From: Diplocarpon mali
Lineage: Eukaryota; Ascomycota; Leotiomycetes; Helotiales; Drepanopezizaceae
Assembly (NCBI GenBank): GCA_024741835.1
Contig: JAENRP010000006.1
Coordinates: 249,379-313,378 of the forward strand
Reading direction: 5' to 3'
DNA length: 64,000 nt
Numbering within the stretch: the stretch's first letter is position 1; the number at the start of each line of letters is the position of its first letter. A program made the translations under genes and the position numbers. Below are positions 1 through 64,000 of the stretch, one piece after another. The notes under the pieces were generated by a model. The model did no database searches and was not told the origin of the DNA. It worked only from the letters and a program-made list of their open reading frames with translations.

Positions 1-26
1 CAGGTAACCCCACTAACTCCCCACAG

Positions 27-460
27 GACGTGAGTACGCCCCGGATTGTACCTATGCCGGATCCATTTTCCACCGATGTCTGAAAAGCTCCAATCCGCAT
101 CACTGTCTCTGCAGCATCAATAAGAGCAATCAACAGTATGCTCACACCACTCTCTTTCCACCACACCTCTTTTTTCGCCTACTAATTTTCTACAGATGGA
201 AGGTCTCGGTCACAGGCTGCGCTGACTGTATTGCGAAGGCTTATCCCGGTGAGATCGAGTCTCAACCCTCTTGGACAATGTCCATGCTCACTCGCAACGT
301 TGGTTTGGCCCAGGATGTCTACTGCGCGAGCGAGAAGAACGATGAGGACGGAATCAAGCACTTGAAGAGTGCCGGCCTACTCCTGACCAAGAACCACCAA
401 AGCCCTATCAAGTTCTGGGATATGACTGTCCTCACCGAGCCTCTCGACGTTGATGGCTGA
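27..460 (+). CDS. Small cysteine-containing protein, 3' part (5' end outside window)
   Basis: The 3' part of a gene whose beginning lies left of the window. I read two exons, 27-135 and 196-460, joined over a 60-nt GT-AG intron (donor GTATGC, acceptor CTACAG). A branch-point-like ACTAAC followed by CACAG just before base 27 suggests a further upstream intron. The visible product is about 124 residues and cysteine-patterned: CTY, CL, CLC, a CADC pair, then VYC. It ends with HQSPIKFWDM and TEPLDVDG before TGA. The spacing and the end of the protein match the gene at 16273-17080, which has a clear signal peptide, so this one is probably secreted too. Its own N-terminus is not visible. No enzyme motif is seen, and the function is unknown; a small secreted effector-like protein is an inference. 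Confidence 0.6.
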
Positions 461-2099
461 GCCGCCTCAGACACATCTTTAGAGAGCTTTCTGCTCCTGC
501 GGTTGTGGATGGGCAGGTTGGATTGCTCTCGCTCCTTCGGGAGATCTCTTCATACCGGGTGAACCATACTTGCATCCGAGCATTAGGTTTGCGGTGGCGT
601 TTCATGGTGGTGCTGTGTAGAGCGCGTCTTCTACTGGACGTGGGCTTGGCTCTGCTTCATTCTTGGCCGGATCGGCCAGGATCCAAAACTTGCACATAGA
701 TCGCGGCGTACATCCACCACTCATCAATTTCTCATCCATGGCCTGACCTGATATGTGATGTGACGCGCCATACAATGTGATGGATCCCGAGAAGCACGAC
801 TTCATCCGATAATATCGCGAGGCGAAGACGGCAAACGACAGTGTCCAGTAAGATTGAAGTCATCTCTCTCACCCTCCTCAACAGCTGGGATTCCAGATCT
901 TCGCGAAGAGCAATGAAGCCCACGGCTCGCAGCAGTAGACAGAAGAAGAAGAAAGCAAGAACCACCCCGAGGAGAGCGAGGATACGCACTCTGCCTGACT
1001 AGCTTATCTCGGTCCTGTGCGGCGCTCTGCGGCGCTCTGCGTACGATGACTCGACGAGTTGTAAACCTTGACCCTTCCGCGGAAAGGGGCTCGCTCGCTT
1101 AGCCCCGCCAAGCCAAACAAACCGCCGCGCGCCGATCTCGGGTCCGGTAGGAATATCGTGATTGGGGCCGTCGTGATCGGAGCCATTGTGATCGGGGTCA
1201 CATATAAGGCATACGACGAGAGTGAGGGAGGAAAGTGAGGGAGGAGAGTGAATCTCAGGGACACGTGAAGGTGGCATAGCCTGCCCTTGCGTACTTTTTT
1301 CTCTCTCTCTCGCTCTCTGTCTGTCTCTCTCTCTCTCTCTCTTTGATGATTCATAAACAACTACAGCAAGAATACAATCATACCTTTTTCAGAGCGCGCC
1401 TCGTGAGACCAACAGGTCCCTTTCTTACCGTCTGCAGCGTAGACATGCTTCTTCTTGCTCCTCTTCCTCTCTCCCAGACTCACGAATCAGAGCGAGCAAG
1501 TCGCGAGCAAGTAGCGAGAAACGATCGTCTGGGTCTGGAAGTTTCACGCTATCTACATGTAGTCGTGGTTGTGACGAAGCCTCATTCGTACCTACGTACC
1601 TACGTACAGAGATGCATACGTACAGAGATGCATACGTACAGAGATGCATACAGGCATAATCGGAGAATGAAGGGAAAAAAAGAAGAAAGAAAGAAAAAAA
1701 AGACATGAACGGTTCGTAAAGAGAGTCGTGAAATGCTACCGGCTGGCTCTGCCCCGTCGAGACCGGCTCGTTTTGCCGTTCCGCAATGCTTTTTCCCCCC
1801 CAGGACGCGCGGATGAAAACAACCCAAGAGCAGAACATGTAAAGCAGATTTTTTTTTTTTCTTCTTTTCTTCTTCATCTTTTTTTCTTTCTCGTTTTCTT
1901 CTTTCTCATCTTCTTTTTCCTGCACCCCCGCATGCTGACGTGACAGGCCAGCCAGTCAAGGGGAATGATGAGTCTTCCGACTCGTGTTCGACAGGTACGG
2001 CGTGCAGATATTTCGGCCGCGAGCAGGAGCCGTGGGCTGGCAGCCGAAGTAGCCGTCGCCCAAGAGGACTTCTTCGCGCAGCACTCATCTCGATGCTAC
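461..2099. other. Gene-free stretch with simple repeats
   Basis: No convincing gene. It holds a CT tract near 1299-1342, three tandem copies of a 16-bp unit containing GAGATGCATAC near 1595-1655, and a T/CTT-rich run near 1850-1920. Short reading frames here are low-complexity readings of these repeats. Confidence 0.6.
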
Positions 2100-4328
2100 C
2101 TAAGCAGGGCTGTGGGTGGCGGCATCAGATGTCTTGCTGGGGGATGCTACGGCGGAAGACGGCACGGGGTCCATGGGATAGGCGGGGATGGCGACAGGTG
2201 CGGGACGTGTGGTGCTCAGACCTGGAAGCGTGCGGTTGCCAGCTCCAGGAGCCGTCTTGTCGTGCGCGGGTGGGAGAGGAGCAGCCGCTGGGGCGGTCGG
2301 GCTCCCAGCTGAGAGCGTGGCATTGGCAGCTCCTGGGATTGTCTCGTTGAGCGCTGGCGGGAGGACGGCGGGGGTAGCCTCGTCAATCACCGGTGGAAGA
2401 GGAAGAGTGACAGGACCGGTCTCGTTCCCAGCTGCGAGCGTGTTGTTGACAGCGGCCGGGCCAGTCTCGTTCAGCATGGGAGGGGCACCGGCGGGATAAG
2501 TCTGGTTCGGAGGTACGGGGAGCGTGATGTTGCCTGCTTCAGAGGCGGTTTCGTTCAGCGTCACTGGCAGCTTGAGGTTGGCACCCGGCGCTTTGTTGCT
2601 GGACCACGGCGCAGTCGCGTTCAGAAACACCGTCGTGCCGTTGGCGAGGGTGGTCGTGGTGGTGTTGGTCAAGACCACGGTGCTGTTTGAGATGATGGTC
2701 GCTGTGCCATTCTGCACGCCTGGTAGGGCGGTCGAAGCCGAGCCCTCGGTCAGGGTCAGGGTCGAGGTGACGGTGACCGGAGGGGTCGAGACGATCGAAG
2801 TCATGTTCTGGCCGCCGGCGGTCTGGGTGAGTGTCTCGGTATGTCCAGGCTGGATGAACTGCACGATGATGATGTTGACGTTGATGGAGGAGTGGTGCTG
2901 TCCGCGACCAGGGCCCATTCCGGGGCGTGAGATGTCGTCTGAGCCTGAGCCTGGTCGGCCGAAGCTGGGTCCGTCGGTAGAGCCGGCCTCAGCGGTGACG
3001 GTGATGACGCTTGGTCGGCGGCCGTCGCGGGTCACAGTGATGAGATTGTCGCCTTCGGAGAGCGTCTTGGTGTCTTCAAGTCCGTTGCTGGCGGTTACGG
3101 TGATGACGCCGCCGGCGGTAGCGGTCGCCTGGGACGCGCCGGCTGGGACTGTCATGGTTGAAGCGACACCATCCTGTGTATTGGAGTCAGTAACATGCTT
3201 TTCGACGCGACGGCTTCCAGATGAGGAGCTCTGCTTCTCGCCGCGCAGTGCCGTGGCGAAGGGAGTCAGGCAGGATGTACGAACCCGAGTCACGGTGAGG
3301 AAGTTCGAGCCCTCGCTGAGCGTCTTCACAACCTCGGCAGTTCCGCTCCCAGCCGTGATCAAGCCAGCAGCCGCTGTAGCAGTGGTCTGAACATCGCTGG
3401 TAGGCTGCGTGATCGTCACGTAGCTCTGGGCGTCTCCGGAGCCAACCGCAACAACATTCGGTCCCGGAGTCACCGTCGCCATGACCGGTTCGCCGCCCTC
3501 GGTGATGGTGACGATCATTTGGTTTGGAGACACAGTAGCCAAGCTCGTCTCGCCTCCGACGGTGACGGTGACAACACTCGGTCCTGCAGGGCGAGAGGGA
3601 GGGGACGAAGACGTGGCCGGGCCATCGGCTTCGTTGGTCGAGTAGCCGGTATCAGGGCCAGATGCCGATTGTGTGATTGTGACGACTCGCGGGGTTTGAA
3701 TGGAGGCTGTGCCGGACTGGACGACTGTGATTGTCTGGGCGACGGATTGGGTGACGGTTGTCGTCAATCCTGCGCCGGAGCCTGCGCCGGCACCGAGTTC
3801 GGTGACTGCAGGAGATGTCAGTATGTGTGTACCGGGCGGGGCAGCCGAGTCGGGAATTTTGGAGTTATTGCTCTGGACAATGGCGCTCTCCTTGGTCCAA
3901 CATCGTACACAAGGGGAGCGTGGCCATGGTTCCTTTGAGGCTGTTGAGAATGAACGGCGAGGTGAGACGTACCCGTTACCGTCTGGATAGCAGCGCTGGC
4001 AGAGGCAGTCTCGGTGACCGTGATGGTCTGGACGGAGCCAGATGCACACGGCGTGCAAGTGGCAGCTTCGGCCGCTGGAACCGTCACCGTGGAGGCGACC
4101 TGTCTCTTGAAGCCCATCAAGGACCCGAGGTCAAGGCCTCGTCGGCTGATGGTCCGCTTGGATCTAAGCAGTTCTCATCAGCATATGTGCCTGGGTGAAT
4201 ATACCTGAGAACAACACCAGGCTGCAAGTTGGTACTTACCCATCTCCCGGAGGCGAATCGATTGGGCCAGCGACGGTAGACGAAGCAAAAAGAGCGACAA
4301 GCGCTACGCACACAAGTTCAGGCTGCAT
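2100..4328 (-). CDS. Secreted Ser/Thr/Pro-rich glycoprotein, cell-surface type
   Basis: The start is ATG at 4328, giving a typical signal peptide (MQPELVCVALVALFASSTVA). Exons on the minus strand are 4328-4240, 4163-3973 and 3805-2100. A further probable intron, 3284-3174 (donor GTTCGT, TTACTGAC branch, ACACAG acceptor), has a length divisible by three, so the frame stays open whether or not it is removed; about 624 residues result if it is. The middle is built from repeats around the motif ITVT/TVTV, many of them following 'EG(G/S/D)N'. The last third is a Pro/Ala-rich series of repeats with N-glycosylation sequons (LNETGP, GNETGP, LNETIP). No catalytic domain is seen. No hydrophobic GPI-type tail is visible at the stop, so a missed 3' exon is possible. 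A structural cell-wall or extracellular glycoprotein is the likely role (inference). Confidence 0.65.
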
Positions 4329-7300
4329 GCTGGAAACTTGTGGGAAAAGGACTGAAAAGAATGTGAAGAAGGTAAAGACTGTTGATATCAAATCAAGAAA
4401 AGAGAGTCGGAGAACGAGGGAAGGCCGAATTTGAAGGAATGTACTGTGGTGATGATGCTGAAGTGACGGGCTGCCGCATCGCCTTCTTATACGTCTTTCC
4501 GACCTTGCGGTGGTGACTCGGGAGGTAGTATGCGCCAGGATAAGCTACCTATTGCATAGTATCGGGCGGAGGGGGGATGGTCGCTTCAGAGTACGATGTG
4601 TGGGTCTCATAAGAGTGATCTGCGGATCTCCGATCTGACGTGGAGAGCACGGAGCAAGGAAGCTTGGTATTTCATGCATCGACCTGGAAAGACGAATTGC
4701 GGGTGAACGACTGGACCAGAAAACAAAAACAAAGGAGATGGTCTGAGGCGTTTGGGCAGACGGCATGAACTCATACGCAGCCGCAAAGTCCGGCTCTTAC
4801 GTCTGGATGTAGGACCAGCAGGCTGAGCCGAGTGGAAACCAAACATCTTCAACATCTTCAACGGCTGCCGCAAGCAGTTCCTCCAGACGAACGGACAGCC
4901 AGATGAATCATCCATCTCTTCGTCGCCGGTCTGAACTGGGTGGTTGCCTGTCTTTGGTTTCGAAACGCTGGATCACACCTAGATTCATCCGAGATATGGA
5001 GACTGGGTTGGATCGCTGCGTTGGAGCGAAGCTTGGTTTGGAGTTGAGCTGTTTCCCCCGCACCAGGCAGAACTCTATCCACTGACGTCTCGCCGACACG
5101 AGTTGACAGATGAGAGGAACCGACATGGCGCGCGGCATCAAGCATCAGACTGGGAGAGTAACTGGTTGTTGTCTCGAATGCATTCGGGCCAAGATGTTTG
5201 GAGCGATCAAGGGGCTTAAGCGAGCTAAGAGCACGGCCGGCGTATCGAGTTGAGATGGACCTCGAGATTGCACCCTTTGACGCCAAGGGGCATCATCTCG
5301 AAGGCAGCTTGTGCTGGTCGAAGGGGATGCGACGACGAGCTTGATTCGCCCTTTGAAAGAGCCCGGACTGGCGATCACTTGGGCTGAAGCTGTGGACTTG
5401 GGGTTGGATTAGCCTCTTCCTCTTGAGACTCTGACGATAACTGCACTGACGAGAATCTGTTGCGCAGGAGACGAAGATCAAGACGGCCGGGGAGGGACTC
5501 GAGAGTACCCTACAAATAGCGTCTGGAGTTGAGAAGCCTTCGGAGGCTATGATGAGGTCTCGGTGGATGCGAGTTCGGACGGATAAACAAACCGAATGCA
5601 TTATTGACACGAACGCGCAGCTTGGTCGTTACATGGATGTTTCGCCTAAACCACGTGATCACCTCATGATCAAGCGCGTGACGAGTTTCGATCGAGAATT
5701 CGGAGATTTCAGTGAGGGAGCCCGACTTCACGCAGATGATTTAGAGAAGTTCTTGTACAAAGGCGAGTGACACTACTCCCAATCATGACTTCGATCTTCG
5801 CATCGGAGGTATATCACATGACCAAACCGAACCCAATTAATAGCCAGCCAAGCTTCTTGCAGCGCGCGATAGGTCAAGGCATGATAGAATATTATTTTGC
5901 GCCGGACCCAAGGTCTAACTCCCATGCATTCTTCATGGCTTCTAAGATACACGATGTCTTTGAGGGCTCTGCGAGCACCTGTCTCTCCAGTCTTTACAAT
6001 TGTTCGTTCGTTGTCTTGGGCCGCCCGTGACGCTCCGCTGGCCCTCCAGGGGACACTGCCGTGGAGGCCGTCCAGGTTCACGATAGTCAGACCAAATCTA
6101 CTGTACGGATACTCGGAGTCTTTTCTTTGTTTTTCTCCTGGCCATACAGTGTTCAGTCTCTTTTCTTGACCCCGCGCAGCGTCACGCCAAAAATCAACAT
6201 GGCGCTGAGACAGAGCTGATCCCAATGTTTCCCTCGCGAGAAAGAGATGCGTGAGATGCGATTATCGTGCAGCAGTCATTGCCGACTTTCTGCAGCGCTA
6301 CCAGGGTTGGGGTTGTACTCGGGTACGAAGCCATGGAACGCTGGAGGCGCAAAGCATATCTGTCCCAGGCCAAGGGAGTCACGGTGGAACGTCGAGTGAC
6401 AGTGATGGTTCTCGATTCTTGGACATCGTGGAGATCTGGCGAGCCAAACCCTCGGGCTCAGAATACGATCTGTCGAGTTGGGCTGGTGTGATTTACTCGA
6501 CCTCGGATGCTGGGGACCGCAAGATTACGGTGATGTGATCCATGGCCTCAATCTAGATTGCGCAGGGAATCCGTTTGATCGTCGCAGGGCCACGGCGTTC
6601 CATTTCTCGATTTTTGATTTCAGAGGCACGTTTCGGCGGACAATAGGTACGGAGGTACGAGCTAATCCTGGATTCGATTGCAACGCGGGCTCTTTATTTT
6701 CCATCGTGGGTTCTTCGACAAACTTGGTCTGAGCCGTGGCCGGCGGCTCTGGAGTCTGGGTAGTTGGCGAAGTCGATATGGTTACGCTGGCCCGGCTGTT
6801 GGCATCGTGGTCGCTGCTTAAGGATCGCAGAAAAGGCGTCAGGAAGCGGGCTTCTCTGCTGCGATGCAGAATCTTGCCATGTTGTGCCCCTGGTGCATCC
6901 ACCCAACAGCCAGATCTCCCATGCGTTTGTGCCAGGTTGTGGGGCAGAGCCGTCTGGAGGAGGTCCAGGTATTCTCACCGTCACCAAGCTCCTTTTTTCA
7001 CCACAGCAACAGCAACTACAACAACAAAAGCAACAATAGCAACAGGCAGCCCGAGCCGAGTGTCTTCCTAGCTGCAATTACTAGATTCTCCGGCAGCAGG
7101 ATCCGGCCTTGGAAACTCTGCTTGCCTGTCCGTCCACGATGGCGTGATGGTCCGAGTACTCGTATGACCCAGCGGTCTCTGCTCGAGAGGATTAGAGTAC
7201 CAAGAGTTCATCGCTGAACCGACGGCTGTCAAGTTTCCCCCTGAAGTCCCTCGAATCTCAGAACGGACCGGATGAGGATGGAAGAGCGAGACGCAGGAGC

Positions 7301-9826
7301 TGGAGCATTCCCCGGCTCAGCAGTGGTCGACAGGCATCTTGCGGACGGGGCGAACCGTTGTCAAGATCTCTCCTTAGTGCCCGGAGAAAGGGGATCGAAG
7401 AGGATCGGTGATAGAGTGCGAGCAGGCTGCCCCGTTAGTAGCATGTGAACCTTGGGCCGGAAAGCGAGCCGATCGAGGGAATTGTAGACATATTCATTGA
7501 ATATGTACACACTCATTAGGTAGGCCGGAGCGGACGATTGGCTAAGAGCCGCGGAACTCTATCCCAGGTGCGCTGCTTGTGGCTCGATAGTCAAATATGG
7601 TTGGAGACCACCAGTGTAAGCGTCCGAGACTCGTATTCGAGAGATGATTTTAGTACTCGGAAGCTTGTTTATCCAAGGCTTCAGCAAGCGAGTTTATACG
7701 CGCCCGGGCGAGCAATGAAGCCTCAAGCGACAAAGGCGAACCAGGATGGACAACTGTCGCGTGCACGTACGAGATGACAGCTGGCTTGCTGATTTCCACC
7801 TGACAACGAGCCTCCTGATAGATCGCTGTGATCTGTGAAGCAAGAAGAGCACAGCGGCGTGGCTCCCCGTCGCATGCATCCTCGTACTGAAGAGATCGCT
7901 TCGAAGTCTATTTCTCCCCCCCTAATTAACAAGGCAACAGTTGGCATATTCAAGCTTCGTCGGAGGCCAAATAAAGCCCGCATTAGTGTCAGCTCAGGGG
8001 GTAGAGACTGGAGAGGGATCACCGCACGAGGTTCAACAAATATACCTTCATGCGGCCTCTACTCTGGCCCGCGGCGAAGTCTGATTACAGCTCTCCTATG
8101 ATTAATCGTACGATATTCTTATTTGTAATTCTTCCATTCATCTTTTGCCCAGGCTTTTGAATCTCGATTTTTCATCCGAGTATCAGTAGAGTTCTTGAAC
8201 ACGGTTTACTTACACCGCAACGAAAGGAGCTCCTCTTGCCGAGTACCCTGCTTTGAGGATTCTTGGACGCGTAACAGGGAGTACGGGAACCAAGCTTTCT
8301 AGCCGATCTACAGGACATTTTGGGATTGATTTTATTGAATGGTCCTCGTGTACTTCGCCGCAGGCCGGACGTGGGCCAAGTGGAAGGATAAGTATCCTCG
8401 GAAACGCAATGGAACCACCCTCGACATTGAGCCAATACCTCGTAGTAGGCCAGACAAGCACAACACAACATTAGCGGTGTGCGCAAGGTTGGAATATCCG
8501 TCCACCTGGTGTCGTTAGGCCGCGACGATTGATTGCTTCGACAAGGTCCTTAAATTGCTCATGATTGCATCGCAGGCGTACTCATATAGCAGACAGAAAC
8601 ACCAAGCACCAAGAGAGAATACCCGGTATATGTAACCTTGGAACCCAAAACCCCTACCTCTTTCCACCTGGTGTCCGCACTCTTACCAGCGTCTGCGAGT
8701 AACCAGTCTGCGACGAGAAACCTCGTACACATTTGAGAGAGCGAATAAAGGGGGAGTGGCACGCAAAACCACCAGGGAGACTCCTTTTTCCACCACAACA
8801 TGCGTTGAAAGACCTCGGCAAGTAATCGCGATACGCGGATCACCCTCTCGAATCCTTATTCCGCGAAGCCAAAGCCAAACTACGACTATTCCGTATCCTT
8901 GCAGCGGGGCCCTACCGTACAGGTACAGAATGAGCAGTGGTTTAAATCAAAAGAGTCGACGTTTGATAGGACGACTTCACTGCTTGGGCTTTCACGCCGG
9001 CTGCCTCCCACGCGGGGAACTATGTACCTAGTCTCGGCCAGGCACTTGCTATACTCCCTTGGGTACTGAGTTCACCTTATTGACTATCTCGCTTAACATG
9101 TAGGGAGGGCTCTGCAATGTCAATACCTTACCGGAACCTCTCTGCAGATAGATTATGCAGCTCGACAGGATCTCGTTCTGGGGTATTCGTCGGCTGTGGT
9201 CCTGCAGAGCAAGATTCAGACGTCGAGTTACTTGACAGGCTGCTTTGGCGTTGCAGAAGCATAGTAGTAACTCGTTACACACCCTGTGTCGCACCACATC
9301 TCGTCCCTGGTCGTTACAAGCATTACAAGGCCAGCCGGGCACTATTTCTCCCGTCGAGAACTCGCGCTTGCGTCGACAAGGGGAGCGGTGCCACCGGCGC
9401 AGAATCGCTTCCTCGTTGATGCAGAGAAGGGTGGGGTTTGGGGATACAGGTCAGGTCACACATACGAAGACCAGCAGTGCAACAATGCGGCTGCGACTCT
9501 CTGGACAAGTGGAGACTTGGCTTCGCCAAACTCCAGATACCTGAGCACAAGGGTTTGTATGCTGTCTGAAACTGTAGACAGTCGCTAGAAGTATCCATGC
9601 TACCTCAAAGCCGAGTTCTGGCGAGCTAGGAGTACCGTTATTATGAATATTCATGTACCGAGGCGGACAGCTGTTTCGTTCGTCCGAGCTCAGCAGGAAT
9701 TACGAGCTCTTTAAAGCAGTTCTTCTCCTTGAACACATATCAGCTCCCAGTGAGTAACTCGCCTTGTACGAATCATTGTCCCTCGTTGCTTCGTAATCTG
9801 CTTTGTCTTCGTCCTCACGAAAACGT
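4329..9826. other. Long gene-free stretch
   Basis: About 5.5 kb in which I find no frame with coherent protein character, splice structure or RNA gene. Short overlapping frames on both strands (for example 4858-5286 minus, 5773-6225 minus, 6525-6902 minus) lack recognisable domains. A CAA/CAG-rich patch lies near 7003-7046. It may contain decayed repeats that cannot be identified by eye. Confidence 0.5.
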
Positions 9827-10815
9827 CATTCATCTCTCCCACTAAGCTCTTCATCTGACGAGGAACGCATATCTCGCTTCCTCACCCAAGGCCTATCTGT
9901 TCTGACCGCACCAGTACTATTCGTGACGGGCGTAATTATCTTTTCCGTCCCCTCGAAAAGCGAGGATAGTTTGCTGATAGGGACACTGATCGGATACCAA
10001 AATTTCGACTCAGGCCCGGCCTGGGGTCCAGTGGCGAAATCTCCGAGACACAGCTGTAGCCCTTCTGCGTCAGCTACGCTTGGGTTTCCATTGTTGTCCT
10101 GGATAATCTTTACTTAGCAAAAAGAGAGATTTTATCGTTATATAAGAACCTGATTCTCGACAAGTGCTTGTGCGACAGATTCGTTTTGCCCAGCTTGGTT
10201 CATAACCATGGTCGACCGCCAGAAAGACAAGGTAGCCTGCTTAATGGTATTGTATTCGTTGCCTAAGCCTAGAGCCACTTGAATATCACTATCAGAGCCA
10301 ATAGTATACTCGTTCGCAAGCTTCCTAAGATCTTTTCGCTTCTGCTTACACGACACCTCGATCACAATTCCAGGACAGTACGCCTTGGACTGGCTGACCT
10401 GTTTATCGGGGATATGCGGGCCAGAATTTCTGTCTTTATTTTTGCTGATCCATACGAAGTTGTCACCTCTGGGAACTCTGCTGACGCGCCTCGAACGCTA
10501 TTCAGCTGGTTTTCTACGTCCCTCTCAACGCGCCGAATGAATACAATGCGTACGGGGCTTGGCATCCGGAGGACCAATTGACAGCGGAGGGGACGTAGTC
10601 GCATCTATGAATTGTTAGGTGGTCGTATCGTACAGAAGATTTCTCTCGTACCGGAGTCTATCTTCTACAAGCTCATCGAGAGACCCGTCTCGCCGAATCT
10701 CGTCATGTAGCTCCCGGCACATCTTCTGATCTAACGAGTAAGATTCCCAAGGCCTCCGCGTCCGGGTGCGCCTCATCTGCAGATCTCGAATGACTTGCAG
10801 AATACAATAGACCAA
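9827..10815 (-). pseudogene. Decayed copy of an uncharacterised fungal ORF family
   Basis: Read on the minus strand, blocks of one protein appear in order: PWESYSLDQK and YERNLLY (10815-10615), RMPSPVRIVFIRRVE (10604-10412), CPGIVIEVSCKQKRKDL with the LANEYTIGSDSDIQVALGL stretch (10411-10149), then IIQDNNGNPSVADAEGL and LGDFATG (about 10100-9827). I recognise the middle as a highly repeated, uncharacterised ORF family of filamentous ascomycetes (PD..., PGVVIEVS.SQKRKDL, SVWR). The blocks are not in one frame. The step from ISP to DKQ needs one extra C in the CCCC run complementary to 10408-10411, and the first block ends at a TAA. One join at about 10148-10103 could be a small intron. Single-base damage suggests a pseudogene; a sequencing error in the C run cannot be excluded. 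Confidence 0.6.
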
Positions 10816-11759
10816 ATTGGTCGTCTTTCGCCCTGGTGGATGAGGGTCGGCATGGTGGTGGCGGGTTCTTCGGAGGATGATGCATTTTGGCGCGTGCGTA
10901 TATGAGGACTCACGTTACCATCGGGTTAGTGCTCAAAATGGTTAAGAGAGTAGTAGGACTGACGTGCCTTGAGCTTTGCCACCTCAGGCCCTCAGGCCAC
11001 AATGGCTGTTCAATTTTTGGAGCACGCCACGTGAGCCTCTCGTGAACGAAACATGACCGGACAACTTGAGAGTTGCTGTGGCATCACTCGCATTCTGAGA
11101 TTGCTCGATCTTGGCGCAGAGAGATTGCTGCAGCATTATTTGCAGCCTCAGATATATTCCCTACATACCTTAAGAAGCGAGGTCTTGTCCGCCCTTACGG
11201 CCCAAACGGGCTTAGCGCCAACTAGCATTTGGTCTTGAGTTCATCACTCAGAAAACCGCTCCTGGATTGGATTCTCCCACGCTACATTCGATCACCACGA
11301 CGGCCTGTGATCGCCATACAATTATTCGCGCGCTGCACGACCGACGACGCCGACGACTACGAAGACGACGAAGACGACGACGACGATAATAACAACACGG
11401 TGACGAAGAGGACGACCTTGCGGTCTCTGGGTAACCGAAGCACCGACTAGAACCGCTCTGGCTAAGGAGAAACCTCAAGTACCCGACGCTCCCCTCCTTT
11501 GCTGCCCTCAACTCCGCAGCCTCTTCGCAGTAAAAGACACACAGAACAGCTATCTCCAGCTGCTGCCCGCTGGTACTACATATCCGCGAAGCATCAGGCA
11601 CAGGTGCTGCAGTCGCTCCAGCTGCACGAAGCTTCGTGAAGTTCGGAGCAGGCATTTCGAGCTTGCACAGCGTGCCACTGCCGGCTCCTTGCATACCTCG
11701 CAGAGCCAGCATCGTCTGCCCTCCTCTCCAACCTCCTGGCTCTCTGCACGGCGCCCAAC
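10816..11759. other. Upstream region of PIN4
   Basis: No gene seen. It includes a GAC/GAAGACGACGACG-rich patch near 11340-11392 and presumably the promoter and leader of the downstream RNA-binding protein gene. Confidence 0.5.
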
Positions 11760-13769
11760 ATGGCCCAACAACAATACGGAGATATGTACGCCGACTACTC
11801 GCAGCATCAAAACCGGTCGCCCATCGCCAGTCGCTACCACGGCTCCGGGCTCTCGCTCAACCGTCAACCGTCGCGACATTTCGAGCAATACAGCTCCAAC
11901 TCTCTGCAAGGCGGCCTGCTATTTCAGGATGATCACTCCTCCCAATACGACAACTCCCGTTTCGACAGAATGGCTTCCAACCCTCTAAATACGTCATCTA
12001 GTTACCTTTACGAGAACCAGACTTGGAATTATGGAGGGGCAAATGCTGGTGCGAGCATTATGGGCGGAACGGGCCGCCTGAAGCCACAACCTCCACGACG
12101 AGCAGGCCTACCAACCGTGAGTCGTCGCCGAATCATTCATGCGAGAGTAATGCTAATTTTCTCCAGGGATGGCTCGACCCTCAGATGCATCAAGCCGAGA
12201 GCATGAGTAATTACCAGATGAACGGCCAGTTCAATATCCATCAGCTCGCCCAGCAACGCGGCTCTCCGCCCCAAACCGACAACGACGAGCTGATCCCAAC
12301 GGCTATTGTCATCAAGAATATCCCTTTCGCTGTCAAGAAGGAGCAGCTCATTGCCTGCATGACCGAGATGCGTCTACCATTGCCGTATGCGTTCAACTAC
12401 CACTTCGACTCGGGTGTGTTCCGGGGCCTAGCATTCGCCAACTTCACCAGCGCAGATGAGACCCAGACAGTCATTCAGGCTATGAACCATATGGAGCTGC
12501 AAGGGAGAAAGCTCCGGGTCGAGTACAAGAAGATGTTACCAGTGCAAGAGCGGGAACGGATCGAGAGAGATAAGAGAGAGAAGCGCGGTCAACTGCAGGA
12601 GCAACATCAGCCCCTGGCGCCTGGCCAGGTTCAAAACCCTCTACACGCCCAATCGTCCATGGCATCCTTGACCTCGATGAGCTCGGCCAACCATCCCCCT
12701 CCCGCTTCGCCATCTCCTGTTTCTTTCCGGGGCAAACTGGGTAGGCCTAGCTCGAACCTGGGATTGGATCTTCTAACAATTGCAGATCTTGACTTGAACG
12801 AGCCAGTCACGCTCGGATACTATAGTGACTTGATGCTTTTCAAGAGTGACCAGAGCCGCGAGACGCTCATCTTCCCGCCCTCTGTCACTCCCGCAGACCG
12901 GCGAATCATTCACACTCTGGCCCACCACATGGGCCTCGAGCATAGATCCGAGGGCTCGGGAGATTCTCGATGTGTTCAGATTCTTAAAAGGGCCACGCAG
13001 ATTAGCCCTCCTGTTGCGCAACAATCGACTTACTACACCGAATCTTCCCGCCGAGGATTGAACCGTGCCGCGACGATAGACTTCAGCGAAGCTCGAGAGA
13101 ACTCCGGAAACTACCATACGCTCAACCGTCAAGGCTCCAATCTTTTGGATATCCCCGGATCTCCGGGTCTGGGGGGACTTCCTGCACATAACAACCTGCG
13201 CGCGGCTAAATCTTTCGCTGATCTGCGTTCGTATACCCCATCACCCGTACACTCGACTGCCAGTTTCCCCGTTGGCTTGACACAAAACATCTCACGATAT
13301 GCAGCAGAGTACAGCCACGGATCCGTGGCATCTGGAACCCCCAACCTTACGCCTACATCCGCCGGCGGTATGAACGGCCGGGACGAGACCTTGCTACTGA
13401 GTGGTATCAGCAACATGTCTATAGGATACGATCGTCCGAGCTCCAACCGACAGAATGGCGGCGGGCGTATCGGTCAAGAGAGGGAAATCCTCGCTCCATC
13501 CGCTGGTGCTATTGGAAGTCAAAGACCGGTCAATGGCAACTTCGAAGATACTCCTCGGAATGGTGCTGCCGTGGAGAGGCAGCCACGAGGCCCTGGCGCT
13601 GATTGGGGTGCTGGAGGCGGATTTTCAAGACCACGACAGAATGGTCACATGAATCGAGGTAGTGGTGAGCTTGACCCGAGTAACTGTACAAAAAAGCTGG
13701 GATGATAACAGAGTCCAAGATTCGTCCGATCGAACCGGCGGCTCGCAACCTACCTCGCGATACTTGTAG
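11760..13769 (+). CDS. PIN4: RNA-binding protein with RRM and R3H domains (PIN4/Cip2 type)
   Basis: Exons are 11760-12116, 12167-12740, 12786-13664 and, as my preferred ending, 13720-13769, giving about 619 residues. The second intron (12741-12785, TTCTAACAATTGCAG end) is 45 nt and keeps the frame either way. The last intron (donor GTGAGC, acceptor AAG) gives the natural-looking tail SQPTSRYL; without it the frame stops at 13705. After a Q/S-rich N-terminus comes an RRM: AIVIKNIPF is RNP2-like and RGLAFANF is RNP1-like. A charged helix (QERERIERDKREKRG) follows, then an R3H-like segment (LIFPPSVTPADRRIIHTLAHHMGLEH). This domain pair is diagnostic of yeast Pin4 and fission yeast Cip2, phosphoproteins that bind mRNA and act in checkpoint or stress responses. 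The C-terminal half is low-complexity and Ser/Gly-rich. Confidence 0.85.
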
Positions 13770-15326
13770 AGTCTCTATGCCGCATATGCGAGGGATTTTT
13801 GACGACGTTACGACGATACACTTTAGATCTGCTGCGCGAACCTTATATCTGGCAAATCAGGCCAGCGACATGAAAAGCGGGTTTGTCTTGAGTGTAAAGA
13901 TGCAACCCGACGATTTACGAACTTCTCGGATACATCAGCTGTCTGGAGTTTGACTGATTCTCGCACGACGCATTCCGATGAAATCCACTGCTTCTTTGGC
14001 GTTCTTCGATTTCCTATGCTGTTTTGTAAAATAAGACGTCCTTCGCTGAGCCATCGGGTCGAGCTGGTCGAGCTTGGATCGTTGGACATTACGCTTGCTT
14101 TCTGCCTGGTCATCTACTGCTTCAGTACATACGTATGCGAGTTCGCTTTTCTCGCAATACGAACGACGAGATGATTCTTCACCCGGTGTTCGATAAACCA
14201 TTCGACTCCCCACCAATCGAAAATTCAGCTTCCATGCGACCAAAACCACGACAGGATATCCAATACAGCGACTGGGCAACCAATCATGAATTACGCCGTA
14301 TGAAATATATCCTCCACGAAACGGAATTGCACTCGAACCGACTAATCGCCACGGGCTGCCACTACTCCTATGCCCCAACGTTCCATATAATCTCGAGTCT
14401 TCCTTGGGACGGACAACGAAAAAAAAAAAACGAAATGCTTCAATACAATCCGATCTACGTTCTGATTCTTGATCTTCCCTTACCCTCCCTCTACGCCTCT
14501 CGGGGATCTCTGAATCCGGCATCGACTTCCTGCAAATATCCCTCTCCGTCTGCTGTGAGCAGCCTGGAAAATTTGATCGCGCCGGATTTGATCCTCAATT
14601 GGCTGGAAGGGTGGGCTTCTGGACATGATCCCTGCCTATTTATGTACTCTTATCGTCGCTCGTGTTATGTTGCTTATGCTTATGCTACTTCGACTGTTGT
14701 TTATCTGCGCGTGCGTCTTAATCTCTTTCACGGCGGATCTAACCTCCGCACTGAGCCCTCGCCTTTGGGTAGGCAGAGGGGGGGGGGAGGTAGCAGACAT
14801 GTACTCATGCTGCGGCTACTACTAGACTTTATTGTGTTTTTAATCGATCGCGGTAGGAATATTATATTCGAAACAAGGTCTGTGAGAGGAAGCGGCGTTC
14901 TGGTTAATCAAGCTCGATTTGGTTATTTGCTTTAATTCTGGATACGCGGGGGGATTCAGCCTGGGATAGCGGCCGTGGGGGGTGATGGTCCAGGTAGTTG
15001 AATCAAATCGAAATATTAATCGGCGTCTGTTGAGGTTCCATCGACGTGTTTCCCGGGTGATTGGGCACGGCTTCAGTCGGCTCGAGCCCGAGTGCCTGCG
15101 TACACTGCCTATGTATCCAGTCGGCCTCTCGGCAGCCTCCAAGGACGGTCAGGTCGAGCTTCCGAGGCCGTACCTCTCTCGGCCCGAGTCGCGTGTAGGC
15201 GTGGGACAGTTCGGCGTCGGTGCATCTCGCCATCACAACCCGTGGCGTGGCATCTGCACCGACGAGACCGTCCCATCGCCACACGAGCGGGAAGCCTTGG
15301 ACCTTGAGCGAGGCGCGCGAGGGGCT

Positions 15327-15386
<60 letters not shown>

Positions 15387-16272
15387 ACTTACTGTTCTTG
15401 TTCTCCATCATCTTCTTCCTCTCGTTGTCGTTTCCTGGATGTAAGCGTGCGGCGCGAGGCGAGGGAGAGTGAAGCCGTCCGTGCGGGAGGGTGCGCCCGC
15501 GCGCCGCGCCTGGGGGACTCTGGCCGGTGTCGGAGGCGGGGGGTGCGACGTGCAACAAAACCGCGGCGGGGCGATGTCGGTGCGATGTGCAACGAGACTT
15601 CTGCGGAGGACGGGGGAGACGGCGGGGAGCTTGCATCTGGGCTCGTATCTGCATCGGACGGTAGAGAAGGTTCGTGGCCATGTCGGTGCCGCGGGGGAGG
15701 CGAGACGGTGGTTTGGACTTCGCCTCTAGCAGGCCGGTGGCTTGGGCATTGCTTGGTCTGGGGGCAAGGTGCCGAGTTGGAGTCGTGGCCGACGGGGAGC
15801 AGACGCCGTTCTCCCTGCTGGAGCGGATGAGGGGGGTGTGCTTCGGTCGAGCATCCGGGCAAGTTGGAGGCTCATCTTGCCAGCCGGGGACACTTTCTCG
15901 TGGACATCTGGCGCCGGCTTGGAGAGTAGGAAACCGTGTGAGCCCACTCGCCTCCTTTCTCGCCCCCCCCCCCCTCTCGGCCAGGAACAATGCTCCCCTC
16001 CCCGACCATGTCAAACATATCATCGATGGCGCGCTTCTCTCGACCTGGCAAGGCTGCGGGTCGCAGCCTCGCCCAGAGCCGCATCGCATCGCCTCGCGTC
16101 GCCCGGGCCGGGCCGTCGACGGCCTCCGCCCGCCCTCTTCTCTCTTCTCTCTCTCCGCGTCGCGGCTCCTCGGCAAACTCAACAACACCACACAGCTCTT
16201 CGCAGCGAGAGCCGCGAGACGGCGACCACTCCCATCAAAGAAGTCCACCTTCTGATTGCCCGCCGGTCGAAG
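13770..16272. other. Gene-free stretch with a long TC microsatellite
   Basis: No supported gene. A perfect (TC)n tract of about 54 bp lies at 15329-15382. The GC-rich part after 15450 contains two fragments of the GCGACGTGCAACAAA repeat core (near 15543-15562 and 15575-15595) found more fully at 46-48 kb. Overlapping long frames at 14982-16380 on both strands are a by-product of high GC. Confidence 0.55.
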
Positions 16273-17080
16273 ATGAAGTCTCTCCTCATGCTCTCCATGG
16301 CCCTCGCGCTCCTGGTTCTCTCCTCCTCCGCTCTGGCGATGCCGGCTGCGACCTCGGTGGCGCCAGCTGAGCCTAGGTAGACCGTCGCCTTTGGAGCGCC
16401 GACGGCAGAGACGGATGAGTGTCTTGGTGAGTTCTGCCGTGTCTCGGGTCTCGGGCTCTTGCTTTGCCTCGTGTTTCGATCTCCTTTGCTTCGTCCCTTG
16501 CCTCTTCTCCAGCCTCTTCCTCTACTCTGCATCCACAGGAGAGATACACCACGACCGTCACCACTGAGCAAGCGAGCAAGAGGAGAAGCCGACATAGAGA
16601 AATCAAACAGAGCGACCTGATAGTGTCGCCGCAGCTCGCATCTACGAGTGGTGCACCGACTGCCTCCCGAACGCTCGCAGCGACAACTACCTGCTGAACC
16701 CGAATAAGAATAATACGGCCAGCTACGATTGCCTCAGTGTCACTTACCACTCTGCGTACTGCCCCCTCTCCTCTCCTTTCCCTCTTGCCCCCAGCAGTAT
16801 CCACGGCCTGACAGCCCTCCAGACCTGCATCCCCTGCCTCTCGCACGCCCTCGGAGTCCACCCGTCCACCACTATCTCGCCACCCGCCGCCAACCCCGCC
16901 AGCCTGCTCGCCGACGTGGTGCTGAACATCGACACGTACTGCATGAGCACGCACTCGCGGGTCTGGGGTCTGTCGGCCCTGAACGGCGCCGGCACGAGCA
17001 TCATGAGCCGCTACCACAGCCCGATTATGATGCTCAACGTTACGGCTGCCACGGACCCGGTTCCGGATTTTGGAACCTGA
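16273..17080 (+). CDS. Small secreted cysteine-containing protein (effector-like)
   Basis: ATG at 16273 opens a clear signal peptide (MKSLLMLSMALALLVLSSSA, cleavage near LAMPA). Exon 1 ends at 16376. The intron runs 16377-16623 (donor GTAGAC, acceptor GATAG), and exon 2 runs 16624-17080; 186 residues in all. The intron end was chosen because it alone joins the signal peptide in frame to the cysteine-rich part. The mature protein shows WCTDC, DCLS, YCPL, TCIPCL and DTYCMS, then YHSPIMML and ATDPVPDF before TGA. The C-terminal half parallels the protein at 27-460, position by position around the CxxC, the YC and the SPI motif. No catalytic motif is seen. An apoplastic effector or surface-active role is inference; the exon 1-2 junction is the least certain point. 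Confidence 0.6.
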
Positions 17081-18182
17081 GCCGGAGGCCCATTCTAGGG
17101 GGTTGGGTGGCCTGGGAGAGGGCGGAGGGGTGGAAGGGGGAGGGGGGGGGAGGGGATTCCGCGTTGGAGTTTAGGTGCGTGTCTAGGCGAGACGTGCTGT
17201 CGGGAACGTGTATGGCAGGGTGTTCCGCCATGCCGGATCAGGCCCTTGATGTTGCTATCGTAGCTTTCGTAGCTTTCGGTGAGTATCCAGTGGGAGGACC
17301 AATACAAGCGAGCAGCAGACTGCGAATCCAAACATCTGGAAAGAGATCCTAGATCGTAGACGACATGCCAGGCGCAAGCCATCCCCATCCAGGCGAGGAG
17401 AGAATGGGAGCCGGAGCAGAGTATGCAGAGATGTAGGATGCTTGAGGTCTGGCGTCTCAGGATGTAAACTCCACGATGGACTGCGCCAGGGGACCCGCCG
17501 GAGAGAGCGCGTGGCAGGTCGCTCGCTGGGTAGATATCTTGCCCGACCGCAGGGATGTGAGCGCAATACCAGAAATGCCACCCAGATATCCCATCCAGAT
17601 GTCCCACCCAGATGCACCGAGCAAATATACCTCGGTAGGGACGCCCCTTGACAGCAGGAGAGCGCGGCTGGGGCCAGTTGCACGGCTGACGCCCTTCTCG
17701 CTCGACGCTCAGTCTCGAGGCTGGGGATGCAGAGCAGTGTCCAGCGCAGTGGCCCGATCTTGGCTTGGCTGGAGAAGAGAGAAAACCCCCCCGGCGAATA
17801 CGGTCACGTGGACGGAGGTTCTCGTGCTGAGCTGTCTGTCTGCTCCCCCACGGGGGTCTTGAAGGTGGAGAGGGCCGGCGTGGAGAGTTGACCTGCACGC
17901 GCGAAAGAGGAGGAGAGAGAGGAGGAGAGAGAGGAGGAGAGAGAGGAGGAGGGGTGTGGAGGTCGAGGTCGAGGTCGAGGTCGAGGCGGGTGTTGCCTCG
18001 CGACATCATATCTCGAGAGCTTCCACCTCTCGCGCTCGGTTCCAAAGCACACGCAGCCACATCGCGACGGCACAGCGGAGCCAGAGAGCGCGCGTACGCC
18101 GGCCAACCCTACCTTTTCCTGGTCTTGTTTACTTTTCCGATGAGCCTGTTCTGATTCCATTCCGCCACGCGTGCATTTCACC
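17081..18182. other. Intergenic, purine repeat near the right end
   Basis: No gene supported. A GGAGAGAGAGGA repeat lies at about 17908-17952, followed by a GAGGTC(GAGGTC)n run to about 17988. These simple tracts sit immediately upstream of the next gene. Confidence 0.5.
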
Positions 18183-20081
18183 ATGTCCAGAGTCACAGCA
18201 CCCGCATCGCCCACCGCGGCCGCGGATCACGATTTGACGAGCACGACCGGGAGAGGCGCGACGGGACTCGACCTCGAGCGTCTGGTGGTCTCGAGCGCGC
18301 CGATCTTCGTTCCTGGAGACCAGTCGGAGAGCGAAGACGGCGCGGCAGGAGGGGATGAAGGTGAAGGTGAGGCCTCCGTTGGTCTGCCAGGGCCCGAGGA
18401 GGCAGCTTGGGAGGTGGGTGGCAGTGCGACGTGTGAGGGAGCGGGAGGGAGGCAGAGTCTGAGGGAGGCCTTCAGAACGGAGGGGGCGGGAGAGGGAGCG
18501 GGTGTTGATGCTGATACTGATGAGACCGAGGTCTTGGAAGGCGGCTCGATTTTTGAGCTTGACCAGAGTGTGGTTTGGACGGGCGCTGTTGACGATAAGC
18601 AGGACCCGACGGAGCTGGCTGGGAGGGGAGAGGGTGTTGATGACTCCAAAGTCTTGAAGAGCGAGTCAAATCTCGAGATTATTTGGAGAGAGTTACCTCC
18701 CCAAGAAGAGGAGAGGGATTTGAGGCCCGCGGCTGGTCTAGGCGTGAGCTCGGATGGCTCTGCCGACAGGCAGCAGCTCACGGAGATGGCAGATCAGTTT
18801 CATGGGAGCCATGGACTCGAGCCAAATACCCCCAGCAATCGTATCAGAAACCAAGCGGAATTTCTACCACGCATGGCCGACGACGAAGAAGAAGGGGAGG
18901 AAGCGGAAGAGGCAGAGTGCGAAGATCTCTTCAGGCCAAACACCGGCGAGGAGTCTCGCTCGGCTAGAGCATTCCCTGCAGCCCTCGGCGAGGCTTCCGG
19001 CGAGCACAGCGGTGATGATGGGGACTCAAATTCTCCAGAAGATATCAGCAGGCTGGAAGACCTCCTCCCCAGCTTCGAAGCCCGAGGGGGAGCCAGCCAG
19101 CTTCTCACTACGGCATCAGCCGAGGAAAGCGAGTCCGATGGCGAGGTCAGCGATAACGACGACGAAGGCAGCCGAGCCCTTCCCGATGAGCCTCAAAGCA
19201 AGCAACACAACCAGAATAGCGATACTGTCGCCTCGGATTCCCGCCGAAGACGCCGCCACCCTTCAGCACTCAGCCATACAAACACAGAAACCAAGTGGTA
19301 CCAAACCTTGATGACCCGAATATGGGTGAGCGACGACCTCCAGTTCATCTACAGCCCTGCCTTAAAGATGATGGTGCCACTGCCACCGTCCCTGTTCCCC
19401 AGGAAGAAAGCCGTCATTGAGCTCTTCCTCCACCTCGTCAAGCCAGTCTGGTTCATCAAGCTCAGCGGCGACGCGAACTGGATCAACCCCACCATCACGA
19501 AACACCTGTGGTTCGACGTCTTTACGCAAGCAGAGAGCGAGCAGCTGTTGCATACCACGTTCGAGAAGATGCACTACGATCTCGTCATCCGCGCGATCGC
19601 CATCACGGAGGAATGGGGCTTGAAGTATAACTTCCCCGCCGTTCCAGAGACGGAGACCCAGAGCAGAGGGGCGCGGGGCGTGGACCAGATCGCGGCGAGA
19701 GCTGGGATGAAGATTGCCTTTTTGAACGAGGCGTCAGAGGCGAGTGTGGACCGGTGGGTGAAGTTTCTCTTTGGTAATATTATACAGCGGGGGAACTTGC
19801 ATCGCCTGCTGCATTCTGGGCCGGACGATCGGTATTTGGTCATGGAGAAGATGATGACGGTGACGGATTTCCCATACAGGGATCAGATTCAATGGTCGGT
19901 ATGTATATCCTGAAGATTCCAAAGAAGCGCGACGTACTGGCTGTTGTCTTGAGTGCTTGCTAATGTGGAGCAGTTTGAGAAGCAATTCGAGATGAGACGG
20001 AGCGGTGCCGAGAAATTCAACGATGTCATGGATCAGCATCTCGGCGGATTGTTCAGCGACCTGAGCCTTAATGATAAGTAG
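18183..20081 (+). CDS. Acidic low-complexity orphan protein with conserved-looking C-terminal domain
   Basis: Start ATG at 18183 (CACCATGTCC context). Exon 1 is 18183-19898, the intron 19899-19973 (GTATGT...GCTAATGTGGAGCAG), and exon 2 19974-20081; 607 residues. I do not recognise the family. Residues 1 to about 350 are strongly acidic and Gly/Glu/Ser/Asp-rich, probably disordered. From about 375 a folded-looking region begins (KWYQTLMTRIWVSDDLQFIY). It has many aromatic residues (LVKPVWFIKL, KHLWFDVF) and helices to the end (QFEMRRSGAEKF, LGGLFSDLSL). There is no signal peptide or membrane segment. The splice across 19899-19973 is strongly supported because the frame and character continue. 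A nuclear or cytosolic protein is likely, but no function can be given. Confidence 0.75.
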
Positions 20082-20450
20082 AAACGGTGTTGGGTTTCGA
20101 TTATGGTAGCCTACTTGTACGCTTCGGTGGGAGTCACCAAGGATCCGACACGAGTGTGGCTCTCCTGGATGTACCGAACAATATCTTGGAGAGTTGACGG
20201 GATGTCTGGCGATGGATTTTCCAGAGCTGAAAGATCCTCCTGGAGGATGTCTGTAGCGACAACGAAGATCCCCATCTGTAACCACTGTTTATCGTTGGAC
20301 CTTTACCCCTTGTATTCGTAGAATCCTGTTGGTTTCTCTTTGCCACGCAGATGCTTGCGACCTTGAGTCAGCGGAATATTGTAGTGCTGTCGCGCCTCTT
20401 CACTCTCCGAAAGACCACACCCATGTCGGTGACTGCAGTGGTATACTGCT
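20082..20450. other. Convergent 3' region
   Basis: The shared 3' flank of two genes running toward each other. Nothing else is seen. Confidence 0.5.
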
Positions 20451-21846
20451 TCATTTCAGCATCAACTCCACCACGTCGTAATCACTATTCGTCATCATCG
20501 CCTGTACAGGCACCTCCACATACGCGTACCATTCCGGACCAAGCATACACAGCAGCGTGCCAAACTCACGCTCCGCGATCCCTTCTACCCACCACAAGTC
20601 CTTCACCAGCTTCGTAAAAACCATATAATACGCCAGTATAACAAGTGCTCTCGGCCTCCTGTTCTGGGCAGCGAGAGCGAACTCGTTTGGGCAGTATGAG
20701 GGGTAAGTGATAACCCTAATGGAAAGCGCCGGTCCGAGCCCGTCTTCTTTGAGCTGGCCGAATAGCAAGCCCAGCGCATCGAGCGCCTGGCAGAGGTACT
20801 CCAGTAGCTCAAAGTCAGGATCCAGAGGACCGATTTCGCGGAGCATGTCGACGAGTATAGTGGGTATGAGAGGTGCTGTTTTGAGAGGTGCGATTTCTCG
20901 GCGGAAGATGGGGGAGACGCTTAAATTATTCAGAGCGTCGTAGTCTCTGAGTAAGATGATGGTGTTGAGCCCGCGGTAGAGGATCAGCCACTGGACGATT
21001 GTGAGCTCTCCTTCGCCCGCTATCTCGTCTCTGGAGCAGAGGATGGTAACCATGAGGGAAGTTATCAGTCCTGCCTCGTACTTGCGAGATCCGCACTGCA
21101 AGACGATCAGTAGTCGTTCTATGATGATGGAAAGGTAAAGCCACAGCTCTCTCTTGGAAAGTTCACGTAAAAAATTAGATTAAATGGTGATGACAGGGAC
21201 ATGCATACAGTGATATCTGTCAGTGCGTTCCGAAGTCCTTTCAGAGCTCTAGCTCGGTATATGCTAGTCTGTATCTGAGCTTGCCGTGGATATGGAAGCA
21301 AGTGCTGTGAATGCAGCGAAGCGATCCCCAGCATAGTGTTGAGCAGAAAATCATGATCAAAGGCAAGGCTCGGAACCGCCATTTTCAGAACTCCATCGGC
21401 CCAGTTACCAACAGCCACGGAGTTCCAAGTTGAAGTCGACCAGTGGTGCATGTAACGCAGATCAGTAGGCGAGAGAATGCCTATTGACGAGTTGACAGCT
21501 GGCGATGATGGGCTCATGATCAGGCCCCAGTCGTCCCGGTGGATATTCTCTACCCCTTCTTCGAACTCGGGTACGGTGGTGGTGTTTAGAGGAGTGGCTG
21601 ACTGTGAATCTGGTGGTGTAGGGAGTGACTTGACGGCTGGAGGTACGAAGACACACGTGAAGCCTCTCTTGTTGCAATAAGAGCATTTTGGTCTGACCTC
21701 GTCGCACTAGGAGTGTGGGCATGAGCATGAGCTACACCTTCTAATATCTTGACTTGAAAGCCTACCTTGACTTTCCGTGCCTTGCAGATTCCACAGCCGC
21801 CTCGACTTTTTTTGTGCGGACGTTTGGGGATAAATTCGGACGCCAT
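20451..21846 (-). CDS. Zn2Cys6 transcription factor, Upc2/sterol-regulator-like
   Basis: Minus-strand exons are 21846-21766, 21706-21209 and 21152-20451, encoding 426 residues. The zinc cluster is split by the first intron: GCGICKARKVK on exon 1 joins CDEVRPKCSYCNKRGFTC on exon 2, giving the C-x2-C-x6-C-x6-C-x2-C-x7-C spacing of fungal binuclear clusters. After a Ser/Pro/Thr linker comes LRYMHHWSTST and then FLLNTMLGIASLHSQHL, the pattern of the Upc2/Ecm22-type family whose C-terminal half binds sterol in yeast. The second intron (GTATGC...CCAAG) has an AAG acceptor, chosen because RELWLYLSIIIE then continues in frame. It is divergently paired with ORC5, with about 410 bp between starts. The actual target pathway is not shown by the sequence. 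Confidence 0.8.
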
Positions 21847-22255
21847 GAAGATCAATCCTGGCTATCCAAACTGGCCAAACGGTGCAGCATGAATGAAAGT
21901 AGTCTCAACTTCTGTAAAGTCTCAAGCCCTAAGCTATCGGCCGAGAGCTAGAGATTCAAAGTCACCTGTCTATATGATATGTAAGCGTTAAAACGTGATC
22001 GAAGAACAGATATTCAGGTCTCACGTCAGATGTAAACTGCTCAATGAAGGCTCTGCTGAATGATATACGATGTAGTATCCATCATCATCAATGAAGTGAA
22101 GTAGGGATCATATATGTGTAATTATTTACTAGTGCAGTATGTGCAAGCGCGGCGTATGGCGCGTCAAATTTTAGCCGCCGGTCTTGGCATATCGCGTCCC
22201 CCTCGCTCAATCGCGTTTGTTTACATCAGGGACAATACAGCTCCAAACCGACACC
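21847..22255. other. Divergent promoter region
   Basis: It lies between the Zn2Cys6 factor (minus) and ORC5 (plus), and so presumably contains both promoters. No specific element could be assigned. Confidence 0.5.
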
Positions 22256-23816
22256 ATGGCTTCTATATTCTCACTCCCAAGCGAGATTTCTCTATCTGCT
22301 CTCTGCGCGCAATTCCCTTGCCGAGATCAGCAAATCCGTACGCTGGCCGCCCTTCTTTCCGTAAGTCATCCACACGCCCATTACAACAATCTCAATCTCT
22401 AAAACTCCTTATAGATCAGGGGTATCGGAAGTCGGAACATAGTCCTGCACGGACTGGAAGCCACTGGCAAGAGCGCGATTCTAAAGGCGCTGCTCGAGGA
22501 GCTCTCGGATTCGTCAAGTGATCGCCGAACGAAGAGTTCTGTTGGACATCCAGAGGACAGCCTGCGATATGCGGTAGTGAAGAGTGCAGAATGCATTGGG
22601 GGTCGGCATCTTCTCGAGCAGACTGTGGGGGCCGTATCCAAGGCGGTGGGTTGGCAGGATAACGTTGGCCGTTGCGAAAATTTATCACAATTGACTGTTG
22701 AGCTTGGGAAACTGCTGGATGGCTGGGCAACATCAGCAGCAGCAGAGGAACAGGGTGTAAAGCAGAGATTTGTACTGGTATTCGATGGTATAGATCGGCA
22801 GCGGGATGCTCCGCCAACACTACTACCAGCTTTGGCGAGATTGAGCGAGATAGTAAGCGCCCAGCATCTCAAAAGCCTCATTAGCTAATAGTATCCCCAG
22901 ATCCCCAATCTCACCACCATATTCATCGTCACCTTACCTCGTCCCAACATGTTGCACGTTCCAGGCGTACCATATATCTCCTTCCCCGCCTACGCGAAGA
23001 TAGAGCTCCTACGAATCATCGCCCTCACCAACCCCTCTCCAACCCTCCCGAAGGAAACCAAAGAGACATGGTCTCGCTTCTGCTCCGCAGTCTGGGACTC
23101 CCTCTCCAAGCATTCCGGGCGAGACTTCCTCTCCTTCCGCGCTGTGTGTCTACGTCTCTGGCCCCGATTCATAAAGCCCATCCTAGACGGCTCTCTAGAC
23201 TCAACGCCCTTCACCAAGCTGCTCATCGCCAACCGCTCTTTGTTCCAAGATGATGCTGTTTTGCTCCACAACATCGTGTCCGACGCTCCTACCCCTGGGT
23301 CTTTGACAACGCCAGTAGCGGCAAAATACGCAGGCATTGGCGCCCAACTCCCCTTCTACTCCCGCCTCCTGCTAGTAGCCGCCTACCTCGCCTCCTTCAA
23401 CCCGCCCAAAACCGACGCGACGCTCTTCATGAAAGCAGCCGCCTCCAAACGGCGCAAGAAAGGCGGCGGGACCGCCCTCACCAAGGGCCGGCAGGGCGTT
23501 GCGAAGCATCGCAAGATATCGCGGAAACTGCTTGGGCCGCAGGCCTTTGTGCTGGAGCGCATGCTGGCGATCTTCCACGCCATCAGGGAGGATTCCGATG
23601 CACGCGGCAGAGGTAAGGGACGGCTCGAGGGAAGCGCGGATGTGCAGATGGCGGTTGCGACGTTAGCGAGTTTGAGGTTGTTGGTTAGAATAGGGGCGGC
23701 GAGTAGTGCGGATGTGTTGGATGCCGGGGTGAAGTACAAGGTTGCCGTGGGATGGGAGGTGGTTAGGGGCGTCGCGAGGAGTGTGGGAATCGAGGCGGAA
23801 GATTATCTGGCGGAAT
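22256..23816 (+). CDS. ORC5: Origin recognition complex subunit 5, 3' end lost in gap
   Basis: Exons are 22256-22360, 22415-22852 and 22901 to the N run. About 486 residues are visible. Orc5 is an AAA+-like subunit of the six-protein complex that marks replication origins in the nucleus. The P-loop is HGLEATGKSAILK and a Walker B-like strand is FVLVFDGID. The later stretch (LTTIFIVTLPRP, VPYISFPAY) is typical of the AAA+ lid of Orc5. The C-terminal winged-helix part includes PFYSRLLLVAAYLASFNP and ASKRRKKGG, an Orc5 hallmark. It ends at EDYLAE, immediately before the gap; family members end at about this point, so only the last residues and stop are missing. Downstream of the gap, in a frame that cannot be fixed, VLT-stop is seen. 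Confidence 0.88.
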
Positions 23817-23857
23817 NNNNNNNNNNNNNNNNNNNNNNNNNNNNNNNNNNNNNNNNN
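23817..23857. other. Assembly gap (41 N)
   Basis: A run of undetermined bases hides the end of ORC5. The true length may differ from the number of N. Confidence 0.95.
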
Positions 23858-25582
23858 GTATTGACATGAGCAAAGAAAATCAGGAGATATACTCCACGCT
23901 GCATCCCCGTCTGTGATTTTGGTCATATCAATATCGAACTAGGCGATGGTGACTAGACATCAAAATAACATATATTAATCATGTCTATTTCATTTCCTTC
24001 TTGCCCGTCTTATCTTCGTATAGCTATCTCCATCTGTGTAAACATGTCGCAATAAAAACTTGAGATGGAAACGGGTAGTGCTGTTTGATCTTACTCAGCA
24101 ATCTGTCCCAAGACTTGTTGGAATTAAGCGAAGTCAACGTTGGATAAACAGCTCTGGTCATCCACAACAGTCTTTGTAGAGGCCCCATTCGGCTGCCATG
24201 ATACCCACTCTTATAAGTTGTTAGTATAGGTGCAGTATCGCTATCGATATTTCAGTCAAAATATAACAGAATTCGACAGTCAAATTATGATCATATTGTA
24301 AAGCCTGTCCTTCTACAGAGGGCCGATATCATGCCTAGATACCTCTGAATCACCTCCCTTTCTCTATTCCCCCACGCCCGTGCAAGACATAGAAGCCGAG
24401 ACCCTCGGTTTGAGACCGGTCCGAGGTCCCTTTGAATTGTACCCGACTCCTATGTAAAGTGTATCTACAGGATGGTCCTAGGAACAAGGGGACAGGGTGC
24501 CACGGATATAATCTGCGTACCAACAACTAATCTACTCTACTCGGCTCTTTGTCTATCATCTAAACTGTAGTTACATGTTACTAGCCTCCGGTTCTCGTAT
24601 GTGCGCTGGTTCATAGTACCTACCGGTGTACACCTTAACTACCCCTCCATATCTTTACGGAGTGGTCGAGCTGATTAGCATAGCTGCGAGTAACATAGTA
24701 TTTATTCATATAACTAAAAAAGGGAGAGAGACAGAAACAAAACCACGCACTTTTCTCCTCCCACCACCACAGCCCATCTTGACCGTCCTTCGCTCCTCAA
24801 GCGCCAGCGAGAGAAAAATTGAAAAGCACGGTAGGAAGAGAGAGTACTGCGACCCGCATCCCCTCTCCTGTTCTGAAAAGAAAACAAAGGAAAAGGAAAG
24901 TGAACTGAGCATTGAAGCTGGCCAGGACAGCAGAGTACATGTCAACATCCAGCGAATCGGAAGCCGGATATGGAGCAGAGGTCGTAGAAGCGGCGGTGTT
25001 GGGGGTTTGATTTACATACAAGCCTTCTTCTTTGCTACTCTGTTCGTGGTGCTCTCTCTTGGTTGGGAGGTAAGGTGAGATATGCATTTAAGTCAGGTAG
25101 ATCCTGGGAGGTTCTTCCCTCATCTCGGCCCATGACGGAAATGTGGGTGTGGGGTAGTGGTATGGGTTTGGAGCGATAGATTCAGGGCGAGTGTATATCG
25201 CAGGACAAGGAATGATTTTTTTGAGAGGTATCTATGTTTGTTTGTTTGTTTACTTGGGGCGTACGGGTAATCCTTGAGGTGTTTGGTAGTTGCGACTGCT
25301 TCGGCTGTGGTGTGAAGAGTGGGAAACCGAGTGCTTGATGGACGATGAGAGCTACCCCAGCTGCGCCGCTGTGACTAAAGTGAAGCGGCGATCTTGAGTA
25401 GAAATACAGAGCCACGATCAAGAATCTAAAACAGCGTTAGGCACAAGAAAGGATTAGTACAGGGAGGACAAGCCAAAGCTTGGTATTGATCGCTACTCTC
25501 TTCCCAGCCAGCCACAAGGTACCTATACACAGAGGCACCAGTAACTCCAGACTCCAAAGCCCGATTCCCTAGCCCCTCACAC
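23858..25582. other. Convergent intergenic region
   Basis: About 1.7 kb between the 3' ends of ORC5 and BRX1. No coding or RNA gene is supported. A short imperfect inverted repeat (CCTCGG...CCGAGG) lies near 24390-24430. Confidence 0.5.
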
Positions 25583-26654
25583 TCAAGCAAACAGCTCCTT
25601 CGTATCCAGCGCGTCCGGCACCATCTTCCGCCCAGCATTCGTCCGCAGCCCTAGCTCGCCCTTCTTCGCCAGCCGCTCAATGCCCTGCTCCGCGCGCGTA
25701 TTATACCTTCCGGCCTTCTTCTGCCGAATCTCACTACGGACTTGGTTCGGGCTCACGAACTCCCTGTTCTCGTATATGATCGGGCCGCCGAAACTGCCTT
25801 CCTGGATGACGATTGGAGTCAACACGAACCGGGGTCCGATCTCCACGAGGCTGATCTCCGTGTCCTTCCCCTTGACATTCTTCTCCTTGAGCTTGGTCGT
25901 GCCATCTGTCGAGGGGGCATCGGAGGGCGCGATCTTCGACGCTTCAGTCTCAGAGATTTGGTAGTTACGGATCCAGATCTTGCCGTCGGCCAGCGTGAAA
26001 CCCATAACGTGGTCGATGAAGGGCTTAACCTTGCGAGCGCTTTTGGGCACGCCGAAGATGTGCAGGAACAGCTCCTTGAGCACGCGCAGGTGCGGTTCTT
26101 TGTCGAAAGAGGCGTCGAAGGACAGGATGGGGCGGGAACCCTTGAGGCAGTTGCCTGTGAAGTGGAGTTCTTCCATCGTGTGTACTGTGCCCTCGTTAGC
26201 TTCGAGTGTCTTATATATGATATGTTTGTCGTATGTGTGAGGGGCAGTCAACAAGACGTACAGTTCTGCATGTGCATCTTCACAGTCGGTCCATTGGGCG
26301 CCTTGCTCATCCACAAGTACAAGTCCTTGCCCTTGCGCGCCTCGAAGAAAAAGACATTGTTGCAGTTGTACAGTTCGGCCAACTCGTTCAATTGGTGCAG
26401 CTTCGATTTAGTATCGAGCTTCGCATCCTTGCGCCCATGCGGTAACAGCGAAGATAGATCATTCAGGAGGTGACGGTGTCTATCCCGCAGCTTCTGATCA
26501 GCATTCGTCCTCGGAATTACGAGGCTTCTCACCTGTAGGTTATTCCTCGTGATGATAGGATCAACACTCTCTGCTTGTTTTTCTTGACACCGCTCGCGGG
26601 TCCGTCGTCCTTGTGCCCAGAGTTCTTCGAGAGCGATTTATAGACAGATGCCAT
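25583..26654 (-). CDS. BRX1: Ribosome biogenesis protein Brx1 (Brix domain)
   Basis: Minus-strand exons are 26654-26533, 26479-26262 and 26184-25583, 313 residues. Brx1 acts in the nucleolus in assembly of the large ribosomal subunit. The Brix domain starts with QRVLILSSRGITYR and continues across intron 1 with HRHLLNDLSSLLPHGRKDAK. The signature KLDTKSKLHQLNELAELYNCN is cut here to KLDTKSK and NCNNVFFFEARK. Intron 2 is bridged by MHMQN-LHTMEELHFTGNCLKGSRP, which is diagnostic. The C-terminal part has HIFGVPKSARKVKPF, GKIWIRNYQISE and EIGPRFVLTPI, with a basic tail. Both junctions restore the family sequence exactly, so the model is firm. ATG at 26654 gives the usual lysine-rich start. Confidence 0.95.
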
Positions 26655-27913
26655 TGTGTTTGGTGGGAACGTCGTCGTCGGCGCAAAATTTTTGGTCTGA
26701 AGTAAATCGACAATAATTTTTTTTGATATCAGCTAATCTTAGCGTGGTCCGATAGGCTTGTCCTATTTCGACTTGTCACAAGCGACAGAGGCCAGCCTCG
26801 TCGCATATCCTTTTTTCTTCATGCGCAAGTCCTCGTAAGTTCTCGTAAGCCCTCTATATACGCACATATAAGATCTGGCTGCCCAGTACTGGCCCCGAAC
26901 GAAGACAATGCGGCCCCGTGGTAATGCTGGCTAATCAGGCTTCTGCTACTTTGCAGCAACAGCGGCTTCACCATCTGCAGCACGCATGGAGTAAACCTAC
27001 CAACAAACGAAGCGTGACAACATGATCTACTAGTGGAGCAGTCCCTGTTGCGTTTACATGCCGAGCTTGGTCTGCAGACAGTCTACCAACTCACCTCCAT
27101 CTTTCGAAACCCGACAATTCCATTCCAACCTGATACTACTACTCAGGCTTATCACCTCCAACCACTTGAAGTAGCTCCGCATATCGCATGGCGACTGAAG
27201 TAGCGCTCAATTCGGCGAAGAAGCCGTGGATGGATTCGAATCTCCATGTCTTTTCGTAAATCTGCTCTCAAGTCGGTGAAGCGAGGTCAGTGGCATGGAT
27301 TATGGCCGCAGATATGTGAGGGCGGGAGAAGTCACGTATTTATTGGCAGGAGTTTCACCCATAAATGTTTGCCAAACACAGAGGCTTTGGATGCTGAGCC
27401 ATACCAGGAACGGTGTTATAAATTAGACAAAGGTCCAACACTTTTGAGACCTGAATTCGGCACTAAGACGAATAAGGAGCTCAATGACTATAACACAATG
27501 AAGCGATAACCAAGATTGGGATTGTTATGTACTATATCCTGCGCATTTTTCAGCAACACATAAGTATCAAGAGATTAAAACCCGTAGGACCAAAATCATT
27601 AGAGACCAGTTCATTGATTAAAGCAACCGTTCGCGATTCTTGAATGCATGAAAATCCATCCACGAGACCGCACCGCACAGCAGGTACCAGGAAAAAATGA
27701 CAAAGGACAATCCGGAAGAGTCATCAGAATCCGTGTTCCTTTAAGAGCTAGGCTCCTTTGTGCGCCGCCATCTTAGACCGGAACTTGAAATCTTCATGAC
27801 CCTTCATGCTCCCATCGTGACATGTTACAGACGCCTCCTCGCATTGCATCAACCCTCAACCAACCAGAATATGTTCCTCGTAGCTGCATAAAGTAAAAGA
27901 ACAGAGAGGGGTT
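26655..27913. other. Intergenic region
   Basis: It includes the BRX1 promoter side and the 3' flank of the Rab11 gene. Short frames (27189-27258, 27246-27509 plus) have no domain support. No tRNA structure was found by eye. Confidence 0.5.
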
Positions 27914-28795
<882 letters not shown>

Positions 28796-29522
28796 GATTG
28801 TGAACGGAGAAAGATGGTTGGAGTTTTGAAACAGGAGAGGCGGAGGAGGGAGAGAAGTTGTCGCAACAATGAATGGCAGCGGGTCTCTGGCTAGGGCCCA
28901 TTCAGCGAGCTAGGGCGGGGCTTGGCGCTTTCCCCAAATATCAGGCGCGACTCACGATTGCCGCGCTTCTATATGTACGGTGTAATTACTACCAAGAGTC
29001 TTCGATCCAACTTCATGACTTCACTTTTCTTTTCTTTTCGATGTCAACATTGGCCATGCGAAACCAAGTCTAGAAGAAGAGAAGGGGAAAACGCCAAAAG
29101 TCAGACTCGACGCTACAATACTTCCCGGTGCTTGGGGCAGGTTACAGCGCCTCTCAGGAAGCAGAATAACCCATCGTTTCGAAACACCTACAGTGAGGTC
29201 TGCGCTTTCGGTCACGTGCGAGGGCGACATCGACGTAGAAATCAGCATACGCCATCTTGAGGCAGCATATATATGAAGGATCTGTACTGTTCTGACTTCC
29301 AAACAGGCCATACGCCGATCGGAGTTCGTGGCTTTGCACGGGACGCGTTTGGTCATGGGATATCCCGCGCATAATCTGGTTCCTGAGAACGGATGCTGAC
29401 AGCAGGATCGGGAGACCCGCGTTCCTTTGGTGAGCCTACACCTTGCCGGCGCTCATATATCGGCATCACTTTAGTCGTACCACCAAAGGAATTCGTGATC
29501 AGCGCCAACTGTGGCCTACAAT
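28796..29522. other. Divergent promoter region
   Basis: It separates the Rab11 gene (minus) from the chromodomain gene (plus). Nothing further can be assigned. Confidence 0.5.
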
Positions 29523-32500
29523 ATGGCGCCCGGATCGCAGTCTCGAGATGAAGACGACATCTCCGTCACCTCGACTGTGTCCGATCAATACAGCGCCGAT
29601 GACGAGTTTGAAGTTGATCGAATACTAGCCGAAAAGGGCGGACCCCAGAGTGGTAAGTTCTACCTCATATCGTGGCTGGACTACCCAATCGAAAAGGCAA
29701 CGTGGGAGCCCGCAGTCCACGTAGGACCCGAGTGTCTGGATGTATGGAAGGAAAGATTGCAGCGCGAAAAGGACGGCTTGGAGCAGCCATTTAATATCGA
29801 AGAATGGGAGGCCAAACTGGTGAAAGCCGAAAACGAGAAGGCGGATCGCAAGAGACGACGAGAGGCCAAGAGAAAGCGACTACGGAAGGCCAATCTCCAG
29901 GCGTTGGCGGAGAAGATAGCTGGTAAACCGTCCGACAGTGATGCGTCGAGCAGTGAGGCGATGGAAGAGAACCTGGTAGATGCCGACCGTGGGCAGAGAA
30001 CCAAGAGGGACGTGAGACGAAAAAAGGCGCCAGCTCGGACGCCGCAAGCCAGGAAACCTCCACCCAAAGCGGCCGTCAAAGGCACAAGCTTCGAGGAACT
30101 AGATGATGAACTGTCCAAGGCAGATGCCAGAATTGAAGAAATGCAGATAGGGAAGTCCAGCAATGCCTCAAATCGGGCTCGAGAGGTACGACAAGACATT
30201 CTTTACAGAAGCCTACTAGTCTTTGGATCAGCAGCCAGCTCGAAGCTAGTAGGAATGTATTTGTAAATAATTTCATGAGAAAATGATCTAACATCAAACA
30301 GATCTCACCCAACCAATATGTATCAGATTCTGATGAAGATCTACCACTGGCACAAATTGCACGAATACAGCCAAGGACACAGCCGGTGTCTTCTACCAGT
30401 GGATCTTCAGCTCAAGTACTGATCAAAGCACCACCGACCAAACTCCCGACCACTGCTCAATCATCCTCCGCGGTGGGACCACCAGCTGCTAGCAGGCCTC
30501 CTAGCATTCGAACCACCAGAGACACTCCACATCCACCAGGAGTTCTCAGTAATAAAGCTGGTAAACGTGCGACACGGGGAGGGCCCAATATCGCTAGAAA
30601 TGTCTTCGAGACCCGAGAACCAGCGAAGCTGAGTGCTAATCTACTCACAAATGCCATGAAAACCTCGATTGAGCCGAAGGTCTTCGGCAATATCAGCCAC
30701 CGCAGGTTCGTCGTCATCTTCTGTTTCAGTGTTATCTACAACACAGAAATCCTATGCTAGTATCGCTCAGGTATGGGTGTCCAGAGCTTGAAATGCTAAG
30801 CTGGTCTAGAAAAGCCGAGTTGCAAGGAAGAGACTTAGCCGAAAGACCTCCTGATCTCGAAGTACTTGGCGGCCTCTTCGACCCATCAGAGCCAGCATCT
30901 ATGCAACCCGTCAAGCCATCAGACATTCGCAAGCTGCCCTCCAGCACATCCAACCGGGCATATTTAGACAAGACTCCGGCTCGAAACGATCTTTTCCTCT
31001 CCAGAAGTGAAACTCCCAACCCCGAGGTACCCAGCAATCACATTCCCACGCCACCTCGACCAAATCTGCATCTACAGACAAGTTGTCCACGTCCTGTATG
31101 CTTCTTCTGGGACAGACAGCAAAAGCATATGGGCGGTCCTTGCCAGAACGGAGAGAGTTGTCGCTTTGAGCACACTTACCACTATGGTCTAACTGTTGCT
31201 GCGCCCCCTGATCATTGGGCGTACCCAGCACCTGAATTATCTCTGCCCATTTCCAAACATGAAATACATCCTACGAAAGATATCGCCACTTCTGCGACCG
31301 GAAAAAGCCCTGCATCGACGAGCTCTATCAGCCAGAAAGAGAGAGACTCAAGACCACTCATATGCTTCTTCTGGGACAGGTGGATGAAGAACGCGCGCAA
31401 CCCACCATGTGTAAAAGGATCTAGCTGCACTCGCGATCACACATATGAATATGGCCAACCAATTGCTGGGCCACCTCGAGGGTATAGATTTCCGGCATCT
31501 GATCAGTTCCCTGTATTGCCGCAATCTAACAACCTTGCCATCAACAAAGATAACAATGCGCCAACTCCTGAAGCCACTCAAGCTACAGATCTTACAGCCC
31601 GAGCGCAAACGAGTATCAAATCTGCTCCGCCAGGCTTTACTGCGCCCGATCGGACTTCTGACAAGACAACTTCTGCCGCCAAAACACCAGCGAAGTCCGA
31701 ACAACCTGTATGTTTCTTCTGGGACAGAGCACAAAAGAGCAGTGTCAAACTGCCTTGCAAAAACGGAGACCATTGTAAGGACGCCCATACTCACGAGTTT
31801 GGTACGCATATCTCTCCAGCCCCCCCAGGCTTCTCTTCGCATGACCACAATGCTCCACACATTAGACACGCGGATCATGCGGCCGAGCCGGATACCAATG
31901 CTGCGTCTGCATTGTCAACAGTTCACTTGAGACGTCCATTGGAGCCAAAGACTCATGTGTGCCCCTTCTGGGATGCGGAACAGAGGAACAGCTCGAAATA
32001 CTTGCCTTGCACAGAAGGTGCAAACTGTAGGTATCTGCACACATACATCGGTGGTTTTCCCATCGGTGGTGCGGTTTGCTTCTTCTGGGACCAAAATCAA
32101 AAGAATAGCAAATGTCCGCCATGTGCCGAGGGGCCAGTGAATTGCATGTATCGGCACTCATACGGAGAAAACGCGCCTATAGCTCCAGCCCCGCTCGACT
32201 ACAGGCCCCCATTTCCAGCAGACCGGCCACAATGGAGCCCAGAAAATCCCCGTAATGCTATATGCTACCTCTTCTTCCACGGACGGGAGTGTGATACAAG
32301 TACTTGCAGCTTTTTCCACAGCATGGAGCCTGGGATGGCAATCGCGCCGTCGCCTGAAGGACAAGCCGTACACGCCGCTACTCGAAAGGACGAAAAATAC
32401 CAGAGCTACATACAGTCTGCATCGTCGGTCAACGAAGAGAACTCAGTGTTGATTGAAACGGCGGCACGCACAAATAACCAGGCTGGTCGGCCACCAACTC

Positions 32501-35500
32501 CACATCTCGCTCTGTCATCCATTACTAGAGACCGAGAACCTCCCCCTCGCTCCTCAGCTATTTCAAACAGGCCGGCTTGGGACCCTCGAGATCCACAAGA
32601 AGCAGTTTGCTTTTTCTGGTACAAAGGAAGTTGCAAGAAAGGAGTGACCTGTAATTACATTCATGACCTAAATTCCATGTTTCCCATAGCACCCCCTCCA
32701 TGGGACCATACAGCGGCCAAGACGTGCCTTTTGTGGGCTGAAGGTCGTTGCCCCGAAATGGCAAAAGATTGCCGCAATTTGCACGAGTATGTTGAGCCTG
32801 CTTCAGCGCTCGGCCGTGGCTCTATTTCCAACTTTCGAGCTGAAAAAGTGTATGATTCAACCAATCACTTTCTCATCGGCTCACGAAAAAAATCGGTCAA
32901 TTTTGCTGAGGACTTAAGGGAGTTGACACAAGAGCCAGCGAGCGTGTCTCCGGGCCATCGTTCTCTTGATCATAGAGCCCCAGCACTCACCATTCCCGGT
33001 CATCCTGTAGCCTGCCGATTCTTCAAGAAGGGGTCGGGTTACTGCGAAAATGGCGCGTCGTGCCGGTTCTCGCATGATTATCCAGAGCAGCCTGACATAG
33101 TTTCTGTGAACAATGAGCCATCGCGGATCAGACAGATATCCACCGGCGTTCCTAATGGCATTCAGTCAAAATCTGAAACTTTGTCGGTCACTATTGATGA
33201 AGATGTTGATATGCTAGGGTCTGATGTGAGCCAGCTTGAAGTTGATAACCAAACTCATGTTGCGCCGCGAATCGCTTCTGAGAACCCAAGCTCCAAGCTA
33301 AATGGGAAGATGATCAACGCGGGGGAAAAGATACGCCAGAAGGCGACCGAAAGCCTTAGTGCTAGGGTCAAAGAGGTTGTCTTTGGATCTGATGAATCCC
33401 GGTCGCTCTTCCTCGACTTCGGTGACTTGAAGCTAGAAGAATCAGAACCATGGAAACTGGCCCTCACCTCTGATTCAAAGATCAATTTCCATCAGATTTG
33501 TCTGGCACAAGACGTCAAATCCCAACAGGGCTTGATCATGCGACAAAAATTATGGTGCGGGAGTCTCACTGCAGCGGATCCAGAACATTCGGAAATGCAC
33601 AAATCCATCGACCAGGTTGTGGATGAATTGGTCCTTCGCGCTGCTGGATTAGTATCTACCTTTGCCGGCTTCGCAATCCTGATCTTTCCCTCCAAAAAAG
33701 AAGAGTGGCGGTTTCTTGAAGATTTTGCCCGATATTCTTTCGACGCTCCACTGCGATATATGATCTTCAGGCACGAGAACAATCTCAACCAGTCTCGAGA
33801 TTCGCCTTCCAAAGTTGGATTTGGTAAGCCATTCAGAAAAATGCTGATGAGCAAAATTCATGGTCTCCGCTTGAACAATCTGGTTCCAAAATATGGGAAG
33901 GATCAGAACCCGTTCAAGTTCTATCTACTGTTGCCGCAATCTGAGGAGCAGAGTTTGGATTTCTTCTCAGCCTGGATTCGGGCTTCCAACCCCGAGTCGC
34001 AGATATTCGATTGTCGAACAAAAGGCTCTTGGGACTTCTTTCTTAAGAATCACGAGGGCTTTGGTGTCATCCTCATACATGACTCGCTCGTGGGAACAAT
34101 CTCCCAATTACCTTCTGTGAGGAAGCTATTAATGTGTCCTGGTATTGTGATGTGGAATGTGTCAGATTCGACATCACTTTATCCTAGGTTTCCGTCCATG
34201 TCATGGGAGCCAGAATCGGAGTTGGGGACAATCAAATTCACACGCCTGTTCCCCCATGGCTGTGCATTCCTCCTTACCCCCAGCTTTCTCGTTGCTGAAC
34301 CAGAGCTATCTCACGATCTTCTGAGGTGGTTCTTTCTAAAATTTAAAAGCTCCACCCCTGGAACGTGGAAGCTTGTTTGCTGCTCTAAATTCAAGGACTA
34401 TATTCTGGACCTTGCGGATGCCAAGGTTATGGAAAAAGAGGCGTTTGAGAAAATACACAGAGATGATCCGGCCCGAGAGTCTATGCTGAAGCAAAAGAAG
34501 CTTAGCTACGACCTATGCGAACTGCGCTATAAGATTCATACCCTCGTTGCTCAAGCGAAAGGAACTTTCTATCCACCTGGTCATGGCGACGGCGGCTCTG
34601 AATCAGATTCGGGTTTTAACGAAGACATGGATGGTCCGCTGGTAGAGGCTCCAGCTATGATCGACCAGGATGATGAGGAACAGCTCGTCATGTGGTTCGC
34701 GGCTTGGTCAATGCAGAAACTCGACGTCCACCGAAAGTTTGGAGTCATCGGCACGAACCAAGAAAATGCCGTTCGAGCGAAACGAATCAAGCTCAAACCT
34801 CCCACCAAACCTCCGCTGAGTGTGGAGAAGCAGAAAGCCCGCGACATTACAGACAGATACTACAAGCTCACATCCAAGAAATTGGACCCCATCCGGACCC
34901 ATGAGGTCACAGAAAACTTGTCTGATAGCTCGATGGCCGTGGATTTGGGAATTCCTGTAATATCTAAGCACAGCATCGATGGCAACCAACCAGAGGACGT
35001 CTTGGAGTTCGTCAGTCAGACCGGATCGCCCCCCGAAGACGCCAAGCGGTACCTGGCAAAAGCTAACAATAATGTCAGCACTGTTCTAGAGATGCACAAG
35101 CGTGAGGATCTGCACGACCAAGTCGTCAAGACGACAAACAGTGAAAGTTGCAGACCGCTCCGACCACTTACGATCAACGAGTCAGACTTGCAACGTGCAG
35201 TCTACAATGATACCAGGAGAGAAATGCGGCACACGAAGCCGAAAGGGACCGGGGACGACACACCAGGCATACCTCGGGGCAGGCCAGAGCTGGAGAAGGA
35301 CGCCTTCCATACTGATAGGGTGCTCGTCGCACAACGGCCTGTATGCAAGATTGGATCGACAACTCTGGATGTAAGAGCCGGGGACCGTGTCAGACTTATC
35401 AAGTTCGTTTCGGGGAAACGGCATTACGCGCTCAACCTGCGCACCAATGAGCGGGGGCAAGTTCATGAAGACCTATTCCACCCGGAGCCTGCGGCGGCGG

Positions 35501-36027
35501 ACCATGATCGTGCTCCACTGCCATCCAACTGCTTGGCCACTACTAGAGATGATTATCTGCCTCAGCACGACAGCACGTCGGATACACGCTCCTCCTCAGG
35601 TAACAAGAGAACCAGTTCCGTCGCAAATGACACCTCTAGCCACCGTTTCGTCCCGGGCTCGCTCGCATCCCATGATACTAGTCGTCCCGAGCGCTCTGTC
35701 AAATCCGGTTTCGTCCCCGAGCAAGAAAAGGAAGCCTACGAGAGCCAGTGCACCATGGACGAGATTCCGCTCGGCGCCGTTGGATCTAAACCCAAGGAAG
35801 GACTTGGTCACAAAGGTAGTGTTGAGTCTGCGTCTCTCACGTCGAACGGGAGCGTCCGGCCACCAAAGCGAGCACGCCGGGAGCATCCGGATCCGGGCTA
35901 CGAGACCAAGGAGTTCAGGGCCACGAGTGCTTGGTATCGTGAGTTATGCGAGGCCGAGAAGGGCTGGGAGCACATCGCTATCCTGACGGACTGGGCGGAG
36001 GCGAAGAAGTTCTTGCACTTCAAGTAG
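29523..36027 (+). CDS. Very large chromodomain protein with nine CCCH-type zinc-binding motifs
   Basis: Exons 29523-30185, 30302-30705 and 30771-36027 encode 2107 residues. The chromodomain is at about 28-80 (FEVDRILAEKGG, FYLISWLDYP, ATWEP), with aromatic cage positions F29, W51 and Y54 kept, so methyl-lysine histone binding is plausible. A charged, disordered linker follows. Nine Cys-His motifs start near residues 466, 554, 670, 753, 792, 854, 969, 1008 and 1104. The first five share CFFWD/CPFWD...PC..G..C...H(T/S)Y with about 13-14 residues between the first two cysteines; the last four have shorter CCCH spacing. A folded region without zinc motifs lies at about 1290-1680, a UBA-like segment at about 1764-1800 (EDVLEFVSQTGSPPEDAKRY) and an SH3-like one at about 1873-1930 (VRAGDRVRLIKF, NERGQVHEDLF). 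A nuclear heterochromatin or RNA-linked silencing role (compare fission yeast Chp1) is inference. Confidence 0.82.
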
Positions 36028-36376
36028 ACACGGTGGAGGTCGGGACATGTAGGGGCTCTTGGCCTCGAGCGACACGTTTCTCGGCCCATGGGCCAGTGGT
36101 ACGATGTCATTTGTAAAGATGTACATAGCGGGCGTTCAGAGGGCGCAGCAGTGCCGGAGTTTTGTGCAGATATGGGAGGTTGGCTTTTCTGCAGGTAGCG
36201 CCGAAGGTTACGAGTCAGCTAGCCTTGCTGTGAGACAAATGCATACACACGTTCACCTGCCTCGTGCCTTTGTTTCCAAGATGGAGCCGAACGGGAGCTG
36301 GGATTTGCGAGGGCTGTACCGCGGCTGCTCTGGTGTAAGGTGTATTCGCCCGCGACGAGGTTTATATAGGTTTATA

Positions 36377-36437
<61 letters not shown>

Positions 36438-37679
36438 GTGTATATGTATATGTATACGTATATGTATTTGTATATATATATGCAAACACATATGCACATG
36501 CACATGCATACCTATACCTATACCTATACGTCTATATCTGTATTTATCTGTATTTATCTGTATTTATCTGTATTTATCTGTATTTATCTGTATTTATCTA
36601 CATGTACACATATACACATGTACACATATACACATATACACATATACACATATACACATATACACATATACACATATACACATATACATATATACACATA
36701 TACACATATACACATATACATATATACACATATACACATATACACATATACACACATATACACATATACATATATACATATATACACATATACACACAGC
36801 ACACATACACACAGCACACAGCAGCCACCGACCAAGAAAACGCAAACCAGTCCTGGGCCGAGATCAGCCGGCAGATGGAGCGTGGTCTCCAGCCTCATCA
36901 GGGCTGGCACCAGACCACACCCCAGACCAGACCCCGGCCCAGAGCCGGCGCGAAACAGCACTCGACGGTGAGATCTGACATGGGGCGTGTGGCGTCTGGC
37001 GTCTGGCGTCTAGCGTCTGGCGTCTGGAGTCTGGCGTCTGGAGTCGCGACCGAGGATTCTGCAATGCGAACTGCTCTCCTTCTTTGGTTGCTTACTTGGT
37101 TGCTTGCTTACTTGGTTGATTGCTCCCTTGGTTGCTTGCTTACTTCTTCCTCCGACGTAAATACCAGGGAGGTGGCTGGGCTGGGCTGGACTGGGCTGGA
37201 CTGGGCTGGGCTGGGCTGGGTTGGGTTGGGGCGGCGGGTCTCTGGGGGGGACAGACCAGCCGGTGCTCGTCGACGCCGGTCGCGGGCATGGCCGACTGGG
37301 ATGGGCTGTGTAGGACGGTACGGTACGGTACGGTACGGTACGGATACAGATTAGCAATGTAGATCGAGAGACAGGAGACTTGGGGGGCTGGAGGGGGGGG
37401 GAGAGAGGGAGAGAGAAGAAAAAGGCAGAGGCGCCCACGTAGGTGAAGAAATATGGGTCGGTAAGCCGATGGGAGGTAGCCTTCGTGGCGACAACTATAC
37501 AAGTTGGCATTGGAGTCAACAATATAAAAGGGAGAACAGGCTGATAGGAAAAGATGTAAAACTTCTCTAGGTAGAGCCATAGTAAGAAAACATTAAAAGC
37601 TAGCGCGAGATATATTACACCATCCACCACCCCATCTTCCCCTCTGATACCCAAAAGCCCAAGCAGAATCACCGACGAC
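36028..37679. repeat. Cluster of simple-sequence repeats
   Basis: In order: (TATATG)n at about 36364-36445; a TCTGTATTTA 10-mer repeated about six times at 36535-36600; (ACACATAT)n at about 36603-36800; GTCTGGC repeats at about 36994-37043; TTGCTTAC/TTGGTTGC repeats at about 37084-37145; CTGGGCTGGA/GGGCT repeats at about 37169-37228; and a (GGTAC)n-like run at about 37316-37341. The long Tyr/His/Thr or Cys/Val/Tyr frames read here on both strands are translations of these arrays and are not listed as genes. Confidence 0.85.
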
Positions 37680-38873
37680 TCATTCGTCCTCCGTCCCCTC
37701 AAGCCCGCTCTCGCTCTCGATGCCAACCCGCCTGCAAAAGATACACCACTCCCCGCTCTCCACGCCATCGTTTTCAATCCCGTCCTCGACTTCGCGGAAC
37801 CTCTCCCTCAAGCCCGAATCGACCACGCCAAACACCAGACTCGCCTCACTCAGGTCCCTCCCAAGAGGCAGCGGCGTGGGACCCAGGGATGGGAACTGCA
37901 GATGCGGCAGCACATCGAGCAGCAGCTGGCCCTCCAGGCCCCAGAAGTAGCGCGCGCGCTCGACAGACACCGTGGAGAGGGCGTAGTTCATGGTGGCCGG
38001 CACGTCCCCGAAGCAGGCTTCCTTGGCGAAGAGGAAGTCCCTACGCTCCGTCTTCGTGCTGGTATTCTCCACCAGGTGGAGGATGTCGGCCGGGGAGAGC
38101 TTCATAATGTCCCGCACGAGCCGGCGGTACTCACTCCCCTCGCCCCAGGCCATCTTGGCGAGCGCGCGGGCGGGTAGAGCGTGCGAGTAGTGGTCCTGCA
38201 CGATGGAGTTGGAGGGGTAGAGGTCGGATTCGACGAGTTGCTCGACGTGGGCGAGGAACTCGGAGAGCTGGATGTGCTCGGCGGTGGAGTAGGTGCGGAG
38301 CAGCCGGTGCCGCGGGTCGTCGAAGGACGCCGGCGAGGGCGGGTAGGGCGAGTACTGCGTGTATGTGCGGGAGTGGAAGAGCGTGGTGTAGGTCCAGTGG
38401 TGGTAGATGGCCTTCCGCAAGCGGTGCTTCTCGTGCGGATGCAGCAGGCGGCGGTTGTCCGAGCCGACGCGCCAGCGTAGACGGGGGTACAGCTCGGTCC
38501 AGCGGTCGGCGATCTTGCCGTACGCGACCATCTTCTTCATGTGGTCGAGGCCGAGTTTCGGGGAGGGACCGACGGCGACGATGCGGGCGAGGAGGGTGTC
38601 GATGCGCATCTCGGTGCCGATGGGTCTGCGGCTCCTGTCGGGCTCGTTGGCGAGGACGAGTTGCAGCAGAGCGGGAAGGGGACTGTAGGAGTTATGGAGG
38701 CCTTGCGCGAGGAGATGCATGCGGCGGCCCAAGAAGGCCCGGTAGATCGTGCGAGAAGCGCGGGCGAGGGCGAGGAGGTCTGGCAGCTCGGACAGGTCGA
38801 GGATCTTCTGGATGAGCTCGATCGAGAGGGTGGCGAGCGACATTGTGGGATTGTTGGGGGGGGGTTCGTTCAT
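37680..38873 (-). CDS. F-box-type protein
   Basis: A single minus-strand exon from ATG at 38873 (MNEPPP) to 37680, 397 residues; ATG at 38843 (MSLATLS) is an alternative start. The N-terminus is an F-box-like segment (LSIELIQKILDLSELPDLLALARASRTIYRAF, here cut as LSIELIQKILDL and LPDLLALARASRTIY). F-boxes dock substrate receptors onto Skp1 in SCF ubiquitin ligases. The remainder is helical with no known repeat. It includes LYPRLRWRVGSDNRRLLHP and REKDFLF-like charged segments, and ends with the acidic tail SGLEGTEDE. A sequence ending in GCAGTCCACAG just upstream of the start looks like a splice acceptor, so an intron in the leader is likely. The substrate is unknown. Confidence 0.72.
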   Translation of the reverse strand: MNEPPPNNPTMSLATLSIELIQKILDLSELPDLLALARASRTIYRAFLGRRMHLLAQGLHNSYSPLPALLQLVLANEPDRSRRPIGTEMRIDTLLARIVAVGPSPKLGLDHMKKMVAYGKIADRWTELYPRLRWRVGSDNRRLLHPHEKHRLRKAIYHHWTYTTLFHSRTYTQYSPYPPSPASFDDPRHRLLRTYSTAEHIQLSEFLAHVEQLVESDLYPSNSIVQDHYSHALPARALAKMAWGEGSEYRRLVRDIMKLSPADILHLVENTSTKTERRDFLFAKEACFGDVPATMNYALSTVSVERARYFWGLEGQLLLDVLPHLQFPSLGPTPLPLGRDLSEASLVFGVVDSGLRERFREVEDGIENDGVESGEWCIFCRRVGIESESGLEGTEDE

Positions 38874-39686
38874 CTTCGTGCGTGGTTCTTGGATTTCTGT
38901 GGACTGCCACCAGATGGTCAGCATCCTCCGTATTCAGATCGTGACATGGAGGTTTGGGGGGAAACCTGCGCTTGCTGTGCCTGGATCTAGCTTCCTGCTG
39001 CCCCTCCCAACGCACAACTGCGTGAAGCGACTGTCGACGCGCACACAAGACACTGCACGCCAGAGGCTCGACGGCGAGGAGCAGGATATCGACGGGCAAT
39101 CGACGGGCACGCGCTGGGAGCTGTCAAGTACAGCCACCAGCGGCAGAGAAGATGCGTAACCTAACTCGCACACACCCCGTCGTTGGGGCTATGGGCGATG
39201 GAGCGGAAGACATCCTGCGACGATCTGCTGCTCGGGGATGACAGTCGCGCGCGACTGGAGAGCGGTGGTTGAGACATGATGCTGGTGAGGTCGGAGAAGA
39301 CAGACGCGGAAAAGTCGCGAGCTTTATTTACCATGGTAGCCCCGGCCTCGGACACACGATTTTCCGGCAGGACACGTGACGAGCCCCCTTTCACGGCATG
39401 CCTCCCCACCCGGCCCCCCTGGCCAGGGCTGGGATCGACACACGTTCGCCCGGCATCAAGACTTCCATCGGCCAGCCGCCAAACATGCTCAGTTGCTCTA
39501 AACCTACACGCGCGGTAACCGCTTCGCAGCCAGGCCCCCCGTCGGCCGTCAACACGTACAAAACCCCCCCAGAGATTCCACCCTCCCCCGCCCGTGAGGG
39601 ACTGCTGTGATCTTGACATGCCAGCCCCAGACCCGACTCGCATCTGCCCGGTCTCTTCCTGCCGAGATCCCCCGGCCCAGCGAGGC
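38874..39686. other. Intergenic region
   Basis: It holds the F-box gene leader and the 3' flank of HDA1. No supported gene; frames at 39161-39799 and 39276-39518 are shadows of GC-rich sequence. Confidence 0.5.
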
Positions 39687-42164
39687 TCATGTCCCAATCG
39701 GCCTCCGGGCGCCCGGCGGCGCCTCGAGAGCAGTAGCTGGAACGACATCATCCATAGCCGTGTCCGAGCCAGCTGCCAAAGCCTCCTCATCCGTCTCATC
39801 CTCCTCAGCGTGATCCTGCTCCCACTGCCTGACGCTTCTCGTCAAGAAGCTCGTGCTATCATCCTGGTGACGTCTTAGCATCTTCCCCAGTCCGCCGCCG
39901 TCGACTTCGCCGCGGCTGAGCTTGATCTCCGCCATGACCACGTTGCCGAAGCGTTGCTTCCGGACTTTCTTGGAAGACTCTTCGTCGACCCAGCAGGCGT
40001 GGTCGGGCGAGACGTAGATCAACGAGTGGTCTCTGTACCATCTCGACAGGTTTGGGTCGGTTTCGGATTTCACGGGGCGGAGAGAGCTGGCCACGAAACA
40101 GAGGATGCCGGCAATGCGGTCCTTGGCATCTGCGAGAGATTAGCATGAGCCCGCAGATGGTTGTGGGCGGGAGCGCGAGCCTCGAGAGATCAGGAGCTGC
40201 TTGATGCCAAAGTACGCGTCACCCACGCCCATCAGACTCAGGCTTGCGCTGGGGTTCAGCTCGATGTAGTTGTCCCAGAGGTAGCAGAGCAGCTCTCGCG
40301 TCTGCTGAGCTACGATACTCTCCGTCGGCTTAGGAGCGTACGGGTCCGCGTCGGTCTCGGAGGAGATGTGTTGGGGGATGTTGATGTCGACGACCCCAAA
40401 ACCATGCTCTATGGCCCACTTGATGTACGCCAGGAGCCCATCCGCCTACCGTCCATCAGCGCTGGCCAGATACGGGAGGCAGGGCACTCACCACAAAGGT
40501 ATTGTGGGCATATACGGTATTATCGTGGGGGTCGGGCTGAGCGTGTATCTCCGGTCTGGAGGAGGTATTAGATGACGCCTCGTGCTTGTAACGGGGGGAG
40601 TGACTTCCGGGTCATGGATAATCAGCAAGATCTTCTTTGCCCGGTTCAGCTCCGGGGTGACCAGGACCTGGTTCTCGAACGCTCTGCTCAGCTTGGTCCG
40701 CTGCACGTAGAGTGGGATCATGTCGTGCTGCTCAGCAAGATCGTGCTTTTGCGCCGTCCGGATCACGTCGCTGAGCCGGCTGGTACCCACGTCCTTCAGT
40801 GCGGCGAGAGGCACGACACCCGGTCGCATACACTCCCAATACGCCGATTGTATCCTCTTGACGTTGTCGAGGGTATGAGCCGCGACTTTGTTGAGCGGCG
40901 GAATCGTCATCCTCTCCGGCGGCTCGCCCATCAAGGTCCTGGCCACCGCAAGAGCAGACACCGAGATCGCCCTCAGGTTGTAGCCACCTTCCAGGCAAAC
41001 AGCCACCTTGCCGTCTGCCAGCGACATGAGCATATGCGTCATGTGCGCGTAGCAAGGCGGAGAGACCCAGCAGCCGCCGAGCTCATCGCCCGCCGCCGCA
41101 TCGAAGCCGGCCGAGATGATCACCAGATCTGGATCGAATTCTTGGGCGATGGGCATGACGATCCTCTGGAATGCCGCCATGTACTCACCATCACCCACGC
41201 CCTGCTCGGCCCAGCCGATGTTGACATTCCTTCCGAGACCAACCCCGGCTCCGCACATGTCCAGCCCACCATCAGGCATCTCGTCGTCTTCCGGCGGCCC
41301 GGGGTAGAATTCCCCATTCTTGTACACGTGGAGAGACATGTAGAGCACGTTCGGGTTTTCGTAGAACATGTTCTGGATGCCGTTGCCGTGGTGAACGTCC
41401 CAGTCCAGTATCAGGACTTTCCGGCACTTTTCGGGGTAGTCCCGCATGCAGACATTGGCGGCGATGGGGACGTTATTGAAGATGCAAAACCCCATGGACT
41501 CGTTATGCTCGGCGTGGTGTCCAGGAGGGCGGATGACGGCAATGGCATTCTTCACCTTGCCCTCGACAACGTTCTTGCAGGTCTCAATCGCACCACCGGC
41601 TGAGACGAGCGCCGCGTCGTACGTCAGGTTACCGACGTAGAGGGACTTCCGCCCATTGTCAAACTCTTCGGTCATGTGTCTCAGCTCCATTGAGGTCTTG
41701 TCACCCAGAGACTTGACCCATTCGAAGTGGCCTGCCGCATGTGCCGTGCATATCTCTTCGCGCGTCGCCTGTCGAGCGGGTATCCTCCACATGTACTGGT
41801 TGGGCGATTTTTTCCAGGTCGCTTCCTGCTCAAGGGTAGTGCCAGTGCATACCAGGCCGTTGTCCTTGAACTCTGTCATGATAGCCTCGATTCGACGCGG
41901 GTCCTCGGGGTGGTGAGGATTGGCTGAAAAATCAGCATTGGCGTGGAGCTTCATTCGATCATCGTAACAGCATCCTGTCGCAAGGTTCGCCCGTCGAACG
42001 ACAAGCTTCGTGTCTGGCGCCGAGGATGGTGGCTCGTCGTGCGGCTCGGCTTGCGTCAAGTCGAGGGGGTTGGATCGATCTTCAGTCTGGTACAGGACTC
42101 GGGGATCCATGAAGCCGTTCCCGACGGCCTGGGATTGCTCATTGGCGTCCACGGACGTATCCAT
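39687..42164 (-). CDS. HDA1: Class II histone deacetylase Hda1 with C-terminal Arb2 domain
   Basis: Minus-strand exons are 42164-40605, 40548-40492, 40445-40181 and 40129-39687, 774 residues (an ATG at 42182 would add six). Hda1 removes acetyl groups from histone tails in the nucleus and represses transcription. Deacetylase motifs seen: IRPPGHHAEH (catalytic His pair), MGFCIFNNV, ILDWDVHHGNG (zinc Asp and His), MSLHVY, IISAGFDAAAGD (second zinc Asp) and CLEGGYN. After about residue 500 comes the Arb2-type domain (IIHDPEIHAQPD, FGVVDINIPQH, LMGVGDAYFG, LIYVSPDHACW). The third intron, 40180-40130, has a GC donor (CGAG|GCTCGC) and CGCAG acceptor; no GT donor is near, and the junction ISR-DAKDRI fits the family. 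The ending is acidic, then PPGARRPIGT. Confidence 0.93.
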
Positions 42165-43731
42165 GGCGCTGCTTTGAAGCATCAGCACGTCTGGAGGCTT
42201 CCAAGCTATATGATGGAAAGGAAAGCTTGGTCGTCGGAGGAAGCAGCCGAATGAAGCTTGAGCCCGGTATTAGTAAGCTAATTAACCTGGAGTGACGAGC
42301 CAGTTTGGAGGTCCAGAGCAGTGCACTGTGTTTCTCTACAGCTCTACACAGCAGAACGTAAGTCGATTTGAGCCGAAGCAATGTTCTCAGGTGGTGCACG
42401 GAAAAGCAAAGCCTTGACACAGAATTAGTGTTGAGTCTTTTAGCAGCTTCCAAAGCACAAGACACGCTTTAAGTATGAGAGCCAGGAAGAATGTCGCTGA
42501 AATCCAAAGAGAGGAGACGAGAGATCACAGGCGCAATCCTTATCCAGAGAATAATGGACGGCTAGCGAGTAGGTAGATCCCCAATAGATAGAGCGTAGCA
42601 GAACTCAAAGAGGCGTGTGAGCAGTAAGAAGAATGAGAGAGCACCGGGGAGAATGACAATCAACCCCAGCAAAATCATGAGACGAATAATTCCTTCCCTT
42701 CTCTCCTTCTCCTGCTTTCCCTCCTCTCCAATTTCCTCTCTTCAACAACGCCAAGTTCTCCCTCTTCCACATCTCCCCCCCTCAACTCACCACCTCGCAG
42801 AACACCTAATCCTATCAAGCTCATCAAGAGCTCTCTGCCCCCAGAACTACTCGCAGCCCAAAGACCCTAGCTCCCCAATATGCATAAGATCAAAAAACCC
42901 GCAGCAGAAGCAGCATCAAAGCATCAAGAACGACAGGAAGAGAAAGGAAGAGAGAAAGAAAACCACCTCAAGACTCACCTCACCTCGTCCCAAACATAGA
43001 GCCACCCTCCTTCAATAGAAACCAGAGAAAAAAAAAAACAACAAAAAAAAAATAAAAAAAACACGCAGCACGCCACGCGACCCTTCTTCTCCCCCTGTGC
43101 AAACTTTTCCTTGCCTAGTTCCTCACTAGCTACGCGTACGGGTTTCTGCGCGCTGGAGCTCTCGTGCGCTGCTGTATTTTCTTGTTCTTTTATTACGGGT
43201 TCCGGAGGTTGAGGGCGTCCCTGTTGCTGGTACTGGTGATGTTGGAAGGGAGAGTTGCGATCTCCTGGGTCCGTAGACGCGATGGACTGGATTAGGCGAA
43301 CCGAGGTCTGAGCGAGCTAGCCTTACAGCCTGAGGCGCCAATGCCGCAATTCCACTCCAGACCGGAGGTGAAATTCAGTACTTGGGATCGTAACAGATAT
43401 TTCCAGATGAATCAGATATGCTGCCGGGTCTCTTACCAGCCAGTGGTCTTGTTACATAACTCCTTCTCTTGTAGAGGTCACTAGCTGGGCTGGATGTACC
43501 GATGTCTTCAAGGCAGTGTCAAGCATCAAGCGTACCCCACCTTACGGATATACGTCACTGGGAGCCTGGGAATATGCAAGTTGGTACACTCATCATTGCC
43601 TGTTTATTTTGCGATTGCTAGACTACCGTGACCAAGCCCTCTCCCATCAGAGTCTGCCTTTCAATACACTGTCAGAGAAAAACACTCATCAGAAATGGTT
43701 CCTGCACAAGTGCGGGAGAAAGTAAATCATC
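42165..43731. other. Intergenic region
   Basis: It contains the HDA1 upstream region and the GAPDH 3' flank. A CT-rich block lies at 42690-42780 and an A-rich run at about 43027-43062. No gene is supported. Confidence 0.5.
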
Positions 43732-46480
<2,749 letters not shown>

Positions 46481-46486
46481 ATAGGG

Positions 46487-48478
46487 GGATATTTCTGGCA
46501 TCACGGAGTGCGATGTGCAACAAAGCAGGTCTTCTTCTTCTTCTTCTTCTTCTTCTTCTTCTTCTCCTCCTCCTATCCCTCCCCCTCTCCCTCCCCCTCC
46601 CCCCCCCCTCCTCCTTTTCTGCTTTCTTAAAATTACCCAGGAACAACGCGGTCGTGTTTATTTATATCCCCTCGGCTGACGATCTACGCTGCTCGACTCG
46701 GCGCGGCAGAGTCCCCACCTCCTGCTTGCTGCGCCTCTGCGTGCCCAAGCCAGACGGTCCTCGCGACACCTGCTTGCCATCTGCCTGCCCGCCCGGCTCT
46801 GGATGCTCGCCGACGCGTGTTCGGGGAGAGTGGCTCGGCGACCGCGTGTGATGATCCCAGAGGACTCGGAGGGAGAGACGACTTCTCGTCGCGTGCCGTA
46901 CGATACGGGTATCGCCCTCCCTCTCCCCCTCGTTCCCCGCGCCCGCGTCCCCCACCCCGGGCGGGTGTGAGAGGAGAACATAGCTGGGGTTTGGATCCGT
47001 ACTGCGCTGCTTCCCTCTCTTACCGTGCCAGCCAAACCTCTGAGGAGAGTCAGGGAGAGAAGGGGAGTAGGCGGAGGGAGGTAAGGAGGTAAGGAGGTAC
47101 GCAAGGCATGATCAGGTACTCACAGGGATTGCTCGTTCAGGGCGACAGCGTGGTTCGTGGCGACAGGGTGGTTCGTTTGCGAGAAGCGTATGGTCGATGT
47201 GTGTATCTGTATATATACGTACATAGATGTAGGTGCGTATACAGATACATGTATATATGTACGTACATACATGTATATACACACATAGACGCAAGTATAT
47301 ACACATATATACGCACATACACACACATCTATACATATATACGTAGATATACATGTATAAACTTATATGTATACTTACATATATACTCGTATAAATATTT
47401 ATATACACATATACACATATATATATACATATATATACACACACATACACATATACACATATACACATATACACATATACACATATATACATATATATAC
47501 ATATATATACACACATACACACATACACATATATACATATATATAAACATACACACATACAGGCACAGGATACACATGCTTCCACATCCCCCTCTCGAGA
47601 CTCTCCTTCCCAAGGCGGCAGTCGGCTATCCTCTCTGCCCACCGCCCGCATCACGCCCTCCCTACCCCTATCCGGCCCTCGTCACACGGGGATATTTCTG
47701 GCAACCCGGATTGCGACGTGCAACAAAGCCCGCTTCTTCTTCTTCATCATCATCATCATCTTCTTTTTCTTCTTCATCATCATCTTCATCTTCCTCATCT
47801 TCTTCATCTTCTTCTTCCTCCTCTTCCTCCTCCCCCTCTTCTTCTTCCTCCGGGGCGCTTGTGCGAATGCGGCCCAGCTGTCTGCCGGTTGGGTTATTTA
47901 TACACACACACATCTATGCGCGTCTGTATATCCGTACGCGTAGAACAAAGAGGGAAGATTCGAACAGGGGCGGATCCAAGGTTTCAGGCCGTCTTTCCCA
48001 CGCGGTATTTCTGGCAGCGCTGATCGCGACGTGCAACAAAGCCTCTCGTGTGTCTTCTTCTTCTTCTTCTTCTTCTTCCCCTCCTCCTGCTCCTCCTCCC
48101 CCTCCTTCTCCGCCTCCTTTCGGTGGGGCTCTGCTAATGCGGTTAAGCAGTCTGCAGCTTGCTCTATGCATTTCTCTAAAAAAGAAAACAACAAGATGAA
48201 GAGGAAGAGCGAAATTTGACGACGAGCAAAAGGGGGGAATCCATGGTTTCAGGCCGGCTTTCCACGCGATATTTATGGCAGCGCTGAGCGCGACAGTGCC
48301 ACAGACCAACCTCCCCCGCCCTCGCCCCGCTCCCCGCCCCCCTCTTCCAATTTCTTGGTCTTCTCTCTCTGGAGATCCGCAAACTCTGGAAAAATTCAGA
48401 TTGATGGTTTTCCAACCCGCCCAGCCTATTTTTGGAGGGGTGTATTTCGGGCACCGCTGATCGCGACGTGCAACAAAG
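46487..48478 (+). repeat. Recurrent short repeat, three of five copies carrying TTC microsatellites
   Basis: A core of about 38 bp, TATTTCTGGCA followed after about 10 bp by GCGACGTGCAACAAAG, occurs at 46487-46526, 47690-47728, 48004-48042, about 48267-48302 (degenerate) and 48442-48478, all in the same direction. Copies 1 to 3 are followed by (TTC)n or TTC/ATC tracts and pyrimidine-rich sequence. Copies 3 and 4 also share the preceding block ATCCAAGGTTTCAGGCCG / ATCCATGGTTTCAGGCCG and a TTTCC(C)ACGCG link. Spacings of about 311 and 265 bp suggest a repeated unit with variable tracts. ACATAC/ATATAC arrays fill about 47205-47565 between copies 1 and 2. No coding capacity is seen. Confidence 0.75.
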
Positions 48479-49178
48479 GGCTGATCGTCCTTCCCGAAGC
48501 GGTGATCTCTGGACGCCCGCGGGGGGCGCTGGGGTGAGCAGAGCGGAGAGGAGAGGAGGGGAGGGTCGATTTGGGCTCCAGGTCTCGCGCTGGCGAGGTT
48601 GCGTTGCTGTCGTCGGATATACCTACGATACCTGCAGCGAGGACCCGGCGGCTGTGGCTGGGATCCTCTGATGATGCGCGCGGTTCGGGGCTGGGCGGGG
48701 GTACTTTCTCTCGTGCTGTGTTCTCGACACTGGGAAGGGGAAGGGAAGGGGAAGGCAAGGGAAAGGGGAGGGAAAGGGGACGGGAGGAGGGGATTCTGAA
48801 GCCCAAGCTGAAGCTGTTATTCTCTCGTCCGAGGAGGCTATTCCAAGAGGCGACCATGAGCCTCCGTAGCGCCGTGCTGGCTCCCGCTCCCAGTCTGGCG
48901 GAGTTGTGATCTCTCCCAAGGACGTCTTGCTATAGTCGTGTTTAAACAGCAGACTCAACATACCTGGTGTTTGGCTCGGCAACTCTTACGCACGTCGTTG
49001 CTCTCCTGGAACCGACGAAAAACATACAACCTCTGGCCGGCTAGCACCACGGGTTCAATACTCTTCCATGAACGCTCTAACACTACCCGGTCCTTGCAGC
49101 AAGCACGAGTCCGAGGCGTAGAGGTCTACTCATCCGACGCGCCGAGTCCTCACTCTGAACCGGTCCGCCATTCGCGCC

Positions 49179-49218
<40 letters not shown>

Positions 49219-50707
49219 TGACTTGCTACCATAAATCGACATTCCTTGAGGTCCTGGTGGTTTCCGGCTGACATCTGGTCTTTGAGGCAACGGCTGCTGT
49301 GAGGCGTTCTCTACCATGACGCTCCTTTGCTCTGCGCATAACTGAATGGTCTATTTCCTATCTCTAGTTCGCCTCTCTTCTGATGGATCCTCGTGGAAAG
49401 CTGCGCCAGCCCATAGAAAGTCTTACGGTCGTAGGTGCCGACGAAGAGACCGGCAGCCGTTGCGGTCGGTCACTGGGGACCATTCCAGGGCATGGGTGAG
49501 AGAGCTCCTTGGATTCTGATGCTTCGCTCGGTGAGTCAAGGGCACAGCATCGCTAACTCGGCATCACCACGCAACTGCTCAAGGGACTTGGTGGCTATAG
49601 TTATGGCCTTTTCTCGTATGCGCAACGTTTTTCTTGCACATCATCCCGCAGAGTGATATGATCCATTGTGCTACACCCCGAACATCTCGGGACCCTCACG
49701 TAGACTGCCTTATGATCATGACCTTGTTCTGACAAGGCTTCAAGGAAAACAAGACTCCTATGCACGAATAGACGTGCCTGGCAAGGCGACCCTCTGCACG
49801 GTTTGCGTAGGGAGGAGAAGGGACACAGTCAAATGTAGAAACGTGATGTGTCTTGGAACAGGCCAGGCTCCTTCAGTCAAGTAAATCAACAGACGTCTCT
49901 CACGGGATATGTGTGTAAAGCAGTAGAGCTTCCAGCTCGTGGAGATCACGGTCTAAGAGAACCCCTGAGCAAGTCCTACACTAATCTACAGAGTCAATGT
50001 TCGACTCATTGCAGAGCTGCAAGAGACTTGAAAGGATACAGCACTCCCCGTCCATTAAGCTCCGCGACGCAACGGCCTCAACTGCTGCTCTCCGACAAGA
50101 CGAGCAAGCATTCTGCGAGAGCACAGCTGTCTACATACGTTCAGTCTCAAGAAGCTCGCACAGCAACCAGCTATGCTCAGCGGTTAAGGGTAATGTCCAC
50201 ATGAGCATTTCCAGGCAATTCTCACGGGTTAAAGCTTGCAGATTGAATGCCTTTGGTGCGAGCTGCAAATGAGGCACAAGACTGTTCGTTCCTATGAAAA
50301 AGAAGGCTAGAAAAGAGCAAAGTTGCACGACCACGGAAACTCAAAATTTGGAGAGAAAAAAAACACTTCAAATCAAGAGCCGCCTTACCTTGGGATGAGG
50401 GGAGAATGAAGGCATCCCCCAGACGACAGATGTCTATTCTTTCGAGATCAAATGGATATTTGAAGAAGAGTATAGGCGGCGGCTTACTAAGCAAATCCCA
50501 CCAGCCCGCCGCTCCGGCAGAGGTCCACTCATCGCCGAGCAAAATACCTGACGCCTTGGTTTAATCGTCCCGGTTCAAACCTTCAAAGCAAACCACTTCA
50601 CATCGACCACTCTCACCCACCTCTCGACTCGGCGTAGAGGTCAATTGGACACAGTACGAACGTCCTCCTACCCATCACCACATAACATCCCTCCAACGAC
50701 CGCAACA
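48479..50707. other. Intergenic region upstream of COX5
   Basis: It holds a GGGAAGGGAAGG purine run at about 48730-48792 and a (GA)n tract at about 49179-49210. Short frames on both strands lack domains. No gene supported. Confidence 0.5.
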
Positions 50708-51688
50708 ATGCTCCGGCAGTCCCTCCTACGCAGCTCGCGCGCTGCGATCCAGATCCGACCCGCCCAGCAGCGAGCAGCGCACGCCATCTCCAACCCGACG
50801 CTGGCCAATATCGAGAAGCGGTGGGAGACGATGCCGCCGCAGGAGCAGGCCGACCTGTGGATGGCGCTGCGGGATCGCATGAAGGCCAATTGGGCCGAGT
50901 TGACGTTGCAGGAGAAGAGGGCTGGTAGGTTTTGCTCCCCACGACTGTCTTCACCGGCAGCCCAGCCCAGCCCAGCAGAGCACAGCAACAGCACGATTGC
51001 AGCCACGATATGAGTTGCGTGGGGATCTGGGCTGAAGCTGGGATGGACATGGTGTACGGTCACAGCTGGAGTCAGGAGAAACCGGTGGCCCGGCCCGGGG
51101 TTTGGGATCTGGAATCCAGCCCGGTGCCCATTCGAATCCCACCTCGACTCCCAGCTCCCACGCAAGCACAAAGCAGAGGCAGGGCAGCAGACCACGAAGC
51201 TAACCACACTCCGTAACAGCGTACTACATCGCCTTCGGCGCCCACGGCCCCCGCGCCGAACCCGAACCCAACGAGGGATGGAAGGTCTTCGGGTACGTGA
51301 TGGCTGGAGTCGGCGCCAGCGGCATCCTATTCGCCATTATCCGCTCCTTTTCCCGCGGCCCTCCCGACACGATGAACAGGGAGTACCAGGAGGCTACGAA
51401 CGAGTATCTGAAGGTGGGTCTTGGTCTTGCTTTCCCTTTGTCGCCGTGTGCTCTGCGGCTCTTCATAGCTACTTGGATGATGGGCGTGAGCTGGGCCTGA
51501 ACAATTGCGGAGGAGGGATACGCCGTGGCTGGACCTGCACAAGATCACATGAACCCGGGAACGACTTGGACGTGGCTAACTTCCTACCCCCCTCCCAACA
51601 GTCACAAAACTCTGATCCCATCTCCGGTATCTCGTCCGAAGGCTACTCCGGGCCTGGCATGGTCCAGAGCGCGCCGAAGAAGAAGTAA
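50708..51688 (+). CDS. COX5: Cytochrome c oxidase subunit 5 (mammalian subunit IV family)
   Basis: Exons 50708-50924, 51220-51413 and 51602-51688 encode 165 residues. The N-terminus (MLRQSLLRSSRAAIQIRPAQ) is a basic, serine-rich mitochondrial targeting sequence. The family core follows: ISNPTLANIEKRWETMPP, DLWMALRDRMKANW and LTLQEKRAAYYIAFG. One membrane helix lies at about VFGYVMAGVGASGILFAII, then PPDTMNREYQEATNEYLK on the intermembrane side, ending GISSEGYSGPG...PKKK. This nuclear-encoded subunit sits in complex IV of the inner mitochondrial membrane. The first intron is long (295 nt); the junction RA-AYYIAFG restores the family sequence. Confidence 0.92.
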
Positions 51689-52408
51689 TGCCTCGACCGA
51701 CCCGACCCGACACTACCCTGCATGTCTTTTCTTGTGTATGGACGTGGAGGGGAGGATGTGCAGACCAGGGGATCGATGCCAGAGAAGGATGGGGAGGTGT
51801 GGAAGGGGGAGGGAGAGGGCGAGAGGGGAGAGATGACCTGTACAAAGTACTTATTTTGCCGCTGCACGTGTGACTAGAAATGGAGCCTGGTTTGGAATGG
51901 AACGGGGATTTGACCTGGTGCTCGTTGCCTCGCGTTGAGCTGGGAGTGTAACTGTGGCACTGCATAGGACGTGACCCTGGAGTCTCTGTGTTTTCTTTGC
52001 TCCTCGCTCTCGAGATGGTGATGGTCCTCGTGGCAGTTCTGTTTGGTGACCCGCGACTGGCCCGTCTCTTGATATGTACAGCCGCCCTCCCGCTCCTCTC
52101 TCTCCTCCCCCGGCGGTATCTGGGAGCGAGCAAGCAAGCAGTACCCAGGCCTGTTCGCATCCAGCATCCAGCCCGTTTTCACTCCACTCCAACCCAGCCC
52201 AACCCAGCCCAACCCAGTCCAGTCCATTCCATTCCACCTCGTAAACTGCGCCCGCTACCCCCCCATTTCAGAGCCCAAGCCGTACCGCAATCCAAGTACG
52301 AAAGCCCGGCCCACAAGTACAACCACACCCATCAATACCACCCAGCCCGGTGCACACTCTGCCTGCGCATCCGTGTGTGTCAACGTTTCACGTTTCACAT
52401 CTCACCAC
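51689..52408. other. Convergent 3' region
   Basis: The 3' flanks of COX5 and MCX1. On the plus strand a CCCAACCCAGCC repeat lies at about 52186-52235. No gene supported. Confidence 0.55.
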
Positions 52409-54388
52409 TCACATCCCACTGCCCCCCACCCGTCTGAAGTTCTCGAATCCTCTCTCCCCCTCTCCTTCGTCGACTCCGTGGCTGCTGGCAGTCCCAGCCA
52501 CAGCCCCAGAGCCGGTGCGAGCGTCGGCCCGGCTCTTCCATGCCTCTTCCTCCTGCTCGTACGCCTCTTCGAAGGCGAGGGACTGGCTGCGGGAGAAGCA
52601 ACGAGGGAGGGGGGGTTCGTCGTCCTCTTCCTCCGAGGAGGATGTGTCCGAGGGATGGGGCCGGAATCGGGACTGGGGAGCGGTAGGGGATTGAGCCGTG
52701 GAGGGGCTAGGGGACTGAGAGCGAACGAACGCCTCATCGACAAGCACGAAGCGGATCGCGGAGCCCGGGCCGCGGAACATGGTTTCGTTGAGGAGGGACT
52801 CGAGGATGCTGCGGAGGCCGCGGGCGCCGACGCCTCCTGTGTTCGGAGAAGAGGAGGAAGAGGAGGAAGAGGAAGCGGCCCATTCGGCAATAGCGTGCAG
52901 AGCGCCGGTGGTAAACCTCAGCTGGATGCCGTAGGTGTTGAAGAGCGCGATGAACTGCTTGACGAGGGAGTTGCGGGGCGAGGTCAGGATGGTGGTTAGT
53001 TGGGACAAGGAGAGCGGGGTGAGGGAAGCCAGGATGGGGATCCGGCCGAGGAGTTCGGGGATGAGGCCGTAATGCTGGAGATCGGAGGGCGTGACAGCGT
53101 CGAGGAGGTTGCGCTGCCTGGGCTTTGCCGAGCGAGGGTTTGACCTCAAGTTAGAGGGGAGGCTAGATCTGAGCTGAGCCCCGAAACCGAGGGATGAGCC
53201 TGTCGATAGGCGAGAAGAGATTATCTTCTCCAACCCGACGAAAGCACCTGCGAACACGAACAGGATGTTCGTGGTGTCGATCGTATACTGCTCGCTCTTC
53301 CCCTGCTGCTGCATCGCATCTCTGCCCGCTCCCCGGCCGGCATTCTCGCTCTTGGAGGAGCGGTCTGATTTCGCGTTGACGGTGACCGTCGTGCCCTCGA
53401 TCATCTTGAGCAAGCCCTGCTGCACGCCCTCGCCCGACACGTCGCGACCGTGAGTCATGACGGCTGGTTTGGCGAGCTTGTCGACCTCGTCAAAGAAGAT
53501 GATCCCGCTCTCGCAGGCGGAGATGGAGTGCGAGGATGCCAGCAGCAGGCGCTCGATCGCGGACTCGATGTCCGTGCCGATGTAGCCAGCTTGCGTGAGA
53601 GCCGAGCAGTCGACGGTAGCAAAGGGCACTTCCAGGATACGGGCGAGGGTGCTGAGGATGTAGGTCTTGCCTACGCCCGACGGTCCAAGGAGGAGGAGGT
53701 TGGACTTCTCGATATTGATTGTCGTGGACTGGGGGAGGGCGAGGTGGCTCAGTGCTGGAGGATGGGACAGGGAGGGGGTCTGCGGAATCCAGCGGTAGGG
53801 TGCGTCGATCGGAGAGCTGGAGAGATTCCGGGCGTGGCCTGGATATTCATCTGTGATGGACGTGTTAGCATCTCCTGTGCAAGTTCGATGTGATATAATA
53901 TGATATGATATGGGGAGGAGGGTCAGGTGATATCTACTTTCAACAGGATGGGATGTCAGCTCTCGCTCTCGCTCTCGCTGCTCCCATCGACTGTGCTCTT
54001 CGGCCTTTGCATGTTTTTCCTCTGCCAACCGGCGCAATTCCCGGATCCGCTGGTAGTGATTGAAGATAGCCACCGAGGTGACTTTCTTTGCCTTGTCCTG
54101 TCCAACGACGTAGTTATCGAGATGCTCTTTCAGCAGCAGAGGCGTGAGACGCGGCGCCCCATGCTTTGAGGCTTTGGACAATGGTCCTTCGGTCGGCCGG
54201 CCTGGCTCATAAGAGCCCGTGCAGCCTGCTTCTTGACTTTGGAAGTCAGGACGGTAGTATTGTGAGTCTCGAGAGAGCGAAGTGCTCGTGGACAGTGGGT
54301 GGCGCGAAGCCGTGAGGACAACGACGGCGGGAGAGAGATGCCTGGGGCGAATCGTGAGAGCGACTGTCCGGGTGAGGGCCGGCATCAT
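52409..54388 (-). CDS. MCX1: Mitochondrial ClpX-like AAA+ unfoldase
   Basis: Minus-strand exons 54388-53938 and 53874-52409 encode 638 residues. The 63-nt intron lacks an in-frame stop, so the frame is open through it, but its TATATCACATC-rich sequence and GTAGAT...CACAG borders mark it as intron. The N-terminus (LTRTVALTIRPRHLS) is a mitochondrial presequence. AAA+ motifs: LDNYVVGQDKAKK, GPSGVGKT (Walker A), IIFFDEVDKL (Walker B), GEGVQQGLLKMIEGT, and LIPELLGRIPILASL with sensor residues. The zinc-binding domain of bacterial ClpX is absent, as known for yeast Mcx1. The C-terminus after about residue 520 carries Ser and Glu/Asp runs (SSSSSSSS, SSSEEEDDE) not found in core ClpX. It acts in the mitochondrial matrix; its partner protease is not encoded here. 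Confidence 0.88.
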   Translation of the reverse strand: MMPALTRTVALTIRPRHLSPAVVVLTASRHPLSTSTSLSRDSQYYRPDFQSQEAGCTGSYEPGRPTEGPLSKASKHGAPRLTPLLLKEHLDNYVVGQDKAKKVTSVAIFNHYQRIRELRRLAEEKHAKAEEHSRWEQRERERELTSHPVESRYHLTLLPISYHIISHRTCTGDANTSITDEYPGHARNLSSSPIDAPYRWIPQTPSLSHPPALSHLALPQSTTINIEKSNLLLLGPSGVGKTYILSTLARILEVPFATVDCSALTQAGYIGTDIESAIERLLLASSHSISACESGIIFFDEVDKLAKPAVMTHGRDVSGEGVQQGLLKMIEGTTVTVNAKSDRSSKSENAGRGAGRDAMQQQGKSEQYTIDTTNILFVFAGAFVGLEKIISSRLSTGSSLGFGAQLRSSLPSNLRSNPRSAKPRQRNLLDAVTPSDLQHYGLIPELLGRIPILASLTPLSLSQLTTILTSPRNSLVKQFIALFNTYGIQLRFTTGALHAIAEWAASSSSSSSSSPNTGGVGARGLRSILESLLNETMFRGPGSAIRFVLVDEAFVRSQSPSPSTAQSPTAPQSRFRPHPSDTSSSEEEDDEPPLPRCFSRSQSLAFEEAYEQEEEAWKSRADARTGSGAVAGTASSHGVDEGEGERGFENFRRVGGSGM

Positions 54389-55222
54389 GAGCGAAGCCCT
54401 GGCTCATTCTTTAGAAAGACGTACGATGCTTCATTTCATCCGGGTGCATTGAAGCTGTACAATCGAATAGCTGTGCAGCTATGATATACGTGAAGCGGTC
54501 GAGTCGAGTCGGGTCGGGTCACGTGTTGCGGGGAGACCTGGATTAAGCGAGACGAGACTGGGGTGGAATGAATACAGTCGCGGGGAGGGTCTGAGTCTTG
54601 AATTGCAGTCGGAGTCTGGGGAAGAATGAATGGCCGGAGCCAGCGCAACGTCCGTGGCACCAAGGTACTGCGGTCTAAATTGAGGCTATTCGCAACTCTT
54701 TCCAGACCAGTCGAGGGAGATGCTGCTTCGACAGCCAAAGCGAAGTCAATACAATGGCATTCGTCACGTGTCTCGATACCGCTGAGTTTGCAGGGCCTCA
54801 ACCTGCCCCTGCAAAAGCCAGGGCTCGACGTCATTTGGCGGGCAAGCTGAACCAAGTGCCCCCCATCGGCATCTGGAGGTGCAGAGTTCCCCTCCAAATC
54901 ACTCCTCGTTCATTCATCATCTGGGGGAAGAATCAGTACGGGGAGCTGCTTTGTCTTTCTATGGCTGATCAGGTGAGAATTTTTTTTTTACTTCTCTGCC
55001 GCAAGATTCCTTCACGATTTCTGTCTGCGAACATCACCCACCAACAAGCTGAGGGACGAGTTTACCTCCGTCGGACGTTGGGAGGCAATTGCATTTTCCC
55101 CCATCCATGAATCGCAGGGAGCTAAATAATCCTGGGTAGAGCGACTCTACTCCTATCTGATCGACCTCCCCACAGCCTTCGACGATTCGCAAACCTCCCA
55201 ACAAATCGACCAGACACGCAAG
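54389..55222. other. Divergent promoter region
   Basis: It lies between MCX1 (minus) and GLC3 (plus). A GTCGAGTCGGGTC repeat lies at about 54497-54520, ending in a CACGTG box. No gene seen. Confidence 0.5.
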
Positions 55223-57666
55223 ATGGATTCCCCTAATCAGAATTCCGAGAACTCGCTGCTCAACGGCGGAGCTGCGAGTGGAGTGCCCAATGACGGGACT
55301 GGTAGGGTGGCGGAGGTCCCTGGGAAAACAGAGAGCTGATTCTCGCAGGCGTAATCAAGCTCGATCCATGGCTCTCTCCCTTCAAAGAGGAGCTCAAGAA
55401 GCGCTACAGCAAAGCACAAGATTGGATCAAGAAGATCGATGAGACCGAGGGCGGCCTGGAGAAGTTCAGCAGAGTCGGTCCTCCTCGCGCGATGCGAATA
55501 CTACCACTGACGGGTGCAGGGCTACGAGAAGTTCGGGATCAATGTCGACAGTCAGAACAACATCACCTACAGAGAATGGGCGCCGAATGCGACGCAAGCA
55601 TTCTTTATCGGGGAGTTTAGTATTTCTCCCTCCCCGCAGCAGACTTCCTTGGCGTGGGCAGTGGACTGATACAGCGCAGACGCGTGGAGCAGAGAGTCGT
55701 GTCCTATGAAGAAGGATCCGTACGGAGTGTTCGAGGTTGTGGTTCCTGCAGTCGATGGGAAGCCCGCCATTGCACACACCTCCAAGATCAAGGTAGGCTG
55801 CTCTACACGTGCCTCTGCAATGGCTGATCTAGAAGATTTCTCTCATTCTACCCTCTGGCGAGCGCATCGAACGTATACCTGCCTGGATCACCTACGTCAC
55901 GCAAGACCTCCACGTCTCCCCGGTCTACGATGCTCGATTCTGGAACCCGCCCCAAGCCGAACGATATGTCTTCAAATACCCCAGACCAAAGAAGCCTGCA
56001 AGCGCGAGAGTGTACGAAGCCCACGTCGGAATCTCCTCTCCCGAGTTGAGGGTAGCCACATACAAGGAGTTCACGAGGAACATGCTGCCGAGAATACACC
56101 ACCTAGGATACAATGTCATTCAATTGATGGCGATCATGGAGCATGCCTACTATGCCAGTTTTGGATACCAGATCAACAGCTTCTTTGCTGCAAGCAGCCG
56201 GTATGGCTCCCCCGAGGACCTGAAGGAGCTGATTGATACTGCGCACGGTATGGGCATAACTGTCTTGCTGGATGTGGTTCACAGCCACGCTTCTAAGAAT
56301 GTCCTGGATGGCTTGAACGAGCTCGATGGGACGGATGCCTGTTACTTCCATGCTGGTGCGAAGGGTAAGCATGAGCTGTGGGACAGCAGACTATTCAACT
56401 ACGGGAGTCATGAGGTTCTGAGGTTTCTGCTCAGTAATTTGCGCTACTGGATGGAGGAGTTTCGATTTGATGGATTCCGGTTTGATGGCGTTACAAGCAT
56501 GCTCTACACGCATCATGGGATCGGAACGTAAGTCGCAGGCAATAGGTCTTGCGCGGATTGTTGCTAATATTCCAGGGGGTTTTCGGGTGGCTATCACGAA
56601 TACTTTGGCCTTGCTGTGGACGAGGAGGCCGTTGCATATCTCATGATTGCAAACGAGATGCTTCACGACCTCTATCCCGAGATGATCACAATAGCCGAAG
56701 ATGTTTCTGGGATGCCCGCGCTGTGCGTCGCTCTATCCTTAGGTGGAATTGGGTTTGATTACCGACTTGCCATGGCTATTCCCGACATGTGGATCAAGAT
56801 TCTCAAGGAAGTCAAAGACGACGATTGGGATATGGCTAGTATCTGCTTCACTCTGACCAACAGGAGACATGGCGAAAAAACGATTGCATACTGCGAGAGT
56901 CACGACCAAGCGTAAGTTTGTGATTCCTTCTTCGCGGCCATCCATTTCTCACGTGATTAGGCTGGTGGGAGATAAATCCATCATGATGCACCTGTGTGAC
57001 GCAGAAATGTACACAAACATGTCCACCCTGAGCGCACTGACACCCACCATCGAGCGTGGAATGGGACTCCACAAGATGATTCGTCTCATCACTCACGGCT
57101 TAGGCGGGGAAGGGTATCTGAATTTCGAAGGCAACGAGTTTGGACATCCTGAGTGGCTTGACTTCCCTCGGGCCGGAAACGACAACAGTTTCTGGTACGC
57201 AAGGCGTCAATTCAACCTTACAGATGACGACCTGCTCCGGTACAAGTGCCTCAACGAGTTCGATGCCGGGATGCAACACACCGAGCAGAAGTATGGCTGG
57301 CTACACTCCGAGCAAGCCTATATTAGCTTGAAGAATGAATCCGACAAGGTCATCGTGTTTGAGCGTGCTGGTCTCCTCTGGATCTTCAACTTCCACCCCA
57401 CGAAGAGCTACCCTGATTATCGTGTTGGTGTCGAGCAAGAAGGTACCTATCGTGTGGTGCTAAACACAGATTCGAAGGCGTATGGTGGGTTTGAGCGAAT
57501 CGATTCCGGGACGAGGTTCTTCACAACTCCGTTCGCGTGGAACGGCAGGAAAAACTTTACGCAGGTTTATATCCCTACTCGGACTGCTGCTGTGAGTCAT
57601 CCTCCCCGAAAGAAGTGGAGAATCTGCTGATGCTCGTAGGTTCTTGCTCTCGAATCAACGTTGTGA
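55223..57666 (+). CDS. GLC3: 1,4-alpha-glucan (glycogen) branching enzyme
   Basis: Eight exons: 55223-55301, 55349-55473, 55520-55619, 55680-55792, 55836-56527, 56576-56911, 56961-57591 and 57640-57666, 700 residues. Exon 5 could begin at 55833 (TAG acceptor), which would add one Lys. The enzyme forms alpha-1,6 branches in glycogen in the cytosol. A CBM48-type N-terminal part ([21 protein letters not shown]) is followed by a GH13 barrel: [23 protein letters not shown] (nucleophile Asp), ITIAEDVSG (acid/base Glu) and CESHDQA (His-Asp). [12 protein letters not shown] is a branching-enzyme signature. The C-terminal beta domain includes [17 protein letters not shown] and ends ALESTL. All phases add up and match the family length. 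Confidence 0.95.
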
Positions 57667-58173
57667 TGAGGCACGCGGGGAGGAGGTTGAGGAAAAGATG
57701 ACAGTCCAAGAGGTATACGTGCTAGCACTGTGGGATGATGTATTTTCCACATGTTTAGAATACTCACTTCATGAGCTCGTATGATGCCCGAATGATATCA
57801 CGTTCATTGACACCTGGTTTGTTATGCATACTTGGTGAACGGTGTACATACAATCTTTGCTCTGAAGGGATTCTCGGAAGTGTGCGAAGGCAGTCTTCAA
57901 TACGGGAGTAGTAGTACTCCACTTTACCACAAATTTCCCATTGCTGCGTGTATGAAGTCCTCTAACATTCAGTACGCCTCCATGTTATTTGGATTCTCTG
58001 AGTTCCGATGTTTTGATCTCCACATTTCCGGACCATTTCGGCTTCCTGTCACGTGTGGCGCTAAAGGAACCAAAATTGAGCTTGCCGGCCGAATCTCGAA
58101 AGACCTCCTCTCTATAGCCATCTCCTCCCTCCGCAACTCCACTCTCATCACATCTCCATCGCTCTCCTTCGCC
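57667..58173. other. Intergenic, ATP2 promoter side
   Basis: No gene. A CACGTG box lies at about 58049-58054 upstream of ATP2; its use is not shown. Confidence 0.5.
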
Positions 58174-60302
<2,129 letters not shown>

Positions 60303-63300
60303 AGTGCTACAGAAGGGTAATAAGTGGGCGGAAACCAACGGAGGTGTGTGTATATTTTTGAGGGGATGTGGTGCAGGTGGGTAGGCAGCACGCGCATTTG
60401 ATTAGCGGGGCTGTATACAGACATGGAAAAACACCTGGTCCTTTCGAGAGCACGCATCTTCCTAGCTTGTAACAAACCAAATTCTCCTTTTGTTCAAAAG
60501 TGGCATTCGTGGTATTGATCGGTACAGCCGATGTGTGATCTTTTTGTGATACGTGACTTTTCGCCGAGTGGGTTCTGACAAGTGTCACTAACCATGCTCC
60601 TTGAAAGCTAGACCTTACAATCCTGTCATACGATTAGTAGATATTTGTCTAAGCTTTGGTTACGCCATTGTTGATTTCCTTGGAGAAGGTTGGGTTGTTT
60701 ACTTCCCAAGAGTCAATGCGAGCAACGCAGCCTCGATGCAACGAGGTGCTCTATTTAGGAAGGAGTGAAGTTGGGAGAAGGGAGTATGAATATGATGGAG
60801 ATGGAGATAAAATGGAGATATGTATATGTATATGTATCTATCAATACATATTAACGAAAAATATACAGTAGAAAGAAGACGTAGCAGAAACAGGTTGAGA
60901 GGGATTTAATAAATGTTGGTGCGCAGAGTTATTACATCGTAATTTAGTATCGTTCTGATCTAGCCCCCTTCGCTATGATCTCTAGGATTGCCTTACGTAC
61001 CACTTTCTATATAAAATTCAGATATCAGTACGTATAGGTCTGAGATCTTGTGTTCGAGACCTCTGAGAGCTATCTTCAGGTAGTTGTCTAAGGGTAAGAG
61101 AGATGAAATGACAGGGAGACGGTTAAGTATATATACATAGACCTTTTCGACCAGTTCTTTGTAAAGGACAGACTTTACAGAATACATACTTTAACGGCCT
61201 TGATTCATAATATGTATGAACAGTATATCCTGTGAAATTTTTAATCAGGTTTATGCTGATATTATCTTGCACTTGCTATAGCTTGCCAGATCATTTGATT
61301 TAGGGTTATCTTTTCAAACTAACTTCTAGCATACGCTTTTCAAGACCAGCAGGGTGAAGAGTAGGGCAGTTAAAAACTTGAAAGCAAGTATGGATTACGC
61401 TAGTAGGAGGGATAGGTTAGGAGTGAAATGATTATTTATTGGGGTTTTAACGATCTTATTCGTTGGCCTGGCGTACCTAGGAGTCCTCTCTCTTAATTGT
61501 GATTGCTAGAGGCTAGCTTATTTTTATTTTTATTCTTATACTTACTCCTTTTACTTTTTTTTATTCTTATTTTTATATTTGCTTTTATTCTTATTTTATT
61601 TTTACTTTTGTTTTTCTTTCGTACTTTCTTTAAGGTGGAGTGGTGTAATGCCAGGTTTAGTACCTTGCAGGTATATAAGTAGAGTTGCTTATAATAAGGG
61701 GCCACATCTCTCTCTCTATATACGTATCTCTCTCTTCTAAGACCAGAATTTATATTTTCTTCTCTTCAATTGGGATCCAAATATCAGTCTTGATAGGTCG
61801 TAGCTACTTATACTGTAAGACTTGGCTCTCTCAGACTGTAAAATATTAGTAAAGCTTCCGACAGGCTTCTCTACTAGTATAGAAAAGAGTCGTATCAGTT
61901 TTACAAAAGTCGCAAGCTAATTTAAATTATCATCACTAATACCATGTTTCTTGTGATAGGTATACTTCTAAGGTATAACGACGGCTCAATTAGCTTGATG
62001 ATAAAAAACCTCATCCCGGCCTGCTTACTATTACCAGCCAGAATGTTAAGGGAGAAGAATGAAGAAGGTTCCCTTTGCCAGGTACTTGGCACTCATATAA
62101 GATCGGATAAGATGTAGAGGAATCGTATATAGAACAGAGGCAGACTGATTTCATGTATATAAGTAGAGAGAGTTCTGTACTAGATGGGCTCTCTAACTTC
62201 TTTGTTTCCTGTATAATAGACCTATGAATCCACTCTCTGCCTTAATACTCGCTTCTAACTAGTTCTCGCTTCGAGTCTCACCGCTGGCACGTGCCTATAA
62301 CGTATGACCTTGTGCATATTCGTATCAACTTGCGAAGGGCGATTGGTTTTAGCGAGAGCAGCGGGACGCAAATCAAGTCAAATCAAAGTATATGAGAAAC
62401 TATTTTTATTTGCTTAATTAAAGGTCGACCAAAGGGAGACGACGACTCAACACCTATACGCGGTATCTCCTACAAACCTGCAAACTCTTTAAGAGTCTGC
62501 AAAGCCGAGATTAAGTCCTTTCGACTACAAATGATCAAACCCTAGGTTAAATAAAGCTAGAACTTTCGGAAATGTTCAAATGAAAACTTTTCTCTTTATT
62601 ATACTACTTCTTCTACAAATACTCTCTACTTTCGACCTTTGAATAAATAGTACTCTAAGATTATTTAAATATATCCTGGTAATTAGAGGAAAGGCAGGTT
62701 GCAGTATTTAAGGAGGAGGAGAAAAACGGAAATGATATATTTCGACATGTTATAAAGTCGATAAGAAGAGTTATGATTAAGAGCTGCCGCCGATCAGCAA
62801 CATAATTAATGTGATCAAATAAATAGCTGCTATTAGCGTAAAGGGCTTATCTTAGAATAGGACATCTAAGGCGACTCTATTTATTAAAGGCACCTTCTAA
62901 GAACATACTCGCCCAAGACTTAGAGGGAATAACTACTGAGGTTTTAGTTAGACTCTTATCTAAGGAATCAGGAATCATAGGTATAATAGACTAAATAGCA
63001 AAGATATAAGGATTTTTTAAGCTAGCCTCTCCGTATACCTAGATCCGACTATAGCGTTTCTCGCTTATATTATATAACTCAAAAATAATATAGTATATCA
63101 AAAGGAAAAAAAATGGTTAGCAAGTTTAGTATAAACTACTTTCTTACTACTACTTTGGCCGTGGCGAAACGAGGCCCCCTGGCCCCGGAGCTTGCGTAGG
63201 GCCGCCAGGGCGAGGATCTTTTTAATGCTTCCAAGGTCCACCCTACGTCAGTTATTTCTATGGGTTTTCTTAGAAGTGCAGAAAGCATATCTACTTGAAC

Positions 63301-63646
63301 TTCAGCTTAGAAATCTTTGCTAGGGCTAGTAAAGTTACTATGGCCAATTAGACAACCTATGAACTCTATTCCCAAGATAATTCACTTACGCGGCGTAGTG
63401 ATTATTAGTGGGTCGAGCGAATCCATCGAGATTACCGGCAAAGGGATAGGAGGAACGACAAACCAGATACAAGATTATCTAGCATCTTTACGCGTATGTC
63501 GGCGATGCCGAATCACACTCGGTCAACCCGAGAAGTACGGTACAGTACTTGTATATAAGAGCCTTAAGCTCCTCCGATAGAAGAGTGGGCAAGAAACACC
63601 ACTCTGATGCTCGACCGACTCCCAGTCCTGCAAGAAAAACCTCAAG
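60303..63646. repeat. AT-rich block, probably decayed repeat DNA
   Basis: After the ATP2 3' flank (to about 60900) composition drops sharply to AT-rich. No frame of protein character remains. A TTATTTTTATTC-type run lies at 61520-61615. GTATATAAGTAGAG occurs at about 61672 and again at about 62156, the second followed by sequence resembling the transcribed part of an LTR. A GC-rich island (GGCCCCCTGGCCCCGG) sits inside it at about 63172-63210. The appearance fits transposon relics mutated by RIP; no family can be named. Confidence 0.55.
63552..63558 (+). promoter_or_regulatory. Candidate TATA box of the effector-like gene
   Basis: TATATAA lies about 90 bases before the ATG at 63647, a plausible distance for a fungal core promoter. 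It is the only positional evidence, and the block is AT-rich, so chance is possible. Confidence 0.35.
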
Positions 63647-64000
63647 ATGCGTTCCTCCGCGACGATCACGATTTTACTTGCACTTTGCATTGATTCCGCT
63701 TTCTCGATCTGTTGCTGGCCTTTTTCCCCCTCGAAGAAACCTAGTTCTCCGCTTGGCGTATCCTGCAACGGCAGAAGATATACGTCAGATGACATGGATA
63801 AATGCAACGAAAGAGCGCACGAACTCCTCTATAACAAAATGACATTTCAAAAATACCCGTATCATTTATTGAAAAGTCAAGCGATTAAACTCAACGGATC
63901 GCCACCTTATTTCGTTTTCCCGTTGGTTGAGAATGGTCCTTGGGGAAAAAATATACACCCTGGACCTGATCGATGCGTCATTAGTTCAGAGGAAAGGTTA
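63647..64000 (+). CDS. Secreted RNase T1/N1-like effector candidate, 3' end outside window
   Basis: ATG at 63647 begins a frame open to the window edge (118 residues visible). Residues 1 to about 20 form a signal peptide (MRSSATITILLALCIDSAFS). The mature part follows the layout of small fungal guanyl-specific ribonucleases of the T1/N1 fold: VSCNGRRY at about 38-45, DKCNERAHELL, KYPYHLL at 69-75 (in place of the usual Tyr-Pro-His block), PPYFVFPLVENG at 86-97, and PGPDRCVIS at 105-113. The Arg after PGPD is kept, but the position of the catalytic Glu before FPL is Val90, so the protein is probably not an active RNase. Such RNase-like proteins are a known effector class in powdery mildews and relatives. 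It lies beside AT-rich repeat DNA. The C-terminus, with its final cysteine and His block, is not seen. Confidence 0.7.
   Translation, partial: MRSSATITILLALCIDSAFSICCWPFSPSKKPSSPLGVSCNGRRYTSDDMDKCNERAHELLYNKMTFQKYPYHLLKSQAIKLNGSPPYFVFPLVENGPWGKNIHPGPDRCVISSEERL

Follow-up and report, generated by a model that had tools for sequence, protein, structure and literature searches.

A chromodomain protein of Leotiomycetes with a CCCH zinc-finger array, a predicted Chp1-type core and a Mago-binding-type tail motif that is worn in Diplocarpon

The silencing scaffolds with a SPOC-DomII-PIN body are, to our knowledge, Chp1 in the RITS complex and TASOR in the HUSH complex. In Schizosaccharomyces pombe, Chp1 (PDB 3tix) forms the RITS core together with Tas3 and Ago1, and its body works with Tas3 as a bridge to Argonaute (PMC12863538). 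TASOR, with the same body, assembles vertebrate HUSH with MPP8 and Periphilin, so that a SPOC and DomII/PIN scaffold is paired with an H3K9me chromodomain (PMC7532188). HUSH targets long intronless transcripts (PMC7618375), and introns without splice sites also shield transcripts from it (PMC10732640). On the side of splicing, PYM (WIBG, Partner of Y14 and Mago) attaches to Mago-Y14 through its motif, and in Yarrowia this interaction is lost when the motif is deleted (PMC6351623).

The gene described here lies at 29523-36027 on the + strand of the window, which is the whole 64,000-nt stretch of DNA analysed (Diplocarpon mali contig JAENRP010000006.1, 249379-313378, in an assembly of 49.4 Mb and 676 contigs). 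Its product is 99% identical to the D. coronariae hypothetical protein PZA11_003320 (P0001, 2094 residues). A sequence-only reading had given it 2107 residues and two introns, the second at 30706-30770. Comparison with P0001 supports both introns, but alignment with it and with the D. rosae protein P0002 extends the second to 30809; the protein then has exactly 2094 residues, with 13 substitutions relative to P0001, and this exact agreement indicates that the 13 extra residues of the earlier model were probably intron. The string HRR-KAELQGRD spans the exon 2/exon 3 junction in both P0001 and P0002. A branch-like CTAAG lies about ten bases upstream of the acceptor CTAG at 30809, and the donor GTTCGT is unusual. 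The features of the gene are as follows.

29523..30185, + strand: exon 1, residues 1-221, holding the chromodomain (open frame; agrees with P0001)
29601..29762, + strand: chromodomain, residues 27-80, cage positions F29, W51 and Y54 (Pfam and PDB matches)
30186..30301, + strand: intron 1, GTACGA...CTAAC...CAG (splice-site scan; P0001 continuous across it)
30302..30705, + strand: exon 2, low-complexity linker (splice-site scan; P0001 comparison)
30706..30809, + strand: intron 2, donor GTTCGT, branch-like CTAAG, acceptor CTAG (P0001 and D. rosae P0002 continuous across the junction)
30810..36027, + strand: exon 3, with linker, CCCH array, SPOC-DomII-PIN core, UBA-like stretch, Mago-binding-type motif, C-terminal motif and stop (open frame)
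31099..31173, + strand: CCCH 1, residues 453-477, Cx13Cx5Cx3H (motif in translation)
31363..31440, + strand: CCCH 2, residues 541-566 (motif in translation)
31711..31788, + strand: CCCH 3, residues 657-682, in the nine-row alignment only in P0001
31960..32040, + strand: CCCH 4, residues 740-766, in the nine-row alignment whole only in P0001
32077..32157, + strand: CCCH 5, residues 779-805, ligands invariant in 9/9 rows
32263..32319, + strand: CCCH 6, residues 841-859 (motif in translation)
32608..32664, + strand: CCCH 7, residues 956-974, Cx7Cx5Cx3H, ligands invariant in 9/9 rows (zf-CCCH above cut-off in P0001)
32725..32784, + strand: CCCH 8, residues 995-1014, ligands invariant in 9/9 rows
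33013..33075, + strand: CCCH 9, residues 1091-1111, ligands invariant in 9/9 rows
33355..33786, + strand: SPOC domain, about residues 1205-1348 (predicted fold)
33832..34257, + strand: DomII-like domain, about residues 1364-1505 (predicted fold)
34255..34764, + strand: PIN-like domain, about residues 1505-1674 (predicted fold)
34993..35079, + strand: marginal UBA-like stretch, residues 1751-1779 (UBA_4, 22.0 bits, piece scan)
35368..35487, + strand: claimed SH3-like stretch, unsupported (in the nine-row alignment only in Diplocarpon)
35641..35745, + strand: diverged Mago-binding (PYM-type) motif, residues 1967-2001 (24.7 bits, ten-relative profile)
35914..35997, + strand: conserved C-terminal motif FxATxxWYxxxxxxGxGWEHI, residues 2058-2085 (family alignment)

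A whole-protein search found 9 relatives. With the core of the Phialocephala protein P0005 as query, 29 were obtained, of which five (P0005 and four more) had been among those 9; with those found later, the total is 34. The 16 of these that have an organism name, all of which we take to be Leotiomycetes, come from Diplocarpon, Leptodontidium, Cadophora, Phialocephala, Mollisia, Hyaloscypha, Stipitochalara, Venustampulla, Cudoniella, Oidiodendron, Halenospora, Tricladium and Golovinomyces. A search from the distant P0033 returned only P0033 and P0034 among 7993 candidates scored, so that no connection with S. pombe or with fungi of other classes emerged; this absence is weak evidence, since the method needs shared five-letter words. 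Some relatives already bear the name "chromo domain-containing protein 1" in a source record, so annotation pipelines have tied them to Chp1 by name. In the alignment of 33 relatives (P0034 was added later), the chromodomain part is found in 17, 16 of them also with the core in the same predicted protein; the record of the one left, P0007, is incomplete and breaks off inside the core, and the N-terminal part is absent from the record in the other 16. Near-duplicates and partial records were omitted from the model alignments A2 (28 of the 33 relatives) and A5 (29 of the 34, or 30 members with the core piece of the window protein).

The chromodomain and zinc parts had been read as one gene, and the orthologue survey proposed with that reading bears it out. 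All parts lie in a single annotated D. coronariae protein, and the joining of chromodomain and core in 16 relatives makes the domain order a family trait and a two-gene reading very unlikely. False fusion of a chromodomain gene with a neighboring zinc and core gene would suit the unusual donor of intron 2, and the gene models of the relatives are likewise predictions, but it is scarcely credible when the end of exon 2 and the start of exon 3 run gap-free against D. coronariae and D. rosae and both parts stand in one predicted protein so often. Two separate genes were rejected on the strength of the relatives' models, which contradict them.

The N-terminal chromodomain was confirmed by Pfam (Chromo, 36.2 bits against a cut-off of 25.1, at window positions 29607-29756, contig positions 278985-279134; 31.4 bits in P0001). 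In the translation, the cage positions, which we assigned from HP1 and Chp1, are occupied by F29, W51 and Y54. Against the PDB, the single sequence matched Clr4 best (1g6z, E 3.4e-5), followed by MPP8 and CDYL, with Chp1 (2rsn) at E 0.015, while the family profile, among the best 60 of 120 matches, gave Clr4 (3.5e-10), Chp1 (1.1e-9), CBX5 (1.9e-9) and CBX7 (5.6e-9). With Clr4 and Chp1 leading and CBX5 and CBX7 close behind, these matches favor H3K9me as the mark that would be read, with some room left for another.

The nine CCCH motifs that had been counted in the protein are all there, within residues 453-1111 (starting at 453, 541, 657, 740, 779, 841, 956, 995 and 1091); among 2000 shuffled versions of the protein, the mean was 0.0085 and the maximum 1. 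Fingers 5, 7, 8 and 9 each keep their four ligands unchanged throughout the nine aligned relatives, the remaining fingers come and go, and the count per relative ranges from 0 to 11, partial records included; zf-CCCH is found at E <= 0.01 in 22 of the 30 A5 members. The closest solved CCCH proteins by profile, among the matches listed, are RBM22 and Yth1 (CPSF30), which are RNA binders. The fingers share aromatic residues with them but differ in the first loop, which is long in five (13-15 residues, as against 7-9 in the other four), and in being fused to a chromatin reader. The array, being of the RNA-binding type, may bind RNA here as well.

Chp1 had been named as the nearest concept to the whole combination, and structure prediction for the large domain after the array, a check proposed with that reading, carries the likeness further than it supposed, to a fold that it had overlooked. 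Residues 1184-1689 are predicted to adopt the SPOC-DomII-PIN fold of Chp1, a SPOC domain being present with DomII and then PIN after it. At the sequence level, the core has no PDB match at E <= 5 and no match in the Pfam set used, which may lack Chp1 core models; linking it to Chp1 from sequence alone failed. The SPOC part also matches Ku70/80 and INTS13-INTS14, presumably as barrels related to SPOC. The first strand of the PIN part reads LLTPSFL, with no evident catalytic Asp, so that a structural role is more probable for this part than nuclease activity. Compared to S. pombe Chp1, which shares the N-terminal chromodomain, the window protein adds the CCCH array between chromodomain and core, the UBA-like stretch, the Mago-binding-type motif and the WY..GWEHI end. 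Unlike in HUSH, its chromodomain is in the same chain as the scaffold, and the zinc array and Mago-type motif are extra. DUF3715, the pseudo-PARP of TASOR, gave no row at E <= 1 in the 14 relatives scanned, P0001 included, and TASOR proper was rejected on this ground.

Of the two small domains claimed after the core, the UBA-like segment is just above the UBA_4 cut-off (22.0 bits against 21.8) as an isolated piece of 53 residues but scores 15.4 within whole P0001; UBA_4 appears at E <= 0.01 in 11 of the 30 A5 members. The SH3-like segment has no Pfam or PDB sequence match, occurs solely in the two Diplocarpon rows of the nine-row alignment and was dropped as a domain for want of such a match. 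The C-terminal segment (WY......GWEHI) is found in 28 of the 33 aligned relatives, the distant P0033 among them, and its motif (F.ATT.WY......G.GWEHI) is kept even where a relative has neither CCCH nor Mago motifs.

Near residues 1967-2001 there is a Mago-binding-type motif that the sequence-only reading had missed. Mago-bind (PF09282) is among the precomputed Pfam domains of three of the nine first-found relatives. Of 14 relatives scanned singly, six score above its 20.6-bit cut-off (P0005 33.6, P0010 37.1, P0012 25.2, P0014 29.9, P0026 39.6 and P0029 34.7), P0003 reaches 16.8 bits, and P0001, P0004, P0025, P0031, P0032, P0033 and P0034 give no row. Mago-bind is also found at E <= 0.01 in 14 of the 30 A5 members, one of which, the core piece of the window protein, cannot contain the motif. 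A profile of eleven copies (that of the window protein included) had one match in the PDB, chain C of 1rk8, which is PYM (E 8.1e-9), and the relatives' motif aligns with the N-terminal motif of this PYM over 34 residues without gaps. A profile of ten copies, leaving out the window's, gave at least 50 bits in 15 of the 34 relatives (its ten sources and five others), which are also 15 of the 28 aligned relatives with the C-terminal segment; the window protein, P0001 and P0002 scored between 22.8 and 24.7 bits, P0011 21.7 and P0025 13.6, against a best of 5.4 bits in 200 shuffles of the window protein. The two alignment blocks with the motif have a mean conservation of 0.59, compared to 0.50 before them and 0.42-0.47 after.

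The window's own motif had no Pfam hit at E <= 10 in the genome search, being found by the family profile alone; that search returned a separate PYM gene, identified by its Pfam match alone, and a weak sub-threshold hit elsewhere. Given this low profile score and the invisibility to Pfam, what Diplocarpon keeps is a worn copy. The setting differs from that of PYM, the motif being placed near the C terminus of a chromodomain protein. Considering that it is worn in Diplocarpon and absent from several relatives, the motif is an accessory and not the heart of the protein.

The genome search found one stop-free Argonaute frame (contig C446), RdRP matches on four contigs, one Pre-SET match, one Mago match and the separate PYM match; judged by these matches, the genome holds parts that such a silencing adaptor would need. 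Two further Piwi-domain matches (C149 and C451) have internal stops, for which introns and decay are both possible. Chromodomain matches in the genome number 18, and half of these (9) are also interrupted by stops, as old retroelement integrases would be, though introns could have the same effect. Within the window, a histone deacetylase with an Arb2-like domain is encoded at 40491-42188 on the - strand, about 4.5 kb downstream of the gene (Hist_deacetyl, 281.3 bits). We take it to be of the Hda1/Clr3 type, deacetylases that act in heterochromatin. Other frames on the + strand encode an R3H and RRM protein (12023-13702) and the ORC5 lid and C-terminal part (22949-23866). Long runs of short TATATG/ACATAT-type repeats lie directly downstream of the gene (36370-36800), and the GC content drops from about 0.53 to 0.39-0.41 at 60001-64000, resembling the AT-rich, repeat-bearing stretches of RIP fungi.

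The reading that we favor, with reasonable though not high confidence, is that of a Chp1-type heterochromatin adaptor of Leotiomycetes with additions on the RNA side. The chromodomain would dock on H3K9-methylated nucleosomes, and the CCCH array would grip the RNA made from that chromatin, replacing Argonaute or acting beside it. The core, by its predicted fold, could then serve as a recruiting platform for silencing machinery, as the same three-domain body of fission yeast Chp1 carries Tas3 and hence Argonaute. The PYM-type tail motif might contact Mago-Y14, so that the complex would detect, retain or remove the exon junction complex of transcripts that have been spliced. A bolder and rather doubtful version is that the Leotiomycetes scaffold gained a handle by which it engages the exon junction complex directly, its tail reading or removing Mago-Y14 on nascent transcripts while the chromodomain sits on H3K9me, so that splicing state would decide silencing, and that this handle is decaying in Diplocarpon. 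The action of HUSH on intronless transcripts lends appeal to such splicing sensing, but even introns that lack splice sites give protection from HUSH, and the analogy is not proof.

The same parts could belong to a factor of nuclear RNA surveillance or post-transcriptional silencing. Its CCCH array and Mago motif would then work on mRNPs at the level of decay, export or 3' ends, and the chromodomain would merely tether it to chromatin, perhaps through a different mark, for instance H3K27me. We consider this somewhat unlikely: the top two chromodomain matches among those listed are the H3K9me readers Clr4 and Chp1, the core is that of Chp1 by predicted fold, and the likeness to RBM22 may be a general CCCH likeness. 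It is also conceivable, but improbable, that this is a plain Chp1/TASOR-like scaffold whose array and tail motif are lineage decorations with no function toward RNA or the exon junction complex (zinc modules for protein-protein contacts and a relic motif). The varying finger number and the worn motif of Diplocarpon would fit, as would the distant P0033, without CCCH and Mago motif, and the powdery mildew protein P0032 (Golovinomyces cichoracearum), which keeps chromodomain and core but lacks both. Mere decoration sits poorly, however, with the invariant ligands of four fingers in all nine aligned relatives, with the raised conservation of the motif blocks and with the 15 relatives that score at least 50 bits, five of them outside the building of the profile.

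In the open-access papers searched, judged by titles, abstract openings and excerpts, we found no description of a chromodomain-CCCH-SPOC protein of filamentous fungi or of a chromodomain protein with a Mago-binding motif, the terms "Mago-binding" and "chromodomain" never occurring together. Within that literature, a Chp1-type scaffold (by predicted fold) with a zinc array, and with an exon junction complex-type motif in about half of the relatives, appears to be new. A further branch in filamentous fungi, with the zinc array on the chain itself, would reveal what is basic in the design of the SPOC-DomII-PIN scaffold. Because the scaffold already carries a Mago-binding-type motif, a direct connection of splicing with silencing can be put to the test, and the family bears on how genome surveillance separates intron-poor mobile DNA from ordinary genes.
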